The notes under the pieces: model-generated
Databases searched by the model: none
What the model saw: only the letters and a program-made list of their open reading frames with translations
Told to the model about the DNA's origin: nothing
Part shown: positions 1 to 29,192 of the stretch, in pieces
Layout: the number at the start of each line of letters is the position of its first letter
Position numbering within the stretch: position 1 is the first letter of the stretch
IMG/VR virus record: IMGVR_UViG_3300046171_000016
Coordinates: 1 to 29,192 of that record
Length of the DNA: 29,192 bases
From: a virus
Reading direction: 5' to 3' (one strand)
Translations under genes and position numbers: made by a program

Positions 1-513
1 CCTAGCATAGAACCTAGCACCCCCCCTAGCCAAAACCCCCCTACCTCTACCCCTACCCCTACCATAACCAAAACCAAAAATAACTATAGTTCCCATTTTT
101 TAAAATTTTGGGAAAAAGTTTCTAATAAAGTTAGTAAGGGAATAGCAGAAAAAAATTATATGAAGTTAGAAGAAGAATGGATTGAATCACCAGATACTTT
201 AGCTAATATGTATAATGATTATTATAATTCGGTAGATGATAAACAATTTGTTAAACAACCCGCTTTCTGGTTATCAGCTAAAAAGTATCTTGATGAACAA
301 CCTAAAAAAGAAAAAGGTGTAAGTTTAAAAGTAATAGACCAATATGAACACAGAAAAGAAGTATTTATTAAAGCAGTACAAAACAAACATGGAAGTCAAT
401 TCGTGCATAGCTATGCAAAAAAGCACCCTTATGACGTTAAAAGGGCGATTAGTGAGGGATATTTCACTAAAGAAGATGCGATTAAATATTTAGACATGGA
501 GAATTGGGTATGA
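1..513 (+). CDS. C-terminal part of DUF1376-type phage replication protein (continues from 28824-29192)
   Basis: The reading frame is open from base 1 with no start codon, so the 5' end lies outside the linear window. It begins with a Pro/Thr/Ser-rich linker (about 22 residues) and then a domain with the pattern FWEKVSNKVSKGIAEKNY and, further on, a KYLDE element, as in the C-terminal domain of phage replication or helicase-loader proteins that carry DUF1376 at the N terminus. The frame at base 1 is exactly the one in which the gene at 28824 runs off the other end; joined, they give about 293 residues. An internal ATG at 160 would give a 117-residue protein, but it has no good ribosome site and would cut the domain. 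The stop overlaps the next start (ATGA at 510-513). The role in replication initiation is inferred from the family. Confidence 0.8.
   Translation, partial: PSIEPSTPPSQNPPTSTPTPTITKTKNNYSSHFLKFWEKVSNKVSKGIAEKNYMKLEEEWIESPDTLANMYNDYYNSVDDKQFVKQPAFWLSAKKYLDEQPKKEKGVSLKVIDQYEHRKEVFIKAVQNKHGSQFVHSYAKKHPYDVKRAISEGYFTKEDAIKYLDMENWV
20..59 (-). other. Candidate G-quadruplex (minus strand) / C-rich tract
   Basis: The + strand has C-tracts of 7, 6, 4 and 4 bases at 20-26, 36-41, 50-53 and 56-59 in an otherwise very AT-rich genome. The minus strand therefore has four G-tracts of at least four G separated by 2, 8 and 9 bases, which fits a G-quadruplex pattern. The tract encodes the Pro-rich linker of the replication protein, so protein sequence alone could explain it. 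Confidence 0.4.
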
Positions 514-707
514 TTAAAATTATTTCAATAAACTATTTAGAAAGATCAGAACAGGCAGTAGCTAGACCACAAACCGCATTTAAAGAAATGCCAGATGTAA
601 TTCAATTAGATTGTCTTAATGATGCAATTTATGATTTAGAAAATATGCGTGATGAAATACAAAAGAAAATAGACCCACTTGTTAGAAGTGTTTTATATGG
701 CAATTAG
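510..707 (+). CDS. Small hypothetical protein (65 aa)
   Basis: Not recognised. The ATG at 510 overlaps the stop of the replication gene (ATGA), with a GGAG at 498-501 as ribosome site; the in-frame TTG at 504 is less likely because it would sit within this spacing. The product is soluble and mixed-charge, with a probable helical C-terminal half (DLENMRDEIQKKIDPL). It belongs to a row of tightly overlapping small genes after the replication protein, the usual place for phage accessory early genes. Confidence 0.6.
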   Translation: MIKIISINYLERSEQAVARPQTAFKEMPDVIQLDCLNDAIYDLENMRDEIQKKIDPLVRSVLYGN

Positions 708-924
708 TACGTTTTTAGATAATGGTTTGACATTAGAGCAACAGGAACACGCAGATAATGTTTATGAAACTCTTATGTCAGACCTTAAAAGCATAAATCC
801 TAAGTTATATCAAAGACTTAGGGCAAAAGAACTAACAGAAAAAGACGTTTATAAGTTAATAAATAGTAAAAACAAAAACATAATAATAAATGATAAAGAA
901 CAATTAGAATTTTTTGGAGATTAA
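697..924 (+). CDS. Small hypothetical protein (75 aa)
   Basis: Not recognised. The ATG at 697 (MAISTFLDNG) overlaps the end of the upstream gene by 11 bases; a TTG at 679 is possible but poor. The sequence is charged and probably all-helical (LEQQEHADNVYETL, then AKELTEKDVYKLI), with no membrane segment and no cysteines. Placement in the overlapping early cluster supports translation. Confidence 0.55.
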   Translation: MAISTFLDNGLTLEQQEHADNVYETLMSDLKSINPKLYQRLRAKELTEKDVYKLINSKNKNIIINDKEQLEFFGD

Positions 925-925
925 T

Positions 926-1132
926 ATGAATGTAATAGACATAACAAAACCATTAGAAAGAAAAAGGGCAACATACCTAACATTCTACAAAGATGGTATA
1001 TTTGATGGAATATTAAACCAAAAGCCAGACCCTAGAAATACTTCATCAGCATATTACAAAAAAGGTTTTGATGATGGTTTAAAACTGTTAGAATTAATAA
1101 AAGAGTATAAAATTGGAGATAATAATGTATAG
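926..1132 (+). CDS. Small hypothetical protein (68 aa)
   Basis: Not recognised. An open frame from the TTG at 914 would read through TTGGAGATTA, but that string is the genome's conserved early ribosome-binding motif, so ATG 926 is the real start. The protein begins MNVIDITKPLER and contains YYKKGFDDGLKLL, a K/G-x-x-F-D-D-G helix seen in many small phage proteins without known function. It overlaps the next gene by 8 bases. Confidence 0.6.
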   Translation: MNVIDITKPLERKRATYLTFYKDGIFDGILNQKPDPRNTSSAYYKKGFDDGLKLLELIKEYKIGDNNV

Positions 1133-1421
1133 CAAAAGCAAAATTAAAAATAGTTATTATGATCTAAAAGAAATATTTAGAGAAATAAAAGAAAGAAACT
1201 ACAAAACAAAATACAAAGAAACAGATAGATTTGTTGATGTATCAGATGAACTTGCTGAAAAAGATAGAATAGGCAAAGTAAAAAAGAACGATTACATGAA
1301 CTATTATTTGGGTGTTAAGTTTCATCAAGATAAAAAAGAAGAAGTTCAACCTTCTGGAATGACTGCAAAGAATAAAAACTATAATTATGCTAACGCAAAG
1401 TTTGTAGAAAGTTTAGAATAA
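1125..1421 (+). CDS. Hypothetical protein (98 aa), last early gene
   Basis: Not recognised. The start is ATG 1125, preceded by TTGGAGATAA at 1113, the early-gene ribosome motif; an upstream TTG reading would include that motif. The product is rich in Lys, Asp and Tyr with charged helices near the N terminus (LKEIFREIKERNYKTK). It is the last gene before the non-coding stretch that separates the early and late modules. Confidence 0.6.
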   Translation: MYSKSKIKNSYYDLKEIFREIKERNYKTKYKETDRFVDVSDELAEKDRIGKVKKNDYMNYYLGVKFHQDKKEEVQPSGMTAKNKNYNYANAKFVESLE

Positions 1422-1567
1422 TAGGGGTGCAATCATACCATAGACATTGTTTACCCCTACTGTATGGCTCTTAAATCAAGCCGAATTTAGTAATAATAAT
1501 AATATTTAGTAGATTTTTAGAAAAAACTTAGATAAATCTTAATTACCTAACTATGGGGTAAATAGGA
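1422..1567 (+). promoter_or_regulatory. Non-coding leader before the packaging genes
   Basis: This 146-base stretch has no open gene. It holds TAGGGGT (1422-1428) able to pair with ACCCCTA (1453-1459), a TTTACCCC (1450-1457) able to pair instead with GGGGTAAA (1555-1562), which contains the likely terS ribosome site, and a TAA triplet run at 1491-1502 like those before the early genes at 24506 and 25044. I see no convincing -35/-10 pair. A late promoter or an RNA switch is an inference from position and pairing. Confidence 0.45.
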
Positions 1568-1873
1568 ATGGCAAGACCAAAAAAATATAATATTAGCGAT
1601 AAAGAAGTTTTAAAATTAGCATCTTATGGGTGTACGAATACCGAAATAGCCGACTTTTATGGTTGTGACGAAAGCCTTATTAGAAAAAGTTATTCCGAAT
1701 ATTTAACAAAAGGTAGAGCCAACGTAAAAATCAGACTTAGAAAATTACAATGGCAATCAGCAGAAAATGGCAATGTTACTATGCAGATATTCTTAGGAAA
1801 GAATATTTTAGGTCAACAGGATAAGATAGAACAAACTGAATTAGATGAACCTTTGGTATGGTCTGCTGATTAG
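1568..1873 (+). CDS. terS: Terminase small subunit
   Basis: DNA-recognition subunit of the packaging motor. The 101-residue product starts MARPKKYNIS and carries a helix-turn-helix at about residues 25-45 (CTNTEIADFYGCDESLIRK), then the WQSAENGNVTMQIFLGKNILG segment typical of phage terminase small subunits of the short HTH type. The stop is directly followed by the terminase large subunit start. GGGG at 1555-1558 is the likely ribosome site, 9 bases before the ATG. Function is assigned from motif and position. Confidence 0.88.
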   Translation: MARPKKYNISDKEVLKLASYGCTNTEIADFYGCDESLIRKSYSEYLTKGRANVKIRLRKLQWQSAENGNVTMQIFLGKNILGQQDKIEQTELDEPLVWSAD

Positions 1874-3091
1874 ATGCCATTAACAAACCCACAAAAGAAT
1901 GTAATACAAGATAAATCAAGATTTAGAGTTTTAATTACTGGGCGAAGATTTGGCAAAACATTTGTGGCTATCAATGAAATAGCTAAGTTTGCAAGTATTT
2001 CAAATAAAAAAATATGGTATGTTGCACCCAGTTACAGACAAGCTAAAGCTATTTGTTGGGGTGTATTAAAAGAAAAGATGATTTATCATAAATGGGTCAA
2101 GAGTATAAACCATAGTGATTTAACTATTACACTCAAAAATAATACCCAGATAACACTTAGGGGATCAGATAATGAAAGTAGCCTTAGAGGTGTTGGGTTA
2201 CATTTCCTAATTCTTGATGAATTTCAAGACATTAATAAAACTGCTTGGTATGAAGTTCTTAGACCTACATTATCAGACACTAAAGGTCATGCGTTATTTT
2301 GTGGTACACCTAGAGGTTTTGGGAACTGGTCATATGATCTATATAAAATGGGTGAAACTAATAAAGATTGGCAAAGTTTTCAATATACAACCCTAGAGGG
2401 TGAACAGGTTACACAAGACGAAATAGAACAGGCAAAACAAGATTTAGATTTAAGAACATTTCAACAGGAATATGAAGCAACATTTGTAAACTATTCTGGA
2501 ATGATTTATTACAATTTTAGTAGAGATAAAAACATAATTGAAAAATATACTAAGGATAGTCCAGTATTACATATTGGTTTAGATTTTAACGTAGACCCTA
2601 TGAGTGCTGTAGTTTGTATTATAGAAAATGATAGAATTATTGTAGTAGATGAAGTACAAATATATAGCAGTAATACAAATGAAATGTGTGATGAGATTAA
2701 AACCAGATATAAAAATAAACAGATAGTTGTTTATCCAGACCCTTCAGCTAGACAAAGAAAAACTTCTGCGGGTGGATTAACTGATTTATCTATATTGAAA
2801 AATAATGGTTTTGATGTAAGATGTAGAAGTACAGCACCTTTAGTAAGGGATAGGATAAACGCAGTAAATTCAAAGCTAAAAAACGTAAATGGTAAAAACA
2901 GCTTATTTATTGTGAAATTCTGTAAAAATGCGATCAAAAGCATAGAAAGACAGATTTATAAGGAAGGTACACATATTCCAGAAAAAGATAGCGGTTACGA
3001 TCACATGAATGATGCTCTAGGTTATTTAATAGAATATCTATACCCGCTAAAAAGGAATTTTGCACCAAGCCAACCTAAAAGGTGGAGTTGA
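1874..3091 (+). CDS. terL: Terminase large subunit (ATPase-nuclease)
   Basis: ATP-driven motor that packages DNA into the prohead and cuts it. The 405 residues are a usual length for short Terminase_6-type subunits. Walker A-like GRRFGKT lies at 23-29 and Walker B FLILDE at 111-116, followed by a coupling motif around GTPRG (about 143). The C-terminal RNase H-like nuclease is marked by HIGLDFNVDP near residue 233 and YDHMNDALGYLIEY near the end, which supply the acidic metal ligands. The stop overlaps the portal start (TGATG). All key motifs look intact. Confidence 0.95.
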   Translation: MPLTNPQKNVIQDKSRFRVLITGRRFGKTFVAINEIAKFASISNKKIWYVAPSYRQAKAICWGVLKEKMIYHKWVKSINHSDLTITLKNNTQITLRGSDNESSLRGVGLHFLILDEFQDINKTAWYEVLRPTLSDTKGHALFCGTPRGFGNWSYDLYKMGETNKDWQSFQYTTLEGEQVTQDEIEQAKQDLDLRTFQQEYEATFVNYSGMIYYNFSRDKNIIEKYTKDSPVLHIGLDFNVDPMSAVVCIIENDRIIVVDEVQIYSSNTNEMCDEIKTRYKNKQIVVYPDPSARQRKTSAGGLTDLSILKNNGFDVRCRSTAPLVRDRINAVNSKLKNVNGKNSLFIVKFCKNAIKSIERQIYKEGTHIPEKDSGYDHMNDALGYLIEYLYPLKRNFAPSQPKRWS

Positions 3092-3582
3092 TGAACAGGG
3101 AAACACTAACTAGCAAACATGAATTGTGGGATAAAAATATATCTAACTGGGAGTTTTATATCCGAAGTTATTTAGGGGGTAATGATTATAAAAATGGTTA
3201 TTATCTTCACAGATATGTTTTAGAATCACCAGAAGATTATGATGCTAGAATTAGACATACCCCAGTTGATAACCATTGTAAAAACGTAGTTCAAATATAT
3301 ACAAGTTTCTTATGGAGAGTACCACCAACCAGAAATTATGGTTCTTTAGACGGAGATCAACAACTTACTTCATTCTTAAATGATGCTGATTTAGATGGTA
3401 GGTCATTTAATACTATAATGCGTGAGGTTCAAATGAACGCTAGTATTTATGGTAATTGTTGGGTGATAGTTGATAAGCCACAATCAAACGCTAATACAAG
3501 AGCAGAAGAACTAGCACAAGGACATAAGACCTTATGTTTCAATATATACACCAGAAAATGTTGTAAACTGGAATTATGCTAG
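3091..3582 (+). CDS. Portal protein, N-terminal part (frame broken)
   Basis: The first part of the portal, the dodecameric DNA gate at the capsid vertex. It starts at ATG 3091, overlapping the terL stop, with GGTGGAG as ribosome site. Residues such as DARIRHTPVDNHCKNVVQIY and MNASIYGNCWVIVDKP fit a portal of the DUF4055-like type. The frame holds until about AEELAQG, after which this frame gives a Cys/Lys-rich tail unlike a portal and stops at 3582. In the +1 frame the expected sequence resumes at once (RPYVSIYTPENVVNWNYARS, from 3527). One extra base near 3520-3526 restores a continuous ~470-residue portal. It may be an assembly or sequencing error, or a real indel. Confidence 0.85.
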   Translation: MNRETLTSKHELWDKNISNWEFYIRSYLGGNDYKNGYYLHRYVLESPEDYDARIRHTPVDNHCKNVVQIYTSFLWRVPPTRNYGSLDGDQQLTSFLNDADLDGRSFNTIMREVQMNASIYGNCWVIVDKPQSNANTRAEELAQGHKTLCFNIYTRKCCKLELC

Positions 3583-3610
3583 GTCTGCAAGTGGTAGGTT
3601 CTATTTAGAT

Positions 3611-4507
3611 ATGTTAATGGTTGTAGAAGATATAAACACCGAAAGAGCAATAATAAAAGTATTCACAGAAGAAACTATAAGCACATATGAAGTTGAAGAT
3701 TATCAAGAAGAATACAAAGAAGGTGATGCAAGACTAATTGAAGAAATACCTAACCCAATAGGCAAGATACCCGCAGTAAATGTTTATAATCTTAGAGGTG
3801 CAAAGCGACCAATAGGTATAAGTGATTTAGCAGACGTAGCTTATTTACAGCAATCTATCTATAATGATTATTCTGAAAAAGAACAGTTAATCAGATTAGC
3901 AAACCACCCAAGTTTAGTTAAAACCCCTAATGTTGAAGCTAGTGCGGGTGCGGGTGCAATAATAGAAATACCAGAAGATTTAGATAGTGCATTAAAGCCT
4001 TATATAATCCAACCTAGCGGTCAAAACCTAGATGGGATAATGAAATGTATTCAAAACAAAGTTGATGCTATTGATAGAATAACCCACATGGGTTCAGTTA
4101 GGGCAACAGGTACACAGATAGCTAGTGGAATTGCATTACAAACTGAATTTCAATTATTAAATGCTAGATTATCAGAAAAAGCAGATTATTTAGAAAATGC
4201 CGAAGAACAAATATGGGGATTATTTGCTAGATGGCAAGATAAACAGTTTGATGGTTCTATAAACTACCCAGATACATTTGATATTAGGGATTGGGCAAAC
4301 GATCTACAATATTTACAAATGGCTAAAGCTAGTGGCATAAAATCAGAAACATTTAACAAGGAAATAGATAAACAAATAGCAGAAGCAGTAATAGACGATA
4401 ATGAAACTATGAAAACTATTAATGATGAAATAGATGCTATCAGAACTGTTAGGGGTCAATTTCAAACAACAGAAGTGGAAGGTCAAACAGTTGGCGAAGA
4501 AACGTAA
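3611..4507 (+). CDS. Portal protein, C-terminal part (frame broken)
   Basis: Continuation of the portal gene in the +1 frame. ATG 3611 is merely the first methionine; the homologous sequence starts upstream at about 3524-3527 with no start codon or ribosome site, so this is a piece and not a separate gene. It holds GKIPAVNVYNLRGAK, GISDLADVAYLQQSIYNDYS and a long C-terminal helical part (ERTVRGQF-like acidic end), as in portal proteins. An in-frame TAG at 3512 limits the frame-shift point to 3515-3582. The 3' end overlaps the next small gene. Confidence 0.85.
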   Translation: MLMVVEDINTERAIIKVFTEETISTYEVEDYQEEYKEGDARLIEEIPNPIGKIPAVNVYNLRGAKRPIGISDLADVAYLQQSIYNDYSEKEQLIRLANHPSLVKTPNVEASAGAGAIIEIPEDLDSALKPYIIQPSGQNLDGIMKCIQNKVDAIDRITHMGSVRATGTQIASGIALQTEFQLLNARLSEKADYLENAEEQIWGLFARWQDKQFDGSINYPDTFDIRDWANDLQYLQMAKASGIKSETFNKEIDKQIAEAVIDDNETMKTINDEIDAIRTVRGQFQTTEVEGQTVGEET

Positions 4508-4670
4508 AGTTCCAAAAGATAAAAAAACCAAAATACCTAAGAAATATCTATCTGGGTTAAAAGGTGCAAAAAGAAATGCTAGAGCAACCTTATTGAAACA
4601 AATAAGTGCATTGTATAAAGCGGGTGCTAAAATACCTATGGCATTATTAAAAAGAAGGAATAGGGCATAA
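4491..4670 (+). CDS. Small basic protein (59 aa) in head cluster
   Basis: Unknown function. I choose TTG 4491 (read as M-AKKRKVPKDKKTK) because GGAAGG lies 8 bases upstream; the open frame reaches back further into the portal gene without a ribosome site. The protein is very rich in Lys/Arg, with IPKKYLSGLKGAKRNARA in the middle and IPMALLKRRNRA at the end, a pattern found in small virion-cluster proteins of marine phages. It overlaps the portal end by 17 bases and the next gene by one base. A DNA-binding or internal head role is only a guess. Confidence 0.6.
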   Translation: MAKKRKVPKDKKTKIPKKYLSGLKGAKRNARATLLKQISALYKAGAKIPMALLKRRNRA

Positions 4671-4933
4671 TGGCAGTAAAAAGAAAACCATTATCAGCAA
4701 AGACTTTATCAACATTAAGAGCAAAAGCAAAAAAATCTAAACTTTTTAATTTAGCTGATTTAAAGGCTAGTTTTCGTAGAGGTCAGGGTGCATTTCTTTC
4801 ATCAGGGAGTAGACCTCGCATTCCTATGAATGCTTGGGCAATGGCTAGGGTAAACAAGCTAATTAGTCGTGGAAGGTCTGGTTCATTTGATAAAGATTTA
4901 ATAAGACGAGCCAGTAAAAGAAAAAGAAAATGA
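4670..4933 (+). CDS. Small basic protein, DUF5824-like (87 aa)
   Basis: The core FRRGQGAFLSSGSRPRIPMN followed by AWAMARVNKLI is a recognisable phage domain that I recall as DUF5824; the name needs a profile search. The function is unknown. The rest is Lys/Arg-rich, including a KRKRK tail. It begins one base before the end of the upstream gene (ATAATG) and is part of a run of basic small genes between portal and MuF protein, so a virion or packaging role is plausible but not shown. Confidence 0.7.
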   Translation: MAVKRKPLSAKTLSTLRAKAKKSKLFNLADLKASFRRGQGAFLSSGSRPRIPMNAWAMARVNKLISRGRSGSFDKDLIRRASKRKRK

Positions 4934-4943
4934 TGCTAATGTT

Positions 4944-5081
4944 ATGGATAAGCCTAAAAAAATATGTGTCGTTTGTAAGGTGTATCTCGTAGAGAAAATA
5001 AAAGATGTTTATGTTTGCCCAGTATGTAAAGCAATAGTAAATGAAAGATTAGATGATAGGCAACCCTGGGAAAAAAGCTAG
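4944..5081 (+). CDS. Tiny zinc-ribbon protein (45 aa)
   Basis: A short gene: ATG 4944 to TAG 5081, starting MDKPKKICVVCKVYLVEK. Two CxxC pairs (CVVC at residues 8-11 and CPVC at 25-28) form a likely zinc ribbon. The spacing and the lack of other stop-free alternatives in the 160-base gap support a real gene. Its role is unknown; it sits among the basic head-cluster genes. Confidence 0.6.
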   Translation: MDKPKKICVVCKVYLVEKIKDVYVCPVCKAIVNERLDDRQPWEKS

Positions 5082-5099
5082 TAAAATCAAGGACTTATG

Positions 5100-5387
5100 A
5101 TGGCTACTTATAGAGGTAAAGACGTTAAATTAAACAAACCATTTAGATTATCTACAGCAGAATCTAAAAGAAAAAAGTTTGGTGTTTATGTCAAAAACAA
5201 ATCCACAGGTAATATTAAGAAAGTTACTTTTGGTGCTAGAGGAATGTCTATAAAGAAAAACATACCCGCAAGACAAAAAAGTTTTTTAGCTAGAATGGGC
5301 GGAGTTCTAAAAGAAGTTAAAGGACAAAAGACACTTTCACCCGCTTACTGGTCTATTAGGGCATGGAAAAAAGACTTTCCATTATAA
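5100..5387 (+). CDS. DUF6321-like small protein (95 aa)
   Basis: It starts MATYRGKDVKLNKPFRLS and contains KKFGVYVKNKSTGNIKKVTF, then IKKNIPARQKSFLARMGG and a terminal YWSIRAWKKDF. This order (K-x-V-x-L-N-K-P, VYVK, NPARxKSFxAR, YWSxxxW) matches the phage family I recall as DUF6321; function unknown. In many relatives the middle of the C-terminal part has a Cys; none is here. ATG 5100 is preferred to ATG 5097 because AAGGA ends 6 bases before it. It lies just before the MuF gene. Confidence 0.75.
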   Translation: MATYRGKDVKLNKPFRLSTAESKRKKFGVYVKNKSTGNIKKVTFGARGMSIKKNIPARQKSFLARMGGVLKEVKGQKTLSPAYWSIRAWKKDFPL

Positions 5388-5390
5388 AAT

Positions 5391-7112
5391 ATGTCGAGAA
5401 TATTAGAAAAATTAGCAGATCAGCATGAAGAACGTATAATCAATGTTTTATATACTTTAGAAAATGACATTATTAATGAGGTTACTAGAGCCACAAAAGG
5501 TCAATTAGTATCACAAAGATTAGCTATACAATTACAACCCAGACTAAGAACAATAATACAAAATACATTTTTAAATGAAGCTGATCTAATAATAAATGAG
5601 GAATACAATAAGGTTGCAAAAGAAGTATTAGATACTTTTGGTAAAATGCCTATTCCTAAAAAGTTTAAGAGCCTAACAGATATAGACCTAACTACAATCA
5701 ATGCCTTAAAAACACAATCATTTAGCGGTTTTGAAGATATAGCTGAAAGATTTTTAAAAGTTATTAATGATGAAGTTTACCAAAGCACAATAGCGGGTAG
5801 ACCTTTTGAAGATATGGTTAGCAATATTAGATCACATATTAATGGTGTTTATAAAACGTCAAATACTCGTGAGATAAATGAATTAGTTGATTTTATTAAC
5901 GAGAATAAGTTTGATACTGCAAAAAAAGCACAAGTAGAAGATGCAGTTAGAAAATTACATACCCAGTACGCATCAGATAGGGCGGGAAACAACCTAAGAC
6001 GTTATGCAAGTCAAATAGCACATGATTCAGTCATGCAGTTTCATGGACAATTTACAGTAGCTAAAGCTAAAGCATCTGGGTTAAATCATTTCACATATAC
6101 AGGTACATTAGTAAGGGATAGCCGACCATTTTGTCAGAATATGCTTAATAGGACACTCACAGAAGAACAAATAAGAGATATGTGGAATAATAGAGCATGG
6201 CAAGGAAAGAGTACAGGCGATCCATTTATTGTTAGGGGTGGTTATAGGTGCAGACATACTTGGATACCCACAGACCCCTCATGGGGTGAAGAAACAGTAG
6301 ATGAATTGCCAACAGAAGAAGAAGCATTTGATGAAACACTAAATGTAGTAAATTCTAGTTCTTTAACTAATAAAATAAAACTTGATGATATAAAGCCAGT
6401 TTCTATTGGTCTTTTGACTAATAAATTAAATAAACAATTTAAAGAAAATGCCAAAGATGAAAGATACCCAAGAGATGGAAATGGTAAAGAAGTTTTAAAA
6501 TATAACGAAAGTCTTGAACGTAGAAGAAACAATGAGCCTATTTTTGTTGCTGAATTTAAAGACAGTTCTGGACAAAAAAGAGATTTTAAATGGTCTGAAA
6601 AAGATTATGGAGTTGTAGAAGCATTAATGCAAGAACTTGATGAATTAGCTATAAAATATGATGTTCCAAAATTAAGGGGTATTAATGCTGAAAAAGGTCA
6701 CATAGCATCTATGGGTGATGGTGTTTTAAATTTAAATGTAAGATTTAACATTTTAGAAAGAACTGGAACAGAGGTTACAAAATGGAAAAAGGGAGATAGT
6801 CTTTTTGATAGACCATTTACAGCAGATTCATTTTTTGAAGATAAATTAGATAAAATAAGAACTACTTTTTATCATGAGTTCGGGCATCATATTCATCAAC
6901 AAAAATTTGTGAAAAATGCGGGTGATTATTATTTGCCACCAGTTGAAACAGAACTAAAGAAATTAAGAAGATTTAGAGGAGGTAGTGCCACTAGATATGC
7001 TGAACAAAATAAATATGAATGGTTTGCGGAAAATTTTAGTTTATACGAAACAGGCAAAACAGAGTTAGTAGACCCTAATTTTTTAAAATTCTTAGAGGAA
7101 AAAGTGTTATGA
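5391..7112 (+). CDS. MuF-like minor head protein fused to an HExxH zinc-peptidase-like domain (573 aa)
   Basis: Residues ~1-300 form a Phage_Mu_F/SPP1 gp7-type minor head protein: helical start, a DRAGNNLRRYASQIAHDSVM segment near 195 and the GTLVRDSRPFCQNMLNR to GGYRCRHTWIP core ending near 293. About 80 residues of linker follow. The C-terminal ~200 residues carry HEFGHHIH (H495, E496, H499) and 44 residues later EWFAENFSLY (E543 or E547 as third ligand), the layout of a gluzincin-type metallopeptidase, as in the toxin-like C-terminal domains of polymorphic MuF proteins. MuF proteins are packed inside or at the portal, so the peptidase could enter the host with DNA, or could process head proteins, as no other prohead protease is visible. 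The next small gene overlaps its end by 4 bases. Confidence 0.88.
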   Translation: MSRILEKLADQHEERIINVLYTLENDIINEVTRATKGQLVSQRLAIQLQPRLRTIIQNTFLNEADLIINEEYNKVAKEVLDTFGKMPIPKKFKSLTDIDLTTINALKTQSFSGFEDIAERFLKVINDEVYQSTIAGRPFEDMVSNIRSHINGVYKTSNTREINELVDFINENKFDTAKKAQVEDAVRKLHTQYASDRAGNNLRRYASQIAHDSVMQFHGQFTVAKAKASGLNHFTYTGTLVRDSRPFCQNMLNRTLTEEQIRDMWNNRAWQGKSTGDPFIVRGGYRCRHTWIPTDPSWGEETVDELPTEEEAFDETLNVVNSSSLTNKIKLDDIKPVSIGLLTNKLNKQFKENAKDERYPRDGNGKEVLKYNESLERRRNNEPIFVAEFKDSSGQKRDFKWSEKDYGVVEALMQELDELAIKYDVPKLRGINAEKGHIASMGDGVLNLNVRFNILERTGTEVTKWKKGDSLFDRPFTADSFFEDKLDKIRTTFYHEFGHHIHQQKFVKNAGDYYLPPVETELKKLRRFRGGSATRYAEQNKYEWFAENFSLYETGKTELVDPNFLKFLEEKVL

Positions 7113-7318
7113 GCAAGTTATTTGATGAAGCAAGTGAAATATTAGGATTAGAAAGAGATTTAACTTTACAAGATTATAAGAGATTTAAAGAAATTGAAAA
7201 AAATATAACAGAAAATGAAGAACGTAATTTTGCTTGGTTGCTTGAGGGGTTATCTTTAAGATTGCCAGAAATAGCACAAAAAGAGGGTAATTATGATTGG
7301 GTTGAGCTAGATAATTAA
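7109..7318 (+). CDS. Small acidic protein coupled to the MuF-peptidase gene (69 aa)
   Basis: Not recognised. It starts within the last codons of the MuF gene (ATGA overlap), so it is probably translationally coupled. The product is acidic and helical (LFDEASEILGLERDLTLQDY ... GNYDWVELDN), with no Cys or membrane segment. Position and size are those expected for a partner, chaperone or immunity protein of the peptidase domain, but the sequence alone does not show that. Confidence 0.65.
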   Translation: MSKLFDEASEILGLERDLTLQDYKRFKEIEKNITENEERNFAWLLEGLSLRLPEIAQKEGNYDWVELDN

Positions 7319-7377
7319 GACTTCTAGCATTTTTTAAATAAATTTGTTATAAAGATACTACCAATATGGAGGTTTAA

Positions 7378-8079
7378 ATGGAAGAAAATCAAGTAGAACA
7401 AACTACTGAAACAAAAGAAGAAGTAATACAGGTACAAGAAACACCAACACAGACATTCACACAAGACGAGGTTAATAACATAGTTGAAAGACGATTAGCC
7501 AAAGAAAGAGGTTCTATGTATAAGAAACTAGGTGTTGATGATTTAGATATAGCTGTAACTGCTGTAAAGACACAAAAAGAAGCAGAAGAAAAGCAACGTA
7601 TTCAAAAGGGTGAGTTTGAGGAAATACTTAAAACAAGAACCCAAGAGCATCAAAAAGAAAAAACACAATTAGAAAATCAATTAAAAGATATTAAGATAAA
7701 CAAGTCTTTATTATCGTCAGCATCAAAGAACAAAGCTATAAACCCAGACCAAGTTGTTGAACTTTTAAAGGGTAATATAAAGCTAAATGAAACAGGTAAT
7801 GTAGAAATACTTGATAATAATGGAATTGCAAGATACAATAAATCGGGTGAACTTTTAACTACAGATGAATTAGTACAGGAGTTCTTAACACAAAACCCTC
7901 ACTTTGTTAGTGCTACCCCTAGTGGTTCTGGCTCGGTGTCAAATGTGGATAGGCAAGAACTCAATAAGCCTTTTAATTTGAGTGATCTTAATTTTAATAA
8001 CCCAGAGGACAGGAAAAAATATGCTGAATATAAAAAGCAAAGAGATTCCAAACCTAGAGTTATCAATTCAAACCCATAA
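7378..8079 (+). CDS. Scaffold protein (GP20-like, 233 aa)
   Basis: Internal scaffold that guides capsid assembly. The Glu/Gln/Thr-rich start is followed by FTQDEVNNIVERRLAKERG (residues ~30-48) and a long coiled coil (EAEEKQRIQKGEFEEILKTR and onward to ~115), then a loose C-terminal part ending with NPEDRKKYAEYKKQRDSK. This is the classic architecture of phage scaffolds directly upstream of the capsid gene. A strong ribosome site (GGAGG, 7366-7370) precedes it. No protease is fused to it. Confidence 0.88.
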   Translation: MEENQVEQTTETKEEVIQVQETPTQTFTQDEVNNIVERRLAKERGSMYKKLGVDDLDIAVTAVKTQKEAEEKQRIQKGEFEEILKTRTQEHQKEKTQLENQLKDIKINKSLLSSASKNKAINPDQVVELLKGNIKLNETGNVEILDNNGIARYNKSGELLTTDELVQEFLTQNPHFVSATPSGSGSVSNVDRQELNKPFNLSDLNFNNPEDRKKYAEYKKQRDSKPRVINSNP

Positions 8080-8106
8080 CTTGTTTTATTTTTAGGAGAA
8101 AATTAA

Positions 8107-8946
8107 ATGGCTAATGAAACAACCAGTTCAACCATTTCGGAACTATACACCGAGATAGTTGCAGAAGCATTATTTGTTGCGAGTGAGCAATCTATAATGA
8201 GAAATTTGGTTAGAAACTACACGATTGCGGGTGGTGGAAAATCAGTAGAAGTTCCAATATATGCTACAGTTTCAGCAAGTGCAGTTAGTGAAGCATCAGA
8301 CCTATCCAACACAGCAGTAAACCCAAGTTCTGTTACTATTACAGCATCAGAAGTTGGTATTATGACAACACTAACAGACCTAGCTAGAAACTCAGCGGGT
8401 AGAAATGTTGCGGGTGATATTGGTAGATTATTTGGCGAAGCTATTGCTAGAAAAGTTGATGCAGATTTATCAGCACTATTCACAGGCTTTTCAACAGAAA
8501 GAGCGGGTGGAGCGGGTAACGAATTAACTGTTGCCGATATATTTGAAGCAGTTGCCGATCTTAGAACAGCAAATGCTCCCGCACCCTACTATGGTGTATT
8601 TCACCCAAAGCAAATATTTAATGTTAAAAAGTCTTTAACAAACACATTTGTGGGTAGAGATACAGAACTTTCAAATGAAGCTATGAGAAGTGGTTTTGTT
8701 GGAAACATAGCGGGAGTTCAGATATTTGAATCTTCTAATATTTCTGTTGATGGTTCAGATGACTCTATTGGTGGTGTATTCTCACAAGATGCTCTTGCTC
8801 TAGCTATGATGCAAGATTTAAAACTTGAAACACAAAGAGATGCGTCATTGAGAGCAGATGAAATAGTTGCAACAGCGGTTTATGGAGTAAGTGAAATCCA
8901 TGACACATATGGTGTTAAGTTAACAGCGGACACACTAGCTAACTAA
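8107..8946 (+). CDS. Major capsid protein (279 aa)
   Basis: HK97-fold shell protein by position and sequence style: it follows the scaffold, has a strong AGGAGA ribosome site, and is Ala/Ser/Val-rich with low Lys. Recognisable parts are the N-terminal helix (ISELYTEIVAEALFVASEQS), the E-loop-like stretch with GGGKSVEVPIYATVSAS, the spine-like helix (GRLFGEAIARKVDADLSALF) and the GVSEIHDTYGVKLTADTLAN end. At 279 residues it lacks an N-terminal delta domain, which fits use of a separate scaffold. A hairpin terminator follows within 10 bases of the stop. Confidence 0.88.
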   Translation: MANETTSSTISELYTEIVAEALFVASEQSIMRNLVRNYTIAGGGKSVEVPIYATVSASAVSEASDLSNTAVNPSSVTITASEVGIMTTLTDLARNSAGRNVAGDIGRLFGEAIARKVDADLSALFTGFSTERAGGAGNELTVADIFEAVADLRTANAPAPYYGVFHPKQIFNVKKSLTNTFVGRDTELSNEAMRSGFVGNIAGVQIFESSNISVDGSDDSIGGVFSQDALALAMMQDLKLETQRDASLRADEIVATAVYGVSEIHDTYGVKLTADTLAN

Positions 8947-8954
8947 TAACTTAT

Positions 8955-8978
8955 GGGGTGGGAAACCACCCCTTTTTT
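8955..8978 (+). terminator. Rho-independent terminator after the capsid gene
   Basis: GGGGTGG (8955-8961), a GAAA tetraloop (8962-8965), CCACCCC (8966-8972) and six T (8973-8978) make a textbook terminator. All later genes are on the same strand without an obvious promoter here, so it is probably a partial stop that raises capsid over tail transcripts. Confidence 0.92.
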
Positions 8979-8993
8979 CTAGGATTATAAAAC

Positions 8994-9278
8994 ATGGAAA
9001 TGGTGAAACTTGTAAAAGGCGATAGAGTTATAGAAAGACGAAAAGTCGATTATGAGAATAATGCTAAAATGTGGGATATTAGAGGTTGGAAACTTGATGA
9101 TGGAAAACCTAAAGTACAACCTAAACCAGAACCCAAACCAGAACCCAAGCCAGAATCAGAAGTAAAAGTAGATGCTTTAAGTTCTGATTGGATAGAAGAA
9201 GAAAAACCATTTATTAATGTAGATTCCTTTAATAACAAAAGTACAAAACATAAAAAATCCAAAAAAAAGGATAAATAA
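8994..9278 (+). CDS. Small connector-region protein with PKPEP tail (94 aa)
   Basis: Unknown function. The N-terminal ~40 residues (MVKLVKGDRVIERRKVD ... GWKLDD) form a small domain, followed by PKPEPKPEPKPE repeats and a Lys-rich end. The N-terminal part resembles the gene at 10659 in this window (KGE, then I, then a G-x-x-LDD-x-KP block), so the two may be paralogues. ATG 8994 is chosen because AGGA (8981-8984) lies 9 bases upstream. It sits just after the capsid gene, at the usual place of head decoration or joining proteins. Confidence 0.65.
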   Translation: MEMVKLVKGDRVIERRKVDYENNAKMWDIRGWKLDDGKPKVQPKPEPKPEPKPESEVKVDALSSDWIEEEKPFINVDSFNNKSTKHKKSKKKDK

Positions 9279-9754
9279 TGGCTACATCTGAATTTGCGGT
9301 TGCTAATAGTGATTTACAAAAGATACAACCAGATATTCTAGGTTTTGGGGTAACTGATTTTGGAGATCAATTACAATTTGCTGAAAATGACGTTTTAAGG
9401 CGAGTTAGAGAAGAATGGTGGGAAAGATACAGGCATCAAGTCAGATACAAAGATATTACTAAGATTACATCTGTTGAAATGACTAATAGCAAGTTAACTA
9501 ATTCACAATGGACACAATCAGTTGTTTATTTAACTTTATGGAAATATGCTTATCCAATTTTGACTAAATGGCGTGACCCAGACACAGGCGAGGGCAAAGA
9601 CACATTTCAAGTTCAAATAGACTTTTATAGGGATAGATACGAAGAAGAATTTCAAGCTATTCTGCGTGATGGTGTGGAATATGACGAAGATGGTGGTGGT
9701 ACTGTTTCAGATAGCGAAAAAGAGCCATTACATTATTTAAGATTAGTTAGATAA
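9278..9754 (+). CDS. Putative head-tail connector protein (158 aa)
   Basis: Between capsid and tail genes, where head completion proteins of the gp6-like type are found. The product is helical: DLQKIQPDILGFGVTDFGDQ, then ENDVLRRVREEWWERYRH, NSQWTQSVVYLTLWKYAYPI, and an acidic C-terminal part with DEDGGGTVSD. The start overlaps the previous stop by one base. Assignment rests on position and helical pattern more than on a specific motif. Confidence 0.65.
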   Translation: MATSEFAVANSDLQKIQPDILGFGVTDFGDQLQFAENDVLRRVREEWWERYRHQVRYKDITKITSVEMTNSKLTNSQWTQSVVYLTLWKYAYPILTKWRDPDTGEGKDTFQVQIDFYRDRYEEEFQAILRDGVEYDEDGGGTVSDSEKEPLHYLRLVR

Positions 9755-10219
9755 ATGCAAGTTTCTGTTAACATCAATGATATTGAGGTTAAAAAACTTT
9801 TAAAAACTATTTCAACAAAACAAAAAGCTGTAATAAATAAATCTTTAAATAGGGTTTCAAACATGGCTATTTTTATGATTACTACAAGAACACAAAAAGG
9901 CAAACTTCCAGATAGTGGTAATATGCGACCATATGCACGATCAACCGCTAAAAGTCGTAGAAAAAGAGGTAGGCAAACAGGTTTTGTAGATTTAACTGAT
10001 ACTGGTAAAATGTTTAGAAGTTTAGACTTTAAAACTGGTGGTTCAAAAAGCACATTGTTTTTTGCAAATAAAGAAAGAGAAAAGATAGCAAGTTATCACG
10101 ATACATTTGGAGTTGGTAAAAGAAAAGTTAAACGACCTTTTTTTGCTATTGGGAATAAAGAAGAAGATAAAATAATAAAAGAATTTCAAAATTTTTATTT
10201 TAAAGAAATGAGATTATGA
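9755..10219 (+). CDS. Neck / virion morphogenesis protein (HK97 gp10- or Mu gpG-like, 154 aa)
   Basis: Likely neck or tail-completion protein. It starts MQVSVNINDIEVKKLLKT, has NKSLNRVSNMAIFMI and the basic GNMRPYARSTAKSRRKRGR segment, and ends with KRPFFAIGNKEEDKIIKEF, an R-P-F(F)-x-x-x-x-x-x-x-D order typical of HK97-gp10/virion-morphogenesis proteins. It directly abuts the upstream gene and overlaps the next by 4 bases, the usual order before the tail terminator. Confidence 0.75.
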   Translation: MQVSVNINDIEVKKLLKTISTKQKAVINKSLNRVSNMAIFMITTRTQKGKLPDSGNMRPYARSTAKSRRKRGRQTGFVDLTDTGKMFRSLDFKTGGSKSTLFFANKEREKIASYHDTFGVGKRKVKRPFFAIGNKEEDKIIKEFQNFYFKEMRL

Positions 10220-10659
10220 GCAAAAGGGAAAACATAGCTAGTGATATAATTACTAAACTTGATGCTGTTACAAGTCCTATTGAGTTTAAAAAAATTACTA
10301 GAGAACCTTTCGAGGTAGAAGAATTAAGTGATGCACAGTTCCCCGCTTTATTTGTTCAAAGTGGTGATGAAACAAGAGAAGTATCAAGCATAGGTGATAC
10401 TGGTGCGGGTTCTTATAGAGGAACAATAGATTTTTTAATAGTTGCTTTTGGTAAAGGTACAGATACAAATATAGATACTGTTAGAAATCAAATTATAGAA
10501 GTTGTTGAAGAAACCTTAGATAATGATATAACTAGAAATGGTAATGCTATAGATACCCAAATAACAGAAGCATCAACAGACGAGGGTACTATATATCCTT
10601 ATGGTGGTGTAAGAATAACAGCAAGGGTAATTTATGAGTTTACTAGAGGGAGTGCATAA
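10216..10659 (+). CDS. Tail terminator-like protein (147 aa)
   Basis: Caps the tail tube at the head side. The sequence reads SDIITKLDAVTSPIEFKKIT, DAQFPALFVQSGDETR, then SYRGTIDFLIVAFGKG and VRNQIIEVVEETLDNDITRN and GGVRITARVIYEFTRG; the strand-helix-strand pattern and the order fit the gpU/tail-terminator family. It starts in the last codons of the neck gene (ATGA) and ends overlapping the next ATG by one base. Confidence 0.75.
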   Translation: MSKRENIASDIITKLDAVTSPIEFKKITREPFEVEELSDAQFPALFVQSGDETREVSSIGDTGAGSYRGTIDFLIVAFGKGTDTNIDTVRNQIIEVVEETLDNDITRNGNAIDTQITEASTDEGTIYPYGGVRITARVIYEFTRGSA

Positions 10660-10814
10660 TGGCTAAAAATGTTACTATGAAAAAAGGCGAAACTATTATA
10701 AAATGTACAGAAGATCACATAGAGCATTTTCAGAATAATGGATTTGCTTTAGACGATCAAAAACCAGTAATTAAAAAAGCTGAAAAAACTAAAGAAACTA
10801 AAGAGAAGGAGTAA
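10659..10814 (+). CDS. Tiny protein (51 aa), possible paralogue of 8994-9278 domain
   Basis: ATG 10659 to TAA 10814. It starts MAKNVTMKKGETIIKCTEDH, contains NNGFALDDQKPVIKK and ends in a Lys/Glu-rich tail. The ATG overlaps the preceding stop and the next gene starts 3 bases after its stop, with AGAAGGAG at its 3' end serving as that gene's ribosome site. The small domain resembles the N-terminal part of the protein at 8994. Function unknown. Confidence 0.65.
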   Translation: MAKNVTMKKGETIIKCTEDHIEHFQNNGFALDDQKPVIKKAEKTKETKEKE

Positions 10815-10817
10815 TAA

Positions 10818-11204
10818 ATGGCTACACATCATGGTAAAGAAGGAGTTGTAACTATCGGTGGAACTACACTAGGTAATGCAACAGGTTTCACAGTTGATAC
10901 TACACATGACGTTGTTGAAGATACCGCTTTAGGTAGTTCAATGAAATCATTTTTAGTTGGTAGGGGTACATATACAGCTAGTATTGATATGAACTTTGAC
11001 GAAACCGATTCTGGGCAAACTGCATTGGTACAGGGTGCAGAATTAACTTTTGCATTTTTACCAGAGGGTAATGCTTCTGGAGATAGAAAGTTTTCTGGAA
11101 ATGGTATTGTTACAGGAATGTCAGTTAGTGTTCCTTTAGATGGTGTTATAACTAGAACTGTATCAGTACAGGGCAATGGTGGTTTAACTATCGGTACTGT
11201 GTAA
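10818..11204 (+). CDS. Major tail tube protein (128 aa)
   Basis: Forms the hexameric rings of the tail tube. It is a beta-rich, Gly/Thr/Ser-rich protein (GKEGVVTIGGTTLGNATGFT, then GRGTYTASIDMNFDETDSGQ and a final beta hairpin VITRTVSVQGNGGLTIGTV), with the size and order of small siphovirus tail tube proteins: after the terminator and directly before the chaperone pair. A strong AGAAGGAG ribosome site precedes the ATG, as expected for an abundant structural protein. Confidence 0.85.
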   Translation: MATHHGKEGVVTIGGTTLGNATGFTVDTTHDVVEDTALGSSMKSFLVGRGTYTASIDMNFDETDSGQTALVQGAELTFAFLPEGNASGDRKFSGNGIVTGMSVSVPLDGVITRTVSVQGNGGLTIGTV

Positions 11205-11558
11205 ATGGCAGACCAAAAAATCGATTATTTTGATGGTATTAGAAACCATTTCAGTACCCTTGACACTCAAATAATTGAAGTACCAGAATGGGATTTAGTA
11301 GGCGATAAAGCTATATTTTGTAAACCTTTTAATATGCTTGAAAAACAAAAGATTTTCAAAGGTGCTAGTGGCACAGATTTAATTGTTTTGATTGATGTTA
11401 TTATTGAAAAGGCATTAACAAAAGATGGTGAAAAAATGTTTAATGGAACTCATGTTTTAGCTTTCAAAACTAAAGCCGATACTAATGTTATTGCAGATGT
11501 TGCCACAAAGATAATGGGAACAGGAAACACAGATATAGAAGATAATAAAAAAAACTAA
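11205..11558 (+). CDS. Tail assembly chaperone G (117 aa)
   Basis: The short form of the lambda G/GT-type chaperone that coats the tape measure before tube assembly. It abuts the tail tube gene. The product (DYFDGIRNHFSTLDTQIIEV ... FNMLEKQKIFKGASGTDLIV ... DVATKIMGTGNTDIEDNKKN) has the mixed alpha/beta pattern of this family. It ends at TAA 11556, immediately after the slippery heptamer A AAA AAC, where some ribosomes slip -1 into the T domain. Confidence 0.85.
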   Translation: MADQKIDYFDGIRNHFSTLDTQIIEVPEWDLVGDKAIFCKPFNMLEKQKIFKGASGTDLIVLIDVIIEKALTKDGEKMFNGTHVLAFKTKADTNVIADVATKIMGTGNTDIEDNKKN

Positions 11559-11728
11559 GAAATAATGTAGAATTACATAATATATTTTCTTTAGCCGAAA
11601 AGCTACATAAGACAGTTTCCGAAATCTTGCAAATGACAGTAGATGAGTTTAATATGTGGTTAGCATACTTTCAGCTTCAAAGTGATGAAATTGAAAGGCA
11701 AAAAAGAATAGCAAAGGCTCAAAGATAG
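11205..11728 (+). CDS. Tail assembly chaperone GT, -1 frameshift product (174 aa)
   Basis: Slipping -1 on A AAA AAC (11549-11555) continues at CTA 11555 and gives LRNNVELHNIFSLAEKLHK, VSEILQMTVDEFNMWLAYFQ and a basic end, stopping at TAG 11726-11728. The added 57 residues (ILQMTVDEFNMWLAY) are a typical gpT domain, and lie exactly between G and the tape measure, which starts with the last base of this stop (TAGTG). The T frame has no start codon of its own in a good context. The dual-coding layout is direct from sequence; use of the site is inferred from lambda-like phages. Confidence 0.85.
11549..11555 (+). promoter_or_regulatory. -1 ribosomal frameshift site (A AAA AAC)
   Basis: The heptamer A-AAA-AAC is in the zero frame of the G gene (codons AAA AAA AAC followed by TAA), at the end of a run of eight A. 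It meets the X-XXY-YYZ rule, and the -1 frame downstream is open for 57 codons with T-domain character. I did not find a strong downstream stem; many phage G-T sites work without one. Confidence 0.85.
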
Positions 11729-13797
11729 TGGCTACAAAAAACGTAAACATAGATATAATAGCCAAAGATAAGACCAGACAGGCTATGCAATCAGCTACAA
11801 AAGGGGTGAACGACCTTAAAAGCAATGTTCAAAAATCAGTTTCAGCACAACAAAATTCATTTAATGCTTTAGGCAATACAATCAAAACTGTTATAGGCGG
11901 GGTTGTTGTTTTCCAAGCATTAAGATTTAGTAAACAAATGATAATGATGGCTAGTTCAGTTGAAGAAATGCAAGCCAAGTCATCAGTTGTTTTTGGTCGT
12001 TTTGTTTCTAGTGTAAGAAAAGAACTTGAAATTTTTGGAGATAATGTCGGAAGAAGCACAGAAGAACTTGAAAGAATGGCATCTTCTATACAGGATACTT
12101 TTGTACCTATGGGTTTTGCTAGAGGTGAAGCATCTAAATTATCAGTTCAATTAACAAAATTAGCAGTTGATGTAGCATCATTCAATAATGCAAGTGATGT
12201 TGATACTATGATGGCATTTCAAAGTGCATTAGTTGGCAATCACGAAACAGTTAGAAGATTTGGTGTTGTTATTACCGAAGCAACATTAAAACAAGAATTA
12301 CTAAGAATGGGTATAAACAAAGCATCAAACGAAGTTACAAACGCAGAAAAGGTTCAAGCCAGATTAAATCTAATTATTGCGGGTACGTCAGATGCTCAAG
12401 GTGATGCAGAAAGAACTTCTGATAGCTTTGCTAATTCTATGAAAGCATTAAATGCCGAGTTTCAAGAATTTATGGTTGAAGCAGTTACACCTTTATTACC
12501 CGCATTGTCAAAAATAATTAAATCGTTAAAGGATTCAATAACAGAAACTAAAGAATTTTTAAGAACAATAGGTCTTTTAAGCAAACTTAATGAAATAGTA
12601 CCAATAGTAGACCATTTAGCAGAAAATCAAGATAAACTTGCAGATGCAGAAGCTAGGTTAGCAGAACAAACTAAATTATTAGGTTCAATTCAAAACGATA
12701 CATTTGTTGCTAAGGCAAAAGATTTTATTTCAGCTAATAGTGAGTTTGGCTTTTCAATTCTTAAAGGGAAAAAGGCAGTAGAAGATAGAATTGAGTCAAT
12801 TAAAAATGAAATAGAACAAATTAAATTATCAAGAGAAATGATTTTACTTGAATCAGAAGCAAGAGATTTAAATGCAAAATTTATCGATAAACAAACGGAA
12901 GCACAAAAAAAATTAACCAAAGCAATCGAAACACCTATGTTAAGACCAGATATTATAGGTTTTCAAAAGCCAACAGGTCCAGAAATAGGACAAGGAAATC
13001 AACTTGATTCTAGTATGACAGGGTCAGAATTAATCAATCCTATTGACCCTCTTAGACAACAATTAAATGATGAATTTGAATTACAAAAAGAAATGAATGA
13101 AAAAAATATTCAAAGAATATTAGACAATGACGAATTAGAAGCTGAATTAAGAAGAGTTAAAGCAGATGAAACACTAAGACTTGCACACGAAACAGCACAA
13201 AAAGAAATGGAAATCAGAAAAAAACTATTTGATGATAATTTCAAATTAATCAAATCTGGTAAAGCAAGTGAAATAAATTTAGAAAAAATGTCTGGAAAAG
13301 AATTAAATGAATTAGCGGGTGATACTGCAAGGCAAGCCTTGTCTGAGATGGCAAAACATAATAAAACAGCATTTGAGTTAAATAAAGCCTTTGCTGTTAA
13401 AGATGCAGTTGTAAGCACCGCACAGGGAGTAAGTAAAGCATTGGGAATGGGTCCGCTTGGAATACCTTTGGCTATTGCTATCGGTGCGTTGGGATTTGCT
13501 CAAGTTGCAACAATTATGTCGACTAAATATCAAGGTAGACGTTTGGGCGGTAGAATGAATCAAGGTGAGCCATATATGGTTGGTGAAGCGGGTCCAGAAT
13601 TAGTTGTACCAGATAGAGCATCAAATGTTGTACCAAATAATAAATTAGGTGGTATGAGTCAACCAGTTACAGTAAACTTTAATATAAGCACAGTTGATGC
13701 TAGAGGGTTTAATGAATTATTAGTTAACTCAAGGGGTACTATAGTTAATCTTATTAATAGTGCTGTAAATGAAAAGGGTAAAATGGCGATAGTATGA
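11728..13797 (+). CDS. Tail tape measure protein (689 aa)
   Basis: Sets tail length and is released with DNA at infection. It starts with GTG 11728 (M-ATKNVNIDIIAKDKT), overlapping the GT stop. Features: a helical start typical of tape measures (DKTRQAMQSATKGVNDLKSN), a hydrophobic segment near 50-65 (IKTVIGGVVVFQALRF), SADAAR-like SVEEMQAKSSVVFGRF, long charged coiled coils (about 290-550), a second hydrophobic stretch near 565-600 (GPLGIPLAIAIGALGFAQVA), and the common tape-measure end GRMNQGEPYMVGEAGPELVV. At about 0.15 nm per residue it predicts a tail near 100 nm. Confidence 0.93.
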   Translation: MATKNVNIDIIAKDKTRQAMQSATKGVNDLKSNVQKSVSAQQNSFNALGNTIKTVIGGVVVFQALRFSKQMIMMASSVEEMQAKSSVVFGRFVSSVRKELEIFGDNVGRSTEELERMASSIQDTFVPMGFARGEASKLSVQLTKLAVDVASFNNASDVDTMMAFQSALVGNHETVRRFGVVITEATLKQELLRMGINKASNEVTNAEKVQARLNLIIAGTSDAQGDAERTSDSFANSMKALNAEFQEFMVEAVTPLLPALSKIIKSLKDSITETKEFLRTIGLLSKLNEIVPIVDHLAENQDKLADAEARLAEQTKLLGSIQNDTFVAKAKDFISANSEFGFSILKGKKAVEDRIESIKNEIEQIKLSREMILLESEARDLNAKFIDKQTEAQKKLTKAIETPMLRPDIIGFQKPTGPEIGQGNQLDSSMTGSELINPIDPLRQQLNDEFELQKEMNEKNIQRILDNDELEAELRRVKADETLRLAHETAQKEMEIRKKLFDDNFKLIKSGKASEINLEKMSGKELNELAGDTARQALSEMAKHNKTAFELNKAFAVKDAVVSTAQGVSKALGMGPLGIPLAIAIGALGFAQVATIMSTKYQGRRLGGRMNQGEPYMVGEAGPELVVPDRASNVVPNNKLGGMSQPVTVNFNISTVDARGFNELLVNSRGTIVNLINSAVNEKGKMAIV

Positions 13798-14402
13798 GTG
13801 GAGCATTACCAAACACTAACTTTACTGCTGTTAATTTTAAGAGCAATCAAAAAACTTTGTTATCTCAAACAGATAGCGGAAAGACTTTCAGAAGGCAAGT
13901 ACAGGGACAAAAATTTAGTTTTACAGTTCAATATCCACCTATGAAAAGGTCAGAATTTGCACCTATCATGGCATTTATTATGAAACAAAGATCAAGACAA
14001 GAAAATTTTACCATTACATTTCCAAGCTATTTAAACGCACAGGGCAACGAAACTGGAACTTTGTTAGTCAATGGAGTTCATGCTGTAGCTGATACCACAA
14101 TAGCTATAGATGGTTTTGCGGGTGATGGTGCGGGTAGATTAAAAGCGGGTGATTTAATAAAATTTGCACATGATAAGGTTTACATGGTTGTAGAAGATGT
14201 AACAAGTTCAAGTAATGCTTCTACAGTTACTATAGAACCACCTTTAAGAACTGCATTAACAGATGATAGTTCGGTTACTTATGATTCAGTACCATTTAAT
14301 GTGCATTTGACAAGTGATGCACAAGAGTTTGCAACAGGTCAAAATGATGGTGATGGTAATTTATTATTTACTTATGAGTTTGATGTAATAGAGAGTTTGT
14401 AA
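13794..14402 (+). CDS. Putative distal tail / minor tail protein (202 aa)
   Basis: The first tail-tip gene after the tape measure, overlapping its stop by 4 bases (ATGA). It begins MSGALPNTNFTAVNFKSNQK and has QGQKFSFTVQYPPMKRSEFA, ENFTITFPSYLNAQGNETGT and a C-terminal PFNVHLTSDAQEFATGQNDG ... YEFDVIESL. This beta-rich protein sits at the distal tail protein (Dit) position, where the ring adapting the tube to the tip is made. Function is inferred from place and fold style. Confidence 0.68.
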   Translation: MSGALPNTNFTAVNFKSNQKTLLSQTDSGKTFRRQVQGQKFSFTVQYPPMKRSEFAPIMAFIMKQRSRQENFTITFPSYLNAQGNETGTLLVNGVHAVADTTIAIDGFAGDGAGRLKAGDLIKFAHDKVYMVVEDVTSSSNASTVTIEPPLRTALTDDSSVTYDSVPFNVHLTSDAQEFATGQNDGDGNLLFTYEFDVIESL

Positions 14403-14969
14403 ATGGCTAGGGGTTTAACAAGTGCAGTAAAAACAGAACTAGCCACAGGAATAATAGAACCAGTTATTTTAGTAGAAATTGGTTTTTCAACCACAATATA
14501 TTTAACTAATGCAAGTTTTGATTTAACATCTAGTGTTTCTGGAACATCAAGAACATACTTATCTAATGGGCATTTAAGGGGTATTACAGGGGTGCAAGAA
14601 ACAAACGCACCAACTAAGAATAGTTTGTCTGTTAGCTTATCTGGGGTAGATCAAACGTACATAGCACTAGCTTTAACCGAGAATATAATAAATGATGATG
14701 TTTTTATTTATCAAGGTTATTTAAATTCTAGTTTGGCATTAATTTCAGACCCATTTTTATTGTTTTATGGGAATGTTGACGAGTTCAAAATATCCGATAA
14801 TACATCAACAGCAACATTAGTTTTACTTGTTAGTTCACATTGGGGAAATTTTAGCAAAACAAGTGGAAGGACAACTACACTTAATTCACAACAAAGGTTT
14901 TTTAGTGATGATGTTGGAATGGTATTTAGTGCCTTGACTGTTAGAGATATTAAGTGGGGTAGGGAATGA
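14403..14969 (+). CDS. Minor tail / tail-tip protein (DUF2163-like position, 188 aa)
   Basis: A beta-rich protein with VKTELATGIIEPVILVEIGF, TIYLTNASFDLTSSVSG, SGVDQTYIALALTENIINDD and a final WGNFSKTSGRTTTLNSQQRF. The Y-L-T-N, L-S-G-V-D and I-N-D-x-V blocks resemble hub-adapter proteins that occupy the DUF2163 place in GTA- and HK97-like tail tips. It follows the putative Dit gene without a gap and overlaps the GNAT-like gene by 4 bases. Confidence 0.65.
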   Translation: MARGLTSAVKTELATGIIEPVILVEIGFSTTIYLTNASFDLTSSVSGTSRTYLSNGHLRGITGVQETNAPTKNSLSVSLSGVDQTYIALALTENIINDDVFIYQGYLNSSLALISDPFLLFYGNVDEFKISDNTSTATLVLLVSSHWGNFSKTSGRTTTLNSQQRFFSDDVGMVFSALTVRDIKWGRE

Positions 14970-15406
14970 CAAGCACACATTTATATTATGCAGAAAAAAC
15001 AGATATTGAAATTATTTATAATTTATTATTAGAATATAAAAACAAAGATTGTGAAGCTGATTATCCAGATGTTGATAGAAAAAAAGGTATGTATTTTATA
15101 AATACTATTCTGGATAAGGGCAAAGTAGTTTTGATGAAAGATTTAGATAATGATGAATTAATTGGTTGTTGTATGTTTAATAAATCTGAATATTTTTTTA
15201 GTAAAGATCAAATAATGCAAATACAAATTATTTATATTAAAAAAGATTTTAGAAATTTTAAATTATTTAAATTATTTATTGATAGTGTAAAAAAAGTTTC
15301 AGAAGATTTACCAATAGTTTTATCAATTACATCTGGTTTACATATAGACCCAGTTTTTGAAAAATTAGGATTTAAAAATATGGGTTCTAATTGGAGGTTT
15401 GCATAA
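14966..15406 (+). CDS. GNAT-like acetyltransferase-fold protein in the tail-tip cluster (146 aa)
   Basis: The pattern fits a GNAT fold: N-terminal YAEKTDIEIIYNLLLEYKN, a strand pair KVVLMKDLDNDELIGCCMF, then MQIQIIYIKKDFRNFKLFKL and a terminal HIDPVFEKLGFKNMGSNW, the usual end of such proteins. The acetyl-CoA loop Q/R-x-x-G-x-G/A is not intact (R-N-F-K-L-F), so it may be inactive or use another ligand. It takes the place usually held by an NlpC/P60 peptidase between the tip adapter and the hub, with 4-base (upstream) overlap and no gap downstream. Its base composition is visibly more AT-rich than its neighbours. A structural or modifying role cannot be told apart here. Confidence 0.7.
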   Translation: MTSTHLYYAEKTDIEIIYNLLLEYKNKDCEADYPDVDRKKGMYFINTILDKGKVVLMKDLDNDELIGCCMFNKSEYFFSKDQIMQIQIIYIKKDFRNFKLFKLFIDSVKKVSEDLPIVLSITSGLHIDPVFEKLGFKNMGSNWRFA

Positions 15407-18379
15407 ATGGGCGGTTGGAATCCTATTGATGACATAACTGATATTATTGATGATATTGTTGATGGTATCACAGACATAATTGAAGATGTTATAGGTTGGC
15501 TAGTTCCAATGCCAGATATTCCAGATTTCGGAGAATTAAGACCAGATCAAAATGCAAAAGGAATATTAGTTAATAAATTTAGTGCAAATGCACATATACC
15601 TATTATTTATGGAACACGAAAAGTTGGAGGTAATGTTGTATTTTTAAGGACATCTGGAACAGATAATAAATATTTATATATGGCGGTTGTATTAGGTGAA
15701 GGCGAAATAAGTAATGTTGAAGCATTATATATAAATGATAAAAGACCAACTTTATCTGGTGCTATGTCTGATAATGTTCAAAGAACTGTTTCAAGTTCAG
15801 ATCAAAATTTTTATGATACAGATAATTCACAAAGTTTGATTACAGTTGAAGCACATTTTGGAACAGATACACAATCTTCTTCATCTTTACTTCAAGAGGT
15901 TGAGGGGTGGACAACAGTACATAAATTATCTGGTTTAGCTTATTTGGCAATAAGGTTTGAGTGGAACGCAGATAAATTTGGCTCTATACCCAACGTACAG
16001 GCATTAGTTAAGGGTAGAAAGGTATATAACCCTAATTTAGATGGAACTCTTACAGGTGGAAGCGGAAGCCACAGGAAAGACACAAGTTCAACTTGGGAAT
16101 ATTCAGACAACCCTATATTGCAATTATTAGATTATTTAAGAAATGATAGATTTGGAATGGGTATTACAGATACTTATTTTGATAGTAATTTTGCAGATTG
16201 GCAAACTGCAACAGATGTATGCGATACACAAATCCAACCTTTAGGGGGTACAAATGCAATTTTTTTTCCTTTTGGGGTTGGTTATACAGGAGATGATGAA
16301 AGAACAATTACAAACACTATTGACCTAATGAATAGTCATACAGTTGTTGATACAGCAAAAAAAGCCATAGATAATGTTAAAGATTTTGTTAGGGGTTCTA
16401 GATCTTATTTAAACTTTTCTGGTGGTAAATATAACATATTAGTTGAAACAACAGGTTCAGCATCAATTACACTAACAGAAGATAATATTTTAGGTGGTAT
16501 TAATGTTATAAGTAAAAATAAAAATTCCAGATATAATCGAGTAATTACTAACTTTATAAACCCAGATAAAAATTATCAATCTGATTCAGCACAATTTCCA
16601 CCAGTTGACGAAACTTTAATAGATACGGCAGATCAACACGCAACACTTTTAGCAGAAGATGGTGGAGTATTGTTAGAGGGTAGGTTTGATTTTTCTATGC
16701 TTACAAATAAATTTCAAGCACAGGAAATGGCAGAAATAATTTTAAGGCGGTCTAGGTCTAGTTTAAATGTATCATTAAAAGCAGATGCAACAGCATTAGA
16801 TTTATCTATTGGTGATACAGTCAACATAACCCATGCAACACCCGCATTTTCTGCAAAACCTTTTAGAGTTCAAGGAATGACATTAAATGCAGACCATTCA
16901 GTAGGTTTGACATTATCTGAACATCAAGACTCATATTATACTTTTGGAACTCAAGACCCAATACCAGAAATAGCCGATACATCACTTCCAAACCCATTTA
17001 TAGTACAAACCCCCACAGTTTCAGCAACAGATGAATTAAGGGCAAGAAATGAAGAAGCAATAGCTGTATTATTGGTTAATGTTACAGCAACAGATTTATT
17101 TATTACAGATTTTGAAGTACAGGCAAAACGATCAACCGATTCTGTGTTTATAAATTTAGGTCGTGGAAGTTCATCACAATTTGAATTAGTAAATGTTGAG
17201 GATAATGTTGTTTATGATATTAGAGCAAGGTCGGTAAGTTCTGTTAGTCGTTCTTCATTTGTTTTAATACAACACCAAGTTGTAGGAAAAACAGAACCCC
17301 CAGAAGATGTAACAAACTTTAGTGTTAATATTATTGGAACAGAAGCACATTTAGGGTGGACTCCAGTAAGTGATTTAGATTTATCACATTATAGAATAAG
17401 GCATTGTAGGGAAACTAGCGGGGGTACATATGCCAATTCAGTTGATTTAGCTGATAAAGTATCAAGACCCGCAAATACTGTAATTGTACCCGCAATGACA
17501 GGTACATATTTTATTAAAGCTGTGGATAAAGTTGGTAATCCTTCAAGAAATGCTGTTAGTAAAGTTGCTATTATTGAGAATATAAAAGGTTTAAATTTAG
17601 TCGCAACATCTACACAAAGTCCTAATTTTACAGGTACTAAAACAAATACTGTTGTTGTGGATAATAAACTTCAATTAGGTACATCTAATTTATTTGATAG
17701 TGTTGCGGGAAACTTTGATGATGCAACAGGGTTATTTGATGCGGGTCAAGGTAATATTGCTAGTTCTGGTACATATGAATTTGATACACATATTGATTTA
17801 GGTTCTGTTTATACAAGCCGAGTAACAGCAAATATGAATGTTGCAAACTTTAGTTCGGTTGATTTATTTGATAGTGCAACAGGTAATTTTGATGATAGAG
17901 ATGGAGATTTTGATGGCGATCCCTCAGAATTTGATGATACTAATTCAGAATTATTAGTTGCTACCACAGAAGGCGATCCATCTGGTTCACCAACATATAC
18001 TGATTTTAGAAAGTTTTTTGTTGGGGATTATAAAGCAAGAGCATTTAAATTTAAGGTACAAATGACAAGTACAAAAGGCACAGCAACCCACCAAATATCA
18101 GCATTATCGGTTACTGTAGATATGCCAGATAGAGTTGTAGCAGAAGCCGATATTGTAAGTGGTACAAGCACTAGCGGAAAAACAGTTACATATTCACCCG
18201 CATTTAAAGTTTTACAAGGTGTAGGAATTTCAGCACAGAACTTAACAAGTGGTGATTACTATGCTATAACAAATAAAAGTGAAACAGGATTTACAATTGA
18301 GTTTTTTAATAGTTCCAATGCAACAGTTAGTAGAACATTTGATTATGTTGCTAGAGGATATGGTGAATTAGCAAGTTAG
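15407..18379 (+). CDS. Central tail hub / host-specificity protein, J-like (990 aa)
   Basis: The large tip protein that forms the hub and probably touches the receptor. It starts with a repeated acidic amphipathic segment (DDITDIIDDIVDGITDIIED), then a PMPDIPDF linker and the hub core (ILVNKFSANAHIPIIYGTRK, LYMAVVLGEGEISNVEALYI, a WEYSDNPILQLLDYLRNDRF block at ~230, and LDLSIGDTVNITHATPAF near 465). Fibronectin III-like modules follow (about 540-720), and near 760-850 two copies of an LFDSxxGNFDD motif. The order and size fit lambda J/TipJ proteins. It starts directly after the GNAT-like stop. Confidence 0.88.
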   Translation: MGGWNPIDDITDIIDDIVDGITDIIEDVIGWLVPMPDIPDFGELRPDQNAKGILVNKFSANAHIPIIYGTRKVGGNVVFLRTSGTDNKYLYMAVVLGEGEISNVEALYINDKRPTLSGAMSDNVQRTVSSSDQNFYDTDNSQSLITVEAHFGTDTQSSSSLLQEVEGWTTVHKLSGLAYLAIRFEWNADKFGSIPNVQALVKGRKVYNPNLDGTLTGGSGSHRKDTSSTWEYSDNPILQLLDYLRNDRFGMGITDTYFDSNFADWQTATDVCDTQIQPLGGTNAIFFPFGVGYTGDDERTITNTIDLMNSHTVVDTAKKAIDNVKDFVRGSRSYLNFSGGKYNILVETTGSASITLTEDNILGGINVISKNKNSRYNRVITNFINPDKNYQSDSAQFPPVDETLIDTADQHATLLAEDGGVLLEGRFDFSMLTNKFQAQEMAEIILRRSRSSLNVSLKADATALDLSIGDTVNITHATPAFSAKPFRVQGMTLNADHSVGLTLSEHQDSYYTFGTQDPIPEIADTSLPNPFIVQTPTVSATDELRARNEEAIAVLLVNVTATDLFITDFEVQAKRSTDSVFINLGRGSSSQFELVNVEDNVVYDIRARSVSSVSRSSFVLIQHQVVGKTEPPEDVTNFSVNIIGTEAHLGWTPVSDLDLSHYRIRHCRETSGGTYANSVDLADKVSRPANTVIVPAMTGTYFIKAVDKVGNPSRNAVSKVAIIENIKGLNLVATSTQSPNFTGTKTNTVVVDNKLQLGTSNLFDSVAGNFDDATGLFDAGQGNIASSGTYEFDTHIDLGSVYTSRVTANMNVANFSSVDLFDSATGNFDDRDGDFDGDPSEFDDTNSELLVATTEGDPSGSPTYTDFRKFFVGDYKARAFKFKVQMTSTKGTATHQISALSVTVDMPDRVVAEADIVSGTSTSGKTVTYSPAFKVLQGVGISAQNLTSGDYYAITNKSETGFTIEFFNSSNATVSRTFDYVARGYGELAS
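17686..17937 (+). repeat. Internal repeat in the hub gene (LFDS-GNFDD)
   Basis: The string coding LFDSVAGNFDDATGLFD near 17689-17739 recurs near 17866-17937 as LFDSATGNFDDRDGDFDG with a further SEFDD unit. The copies are similar at both base and protein level, and lie about 177 bases apart. Asp/Gly-rich repeats of this kind may bind metal ions or act as linkers in tip proteins. Confidence 0.6.
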
Positions 18380-18388
18380 GAGTAAGAA

Positions 18389-20110
18389 ATGTCGCAAAAT
18401 GATTTAACAATAGCTAATCAAGGGTTTGCATCTTTTAGATCAGATTTAAATAGTGCCTTACAAGCATTAGGTTCAACAAATTCTGGAACGTCAGCACCCT
18501 CAACGACTTTTGCAAATCAGTTGTTTTATGACACTACGAATAATATTTTAAAAATTAGAAATGAAGATAATGATGCTTTTATTTCACTTTTTACCTTAGA
18601 TCAAACTAATGATTTAATAAGCGGATTTACTTCACCTATTACAATTACTACTGCTGATAATTCAGATAACTTAACTTTAATAAGTACTGATGCAGATGCA
18701 AGTTCAGCACCAAATCTTAATATGTTTCGTAACTCTGCATCACCCGCTACTGATGATTTTTTGGCTAATATTAAATTCAATGGAAGAAATAACAATTCTC
18801 AAGATGTTCAATATGGGGAGATAGAAGTTTATGCACATGATGTGACTGATGGTTCAGAAGATGGTTGGCTTAATTTGAATGTAATGACTGGAGGTTCTAA
18901 TAAAAGCTATCTTCAGCTAAAAGGCGGTACTAGTCCTCAAGTTATTTTTAACGAGGATAGCAACGATATAGACTTTAGAGTTGAGTCAGGAACAAATGCC
19001 AATATGCTTTTTGTTGATGGTGGTAATGATGCAGTTGGGATAGCAACTAACAGTCCTGTTTCACTTTTAACAATAGAAAAAGGCAATGTTACTGGTGCTG
19101 GGCAATGGGCATCTTCTGCAATTGCTATAGCAAATCCAACAAATATAGGTTCGTATTCACAGATTTCTTTTGGTTACACTTCAAGCACAACAAACGCATC
19201 AGCTTACATTGGTTTTCTTTCTACAAATCAAGGAACAAATGGTTTTGGAGATTTAGTATTTGGCACAAGGTCTGTCAACTCAGACACACAGCCCTCGGAA
19301 AGACTCAGGGTGTCATCTACAGGTGATGTGGGGATTGGCACATCAGCACCAACAGCTTCAAGTTCTGGAATAGTATTAGCTGTTGAAACTAGTGCTGATG
19401 AAAATGTCAATTTATGTTTGAATACAAGCCATGTAGGACAAGCGGGAATAATTGAAGCTAGAAGAACTGGCAGAAGCAATTACGAAAGATTTGCACAAAT
19501 AAATTTGCAAAATGATAGTGATAGCGGAATTTTAAGATTTTTTACTGCAGGGTCTGGAAATGATGTTGCAGAAAGATTTCGCTGTGACGAAGCAGGTAAT
19601 ATAAATATAGGTCGCACCTCTACTGTACTTTCTTCTTTTGTTGGTATTGAATTTAATGGCACTACACACAATGGATTAGTACTAAAAACCACTCGAGCAG
19701 GATTAAACTCTAATTTTTTAGTATTTTCTAATTCTAGCGAAGCAGTTGCAGGGTTTATAATACAGAATGGCACTACTACAGTAAATTACACAACAAGTTC
19801 TGATTATCGTTTAAAAGAAAATGTAACGTATGATTTTGATGCCACAACAAGATTAAAACAACTCAAGCCTTGCAGATTTAATTTTATAGCTGATGCAGAT
19901 ACCACAGTAGATGGTTTCTTAGCACACGAGGTAAGCCATGATGCAGATGGAAATCCATTAGTACCTGAAGCAATCAGTGGCGAAAAAGATGCTACAAACG
20001 AAGATGGTAAAATAAAACCACAAGGAATCGATTATGGAAAAATCGTACCTTTACTTGTAAAAACCATACAAGAATTAGAAGCAAGAATAACAGCACTAGA
20101 AGGAGCATAA
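18389..20110 (+). CDS. Tail fibre with C-terminal S74 intramolecular chaperone (573 aa)
   Basis: A receptor-binding fibre candidate. The Ser/Thr/Asn-rich beta-helical shaft (residues ~1-460) includes VGIATNSPVSLLTI and VGIGTSAPTASSSGI repeats typical of trimeric fibres. The end is a Peptidase_S74 domain: SSDYRLKENVTYDFDATTRL with the Ser-Lys dyad at S471 and K476, then DGFLAHEVSH and YGKIVPLLVKTIQELEARIT. By family knowledge the domain trimerises the shaft and cuts itself off just before S471. The ribosome site AGGAG is at 18379-18383. It is the main part of the genome that uses GCAGG/GCTGG strings, which suggests acquisition by recombination. Confidence 0.92.
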   Translation: MSQNDLTIANQGFASFRSDLNSALQALGSTNSGTSAPSTTFANQLFYDTTNNILKIRNEDNDAFISLFTLDQTNDLISGFTSPITITTADNSDNLTLISTDADASSAPNLNMFRNSASPATDDFLANIKFNGRNNNSQDVQYGEIEVYAHDVTDGSEDGWLNLNVMTGGSNKSYLQLKGGTSPQVIFNEDSNDIDFRVESGTNANMLFVDGGNDAVGIATNSPVSLLTIEKGNVTGAGQWASSAIAIANPTNIGSYSQISFGYTSSTTNASAYIGFLSTNQGTNGFGDLVFGTRSVNSDTQPSERLRVSSTGDVGIGTSAPTASSSGIVLAVETSADENVNLCLNTSHVGQAGIIEARRTGRSNYERFAQINLQNDSDSGILRFFTAGSGNDVAERFRCDEAGNINIGRTSTVLSSFVGIEFNGTTHNGLVLKTTRAGLNSNFLVFSNSSEAVAGFIIQNGTTTVNYTTSSDYRLKENVTYDFDATTRLKQLKPCRFNFIADADTTVDGFLAHEVSHDADGNPLVPEAISGEKDATNEDGKIKPQGIDYGKIVPLLVKTIQELEARITALEGA

Positions 20111-20111
20111 A

Positions 20112-20426
20112 ATGGCAGTAACATGGACAATAGCATCAATGAATAGACAAATACAACTTGATGGCAAAGATGACGTAGTAACAACTATACATTGGACAGC
20201 AAGTGAAACAGATAGTGATGGAAATACTGGTTCATCATATGGTTCTGTAGGTGTAAAATTAGGGTCAAGTGCTTTTGTAGAATATAAAGATATTACCCAT
20301 GATAAGGCTTTAGAATGGTGTAAAGATGCTATTGGTACTGATGGACTTAAGAACATTGAAGATAGTATAGCAAGTCAAATAGCAGAAATGAAAACACCAA
20401 CAACAGCAAGTGGAGTATCGTGGTAA
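20112..20426 (+). CDS. Fibre-associated small protein (104 aa; DUF7936-like)
   Basis: It starts MAVTWTIASMNRQIQLDGKD and has VVTTIHWTASETDSDGNTGS, YGSVGVKL and DKALEWCKDAIG. This pattern (TW-x-I, T-x-HW-x-V/A-S, YGSVG) is common next to fibre genes in marine phages; I recall it as DUF7936, to be confirmed by profile search. Possibly a fibre-tip or adaptor protein. The TAA overlaps the start of the next gene (TAATG). Confidence 0.65.
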   Translation: MAVTWTIASMNRQIQLDGKDDVVTTIHWTASETDSDGNTGSSYGSVGVKLGSSAFVEYKDITHDKALEWCKDAIGTDGLKNIEDSIASQIAEMKTPTTASGVSW

Positions 20427-20674
20427 TGACTGAACAAAAATCAAATATTCTTAGTATTGATGGGAAAGAATACCCAACAGATAATCTAAAAGATGAACAA
20501 AAGGTTTTAATAGATCAAATAAATATTTGCCAAAATGAAATAAATGAACTTTCAAAATTAATTAGAAAACTTGATATTTTTGAAATAGCTAAAAAAGATT
20601 ATATTCAAAGGTTGTCAACATCTTTACAAAATGATGAAACTATAAAAAGCATGGATAATTCTAAGGCAGGCTAA
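20426..20674 (+). CDS. DUF6447-like protein (82 aa)
   Basis: It starts MTEQKSNILSIDGKEYPTDN and continues KDEQKVLIDQINICQNEINE with a helical hairpin, ending near the Ala-Gly-stop. The I-x-x-x-I-D-G-K-E-Y start plus coiled coil matches a marine phage family that I recall as DUF6447; function unknown. The ATG at 20426 overlaps the previous stop; an upstream GTG at 20420 is less likely. GGAG at 20412-20415 serves as ribosome site. It is the one gene outside the fibre with a GCAGG string, so it may have come in with the fibre. Confidence 0.65.
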   Translation: MTEQKSNILSIDGKEYPTDNLKDEQKVLIDQINICQNEINELSKLIRKLDIFEIAKKDYIQRLSTSLQNDETIKSMDNSKAG

Positions 20675-20830
20675 ATGGCTAAACCAACTATCACAACCCT
20701 TGAAAGTGAAATAAATAACCTAAAAGCTGTGGTAACTGATTTAACTCTTAGGGTTCGCAGAATGGAAAATGGTCTATATGCGGGTATGGGGTCAATTATA
20801 TTATTATTAATAGGTTTACTTGTGAGGTAG
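20675..20830 (+). CDS. Tiny coiled-coil plus membrane protein, XhlA-like (51 aa)
   Basis: ATG 20675 to TAG 20830. The first ~30 residues are a coiled coil (TTLESEINNLKAVVTDLTLR), followed by a membrane helix at about 36-50 (GMGSIILLLIGLLV) and one Arg. This is the design of the XhlA-type hemolysin/holin-helper proteins found beside phage lysis genes. It sits 3 bases before the next membrane gene. Its role in lysis is inferred. Confidence 0.65.
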   Translation: MAKPTITTLESEINNLKAVVTDLTLRVRRMENGLYAGMGSIILLLIGLLVR

Positions 20831-20833
20831 TGA

Positions 20834-21598
20834 ATGGAAATAATTACAGCTACCCTAACTGGTATTGCTCTCATTAAGAAATCGGTAGACTTTGTAAAAG
20901 AAAATATTTCCACAGTAAACGATATTAAAGACATAGCTAAACAAATAGATGGGTTTTTTGAAGGTGAAGCCCAGATGAATAAAGGTCAAGGAAAAGGGCT
21001 AGGAATTGCAGAACAATTTGGTTCTGTTGAAAGTTCTGCTAGTGATTTTATAGACCGCAAATTGTTGAACGAGTCTCGAGAAGAATTAAAAAACTTAGTG
21101 AATCTTAGGTTTCCAAGTCCTGCGGGTTCACCCTCCACATGGGATCAAATTTTAGCCGAAAGAGCCGAAAAGATAAAACAAGCTAAAGAAGCTGTAAGAC
21201 TACAAAATGTTGAAAAAAGACAAAAACAAAAAGAGATTATAGACACATTACAAACTATGGGGATTATATTCTGTGTTATAGCTGTAGTTGGAATAATATT
21301 ATTTATAGGTTTAAAAGCATATGCTTATGAATATAAAAGCAAACAATTAACCAGACAACAGCAGATAAATCAAGGTTTGATAAAAGAACCACAGCTAGTT
21401 TTATGCAGATTAAAAAAACAAAAAGTTTATAAGGGAAAAGTTGCGTGTATTTATCAAGGTGCTAACAGAACATTTGAATTATCATTTCAAGATATTAGAG
21501 TTGGTTGTGTTAAAAATTTTCAATGTGTTTTGAACCCAAATGGCAAAGAACCAAATATTGATGATGTTATGGAAAGTTTGCGGAGCATAGCAAAATGA
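20834..21598 (+). CDS. Single-pass membrane protein of the lysis region (254 aa)
   Basis: Not recognised by family. Helical N-terminal half (EIITATLTGIALIKKSVDFV ... GEAQMNKGQGKG; coiled coil at ~105-140), one membrane helix at about 142-165 (MGIIFCVIAVVGIILFIGLK), then a basic and Cys-containing part (VLCRLKKQKVYKGKVACIYQ; four Cys at the C-terminal side) that would lie on the other side of the membrane. Position before the lysozyme suggests envelope disruption (spanin-like or holin partner), but a structural role is also possible. The stop overlaps the next start (ATGACC). Confidence 0.65.
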   Translation: MEIITATLTGIALIKKSVDFVKENISTVNDIKDIAKQIDGFFEGEAQMNKGQGKGLGIAEQFGSVESSASDFIDRKLLNESREELKNLVNLRFPSPAGSPSTWDQILAERAEKIKQAKEAVRLQNVEKRQKQKEIIDTLQTMGIIFCVIAVVGIILFIGLKAYAYEYKSKQLTRQQQINQGLIKEPQLVLCRLKKQKVYKGKVACIYQGANRTFELSFQDIRVGCVKNFQCVLNPNGKEPNIDDVMESLRSIAK

Positions 21599-21792
21599 CC
21601 GCATTTATGTTAGCTTGTTATATGAATGGTGTTTTACAGGGTGCAATTTATTTTAAATCTGCAGTGGATTGTACCTTTTATTCAAAAGAATTAAGTGGTC
21701 AACGATTTGATACACCAACAGGTAGCGAAGAATATAATTGTATGTGTAAGCTAGTTCCAAATGTAAACCCAGATAAAGTTAGAGTTTATTAA
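21595..21792 (+). CDS. Small Cys-containing protein (65 aa)
   Basis: Not recognised. It begins with a short hydrophobic part (MTAFMLACYMNGVLQGAIYF) and has four cysteines (ACY, DCTFY, NCMCKL). It overlaps the membrane gene by 4 bases and the next gene by one, so it is translated as part of the lysis cluster. Disulfide formation in the periplasm would fit the Cys pattern, but the hydrophobic start is too weak to be sure of export. Confidence 0.6.
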   Translation: MTAFMLACYMNGVLQGAIYFKSAVDCTFYSKELSGQRFDTPTGSEEYNCMCKLVPNVNPDKVRVY

Positions 21793-22100
21793 TGCAAAAA
21801 AAATTACAAAAAAATTCTAAACTAAATCCATTAGATAAAAATCTAGATGGAATTATTGATGACCATGAATTAGAAGTTGCAGAAACAGAAACAAAACTTA
21901 GAAAACATCTAGCACAACTCAGAATGGCAAGATATACGTTGATAGCTATGGGATTATTTACTTTTATGATGTTTATGCCTTTTATTAGCATAGAAAGAAT
22001 TAACGCATTAAGCGATATTAGTAATCTTTTCTATATAACAGGTGGTGGTATAGTATCAGTATATATGGGTGCAAGTATGATAACAAAAGGTGGTAAATGA
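21792..22100 (+). CDS. EF-hand plus two-helix membrane protein, holin candidate (102 aa)
   Basis: The N-terminal soluble part holds one perfect EF-hand loop: D15, N17, D19, G20, I22 and E26 (DKNLDGIIDDHE). A charged helix (ETETKLRKHLAQLRMAR) leads into two membrane helices at about 49-67 and 78-97. Small two-helix proteins next to lysozyme are usual holins; the Ca2+-binding loop is an extra. Similar EF-hand membrane proteins occur in marine phages. It overlaps both neighbours (A of TAATG; TGATG). Confidence 0.72.
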   Translation: MQKKLQKNSKLNPLDKNLDGIIDDHELEVAETETKLRKHLAQLRMARYTLIAMGLFTFMMFMPFISIERINALSDISNLFYITGGGIVSVYMGASMITKGGK

Positions 22101-22558
22101 TGAATATTGAGGAATTAAAAGCAGATATAATAAAAGAAGAAGGTGTTAAGCTAAATGATGATGGACAACATATTTTATATAACGATCATTTAGGATTTAA
22201 AACTTTTGGAATTGGGCATTTATGTAGAGCAACAGACCCAGAAAATGATATGGAACTTGGTGCAGTTGTTTCACAAGAAAGAGTTGATGAATGTTTAGAA
22301 AATGATTTATACGTTGCCATAAATGATGCTGAAAGATTTTGTGAGGGTATGGACATAGACGATAATGTAAAAGAATGTGTTACCCATATGTCATTTCAGT
22401 TAGGTTTACCAAAACTAAATCAGTTTAAAAAATTTAAAAAAGCCTTACAAGATAATAATATTGAAACAGCTATAGCCGAAATGAAAGATAGTAGGGCATA
22501 TAATCAAACTACAAATAGATGGGATAGATTGATAGAAAAGATGAAAAAAAGTATCTAA
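22100..22558 (+). CDS. Endolysin, T4-type lysozyme (GH24, 152 aa)
   Basis: Muramidase that breaks the peptidoglycan for lysis. The order EEGVKLN (E14), YNDHLG (D29) and TFGIGHL (T35) matches the Glu-Asp-Thr catalytic set of T4 lysozyme. The C-terminal half (ECVTHMSFQLGLPKLNQFKK ... DSRAYNQTTNRWDRL) matches the family as well; the usual ARR-x-x-E-x-x-L end is shortened. No signal peptide, so a holin must let it through. ATG 22100 is preferred to 22097 because GGTGG ends 6 bases before it. It overlaps the preceding stop. Confidence 0.92.
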   Translation: MNIEELKADIIKEEGVKLNDDGQHILYNDHLGFKTFGIGHLCRATDPENDMELGAVVSQERVDECLENDLYVAINDAERFCEGMDIDDNVKECVTHMSFQLGLPKLNQFKKFKKALQDNNIETAIAEMKDSRAYNQTTNRWDRLIEKMKKSI

Positions 22559-22602
22559 GTCATTGATTTATAAGGGTTTAATCCTGGGAAGTATGTTATT
22601 TT

Positions 22603-23004
22603 ATGTTAAATTTATTAATAAGTCCTATAGCTGAATTAGCGGGTACATGGCTAAAAGGCAAAGTAGATAAAAGTAAAGCAGATAGCGAAGTAAAGGTAGC
22701 TAGAGCCAAAGCAGAAGCTAAAGTTTACGAAACAGAAGCTACTTCATCTATGCTTAATGAAAAGAACCTAACCGATCAAATGGGCGATAGTTTGAAAGAT
22801 GAGTTCTGGACAATAATATTTGGTGGTATTTTAATTTGTTGTTTTATTCCAAGTACACAACCTTATATCAAAGAGGGTTTTATATTTTTAGATCAACATA
22901 CCCCAGAATGGTTTTCTAATATGCTTTACATAGTTATAGGTTCATCTTTTGGGTACAGGTTTGGAAAACAAGGTTTACAACTAATTAATAAGAAAAAACA
23001 ATGA
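22603..23004 (+). CDS. Holin-like membrane protein (133 aa)
   Basis: An N-terminal amphipathic helix (MLNLLISPIAELAGTWLKGK), a charged Ala/Lys/Glu coiled coil (AKAEAKVYETEAT), then two membrane segments (about 69-88: TIIFGGILICCFIPSTQPY; 105-120: NMLYIVIGSSFGYRFG) and a Lys-rich end. The block SLKDEFWTIIFGGILI recurs in holin-like proteins of GTA and marine phages (3TM holin type). It comes 44 bases after the lysozyme gene; the last bases overlap the next gene. Confidence 0.72.
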   Translation: MLNLLISPIAELAGTWLKGKVDKSKADSEVKVARAKAEAKVYETEATSSMLNEKNLTDQMGDSLKDEFWTIIFGGILICCFIPSTQPYIKEGFIFLDQHTPEWFSNMLYIVIGSSFGYRFGKQGLQLINKKKQ

Positions 23005-23282
23005 TGTGGTTTTATTTATCATTAAGTAAATTTTTTAATAAAATTGGAAATTATTTTTATAATCTTCATGTTGTAGAATTGAGAATAAAACAAAAGAAAG
23101 ATAGTGAAAAACCTAATAAACCTTATTGTAAAAAATGTGTTTTGAAATATGCAACAACAGAAAAAATGCAAAGAAAAGAAAATATTATTCATGCCACCCA
23201 AGGGAATAGAGTTAGAAAAATTACAGAATTTTGGTTAGAGTGTATAAGATGTAAAGCTAAAACAAAAAAAGGGTATTGTTGA
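23001..23282 (+). CDS. Zinc-ribbon protein with amphipathic start (93 aa)
   Basis: It starts MMWFYLSLSKFFNKIGNYFY, an aromatic, amphipathic helix, and has two CxxC pairs (CKKC and CIRC) forming a likely zinc ribbon, plus a terminal Cys. The same FY-x-x-L-x-x-x-FN-x-I-x-x-YF pattern opens the next gene, so the two N termini are probably related. Overlaps both neighbours. Function unknown; a membrane-surface or virion role is possible. Confidence 0.6.
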   Translation: MMWFYLSLSKFFNKIGNYFYNLHVVELRIKQKKDSEKPNKPYCKKCVLKYATTEKMQRKENIIHATQGNRVRKITEFWLECIRCKAKTKKGYC

Positions 23283-23479
23283 TGAGCAAATTTTATATGA
23301 AACTTTATGATTATTTTAATAGTATTGCGGGTTATTTCTGGAAAAAAGCATTACAACCACGAAAAAAGGAGAATGAAGTGAAAAAAGGATTAACACCTAA
23401 ACAAAAAAAATTGCCTAAAGGTTTACAGGAAGCTATCCTAAAAAAGCAAAAATCAACTAAGAAAAAGAAAGGGAAATAA
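23282..23479 (+). CDS. Small basic protein with paralogous N terminus (65 aa)
   Basis: It starts MSKFYMKLYDYFNSIAGYFW, resembling the start of the gene at 23001, then becomes Lys-rich (LTPKQKKLPKGLQEAILKKQ and a KKKKGK tail). ATG 23282 overlaps the previous stop (TGATG); a TTG reading from 23276 has no support. The KLPKGLQEAILKKQ element is a frequent motif of tiny marine-phage proteins. Function unknown. Confidence 0.6.
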   Translation: MSKFYMKLYDYFNSIAGYFWKKALQPRKKENEVKKGLTPKQKKLPKGLQEAILKKQKSTKKKKGK

Positions 23480-23480
23480 A

Positions 23481-23570
23481 ATGCCATATCATACTGGAAA
23501 AGGTTCACATTCTAAGGGAATGAAGAAAAAGAAAAAAAACAAAAGAATGAAAATTAAGAAAAAAAAATAA
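23481..23570 (+). CDS. Very small Lys-rich protein (29 aa)
   Basis: ATG 23481 to TAA 23570: MPYHTGKGSHSKGM followed by an almost pure Lys/Arg/Asn tail. MPY-x-x-GK starts of this kind recur in tiny proteins of marine phages. It fills the gap between 23479 and 23571 exactly. Possibly a DNA-binding or packaged peptide; function unknown. Confidence 0.55.
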   Translation: MPYHTGKGSHSKGMKKKKKNKRMKIKKKK

Positions 23571-23753
23571 ATGGTTTTAGTAAAATCTATTAAAAAGTTT
23601 ACTTCAAAGCTAAATAAAACCCAACAAAAGGCAATGAATAGACACGCAAGACATCATTCATTAAAGCATATGAAACAAATGGCGAAAGATTTAGAAGATG
23701 GAAAAACTTTTGGACAATCTCATAGACGAGCTATGGCGAAAGTTGGTAGATGA
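23571..23753 (+). CDS. Small basic protein with RHARHHSLKHM motif (60 aa)
   Basis: It contains QQKAMNRHARHHSLKHMKQM and GKTFGQSHRRAMAKVGR, a combination that is common in small proteins of cyanophages and related marine phages. His/Lys/Arg-rich, helical, no known function. Its stop overlaps the next start (ATGA, 23750-23753). Confidence 0.65.
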   Translation: MVLVKSIKKFTSKLNKTQQKAMNRHARHHSLKHMKQMAKDLEDGKTFGQSHRRAMAKVGR

Positions 23754-23905
23754 TTGGTTTTACAACAACAGCTACTATTAGTGAACTTATAGACAAAAGA
23801 CCTATGAGAAGAAGAAAGACTAGGACAAAGAAGAACAAGATGCCCTTTACAGGGCGATTAAGGGCGGTACAGAAACTTTTGCCCACTAGAAGGCTAAAGT
23901 ACTAG
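23750..23905 (+). CDS. Tiny Arg/Lys-rich protein (51 aa)
   Basis: ATG 23750 to TAG 23905, starting MIGFTTTATISELIDKRPMR and ending in basic RRLKY. Overlaps the upstream gene by 4 bases, a sign of coupled translation. It is the last + strand gene before the convergent nuclease gene. Basic middle (RRRKTRTKKNK) suggests nucleic acid binding; no family recognised. Confidence 0.55.
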   Translation: MIGFTTTATISELIDKRPMRRRKTRTKKNKMPFTGRLRAVQKLLPTRRLKY

Positions 23906-23910
23906 GTGAT

Positions 23911-23940
23911 TTCCTCAACACCTCACAGGAATGTTTTTTT
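23911..23940 (+). terminator. Weak candidate terminator at convergent junction
   Basis: TTCCT (23911-23915) can pair with AGGAA (23927-23931) and is followed after two bases by seven T (23934-23940). Five base pairs and an 11-base loop make it weak, but it lies where late + strand transcripts should end, inside the 3' end of the minus-strand nuclease. Confidence 0.3.
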
Positions 23941-24292
23941 CAATGATTTCTTTGATCTGATCTAAACATTCAGTTAAACCCCCCTTGACTACAAAATGGG
24001 GTGTACCAAGTGCTTTAGATTGTACCGCCCACAATTTTTGATTATCGGATAATCTTCCCTTTTTTGTTTTGAGTTCGATATATAAAACCCTACCTTGTGG
24101 ATATTCAACAATTATATCTGGACAACCAGACCGCAAACCCATTTTTTTCATTTTAGCATGATAAGATATAGACCTTTTACCCTCATTAGGTACATGGAAA
24201 TGTCGGAAATAATGAGTATTAGCCAGATAGTTTAGTAGCTGATTACAGGCTATTTGAATGTCTGATTCTTTGGTCATAGGGGATAAACTCAT
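23915..24292 (-). CDS. VRR-NUC domain nuclease (125 aa)
   Basis: A small PD-(D/E)xK nuclease of the VRR-NUC type. Motifs: HVPNEGKR (~33-40), SGCPDIIV with D59, YIELKTKKGRLSDNQ with E73-x-K75 and Q85. Relatives act as Holliday-junction or structure-specific nucleases, so DNA processing during replication or packaging is likely. It is the only minus-strand gene, ending 9 bases from the last late gene. GGGGG lies about 13 bases before ATG (minus), so the inner ATG for MTKESDIQ is an alternative start. Confidence 0.9.
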   Translation of the reverse strand: MSLSPMTKESDIQIACNQLLNYLANTHYFRHFHVPNEGKRSISYHAKMKKMGLRSGCPDIIVEYPQGRVLYIELKTKKGRLSDNQKLWAVQSKALGTPHFVVKGGLTECLDQIKEIIEKNIPVRC

Positions 24293-24324
24293 GTCTAGTT
24301 GATTTACCCCCTATGTATACATGA

Positions 24325-24334
24325 TTGGAGATCA
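24325..24334 (+). other. Orphan TTGGAGATCA motif
   Basis: An exact copy of the early ribosome-binding motif, here not directly before a gene. It lies inside ATGATTGGAGATCAT, whose ends are inverted repeats. An 11-residue open frame (MIGDHSIISFP) starts at 24321. It may be a leader peptide, a relic, or a protein-binding site. Confidence 0.35.
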
Positions 24335-24435
24335 TAGTATAATATCGTTCCCTTGAAAAGAACCCTTATAAACTACCAAATAAAACCATATAAAACAATA
24401 GTTTGAAAAAAAAATAAAAAAATGTATTTTATCGC

Positions 24436-24469
24436 TTGACTATAAAAAACCTAGATGGTAACTTAGGTT
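24436..24469 (+). promoter_or_regulatory. Early promoter with overlapping operator-like inverted repeat
   Basis: A -35 like TTGACT (24436-24441) is 17 bases from a TAACTT (24459-24464) that can serve as -10. AACCTA (24448-24453) and TAGGTT (24464-24469) form an inverted repeat with a 10-base spacer that overlaps the spacer and -10. The AT-rich stretch and the TAA repeats follow, and the first early gene starts at 24506. A regulator would be needed to use such an operator; the winged-helix gene at 27502 is one candidate. Confidence 0.55.
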
Positions 24470-24475
24470 ATTAAG

Positions 24476-24493
24476 TTAATAATAATAATAATA
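24476..24493 (+). repeat. TAA triplet repeat in early leader
   Basis: A run of TAA/AAT triplets directly before TTGGAGATCA. The same arrangement stands at 25019-25031 before the next gene, and a similar run without the ribosome motif is at 1491-1502. Confidence 0.6.
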
Positions 24494-24505
24494 TTGGAGA
24501 TCAAA

Positions 24506-25003
24506 GTGAATACATACAAAGAAATAATTAAAAACTTAGAAGAAGCCTTTACCAAATTTGATGCTTTATACACAGAAAAACAAGTTACTTTCTACCAAGA
24601 AAAGCAAGAAGCAATTAGTGAATGGTGGAAAAACCCAAAAAGACTTGAGGGTTCTTTAAACAGATTTCATAGAATTGATTGGGAAGATTTGCACAGAGTA
24701 GCGGGTGGTAAAACATTAGCGGAAAAGCTAAAAGGTATTAACTCAAATATAGCCAAAGACAAAGCTATTAAAGATGCCAAAGCAGTTATCAAAGCAAGAA
24801 ATGCTAAGATGGCTCAAAAGCTAGAAGATGCGGGAATTTCTAAAGTTCTCAAATCTAACCTAGAATTAAATTCAGATGGTTTTCATGGGTACTACAATGT
24901 TGAAACAGATAATGGTAGCAAAACTATTAGAATTGAAACTATCATAGCGGGTGGTTACAATATTCAAAGAATACATTATAGAACACTTGTGAAGGTAGCT
25001 TAA
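24506..25003 (+). CDS. First early gene, hypothetical (165 aa)
   Basis: Not recognised. GTG 24506 is the likely start: the motif TTGGAGATCA (24494-24503) gives GGAG 6 bases upstream, whereas reading from TTG 24494 would translate the ribosome site. The product is Lys/Glu-rich, helical in the first two thirds (NTYKEIIKNLEEAFTKFDAL ... AKDKAIKDAKAVIKARNAKM) with a beta-rich end (GFHGYYNVETDNGSKTIRIE). It is first behind the promoter and has its own terminator, so it should be strongly expressed right after infection; host take-over is a possible role. Confidence 0.72.
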   Translation: MNTYKEIIKNLEEAFTKFDALYTEKQVTFYQEKQEAISEWWKNPKRLEGSLNRFHRIDWEDLHRVAGGKTLAEKLKGINSNIAKDKAIKDAKAVIKARNAKMAQKLEDAGISKVLKSNLELNSDGFHGYYNVETDNGSKTIRIETIIAGGYNIQRIHYRTLVKVA

Positions 25004-25020
25004 CGGCTACCTTTTTTTTT
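24993..25020 (+). terminator. Rho-independent terminator after first early gene
   Basis: AGGTAGC (24993-24999), loop TTAACG, GCTACCT (25006-25012) and a run of T up to 25020. The stop codon of the preceding gene lies in the loop (25001-25003). Translating ribosomes would cover the stem, so its use may depend on how well the gene is translated. Confidence 0.9.
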
Positions 25021-25043
25021 AATAATAATAATTGGAGATCAAT

Positions 25044-25235
25044 ATGAAAAATTTAACTAACACTAAAAAAAATATAGATATGCACTACAAAATTTCAGAC
25101 ATTGAAAAAATAATTTATGATCTGGATTATCCGCTTCTTAAAAACTTTGAATTAGACAACGAACTAAAAGCTATTGGTGTTGCTTGTCATAAGATCAAAA
25201 AGATGATCGAAACCAACAATGTTTCACATAAATAG
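25044..25235 (+). CDS. Small hypothetical protein (63 aa)
   Basis: Not recognised. Start ATG 25044 after TAA repeats and TTGGAGATCA (25032-25041). Product MKNLTNTKKNIDMHYKISDI, then a helical part with LDNELKAIGVACHKIKKMIE. It comes right after the terminator, so either read-through or a promoter within the AT-rich gap drives it. Confidence 0.6.
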   Translation: MKNLTNTKKNIDMHYKISDIEKIIYDLDYPLLKNFELDNELKAIGVACHKIKKMIETNNVSHK

Positions 25236-25246
25236 GGGGTAAACTA

Positions 25247-25555
25247 ATGATAGATAAACCTACAAGAATTGGAAATTTGGAACTCTACAATGCTAGGGTT
25301 CTGAATGTTGGTGTAGCTAAATATTATGGGGTTCTAAAAGAATATAATCAAATATTAGAAGCTACAAGGGAATTGAATAAAAAAGAGTTAGAAAAGAATG
25401 GAGAAAAAGCAGAACTAAATCTTTATTATTCAGTAAGATATAATCTTAATTTACTGGTTTTTGAAAAAATATGTGAAAGTAAATCTAAAAAAGAAATTCT
25501 AAATATTTTGAAATCACAGACAAAAGAAATAAAAAAATTAAAAGGGGAAAAATAA
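25247..25555 (+). CDS. Hypothetical helical protein (102 aa)
   Basis: Not recognised. A strong ribosome site (AGGGGGT) precedes ATG 25247. The sequence is Lys/Glu/Asn/Leu-rich: ARVLNVGVAKYYGVLKEYNQ, NLYYSVRYNLNLLVFEKI and a charged C-terminal helix. The stop overlaps the next ATG (TAATG). No domain visible. Confidence 0.6.
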   Translation: MIDKPTRIGNLELYNARVLNVGVAKYYGVLKEYNQILEATRELNKKELEKNGEKAELNLYYSVRYNLNLLVFEKICESKSKKEILNILKSQTKEIKKLKGEK

Positions 25556-25749
25556 TGAAAAGAACTTGGAAAATATCTTGGTTTGTCTGGAATAATGGCA
25601 AAGGTGTAAAAACAAAAAGTGTTTTGAAAACTGTTGATACTAATGACTATCCAGATCGAGAGTGTGAAAAGTATGAACTAAAAGACCAAGCATATATAGA
25701 TCACGATTTAAGCCAAGACAAAATTGTAATGATTAAAGAGGTGATATAA
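25555..25749 (+). CDS. Hypothetical protein (64 aa)
   Basis: Not recognised. It starts MKRTWKISWFVWNNGKGVKT, a probable beta start, and is acidic at the end (YIDHDLSQDKIVMIKEVI). It overlaps the previous and next genes by one base each, which argues for coupled translation in this early cluster. Confidence 0.55.
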   Translation: MKRTWKISWFVWNNGKGVKTKSVLKTVDTNDYPDRECEKYELKDQAYIDHDLSQDKIVMIKEVI

Positions 25750-25841
25750 TGGTTAATTTTCTAAAAAACTATGGTGTTTATCTTTTAGAATTTATGGTTT
25801 TTGGAACTATAGGTTTTTGTCTAATAATGTTTTTTTTATAG
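25749..25841 (+). CDS. Very small single-pass membrane protein (30 aa)
   Basis: ATG 25749 to TAG 25841: MVNFLKNYGVYLLEFMVFG and then a hydrophobic helix to the end (TIGFCLIMFFL). The ATG overlaps the preceding stop (TAATG). Such tiny early membrane peptides of phages sometimes alter host transport or block superinfection; here the role is unknown. Confidence 0.5.
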   Translation: MVNFLKNYGVYLLEFMVFGTIGFCLIMFFL

Positions 25842-25892
25842 ATTTAACCAATAAAATAATATAGGTTAATAAATGATTTGGAGATCAAAAAA

Positions 25893-26198
25893 ATGTATAA
25901 AACAATTTCAATAATTTTCATTCTAGTATCTATTGGGGGGTGTTCTACAATGCCGATAGTAGATAGTAGGGGAAAATCATCTGCTAATATCAAAGGCGAT
26001 ATGAACAGATTCCATGATGATTATTATACTTGTAAAAGCCTAGTTGAAGATCAAACTAATACTGGTTGGGAAATAGGCAAGAACATCTATAATAATCTAA
26101 GGTGGAAAGTCTTATGGCTAAGTCCTAAACTAAATACCAGAAAAGATTTTATTAATAGGTGTTTAGAGGGTCGAGGTTACAACGTAATAAATAAATAA
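25893..26198 (+). CDS. Lipoprotein (101 aa)
   Basis: ATG 25893, after TTGGAGATCA (25878-25887). The N-terminal signal MYKTISIIFILVSIGGC ends with a lipobox (I-G-G-C17), so the mature protein should be lipidated at C17. The rest (STMPIVDSRGKSSANIKGD ... DYYTCKSLVEDQTN ... RCLEGRGYNVINK) is periplasmic; two further Cys may form a disulfide. Not a known Rz1. Early position away from the lysis genes suggests a function in the infected cell such as superinfection exclusion, or virion-receptor blocking; this is inference. Confidence 0.75.
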   Translation: MYKTISIIFILVSIGGCSTMPIVDSRGKSSANIKGDMNRFHDDYYTCKSLVEDQTNTGWEIGKNIYNNLRWKVLWLSPKLNTRKDFINRCLEGRGYNVINK

Positions 26199-26209
26199 TA
26201 GAGGATAAT

Positions 26210-26683
26210 ATGGCTAATATAATAGATAAAATATACGATAATACTAAAGATGGTGTACCAAACTATTCAATAGATTTAATTGATGGAACTAGATTATATT
26301 ACAGGGGTGTTAATATGAACCCCTTACCTACTTCTGGTGATGCAATTAATTATACTGTAGTAAATACCAAAACATCAGCTAATGGCAATCAGTACACAAA
26401 TATTAAAGATGTATCGGTAGCTTATAATCCAGATGGGCAAAATGATGCACCAACTAATTCCCCACAATCTTTAGGTAATGTTGTTCATAATATTGCACCA
26501 ACACCACCACCACAAAATAATTTTAATAATGGCATGAGCAAAAGCGATACCCAAAGACTAGATATTTTTGTTACAGGGGTTGTTGGTAGGTCAATGGGTT
26601 CTGGACATTTTGCGGTACAAGATATTGGCGAACTTACAACTAATGCGGTAAAGGCATTTAATGAAAACCTCAAAAAATTATAA
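26210..26683 (+). CDS. Possible OB-fold / ssDNA-binding type protein (157 aa)
   Basis: The N-terminal half is beta-rich (PNYSIDLIDGTRLYYRGVN ... AINYTVVNTKTSANGNQYT), which fits an OB fold; a flexible Asn/Pro-rich linker (APTPPPQNNFNNG) follows. The C-terminal block RLDIFVTGVVGRSMGSGHF with FNENLKKL recurs in phage proteins near recombination genes. A single-strand DNA-binding or annealing-partner role is a guess. RBS AGAGGATAAT. It overlaps the HNH gene by 23 bases. Confidence 0.6.
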   Translation: MANIIDKIYDNTKDGVPNYSIDLIDGTRLYYRGVNMNPLPTSGDAINYTVVNTKTSANGNQYTNIKDVSVAYNPDGQNDAPTNSPQSLGNVVHNIAPTPPPQNNFNNGMSKSDTQRLDIFVTGVVGRSMGSGHFAVQDIGELTTNAVKAFNENLKKL

Positions 26684-26963
26684 AAAACTATTTTCCGACT
26701 TTTGGGGGTATCATTCAGATGATATTCCTATCTGTTGGGGGTGCTTTAGGCAACAAGCGGTAGATATACACCATCTAGAAAGTAAAGGCATGGGTGGGGT
26801 TAAAAACAACCGCTTGAATAGGATTGATAATTTATTTCCAGTTTGTAGGTCTTGCCACGATTTAGCACACAAAGACAAATCTATAAATGAACAATGGAAG
26901 CTAATATTAAATAGAAAAATTTCAGAAAAAGAGTGGGAAAATTTATACAATGATAAAAAATGA
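26661..26963 (+). CDS. HNH-type nuclease (100 aa)
   Basis: A small HNH-like endonuclease: C25-W-G-C28 and C62-R-S-C65 bind zinc, and the core is D35-I-H37-H38 ... GMGGVKNN (N49, N50) ... F-P-V-CRSCHDLAH (H66, H70). Such proteins in phage early regions act in DNA recombination or packaging. ATG 26661 has AAAGG 6 bases upstream and lies within the end of the preceding gene in a different frame (23-base overlap). The stop region overlaps the next gene. Confidence 0.82.
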   Translation: MKTSKNYKKLFSDFWGYHSDDIPICWGCFRQQAVDIHHLESKGMGGVKNNRLNRIDNLFPVCRSCHDLAHKDKSINEQWKLILNRKISEKEWENLYNDKK

Positions 26964-27141
26964 AATGTCTTTAAAAAAGTTTGTTATCCATTGTAAGGAA
27001 ACAAAATATTATAACGTAAATATATCAGCTAAAGATTATGAAGATGCTGAAAAAAGATGGAAAAATATCGCAAAGAAAAGGGATTATATAACCCTACACA
27101 ATGAACTAGAAGTTATAAGCATAAGTGATGAAAATGAGTGA
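26950..27141 (+). CDS. Small hypothetical protein (63 aa)
   Basis: Not recognised. It starts MIKNEMSLKKFVIHCKETKY and has ISAKDYEDAEKRWKNIAKKR, a short beta-helix pattern, with an acidic end. Overlaps the upstream HNH gene by 14 bases and the downstream gene by about 8-17 bases, depending on its start. Likely expressed as part of the early operon. Confidence 0.55.
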   Translation: MIKNEMSLKKFVIHCKETKYYNVNISAKDYEDAEKRWKNIAKKRDYITLHNELEVISISDENE

Positions 27142-27490
27142 TATTTATTTAATAGAATTTGAGCCTAACAAGCTATCGTACCAACAAGAAGAATTAGGTA
27201 TTACATTTGCTGATCTAGATACTGCTGTTGAATTAATGAAAAAAGAAGAAAAAATGATTGTTGCAGAATTAACAGTTTATTATACTAGAAAAGGTGGATA
27301 TAAAAATATAACCGAATTAAATGGTTTAATTTATTCGGACACAAAGTTTAAGGATTATTTTGATAGATACGAAATGACCTTAAAAAAGAGGAATCAATCT
27401 AAAATTAGATTTGAATCCTTCAAAGCCTTTCGTGATGACCTAAGAACTAAGGTGGTCAATGAAAGGGAAATGGCAAAACATAATTTATAG
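27134..27490 (+). CDS. Hypothetical protein (118 aa)
   Basis: Not recognised. I take ATG 27134 (MSDIYLIEFEPNKLSYQQEE); GTG 27125 and ATG 27128 are in the same frame and cannot be excluded. The sequence is mixed alpha/beta with a charged C-terminal helix (KIRFESFKAFRDDLRTKVVN). It precedes a winged-helix gene by 11 bases (AGAAAGGA as the latter's ribosome site). Confidence 0.6.
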   Translation: MSDIYLIEFEPNKLSYQQEELGITFADLDTAVELMKKEEKMIVAELTVYYTRKGGYKNITELNGLIYSDTKFKDYFDRYEMTLKKRNQSKIRFESFKAFRDDLRTKVVNEREMAKHNL

Positions 27491-27501
27491 AAAGGATTAT
27501 C

Positions 27502-27726
27502 ATGTCAGACACACAAGAACTACAAATACTAAATCATCTTAAAAAACATAAATATATCACTTCATGGGAAGCTATACAGGAATATAGAATAACCAGATTA
27601 AGTGCTAGGATTTATCAATTAAGAGAAAAAGGTCATAATATAATAACAAATCATATTACTGAAAATGGCAAAACTTTCGCTGAATACAATCTAATTAATA
27701 CCGCATTGTTAAGGGAGAAAGATTAA
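27502..27726 (+). CDS. Winged helix-turn-helix protein (74 aa)
   Basis: A small DNA-binding domain. The pattern QILNHLKKHKYITSWEAIQE then YRITRLSARIYQLREKGHNI matches phage helix-turn-helix proteins of the HTH_39 type (helices, then the recognition helix RLSARIYQLR and a wing). It could bind the operator-like repeat at 24448-24469 or the origin. No partner domain is fused. The stop overlaps the next start (TAATG). Confidence 0.82.
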   Translation: MSDTQELQILNHLKKHKYITSWEAIQEYRITRLSARIYQLREKGHNIITNHITENGKTFAEYNLINTALLREKD

Positions 27727-27971
27727 TGTCAGATAAGTATAATCTTGAAGAAGAACTAAGCCAAATAGAAGCAGATCAAGATAATGAAAAACAATCTGCA
27801 ATTACTAAACATTTAAATGATATTTGCGTTATGGACAAACTTGTATATGCCATTGATGAATATATTATAAAATTTGGTAGAACCAGTAATGTTCACGATC
27901 AAGCATTTGATTTAAAACAACAAATTCTTATCAATAAAAAACACCTTAAAGAATGGGTGGATAAGATATGA
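27726..27971 (+). CDS. Hypothetical acidic helical protein (81 aa)
   Basis: Not recognised. Helical and charged throughout (LEEELSQIEADQDNEKQSAI ... DKLVYAIDEYIIKFGRTSN ... LKQQILINKKHLKEWVDKI). It sits between the winged-helix gene and the RecB-like nuclease and overlaps both, so it may be a small partner of one of them. Confidence 0.55.
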   Translation: MSDKYNLEEELSQIEADQDNEKQSAITKHLNDICVMDKLVYAIDEYIIKFGRTSNVHDQAFDLKQQILINKKHLKEWVDKI

Positions 27972-28759
27972 TAGAGCATTTTAAAAAGTTTGATGATTAT
28001 GGAAAGGGTTTACTTCCATTGTCATTTAGTCATTTAAATGAGTTTGCTTTTTATCGTGAAAGATGGGCATTAAGGCGAATATTTGGTTATGAGTTTCCAA
28101 CATCTGCACCCGCTATTAGAGGTCAAGTTGTTGAATCTGGTATCAATATGTTTCTTAATGGCATACCTATTAAAGAAGCTAGTGAAAAAATGATAGCTGA
28201 ATATGATGCTAATTGTTTAGAAATAACAGACCCTAAAGTAGATGATGAAAGAAATAATCTTGTACCATTGTTAGAATTAGGTACTAAAACATTTCAAGAA
28301 TATGCTTACAGGTGGACATTATTGAACTATCAAAAAAAGGTAGAAGTTGAAATAAATGGTATTCCATTCATAGGTTATACTGATTTTCATTTTGAGGATA
28401 AAAATACCAAAGAAGATTTTTTTATTGATTTGAAAACATCTAAACTTTTACCGCAAAAGATAAGTATTTCCCATGCTATGCAACAGGCTATTTATCAAAA
28501 GGCAACAAATGCCAAGCAAATATTATGGTATCTCAAAAACCCTACAAAGACTAAAGATGCTGAATATATTGCTATGACATTAGACGATTATTCTGAACCT
28601 TACAAAATATGTCAGCATATTGTTAATGTTATGGGTAATTACTTAAAGACTGTAAATTCACCAGATGACGTTAAAAACTCTTTGATACCTAATCCAGATA
28701 ATTGGATATGGAAAGAACAAACAGTTTTAAATGCCAGAAAAGAGGTCTGGGGATATTAA
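27968..28759 (+). CDS. PD-(D/E)XK nuclease, RecB/Cas4-like (263 aa)
   Basis: An exonuclease of the PDDEXK_1 group. Motif I region: PLSFSHLNEFAFYRERWALR (~17-36) and APAIRGQVVESG (R51, E56). Core: GYTDFHF (D139) and FFIDLKTSK (D154-x-K156), then the QxxxY-like helix MQQAIYQKA (Q172-Y176). Relatives act in phage recombination and DNA end processing, often beside a replication loader as here. Full length for the stand-alone family. It overlaps the previous gene by 4 bases (ATGA) and is followed by a hairpin. Confidence 0.88.
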   Translation: MIEHFKKFDDYGKGLLPLSFSHLNEFAFYRERWALRRIFGYEFPTSAPAIRGQVVESGINMFLNGIPIKEASEKMIAEYDANCLEITDPKVDDERNNLVPLLELGTKTFQEYAYRWTLLNYQKKVEVEINGIPFIGYTDFHFEDKNTKEDFFIDLKTSKLLPQKISISHAMQQAIYQKATNAKQILWYLKNPTKTKDAEYIAMTLDDYSEPYKICQHIVNVMGNYLKTVNSPDDVKNSLIPNPDNWIWKEQTVLNARKEVWGY

Positions 28760-28765
28760 CCAAAA

Positions 28766-28795
28766 AACCCCTTTAGGTTTTCGTTTAGAGGGGTT
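28766..28795 (-). terminator. Hairpin after nuclease gene; terminator in minus orientation
   Basis: AACCCCTTTAGG (28766-28777) pairs with TTTAGAGGGGTT (28784-28795) with three G-U pairs and a six-base loop. On the minus strand it is followed by a run of six T (28762-28767), as a real terminator; on the + strand there is hardly any T run. It may stop antisense transcripts, or the + strand hairpin may only protect or slow RNA. Confidence 0.5.
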
Positions 28796-28823
28796 ACACT
28801 AAATTAAATGATTGGAGATTTTA

Positions 28824-29192
28824 ATGGAAATAATACACGAAGATTCAAAACCTAAAGAAAAGCTAAAAGCATGGTATTTATTCACAGATTCCTTTATTTC
28901 GGGGACAAGCCATTTAACTAACTTAGAATGTGGCATATACATTAGATTATTATGTTGGAATTGGAATAAAAGCTGTAAAGGTATCCCAAGCGATAATATA
29001 ACTTACTACAGGATAGCTAGTTGCCATACTCATAATGAAAAAGTTGCTTGTGATGCAATATTAAAAGAGTTTTTTGTTTTAATGGATAATAATATTTATC
29101 AGAATGAAAAACAGTTACAAGAGTATCTTTTTATTACAAATAGAATGGTAGCTAGTAGAAAAAATGGTAGATTAGGTGGTAGACCAAAAAAA
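28824..29192 (+). CDS. DUF1376-type replication protein, N-terminal part (runs off window end)
   Basis: It starts at ATG 28824 after TTGGAGATT (28812-28820). The 123 residues in the window match DUF1376: KAWYLFTDSFISGTSHLTNL, ECGIYIRLLCWNW, KGIPSDNITYYRIASC, then an ILKEFFVLMDNNIYQNE strand pair and the usual SRKNGRLGGRPKK end of the domain. The last codon ends exactly at base 29192, so the frame continues at base 1 (1-513) on a circular map. DUF1376 proteins in phages and prophages act in replication initiation, probably as helicase loader or origin-binding protein. Confidence 0.88.
   Translation, partial: MEIIHEDSKPKEKLKAWYLFTDSFISGTSHLTNLECGIYIRLLCWNWNKSCKGIPSDNITYYRIASCHTHNEKVACDAILKEFFVLMDNNIYQNEKQLQEYLFITNRMVASRKNGRLGGRPKK

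Follow-up and report, generated by a model that had tools for sequence, protein, structure and literature searches.

Minor head proteins of the MuF type have been described as carriers of polymorphic toxins, in which a variable enzyme occupies the C-terminus. In a 2017 study of 191 such toxins, a metallopeptidase domain was found in 20%, and a small downstream ORF lay behind 89.4% of the toxin genes, where it was commoner than behind short MuF genes (p<0.0001) (PMC5576092). According to the available sections of that study, the known toxin domains occur only in temperate phages and prophages, with a test on the phage set giving p=0.055, and MuF toxins are explained by lysogeny or by competition between bacteria (PMC5576092). 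Lethal-factor-type and other metallopeptidase toxin domains are listed in PMC3482391, and zincins within injected phage proteins are discussed in PMC5512222. A MuF protein with a metallopeptidase domain and a small ORF behind it is already a known kind of locus. In the open-licence PMC literature we found no report of a type-matched cassette swap among closely related phages, nor of a MuF-zincin cassette in phages without integrases, and the locus described here presents both.

The DNA analyzed here (the window, a stretch of 29,192 nucleotides) is viral and comprises positions 1 to 29,192 of IMG/VR record IMGVR_UViG_3300046171_000016. Compared with the phage collection, its terminase is most similar to those of four Pelagibacter phages (56–58% identity), followed by that of a phage of unspecified Proteobacteria (55%), and the GC content of the window is 32%; from the terminase matches to these marine phages and the GC content, we infer that the host is SAR11-like. 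An intact open reading frame of 573 aa (5391–7112, + strand) sits between the portal and the scaffold/capsid genes, the interval in which MuF genes are usually located. The sequence-only reading had described its product as a MuF head protein with a C-terminal zinc peptidase, resembling the MuF toxins, and alignment and modeling bear out such an architecture: a core (residues 1–298; 5391–6284, +) that stays constant while the C-terminus is exchanged, an acidic linker (residues 299–325; 6285–6365, +) that differs between relatives, and a zincin domain, hereafter zincin A (residues 326–573; 6366–7109, +), with a small gene downstream.

Several neighboring features of the window and its relatives are recorded here in their own right. 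The portal gene of the window is split into two ORFs (3082–3582 and 3611–4507), and 94 related ORFs hold both halves in one frame (474–477 aa in the six shown); we read the split as a frameshift in the window, due either to faulty assembly or to a genuine lesion. The interval between the portal and MuF genes contains a 96-aa ORF (5097–5387; phrog_7595), and in phages HTVC202P (L002:3076-3288 (-)) and HTVC111P (L003:2864-3322 (-)) it holds a reverse-strand ORF, so that another variable site may exist next to the MuF gene. In the tail module, before the central fibre gene, an acetyltransferase-like ORF (14966–15406; phrog_1249, E 2e-8) gave no Pfam match, and in HTVC026P the product gp47 (L001:21400-21813), encoded before a putative tail gene, matches the RTX-toxin acyltransferase HlyC (PF02794, E 7e-13).

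The assignment of the core to the MuF family required profile comparisons, as the window core has no match to Pfam PF04233 and TIGR01641 reaches only E 0.023, under its cut-off. The 573-aa protein matches PHROG_595 at E 5.6e-5, which the core alone also matches, as do 9 of the 15 members of the core alignment. Compared with an alignment of 11 MuF cores, the core-family profile gave E 3.5e-5 at a probability of 72% over 126 columns, and the six of those 11 cores that were tested singly (L089, L103, L005, L138, L219 and L221) all match PF04233. By the PHROG_595 match and this profile match, the core is probably a divergent MuF, so that the ‘Mu F core’ of the sequence-only reading would hold by kinship to PF04233-containing cores and not by a PF04233 match of its own. 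The same zincins also ride on other cores, with PF04233 matches at E 4e-13 to 4e-15. When 98 N-terminal parts were compared, they fell into three core families (75, 17 and 6 members), two of which match PF04233, with zincins A and B each occurring on two of the three. The Pelagibacter phages Aegir and Kolga carry zincin A on cores that do not match the window core profile, and the Aegir core matches PF04233.

Within zincin A, the motifs HEFGHHIH and EWFAENFSLY lie at residues 495–502 and 543–552, as had been claimed. In an alignment of 38 sequences (the window, 35 IMG/VR loci, HTVC026P and Aegir, with identity to the window down to 35%), both histidines of HExxH (residues 495–499; 6873–6887, +) and its first glutamate, as well as Y536, E543 and E547 in the stretch from Y536 to EWFAENF (543–549; 6996–7037, +), are invariant in 38/38; loss of HExxH in close homologues had been named as a sign against a peptidase, and the motif is kept in every aligned sequence. 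By analogy with lethal factor, we take H495 and H499 to be the zinc ligands and E496 to be catalytic, and E543 is presumably the third zinc ligand. The Pfam family ATLF (PF07737) matches all 38 members at E<=1, at best 1.8e-5, and Peptidase_Mx1 matches 15 of them, with the window domain itself staying under the curated cut-offs (14.8 vs 27.4 bits for ATLF; 19.7 vs 25.6 for Peptidase_Mx1). Searched against the PDB, the zincin A alignment profile found lethal factor at E 4e-5, and in that alignment the tyrosine and glutamate columns of the Y536–EWFAENF stretch coincide with those of the lethal-factor chain.

The structure prediction that the sequence-only reading had proposed, run here by AlphaFold2 on residues 326–573 with 36 sequences, gave a zincin fold with a pLDDT of 90.2 and a pTM of 0.91. 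Lethal-factor chains ranked first when the model was compared by VIA-align (Z 10.2, 180 residues, rmsd 4.1 Å, 14% identity), and Zmp1/PPEP-1 came next at Z 7.3 and below, about 3 Z lower; the best Foldseek match in the PDB was weak, at E 0.02, and a family missing from such fold-library matches was not read as absent. Together with the invariant HExxH and downstream glutamate, the predicted fold agrees with the gluzincin-type peptidase that had been suggested. On the model, we classify zincin A as a lethal-factor/PPEP-like zincin and not as a member of M34; since the window domain falls under the PF07737 cut-off, we speak of a lethal-factor-like fold rather than of M34/ATLF membership. Among the weak structural matches of the model in BFVD are phage proteins that bear the names ‘Lethal factor’ and ‘Minor capsid protein’ and are possibly further MuF-zincin fusions. 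In bacterial genomes, none of 595 stretches selected by pattern was confirmed as zincin A.

The same slot behind the core can hold a second domain, zincin B, with the motifs HEYGHHID and EIFANLF. A single family for zincins A and B was considered and rejected, as a profile comparison aligned just 18 columns around HExxH at a probability of 47%. The predicted folds of the two are nevertheless similar: the zincin B model (pLDDT 95.7) has lethal factor (Z 10.6) and PPEP-2 (Z 9.9) as its joint closest folds, with no Foldseek match at E below 0.1. Zincin B found no match in annotated phages, and 8 loci on bacterial contigs match it. In a Pfam scan of these bacterial loci that left out L220, L222, L224 and L225, PF04233 was found in the loci from Desulfosporosinus, Anaeromonas and Azoarcus contigs and Phage_min_cap2 in that from a Ruminococcus MAG; L222 and L225 do not look MuF-like. 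On the Desulfosporosinus MAG contig (L219:2603-4472), the MuF protein with a zincin-B-like domain is followed by a 78-aa ORF that matches the profile of the partner proteins found behind zincin B (E 1.9e-6, 860 ORFs searched). Against this profile, the values for the ORFs that follow L223 and L220 are no more than suggestive (E 1.2 and 6.3), and the ORFs behind L221 and L224 were not among its matches at E<=10 in the same 860 ORFs. By sequence similarity, the Desulfosporosinus locus suggests a B cassette of old origin that has reached several phyla.

To follow the slot among close relatives, 80 IMG/VR loci were kept as the best of 260 confirmed stretches from pattern-based searches, all of them sharing the core. 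Apart from cuts at contig ends, these loci are of three kinds, in which the core is followed by zincin A, followed by zincin B, or stops right after residue 298; since the searches were based on patterns and only the 80 best loci were kept, the share of each kind should not be read as its frequency in the population. Cores 81–98% identical to that of the window bear zincin A, zincin B or neither. The clearest comparison is with locus L044, whose core is 98% identical: the two DNAs are 93.5% identical up to 6323 and homologous again from 7340, and the peptidase and partner genes in between give no BLAST match, L044 having zincin B and its partner B instead. This comparison bounds the exchangeable cassette of the window, zincin with partner, at 6324–7339 (+). 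A second locus (L043) breaks off from the window at 6323 and resumes at 7320, and two loci without the block (L046, whose core is 94% identical, and L057) have their breakpoints at 6277 and 7381, so that homology to these relatives always stops at either 6277 or 6323. Divergence can also occur within one type, as in L021, where a core 98% identical to that of the window bears a zincin A just 41% identical. From these comparisons of sequence, zincin and partner are exchanged between phages as a unit, which at this one site takes the place of another pair or of nothing.

The partner gene encodes a 69-aa protein (7109–7318, +) whose start overlaps the stop of the peptidase gene, and which we propose as a cognate inhibitor or immunity protein. 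The sequence-only reading had overlooked this gene, as well as the exchange of the cassette and the second zincin family in its slot. The window partner has no PHROGs match at E<=0.01, and one representative of each partner family has no Pfam or NCBIfam match at E<=1. To count pairings, we searched 219 sequences (L001–L218 and the window) and obtained 218 proteins with a zincin or core match, from which 4 that were cut at the 3′ end and 69 whose last 150 residues repeated those of another were dropped; of the remaining 145, 28 are cut at the 5′ end, and a near-identical locus stands for the window. Behind each stop codon, ORFs of 30–110 aa were considered if their start lay within −40 to +120 of it. 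All 67 zincin A genes are followed by an ORF of 58–72 aa from one BLAST-connected family found with A only, and all 59 zincin B genes by an ORF of 55–76 aa from another family found with B only, so that partner position and type-matching hold for 126/126 zincin genes vs 0/19 core-only loci, which have no partner ORF. The window itself conforms to the pairing of zincin A with partner A. A common family for partners A and B was rejected, the profile comparison giving a probability of 0.6%. A few B and A loci have extra small ORFs outside both partner families.

Searching in the reverse direction from single partners, all 13 partner-A loci and all 3 partner-B loci lay behind a matching zincin end, though this search is a weak test for orphan partners because it returned only one new contig (L234), which holds just the last 68 residues of a zincin; wide partner alignments were too variable for searching. 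Among 46 aligned partner A proteins, residue E46 is invariant (46/46). We also noted that some A zincins (L039, L041, L045 and L048–L055), in MuF proteins of 665–682 aa, contain a long insert and form a sub-family, which has a distinct short partner of 59–64 aa starting at −16 in 6/6 distinct cases; judged by sequence, the long-insert zincins and their own short partners may be cognate sub-types within type A.

The pairing counts overstate the number of evolutionary events, as linked genes of related phages are not independent. Correlations between distance matrices were also calculated (Mantel, 5000 permutations). For zincin A (n=43), zincin and partner distances correlate at r 0.876, and still at 0.858 once core distance is removed, with zincin~core at 0.352, zincin~scaffold at 0.416 and core~scaffold at 0.930. 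Among the 28 A members with close cores, defined by a distance of up to 0.22 from a single reference core (that of the first row and not that of the window), zincin~partner is 0.905, zincin~core 0.083 (p 0.08) and zincin~scaffold 0.317. Type B behaves similarly, with zincin~partner at 0.933 vs zincin~core at 0.159 (n=13); in its 10 members with close cores the values are 0.967 vs 0.546, and we count it against the reading as an effector cassette that these close-core B zincins also follow the core. Pooled dN/dS over close pairs (20 for A and 8 for B, non-independent) is 0.21 (A) and 0.20 (B) for the zincins, 0.16 and 0.22 for the partners and 0.09 and 0.07 for the cores, the zincin values being biased downwards since the pairs were picked for low zincin divergence; for the same reason, the zincin pS, which is lower than the core pS, is not independent evidence of exchange. 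On these values, zincin and partner both look constrained in close pairs. Medians of 0.56–0.68 for the zincins and 0.65 for the partners were set aside, as they include saturated pairs.

The core-only relatives bear on what the head itself needs. Downstream of the cassette, the window encodes a scaffolding protein (7378–8079, +) and a major capsid protein (8107–8946, +), and where a close relative has the core only, its scaffold gene begins at +10 or +11 from the MuF stop. Five cassette-less phages (L057, L058, L063, L064 and L066), whose MuF protein of 300–308 aa ends just past the core, have cores 88–89%, scaffolds 87–89% and capsid proteins 95–96% identical to those of the window. When 12 core-only records (7–32 kb, some of them short fragments) were searched for either zincin at another place, 0/12 had one, and six of these records were searched again alongside working positive controls. 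An apparent remnant of the peptidase in the core-only loci L046, L059 and L060 was rejected, as the tblastn match (with residues 1–370) crosses the stop into the scaffold gene. Since capsid proteins 95–96% identical occur in peptidase-less phages, these comparisons indicate that the zincin is dispensable for the head and not an obligatory head-maturation protease, and the suggestion that it is used to mature the head is not supported.

The sequence-only reading had also remarked that the phage has no visible lysogeny genes, and this stands for integrases only. Among 33 records (the window and 32 related ones, six from isolates; the IMG/VR records may be fragments), tyrosine integrase (PF00589), resolvase (PF00239) and rve-type transposase (PF00665) were each found in 0/33, and an HTH_3 regulator was found in nine, seven of them over the cut-off. 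Its carriers include four isolates of the HTVC026P group (HTVC026P, HTVC202P, HTVC111P and HTVC112P), and it is absent from the window and from 17 searched contigs with cores matching that of the window. The absence of a detectable integrase in these phages does not amount to a strictly lytic life and is compatible with a lasting infection. In the available part of PMC8163748, many SAR11 phage isolates allow steady-state cultures irrespective of lysogeny genes, in passages that do not single out Kolga, and Aegir is described there as a partial genome from the Kolga population. If steady-state infection applies here, an antidote in infected cells would make sense.

Taken together, we consider it probable that the two genes (5391–7112 and 7109–7318) form a head-borne effector cassette of a MuF zincin and its cognate inhibitor, given the domain and its predicted fold, the invariant active site, the type-matched pairing, the swap and the dispensability for the head. 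From MuF biology, the core would dock at the portal or head; the zincin, packed in the virion, would enter the cell together with the DNA, cleave a cytoplasmic protein there and be toxic, and the partner would bind and silence the cognate zincin inside the producing cell, as type-matched linkage and co-divergence suggest. Against this we count that the window core misses PF04233, that its zincin misses the curated Pfam cut-offs, and that immunity to one's own toxin is harder to rationalize in a phage that simply lyses its host.

One version of this reading, not a separate rival, names the situation in which the effector would act, and we advance it tentatively, as less likely than not. The heads of phages without integration genes would be packed with peptidases whose types exclude one another, and a cell already infected, perhaps persistently, would make the cognate partner, which would disarm an incoming phage of the same type and not of other types, as in a polymorphic toxin system of virus against virus. 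If true, the cassette would be a weapon of kin discrimination or superinfection between phages competing for one host population.

We think it unlikely, but in better standing than the other rivals, that the partner acts as a chaperone or loading factor, helping the zincin to fold or bringing it to its place in the head, with the zincin still an injected effector in host takeover or anti-defence. The pairing, the gene overlap and the co-divergence would look alike under this explanation, and PMC5512222, in its accessible portion, allows zincins of polyvalent proteins as effectors on host proteins. However, two unrelated partner families serving zincins of similar fold fit cognate inhibition somewhat better, and the same layout is interpreted as immunity in the available text of PMC5576092. 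Improbable in our judgment is an autoprocessing peptidase that, at packaging or on entry, cleaves the MuF protein to which it belongs or some other protein of the virion, with the partner preventing premature cutting: autoprocessing is proposed for the zincins of phage P1 DdrB and others in the part of PMC5512222 at hand, and the linker at residues 299–325 is acidic and varies between relatives, yet close relatives manage without the domain, and two unrelated zincins in one slot do not suggest one fixed virion substrate. A prohead protease of this phage is very hard to credit, for although PHROG_595 is labelled ‘head maturation protease’ and PHROGs scans covering 28 proteins of the window (not every ORF) named no other prohead protease, the PHROG_595 match also holds for the core alone, and the five cassette-less phages, with capsid proteins 95–96% and scaffolds 87–89% identical, like the 12 core-only records, do without either zincin.

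Turning back to the probable cassette of effector and cognate inhibitor, its occurrence without a detectable integrase asks for another reason for an antidote, such as protection of the virion factory, persistence or competition between phages, and its two small uncharacterised partner families are candidate peptidase inhibitors. The idea is testable because isolated phages (HTVC026P, Kolga) carry the cassette. The Pelagibacter phage isolates HTVC026P, Aegir EXVC013S and Kolga EXVC016S have zincin A with a partner of the same family, at an identity to the window of 32% over the full length in HTVC026P and of 40% over the domain in Aegir and Kolga; in their records the MuF protein is annotated as ‘hypothetical’ or ‘putative head morphogenesis protein’ and the partner as ‘hypothetical’.

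As to its enzyme, zincin A resembles anthrax lethal factor (ATLF) and PPEP/Zmp1 in its aligned HExxH, tyrosine and glutamate columns, and these are the nearest predicted folds of both zincins, but identity over the lethal-factor fold alignments is only about 14–17%, under the Pfam cut-offs, and unlike these proteins zincin A is borne by the head protein of a phage and has a partner gene. With the zincins of polyvalent proteins it has in common that the phage protein which carries it is proposed to reach the inside of the host, whereas those proteins are multi-domain and the accessible text of PMC5512222 mentions no cognate small gene; here a lone zincin is joined to a MuF core and accompanied by a partner. 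Closest are the MuF polymorphic toxins, which have a MuF-type N-terminus in the packaging module, to which the core here probably corresponds, and likewise an exchangeable C-terminal enzyme common to different N-terminal families (here three core families) and a small ORF downstream. Unlike those temperate systems, the records here have no integrase or resolvase, with an HTH_3 regulator in a minority, and phages that are closely related differ in having one or the other of two zincin/partner cassettes or an empty slot.

Follow-up and report, generated by a model that had tools for sequence, protein, structure and literature searches.

A putative lambda-type -1 frameshift in the tail assembly chaperone genes of a virus contig related to Pelagibacter siphophages

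Between a tail assembly chaperone gene and the tape measure gene of an environmental virus lies an open reading frame that has no start codon of its own. How could such a frame be translated, and does it belong to the gene that precedes it? In a lambda-type chaperone pair, a GT fusion is made at a low fixed ratio to the G protein; G binds the tape measure and T binds the tube protein, and neither is found in the virion. The evidence considered here makes it very probable that the present locus encodes a pair of this type, with the fusion produced by -1 frameshifting on the heptamer A AAA AAC. The shift is what we infer from sequence comparison.

The window, by which is meant the entire stretch of DNA analysed, is a 29,192-base IMG/VR virus record with a GC content of 32%. 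Its terminase is about 55–58% identical to those of Pelagibacter phages HTVC026P, 111P, 112P and 202P and of Phage DSL-LC06, and parts of its tail region align at the DNA level (68–69%) with the four HTVC phages. These similarities relate the window, a virus contig, to the Pelagibacter siphophages, and because both the terminase and the tail-region DNA resemble those of Pelagibacter phages, its host is presumably SAR11.

Two other features of the window were observed in passing. The portal gene is split (3082–4507), the HTVC111P portal matching frame 1 as far as 3519 and frame 2 from 3518; the portal frame is intact, at 469–488 aa, in nine close relatives. The split is probably a small indel in the window contig, introduced by a sequencing or assembly error. 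A small gene of the tail region (14966–15406) is acetyltransferase-like by position and look. At this position the HTVC relatives have an annotated lysine-acyltransferase family protein, and DSL-LC06 has a glucosamine 6-phosphate N-acetyltransferase.

Arrangement of the G and T frames

The genes at the site follow the order tail terminator, major tail protein, G, T, tape measure and distal tail protein, which puts the G/T pair in the lambda-type position, with the major tail protein on one side and the tape measure on the other (Table 1). In zero-frame codons the 3′ end of G reads AAT (from 11544) AAA AAA AAC TAA. The heptamer is phased A-AAA-AAC, with AAA and AAC as codons of the zero frame, and thus fits X XXY YYZ. 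Since a -1 frame TAA abuts the heptamer on its 5′ side, the heptamer is the sole point of entry to the T frame and by itself constitutes the whole overlap of the two frames upstream of the G stop. From its first base the -1 frame reads AAA AAA and then 57 further codons, and the product of a shift would continue past the heptamer as KK LRNNVELHNIFSLAEKLHKTVSEILQMTVDEFNMWLAYFQLQSDEIERQKRIAKAQR. The T stop and the tape measure start form the string TAGTG and have one base, the G, in common. The first ATG, GTG or TTG of the T frame is a TTG at 11627, 26 codons past the start of the heptamer; an ATG at 11633 is also in frame. A preliminary description of this DNA had placed A AAA AAC in the zero frame just 5′ of the G stop, and had reported a -1 frame open for 57 codons up to the first base of the tape measure gene; both statements are exact.

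Table 1. Positions in the window of the features at the putative shift site and of the flanking tail genes
Feature	Positions	Strand	Basis
Major tail (tube) protein, directly 5′ of G	10818–11204	+	phrog_10528, E=7e-11
G, tail assembly chaperone, zero-frame product, 117 aa	11205–11558	+	ATG 11205; phrog_16513; RcCronus profile match
-1 frame stop TAA, directly 5′ of heptamer, closes T frame	11546–11548	+	sequence
Slippery heptamer A AAA AAC, zero-frame phase, within 8-A run 11547–11554	11549–11555	+	conservation
Zero-frame TAA of G, adjoining heptamer	11556–11558	+	sequence
T domain, -1 frame, KK + 57 codons, TAG 11726–11728, without own start	11549–11728	+	dN/dS; phrog_337/25875; RcCronus T match
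Tape measure protein, GTG start	11728–13797	+	phrog_1535 tail length tape measure, E=6e-17

With such an arrangement, most ribosomes would terminate at the TAA at 11556 and release G. A few would slip back by one base, both tRNAs leaving A AAA AAC and re-pairing on AAA AAA, and these would read 57 more codons to yield the GT fusion. By analogy with lambda, many copies of G and few of GT may coat the tape measure protein, with the T domain recruiting the tube protein. The slip itself, its rate and its role in assembly are, in this scheme, our reading of the locus. The stop of T and the start of the tape measure gene overlap in most members of the window, HTVC026P and HTVC111P clades (defined below), though not in the DSL clade. 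This overlap suggests translational coupling, by which shifted ribosomes could also feed the tape measure gene.

Conservation of the slip site and of the T protein

The observations that bear on this reading are the arrangement described above, the conservation of the site, protein selection in the T frame and the family to which both parts belong. AAAAAAC occurs 30 times in the window, where 23.6 copies are expected, and the listed genes contain 107 zero-frame X XXY YYZ sites; the heptamer is so common that the motif alone proves nothing. An open frame of 59 codons has a probability of 0.0065 under a first-order Markov model of the window. With a heptamer that is not rare and an open frame of this probability, the case rests on comparison.

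The relatives compared are 280 IMG/VR loci that were fetched by G alone, with peptide patterns that exclude the heptamer residues, and sorted into clades according to which of four reference G proteins they matched best. Clade counts include the reference phages and the window but exclude the second copy of the window (L001). Every one of the 280 loci carries A AAA AAC or A AAA AAG. The former is found throughout the window clade (81/81), the HTVC026P clade (82/82) and the DSL-LC06 clade (41/41), the latter throughout the HTVC111P clade (82/82). A AAA AAC is present as well in Sinorhizobium phage phi3LM21, in Roseobacter phages CRP-406, CRP-811 and CRP-823 and in a Pseudovibrio contig. A search of a genome collection yielded one distant Pseudovibrio contig alone, with no Pelagibacter matches. 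The sole relative that keeps both parts with another slippery heptamer is Rhodobacter phage RcCronus, which has G GGA AAC. In a separate search based on T, every match begins at the shift site. In this respect the site is of the lambda type, since an X XXY YYZ heptamer, phased to the zero frame and conserved, lies inside the G/T overlap. The preliminary description had proposed conservation of the heptamer as a check and its loss from relatives with both parts as grounds for rejection. Apart from RcCronus, whose slippery site is equivalent, the relatives with both parts, found without use of the heptamer, keep either A AAA AAC or A AAA AAG.

The finer pattern of substitution is more informative than the counts. 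AAAAAAC is kept in 80/80 close relatives of the window. The TAA that follows the heptamer has been lost in 22 close relatives, where G is longer by four codons (12 nt) and the heptamer is retained; the motif is thus not a by-product of the stop. On trees of 58–66 distinct sequences per clade, the seven heptamer columns show zero changes in the window, HTVC026P and HTVC111P clades, and conserved Asn codons elsewhere in G each change their third base 1 to 10 times. In the AAC clades all 165 distinct segments have AAC as the Asn codon of the heptamer, and AAT never occurs. Yet AAT is 1.4–5 times commoner than AAC in these genes, and in 145 of the 165 segments, where CTA or CTG follows as the next -1 codon, replacing AAC by AAT would leave the encoded residues of both frames unaltered. 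In the DSL clade, the codon 5′ of the heptamer specifies E, A, S, I, G or V but has A as its third base in 36/36 sequences, a constancy with a log10 P of -9 if the sequences are independent. Such conservation is to be expected if selection acts on A AAA AAC itself.

The T frame has evolved as a protein. In the window clade its dN/dS is 0.17, compared with 1.4–1.6 in the other two frames, and it is 0.14 across the first 22 T codons, which lie upstream of nearly every possible start. Over the stretch that precedes the first possible start, dN/dS is 0.14–0.29. The first ATG, GTG or TTG occurs 26 codons in for 57/63 sequences of the window clade, and usually 28 codons in for the HTVC111P and HTVC026P clades. 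Because in three clades the first start nearly always comes after the selected stretch, T must be reached from G. As in lambda-type pairs, then, T lies in the -1 frame, overlaps the end of G, lacks its own start and is under protein selection.

Both parts belong to known chaperone families. G, the zero-frame product, matches phrog_16513, tail assembly chaperone (E=4.7e-7), and gives a profile match to the RcCronus chaperone (E=4e-14). For T the matches are phrog_337 and the C-terminal portion of the fused chaperone phrog_25875 (best E for the latter 7e-7 among relatives), with a weaker one to the C-terminal part of phrog_16513 and a profile match to RcCronus T (E=7e-12). T is thus homologous to known T parts, those of phrog_25875 and RcCronus, with a weak similarity to lambda T considered below. 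The T-domain character noted in the -1 frame by the preliminary description is upheld by these matches. Against Pfam PF06223 (Phage_tail_T) the window T scores 13.1 bits (E 0.14), below the curated cut-off of 25.9, which 22 relatives do not reach either (best E 0.0034). The predicted structure of T is a confident three-helix domain (pLDDT 91); the model of G (pLDDT 53) is too poor for use. A structure search with the T model returned no PDB match of value, and the RcRhea tail assembly chaperone was among the weak hits in a viral library (E 0.06).

Helper signals and alternative routes to T

In the window, RNA 3′ of the heptamer folds no better than shuffled sequences (z 0.44), no SD-like stimulator is found 5′ of the heptamer, and an Rfam search of the entire window gave no hits. 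No conserved RNA stimulator was found in the window clade, whose members have differing hairpins that are not shared. The window and HTVC026P clades have neither an SD-like site nor a hairpin, and their A runs are long, exactly 8 A in the former (81/81) and exactly 9 A in the latter (82/83; L003, L087-L166). The run is 7 A in the HTVC111P clade (82/82) and only 6 A in 22/41 members of the DSL clade. A stem, AGCGACC/GGTCGCT, stands 5 nt 3′ of A AAA AAG in the HTVC111P clade and is near-invariant (L002:3626-3660, L167-L246), its 5′ arm having one C-to-A change in six sequences. It uses AGG and TCG codons in 82/82 sequences; in this clade AGG accounts for about 2.8% of Arg codons and TCG for about 0.5% of Ser codons. 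Most members also have an SD-like GAGG at -11 to -8. In the DSL clade an SD-like GAG codon is present in 32/36 sequences, and the downstream region is folded. The sister clades thus differ in their helpers: some pair an SD-like site with a dnaX-like hairpin, others have long A runs and neither signal. This difference is new and is the most interesting result of the comparison.

For the window and HTVC026P clades this contrast makes polymerase slippage worth considering. RNA polymerase might slip on the 8-A run and add one A, after which ordinary translation would read T. Slippage of bacterial polymerases is efficient on 9 A or T (PMC5009743), the clades with constant runs of 8 and 9 A are those that lack the helpers of the shorter-run clades, and in the HTVC026P clade the ninth A is supplied by a Val codon that reads GTA in 64 of 65 distinct sequences, even though GTT is used almost as often. 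However, a run of about 9 A or T, as expected for transcriptional slippage, is not a property of all members, the length being 8, 9 or 6–7 A according to clade. The G/T layout is unchanged in the clades with 6 or 7 A, and it is the same in RcCronus with G GGA AAC. Nor does slippage of the polymerase give any reason for AAC over AAT, yet that base is invariant; the constant C of the heptamer speaks for the ribosome. Polymerase slippage at this site is accordingly judged quite improbable. It is also conceivable, if unlikely, that the same GT fusion is made by different means, ribosomal in the 6–7 A clades (with the SD-like site and, in the HTVC111P clade, the hairpin) and partly or wholly by polymerase slippage in the 8–9 A clades. 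The dnaX gene likewise differs between E. coli and Thermus.

T might instead be a separate small protein, begun at a start codon within the -1 frame, or by ribosomes that re-initiate once they have terminated on G. The in-frame TTG and ATG would serve such a start, ribosomes ending at the G stop are nearby, and an AGGA or AGGAGG string follows the stop in most DSL-clade members. An internal start would remove the first helix of the predicted T domain, however, and an own start for T was rejected in view of the late first start codons and the protein selection upstream of them; a separate T is very unlikely. The frequency of AAAAAAC in A-rich sequence could also raise the suspicion that heptamer and open frame are accidental, or a relic. 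Seven columns unchanged in three clades, purifying selection confined to the T frame, and the same layout in phages of several alphaproteobacterial hosts all argue otherwise, and short of a large alignment error these conservation data reject a chance origin, the probability of which is negligible. Programmed -1 frameshifting by the ribosome, as proposed in the preliminary description, is supported by the conservation of the site together with the selection on the T frame, and a GT fusion would be its product.

Significance and comparison with known systems

The G/GT -1 frameshift is a well-known phage device, and what is new is its place in ocean phages whose records lack it. T is unannotated in HTVC026P, 111P, 112P and 202P, in DSL-LC06 and in Roseobacter phages CRP-406, CRP-811 and CRP-823, which bears out the earlier expectation that annotation would miss it. 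A literature search found no paper reporting a G/T shift in these HTVC phages; tail frameshifting has been raised in general terms for another SAR11 siphophage, Kolga (PMC8163748). Antisense ORFs have been annotated in the T space of HTVC111P (gp45, L002:3680-3832) and HTVC112P (gp41, L004:2624-2770), and these are probably not genes. In Sinorhizobium phage phi3LM21, p41, a "hypothetical protein", lies inside the chaperone T domain (L288:2875-2985); it is apparently T with an internal codon taken as its start.

Pelagiphages abound in the sea. The GT protein is missing from the public records of the siphophages considered here, and correct gene models need a join at 11549–11555. The locus also affords a natural comparison, in which one homologous shift site occurs with A runs of varied length, with or without upstream and downstream helpers, among phages that infect a streamlined host. 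A AAA AAC is a far less slippery heptamer than A AAA AAG in E. coli (PMC5009743). Since a heptamer that is poor in E. coli is nevertheless kept unchanged here, A AAA AAC may work better on SAR11 ribosomes.

The G/GT chaperones of lambda are described as products of -1 frameshifting (Levin et al. 1993; Xu et al. 2004, 2013, 2014; as cited in PMC5009743). In lambda as in the window, the tube protein is followed by G, by a T in the -1 frame and by the tape measure, with the shift near the end of G. Both T domains are helical, and a conserved E-x-x-x-W motif is aligned in register, within a profile similarity that is weak (probability 15.5%, E 0.0017); a profile comparison of lambda G with the window G gave no detectable similarity. 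Unlike lambda, the window has its heptamer, A AAA AAC, directly at the stop, and its T extends for 57 codons as against 144 for the lambda T ORF. The RcCronus chaperone (NC_042049, a joined CDS) is closer, as both of its parts are homologous to those of the window and its slippery site also adjoins the G stop. It differs in the sequence of that site, G GGA AAC, and its frameshift is a record annotation.

Acinetobacter phage Loki has AAAAAAC beside the stop of a chaperone gene, where a -1 fusion of gp12 and gp13 has been proposed (PMC5313236). The likeness to the window is one of site layout, and Loki differs in having an extra gene between the chaperones and the tape measure. The frameshift cassette of E. 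coli dnaX, whose layout is in part that given in PMC5009743, belongs to an unrelated gene, and the window itself is without an SD-like site or stem. The likeness is to the site of the HTVC111P clade, where A AAA AAG has an SD-like GAGG upstream, ending at a distance of 7 nt, and a conserved stem downstream, at 5 nt.
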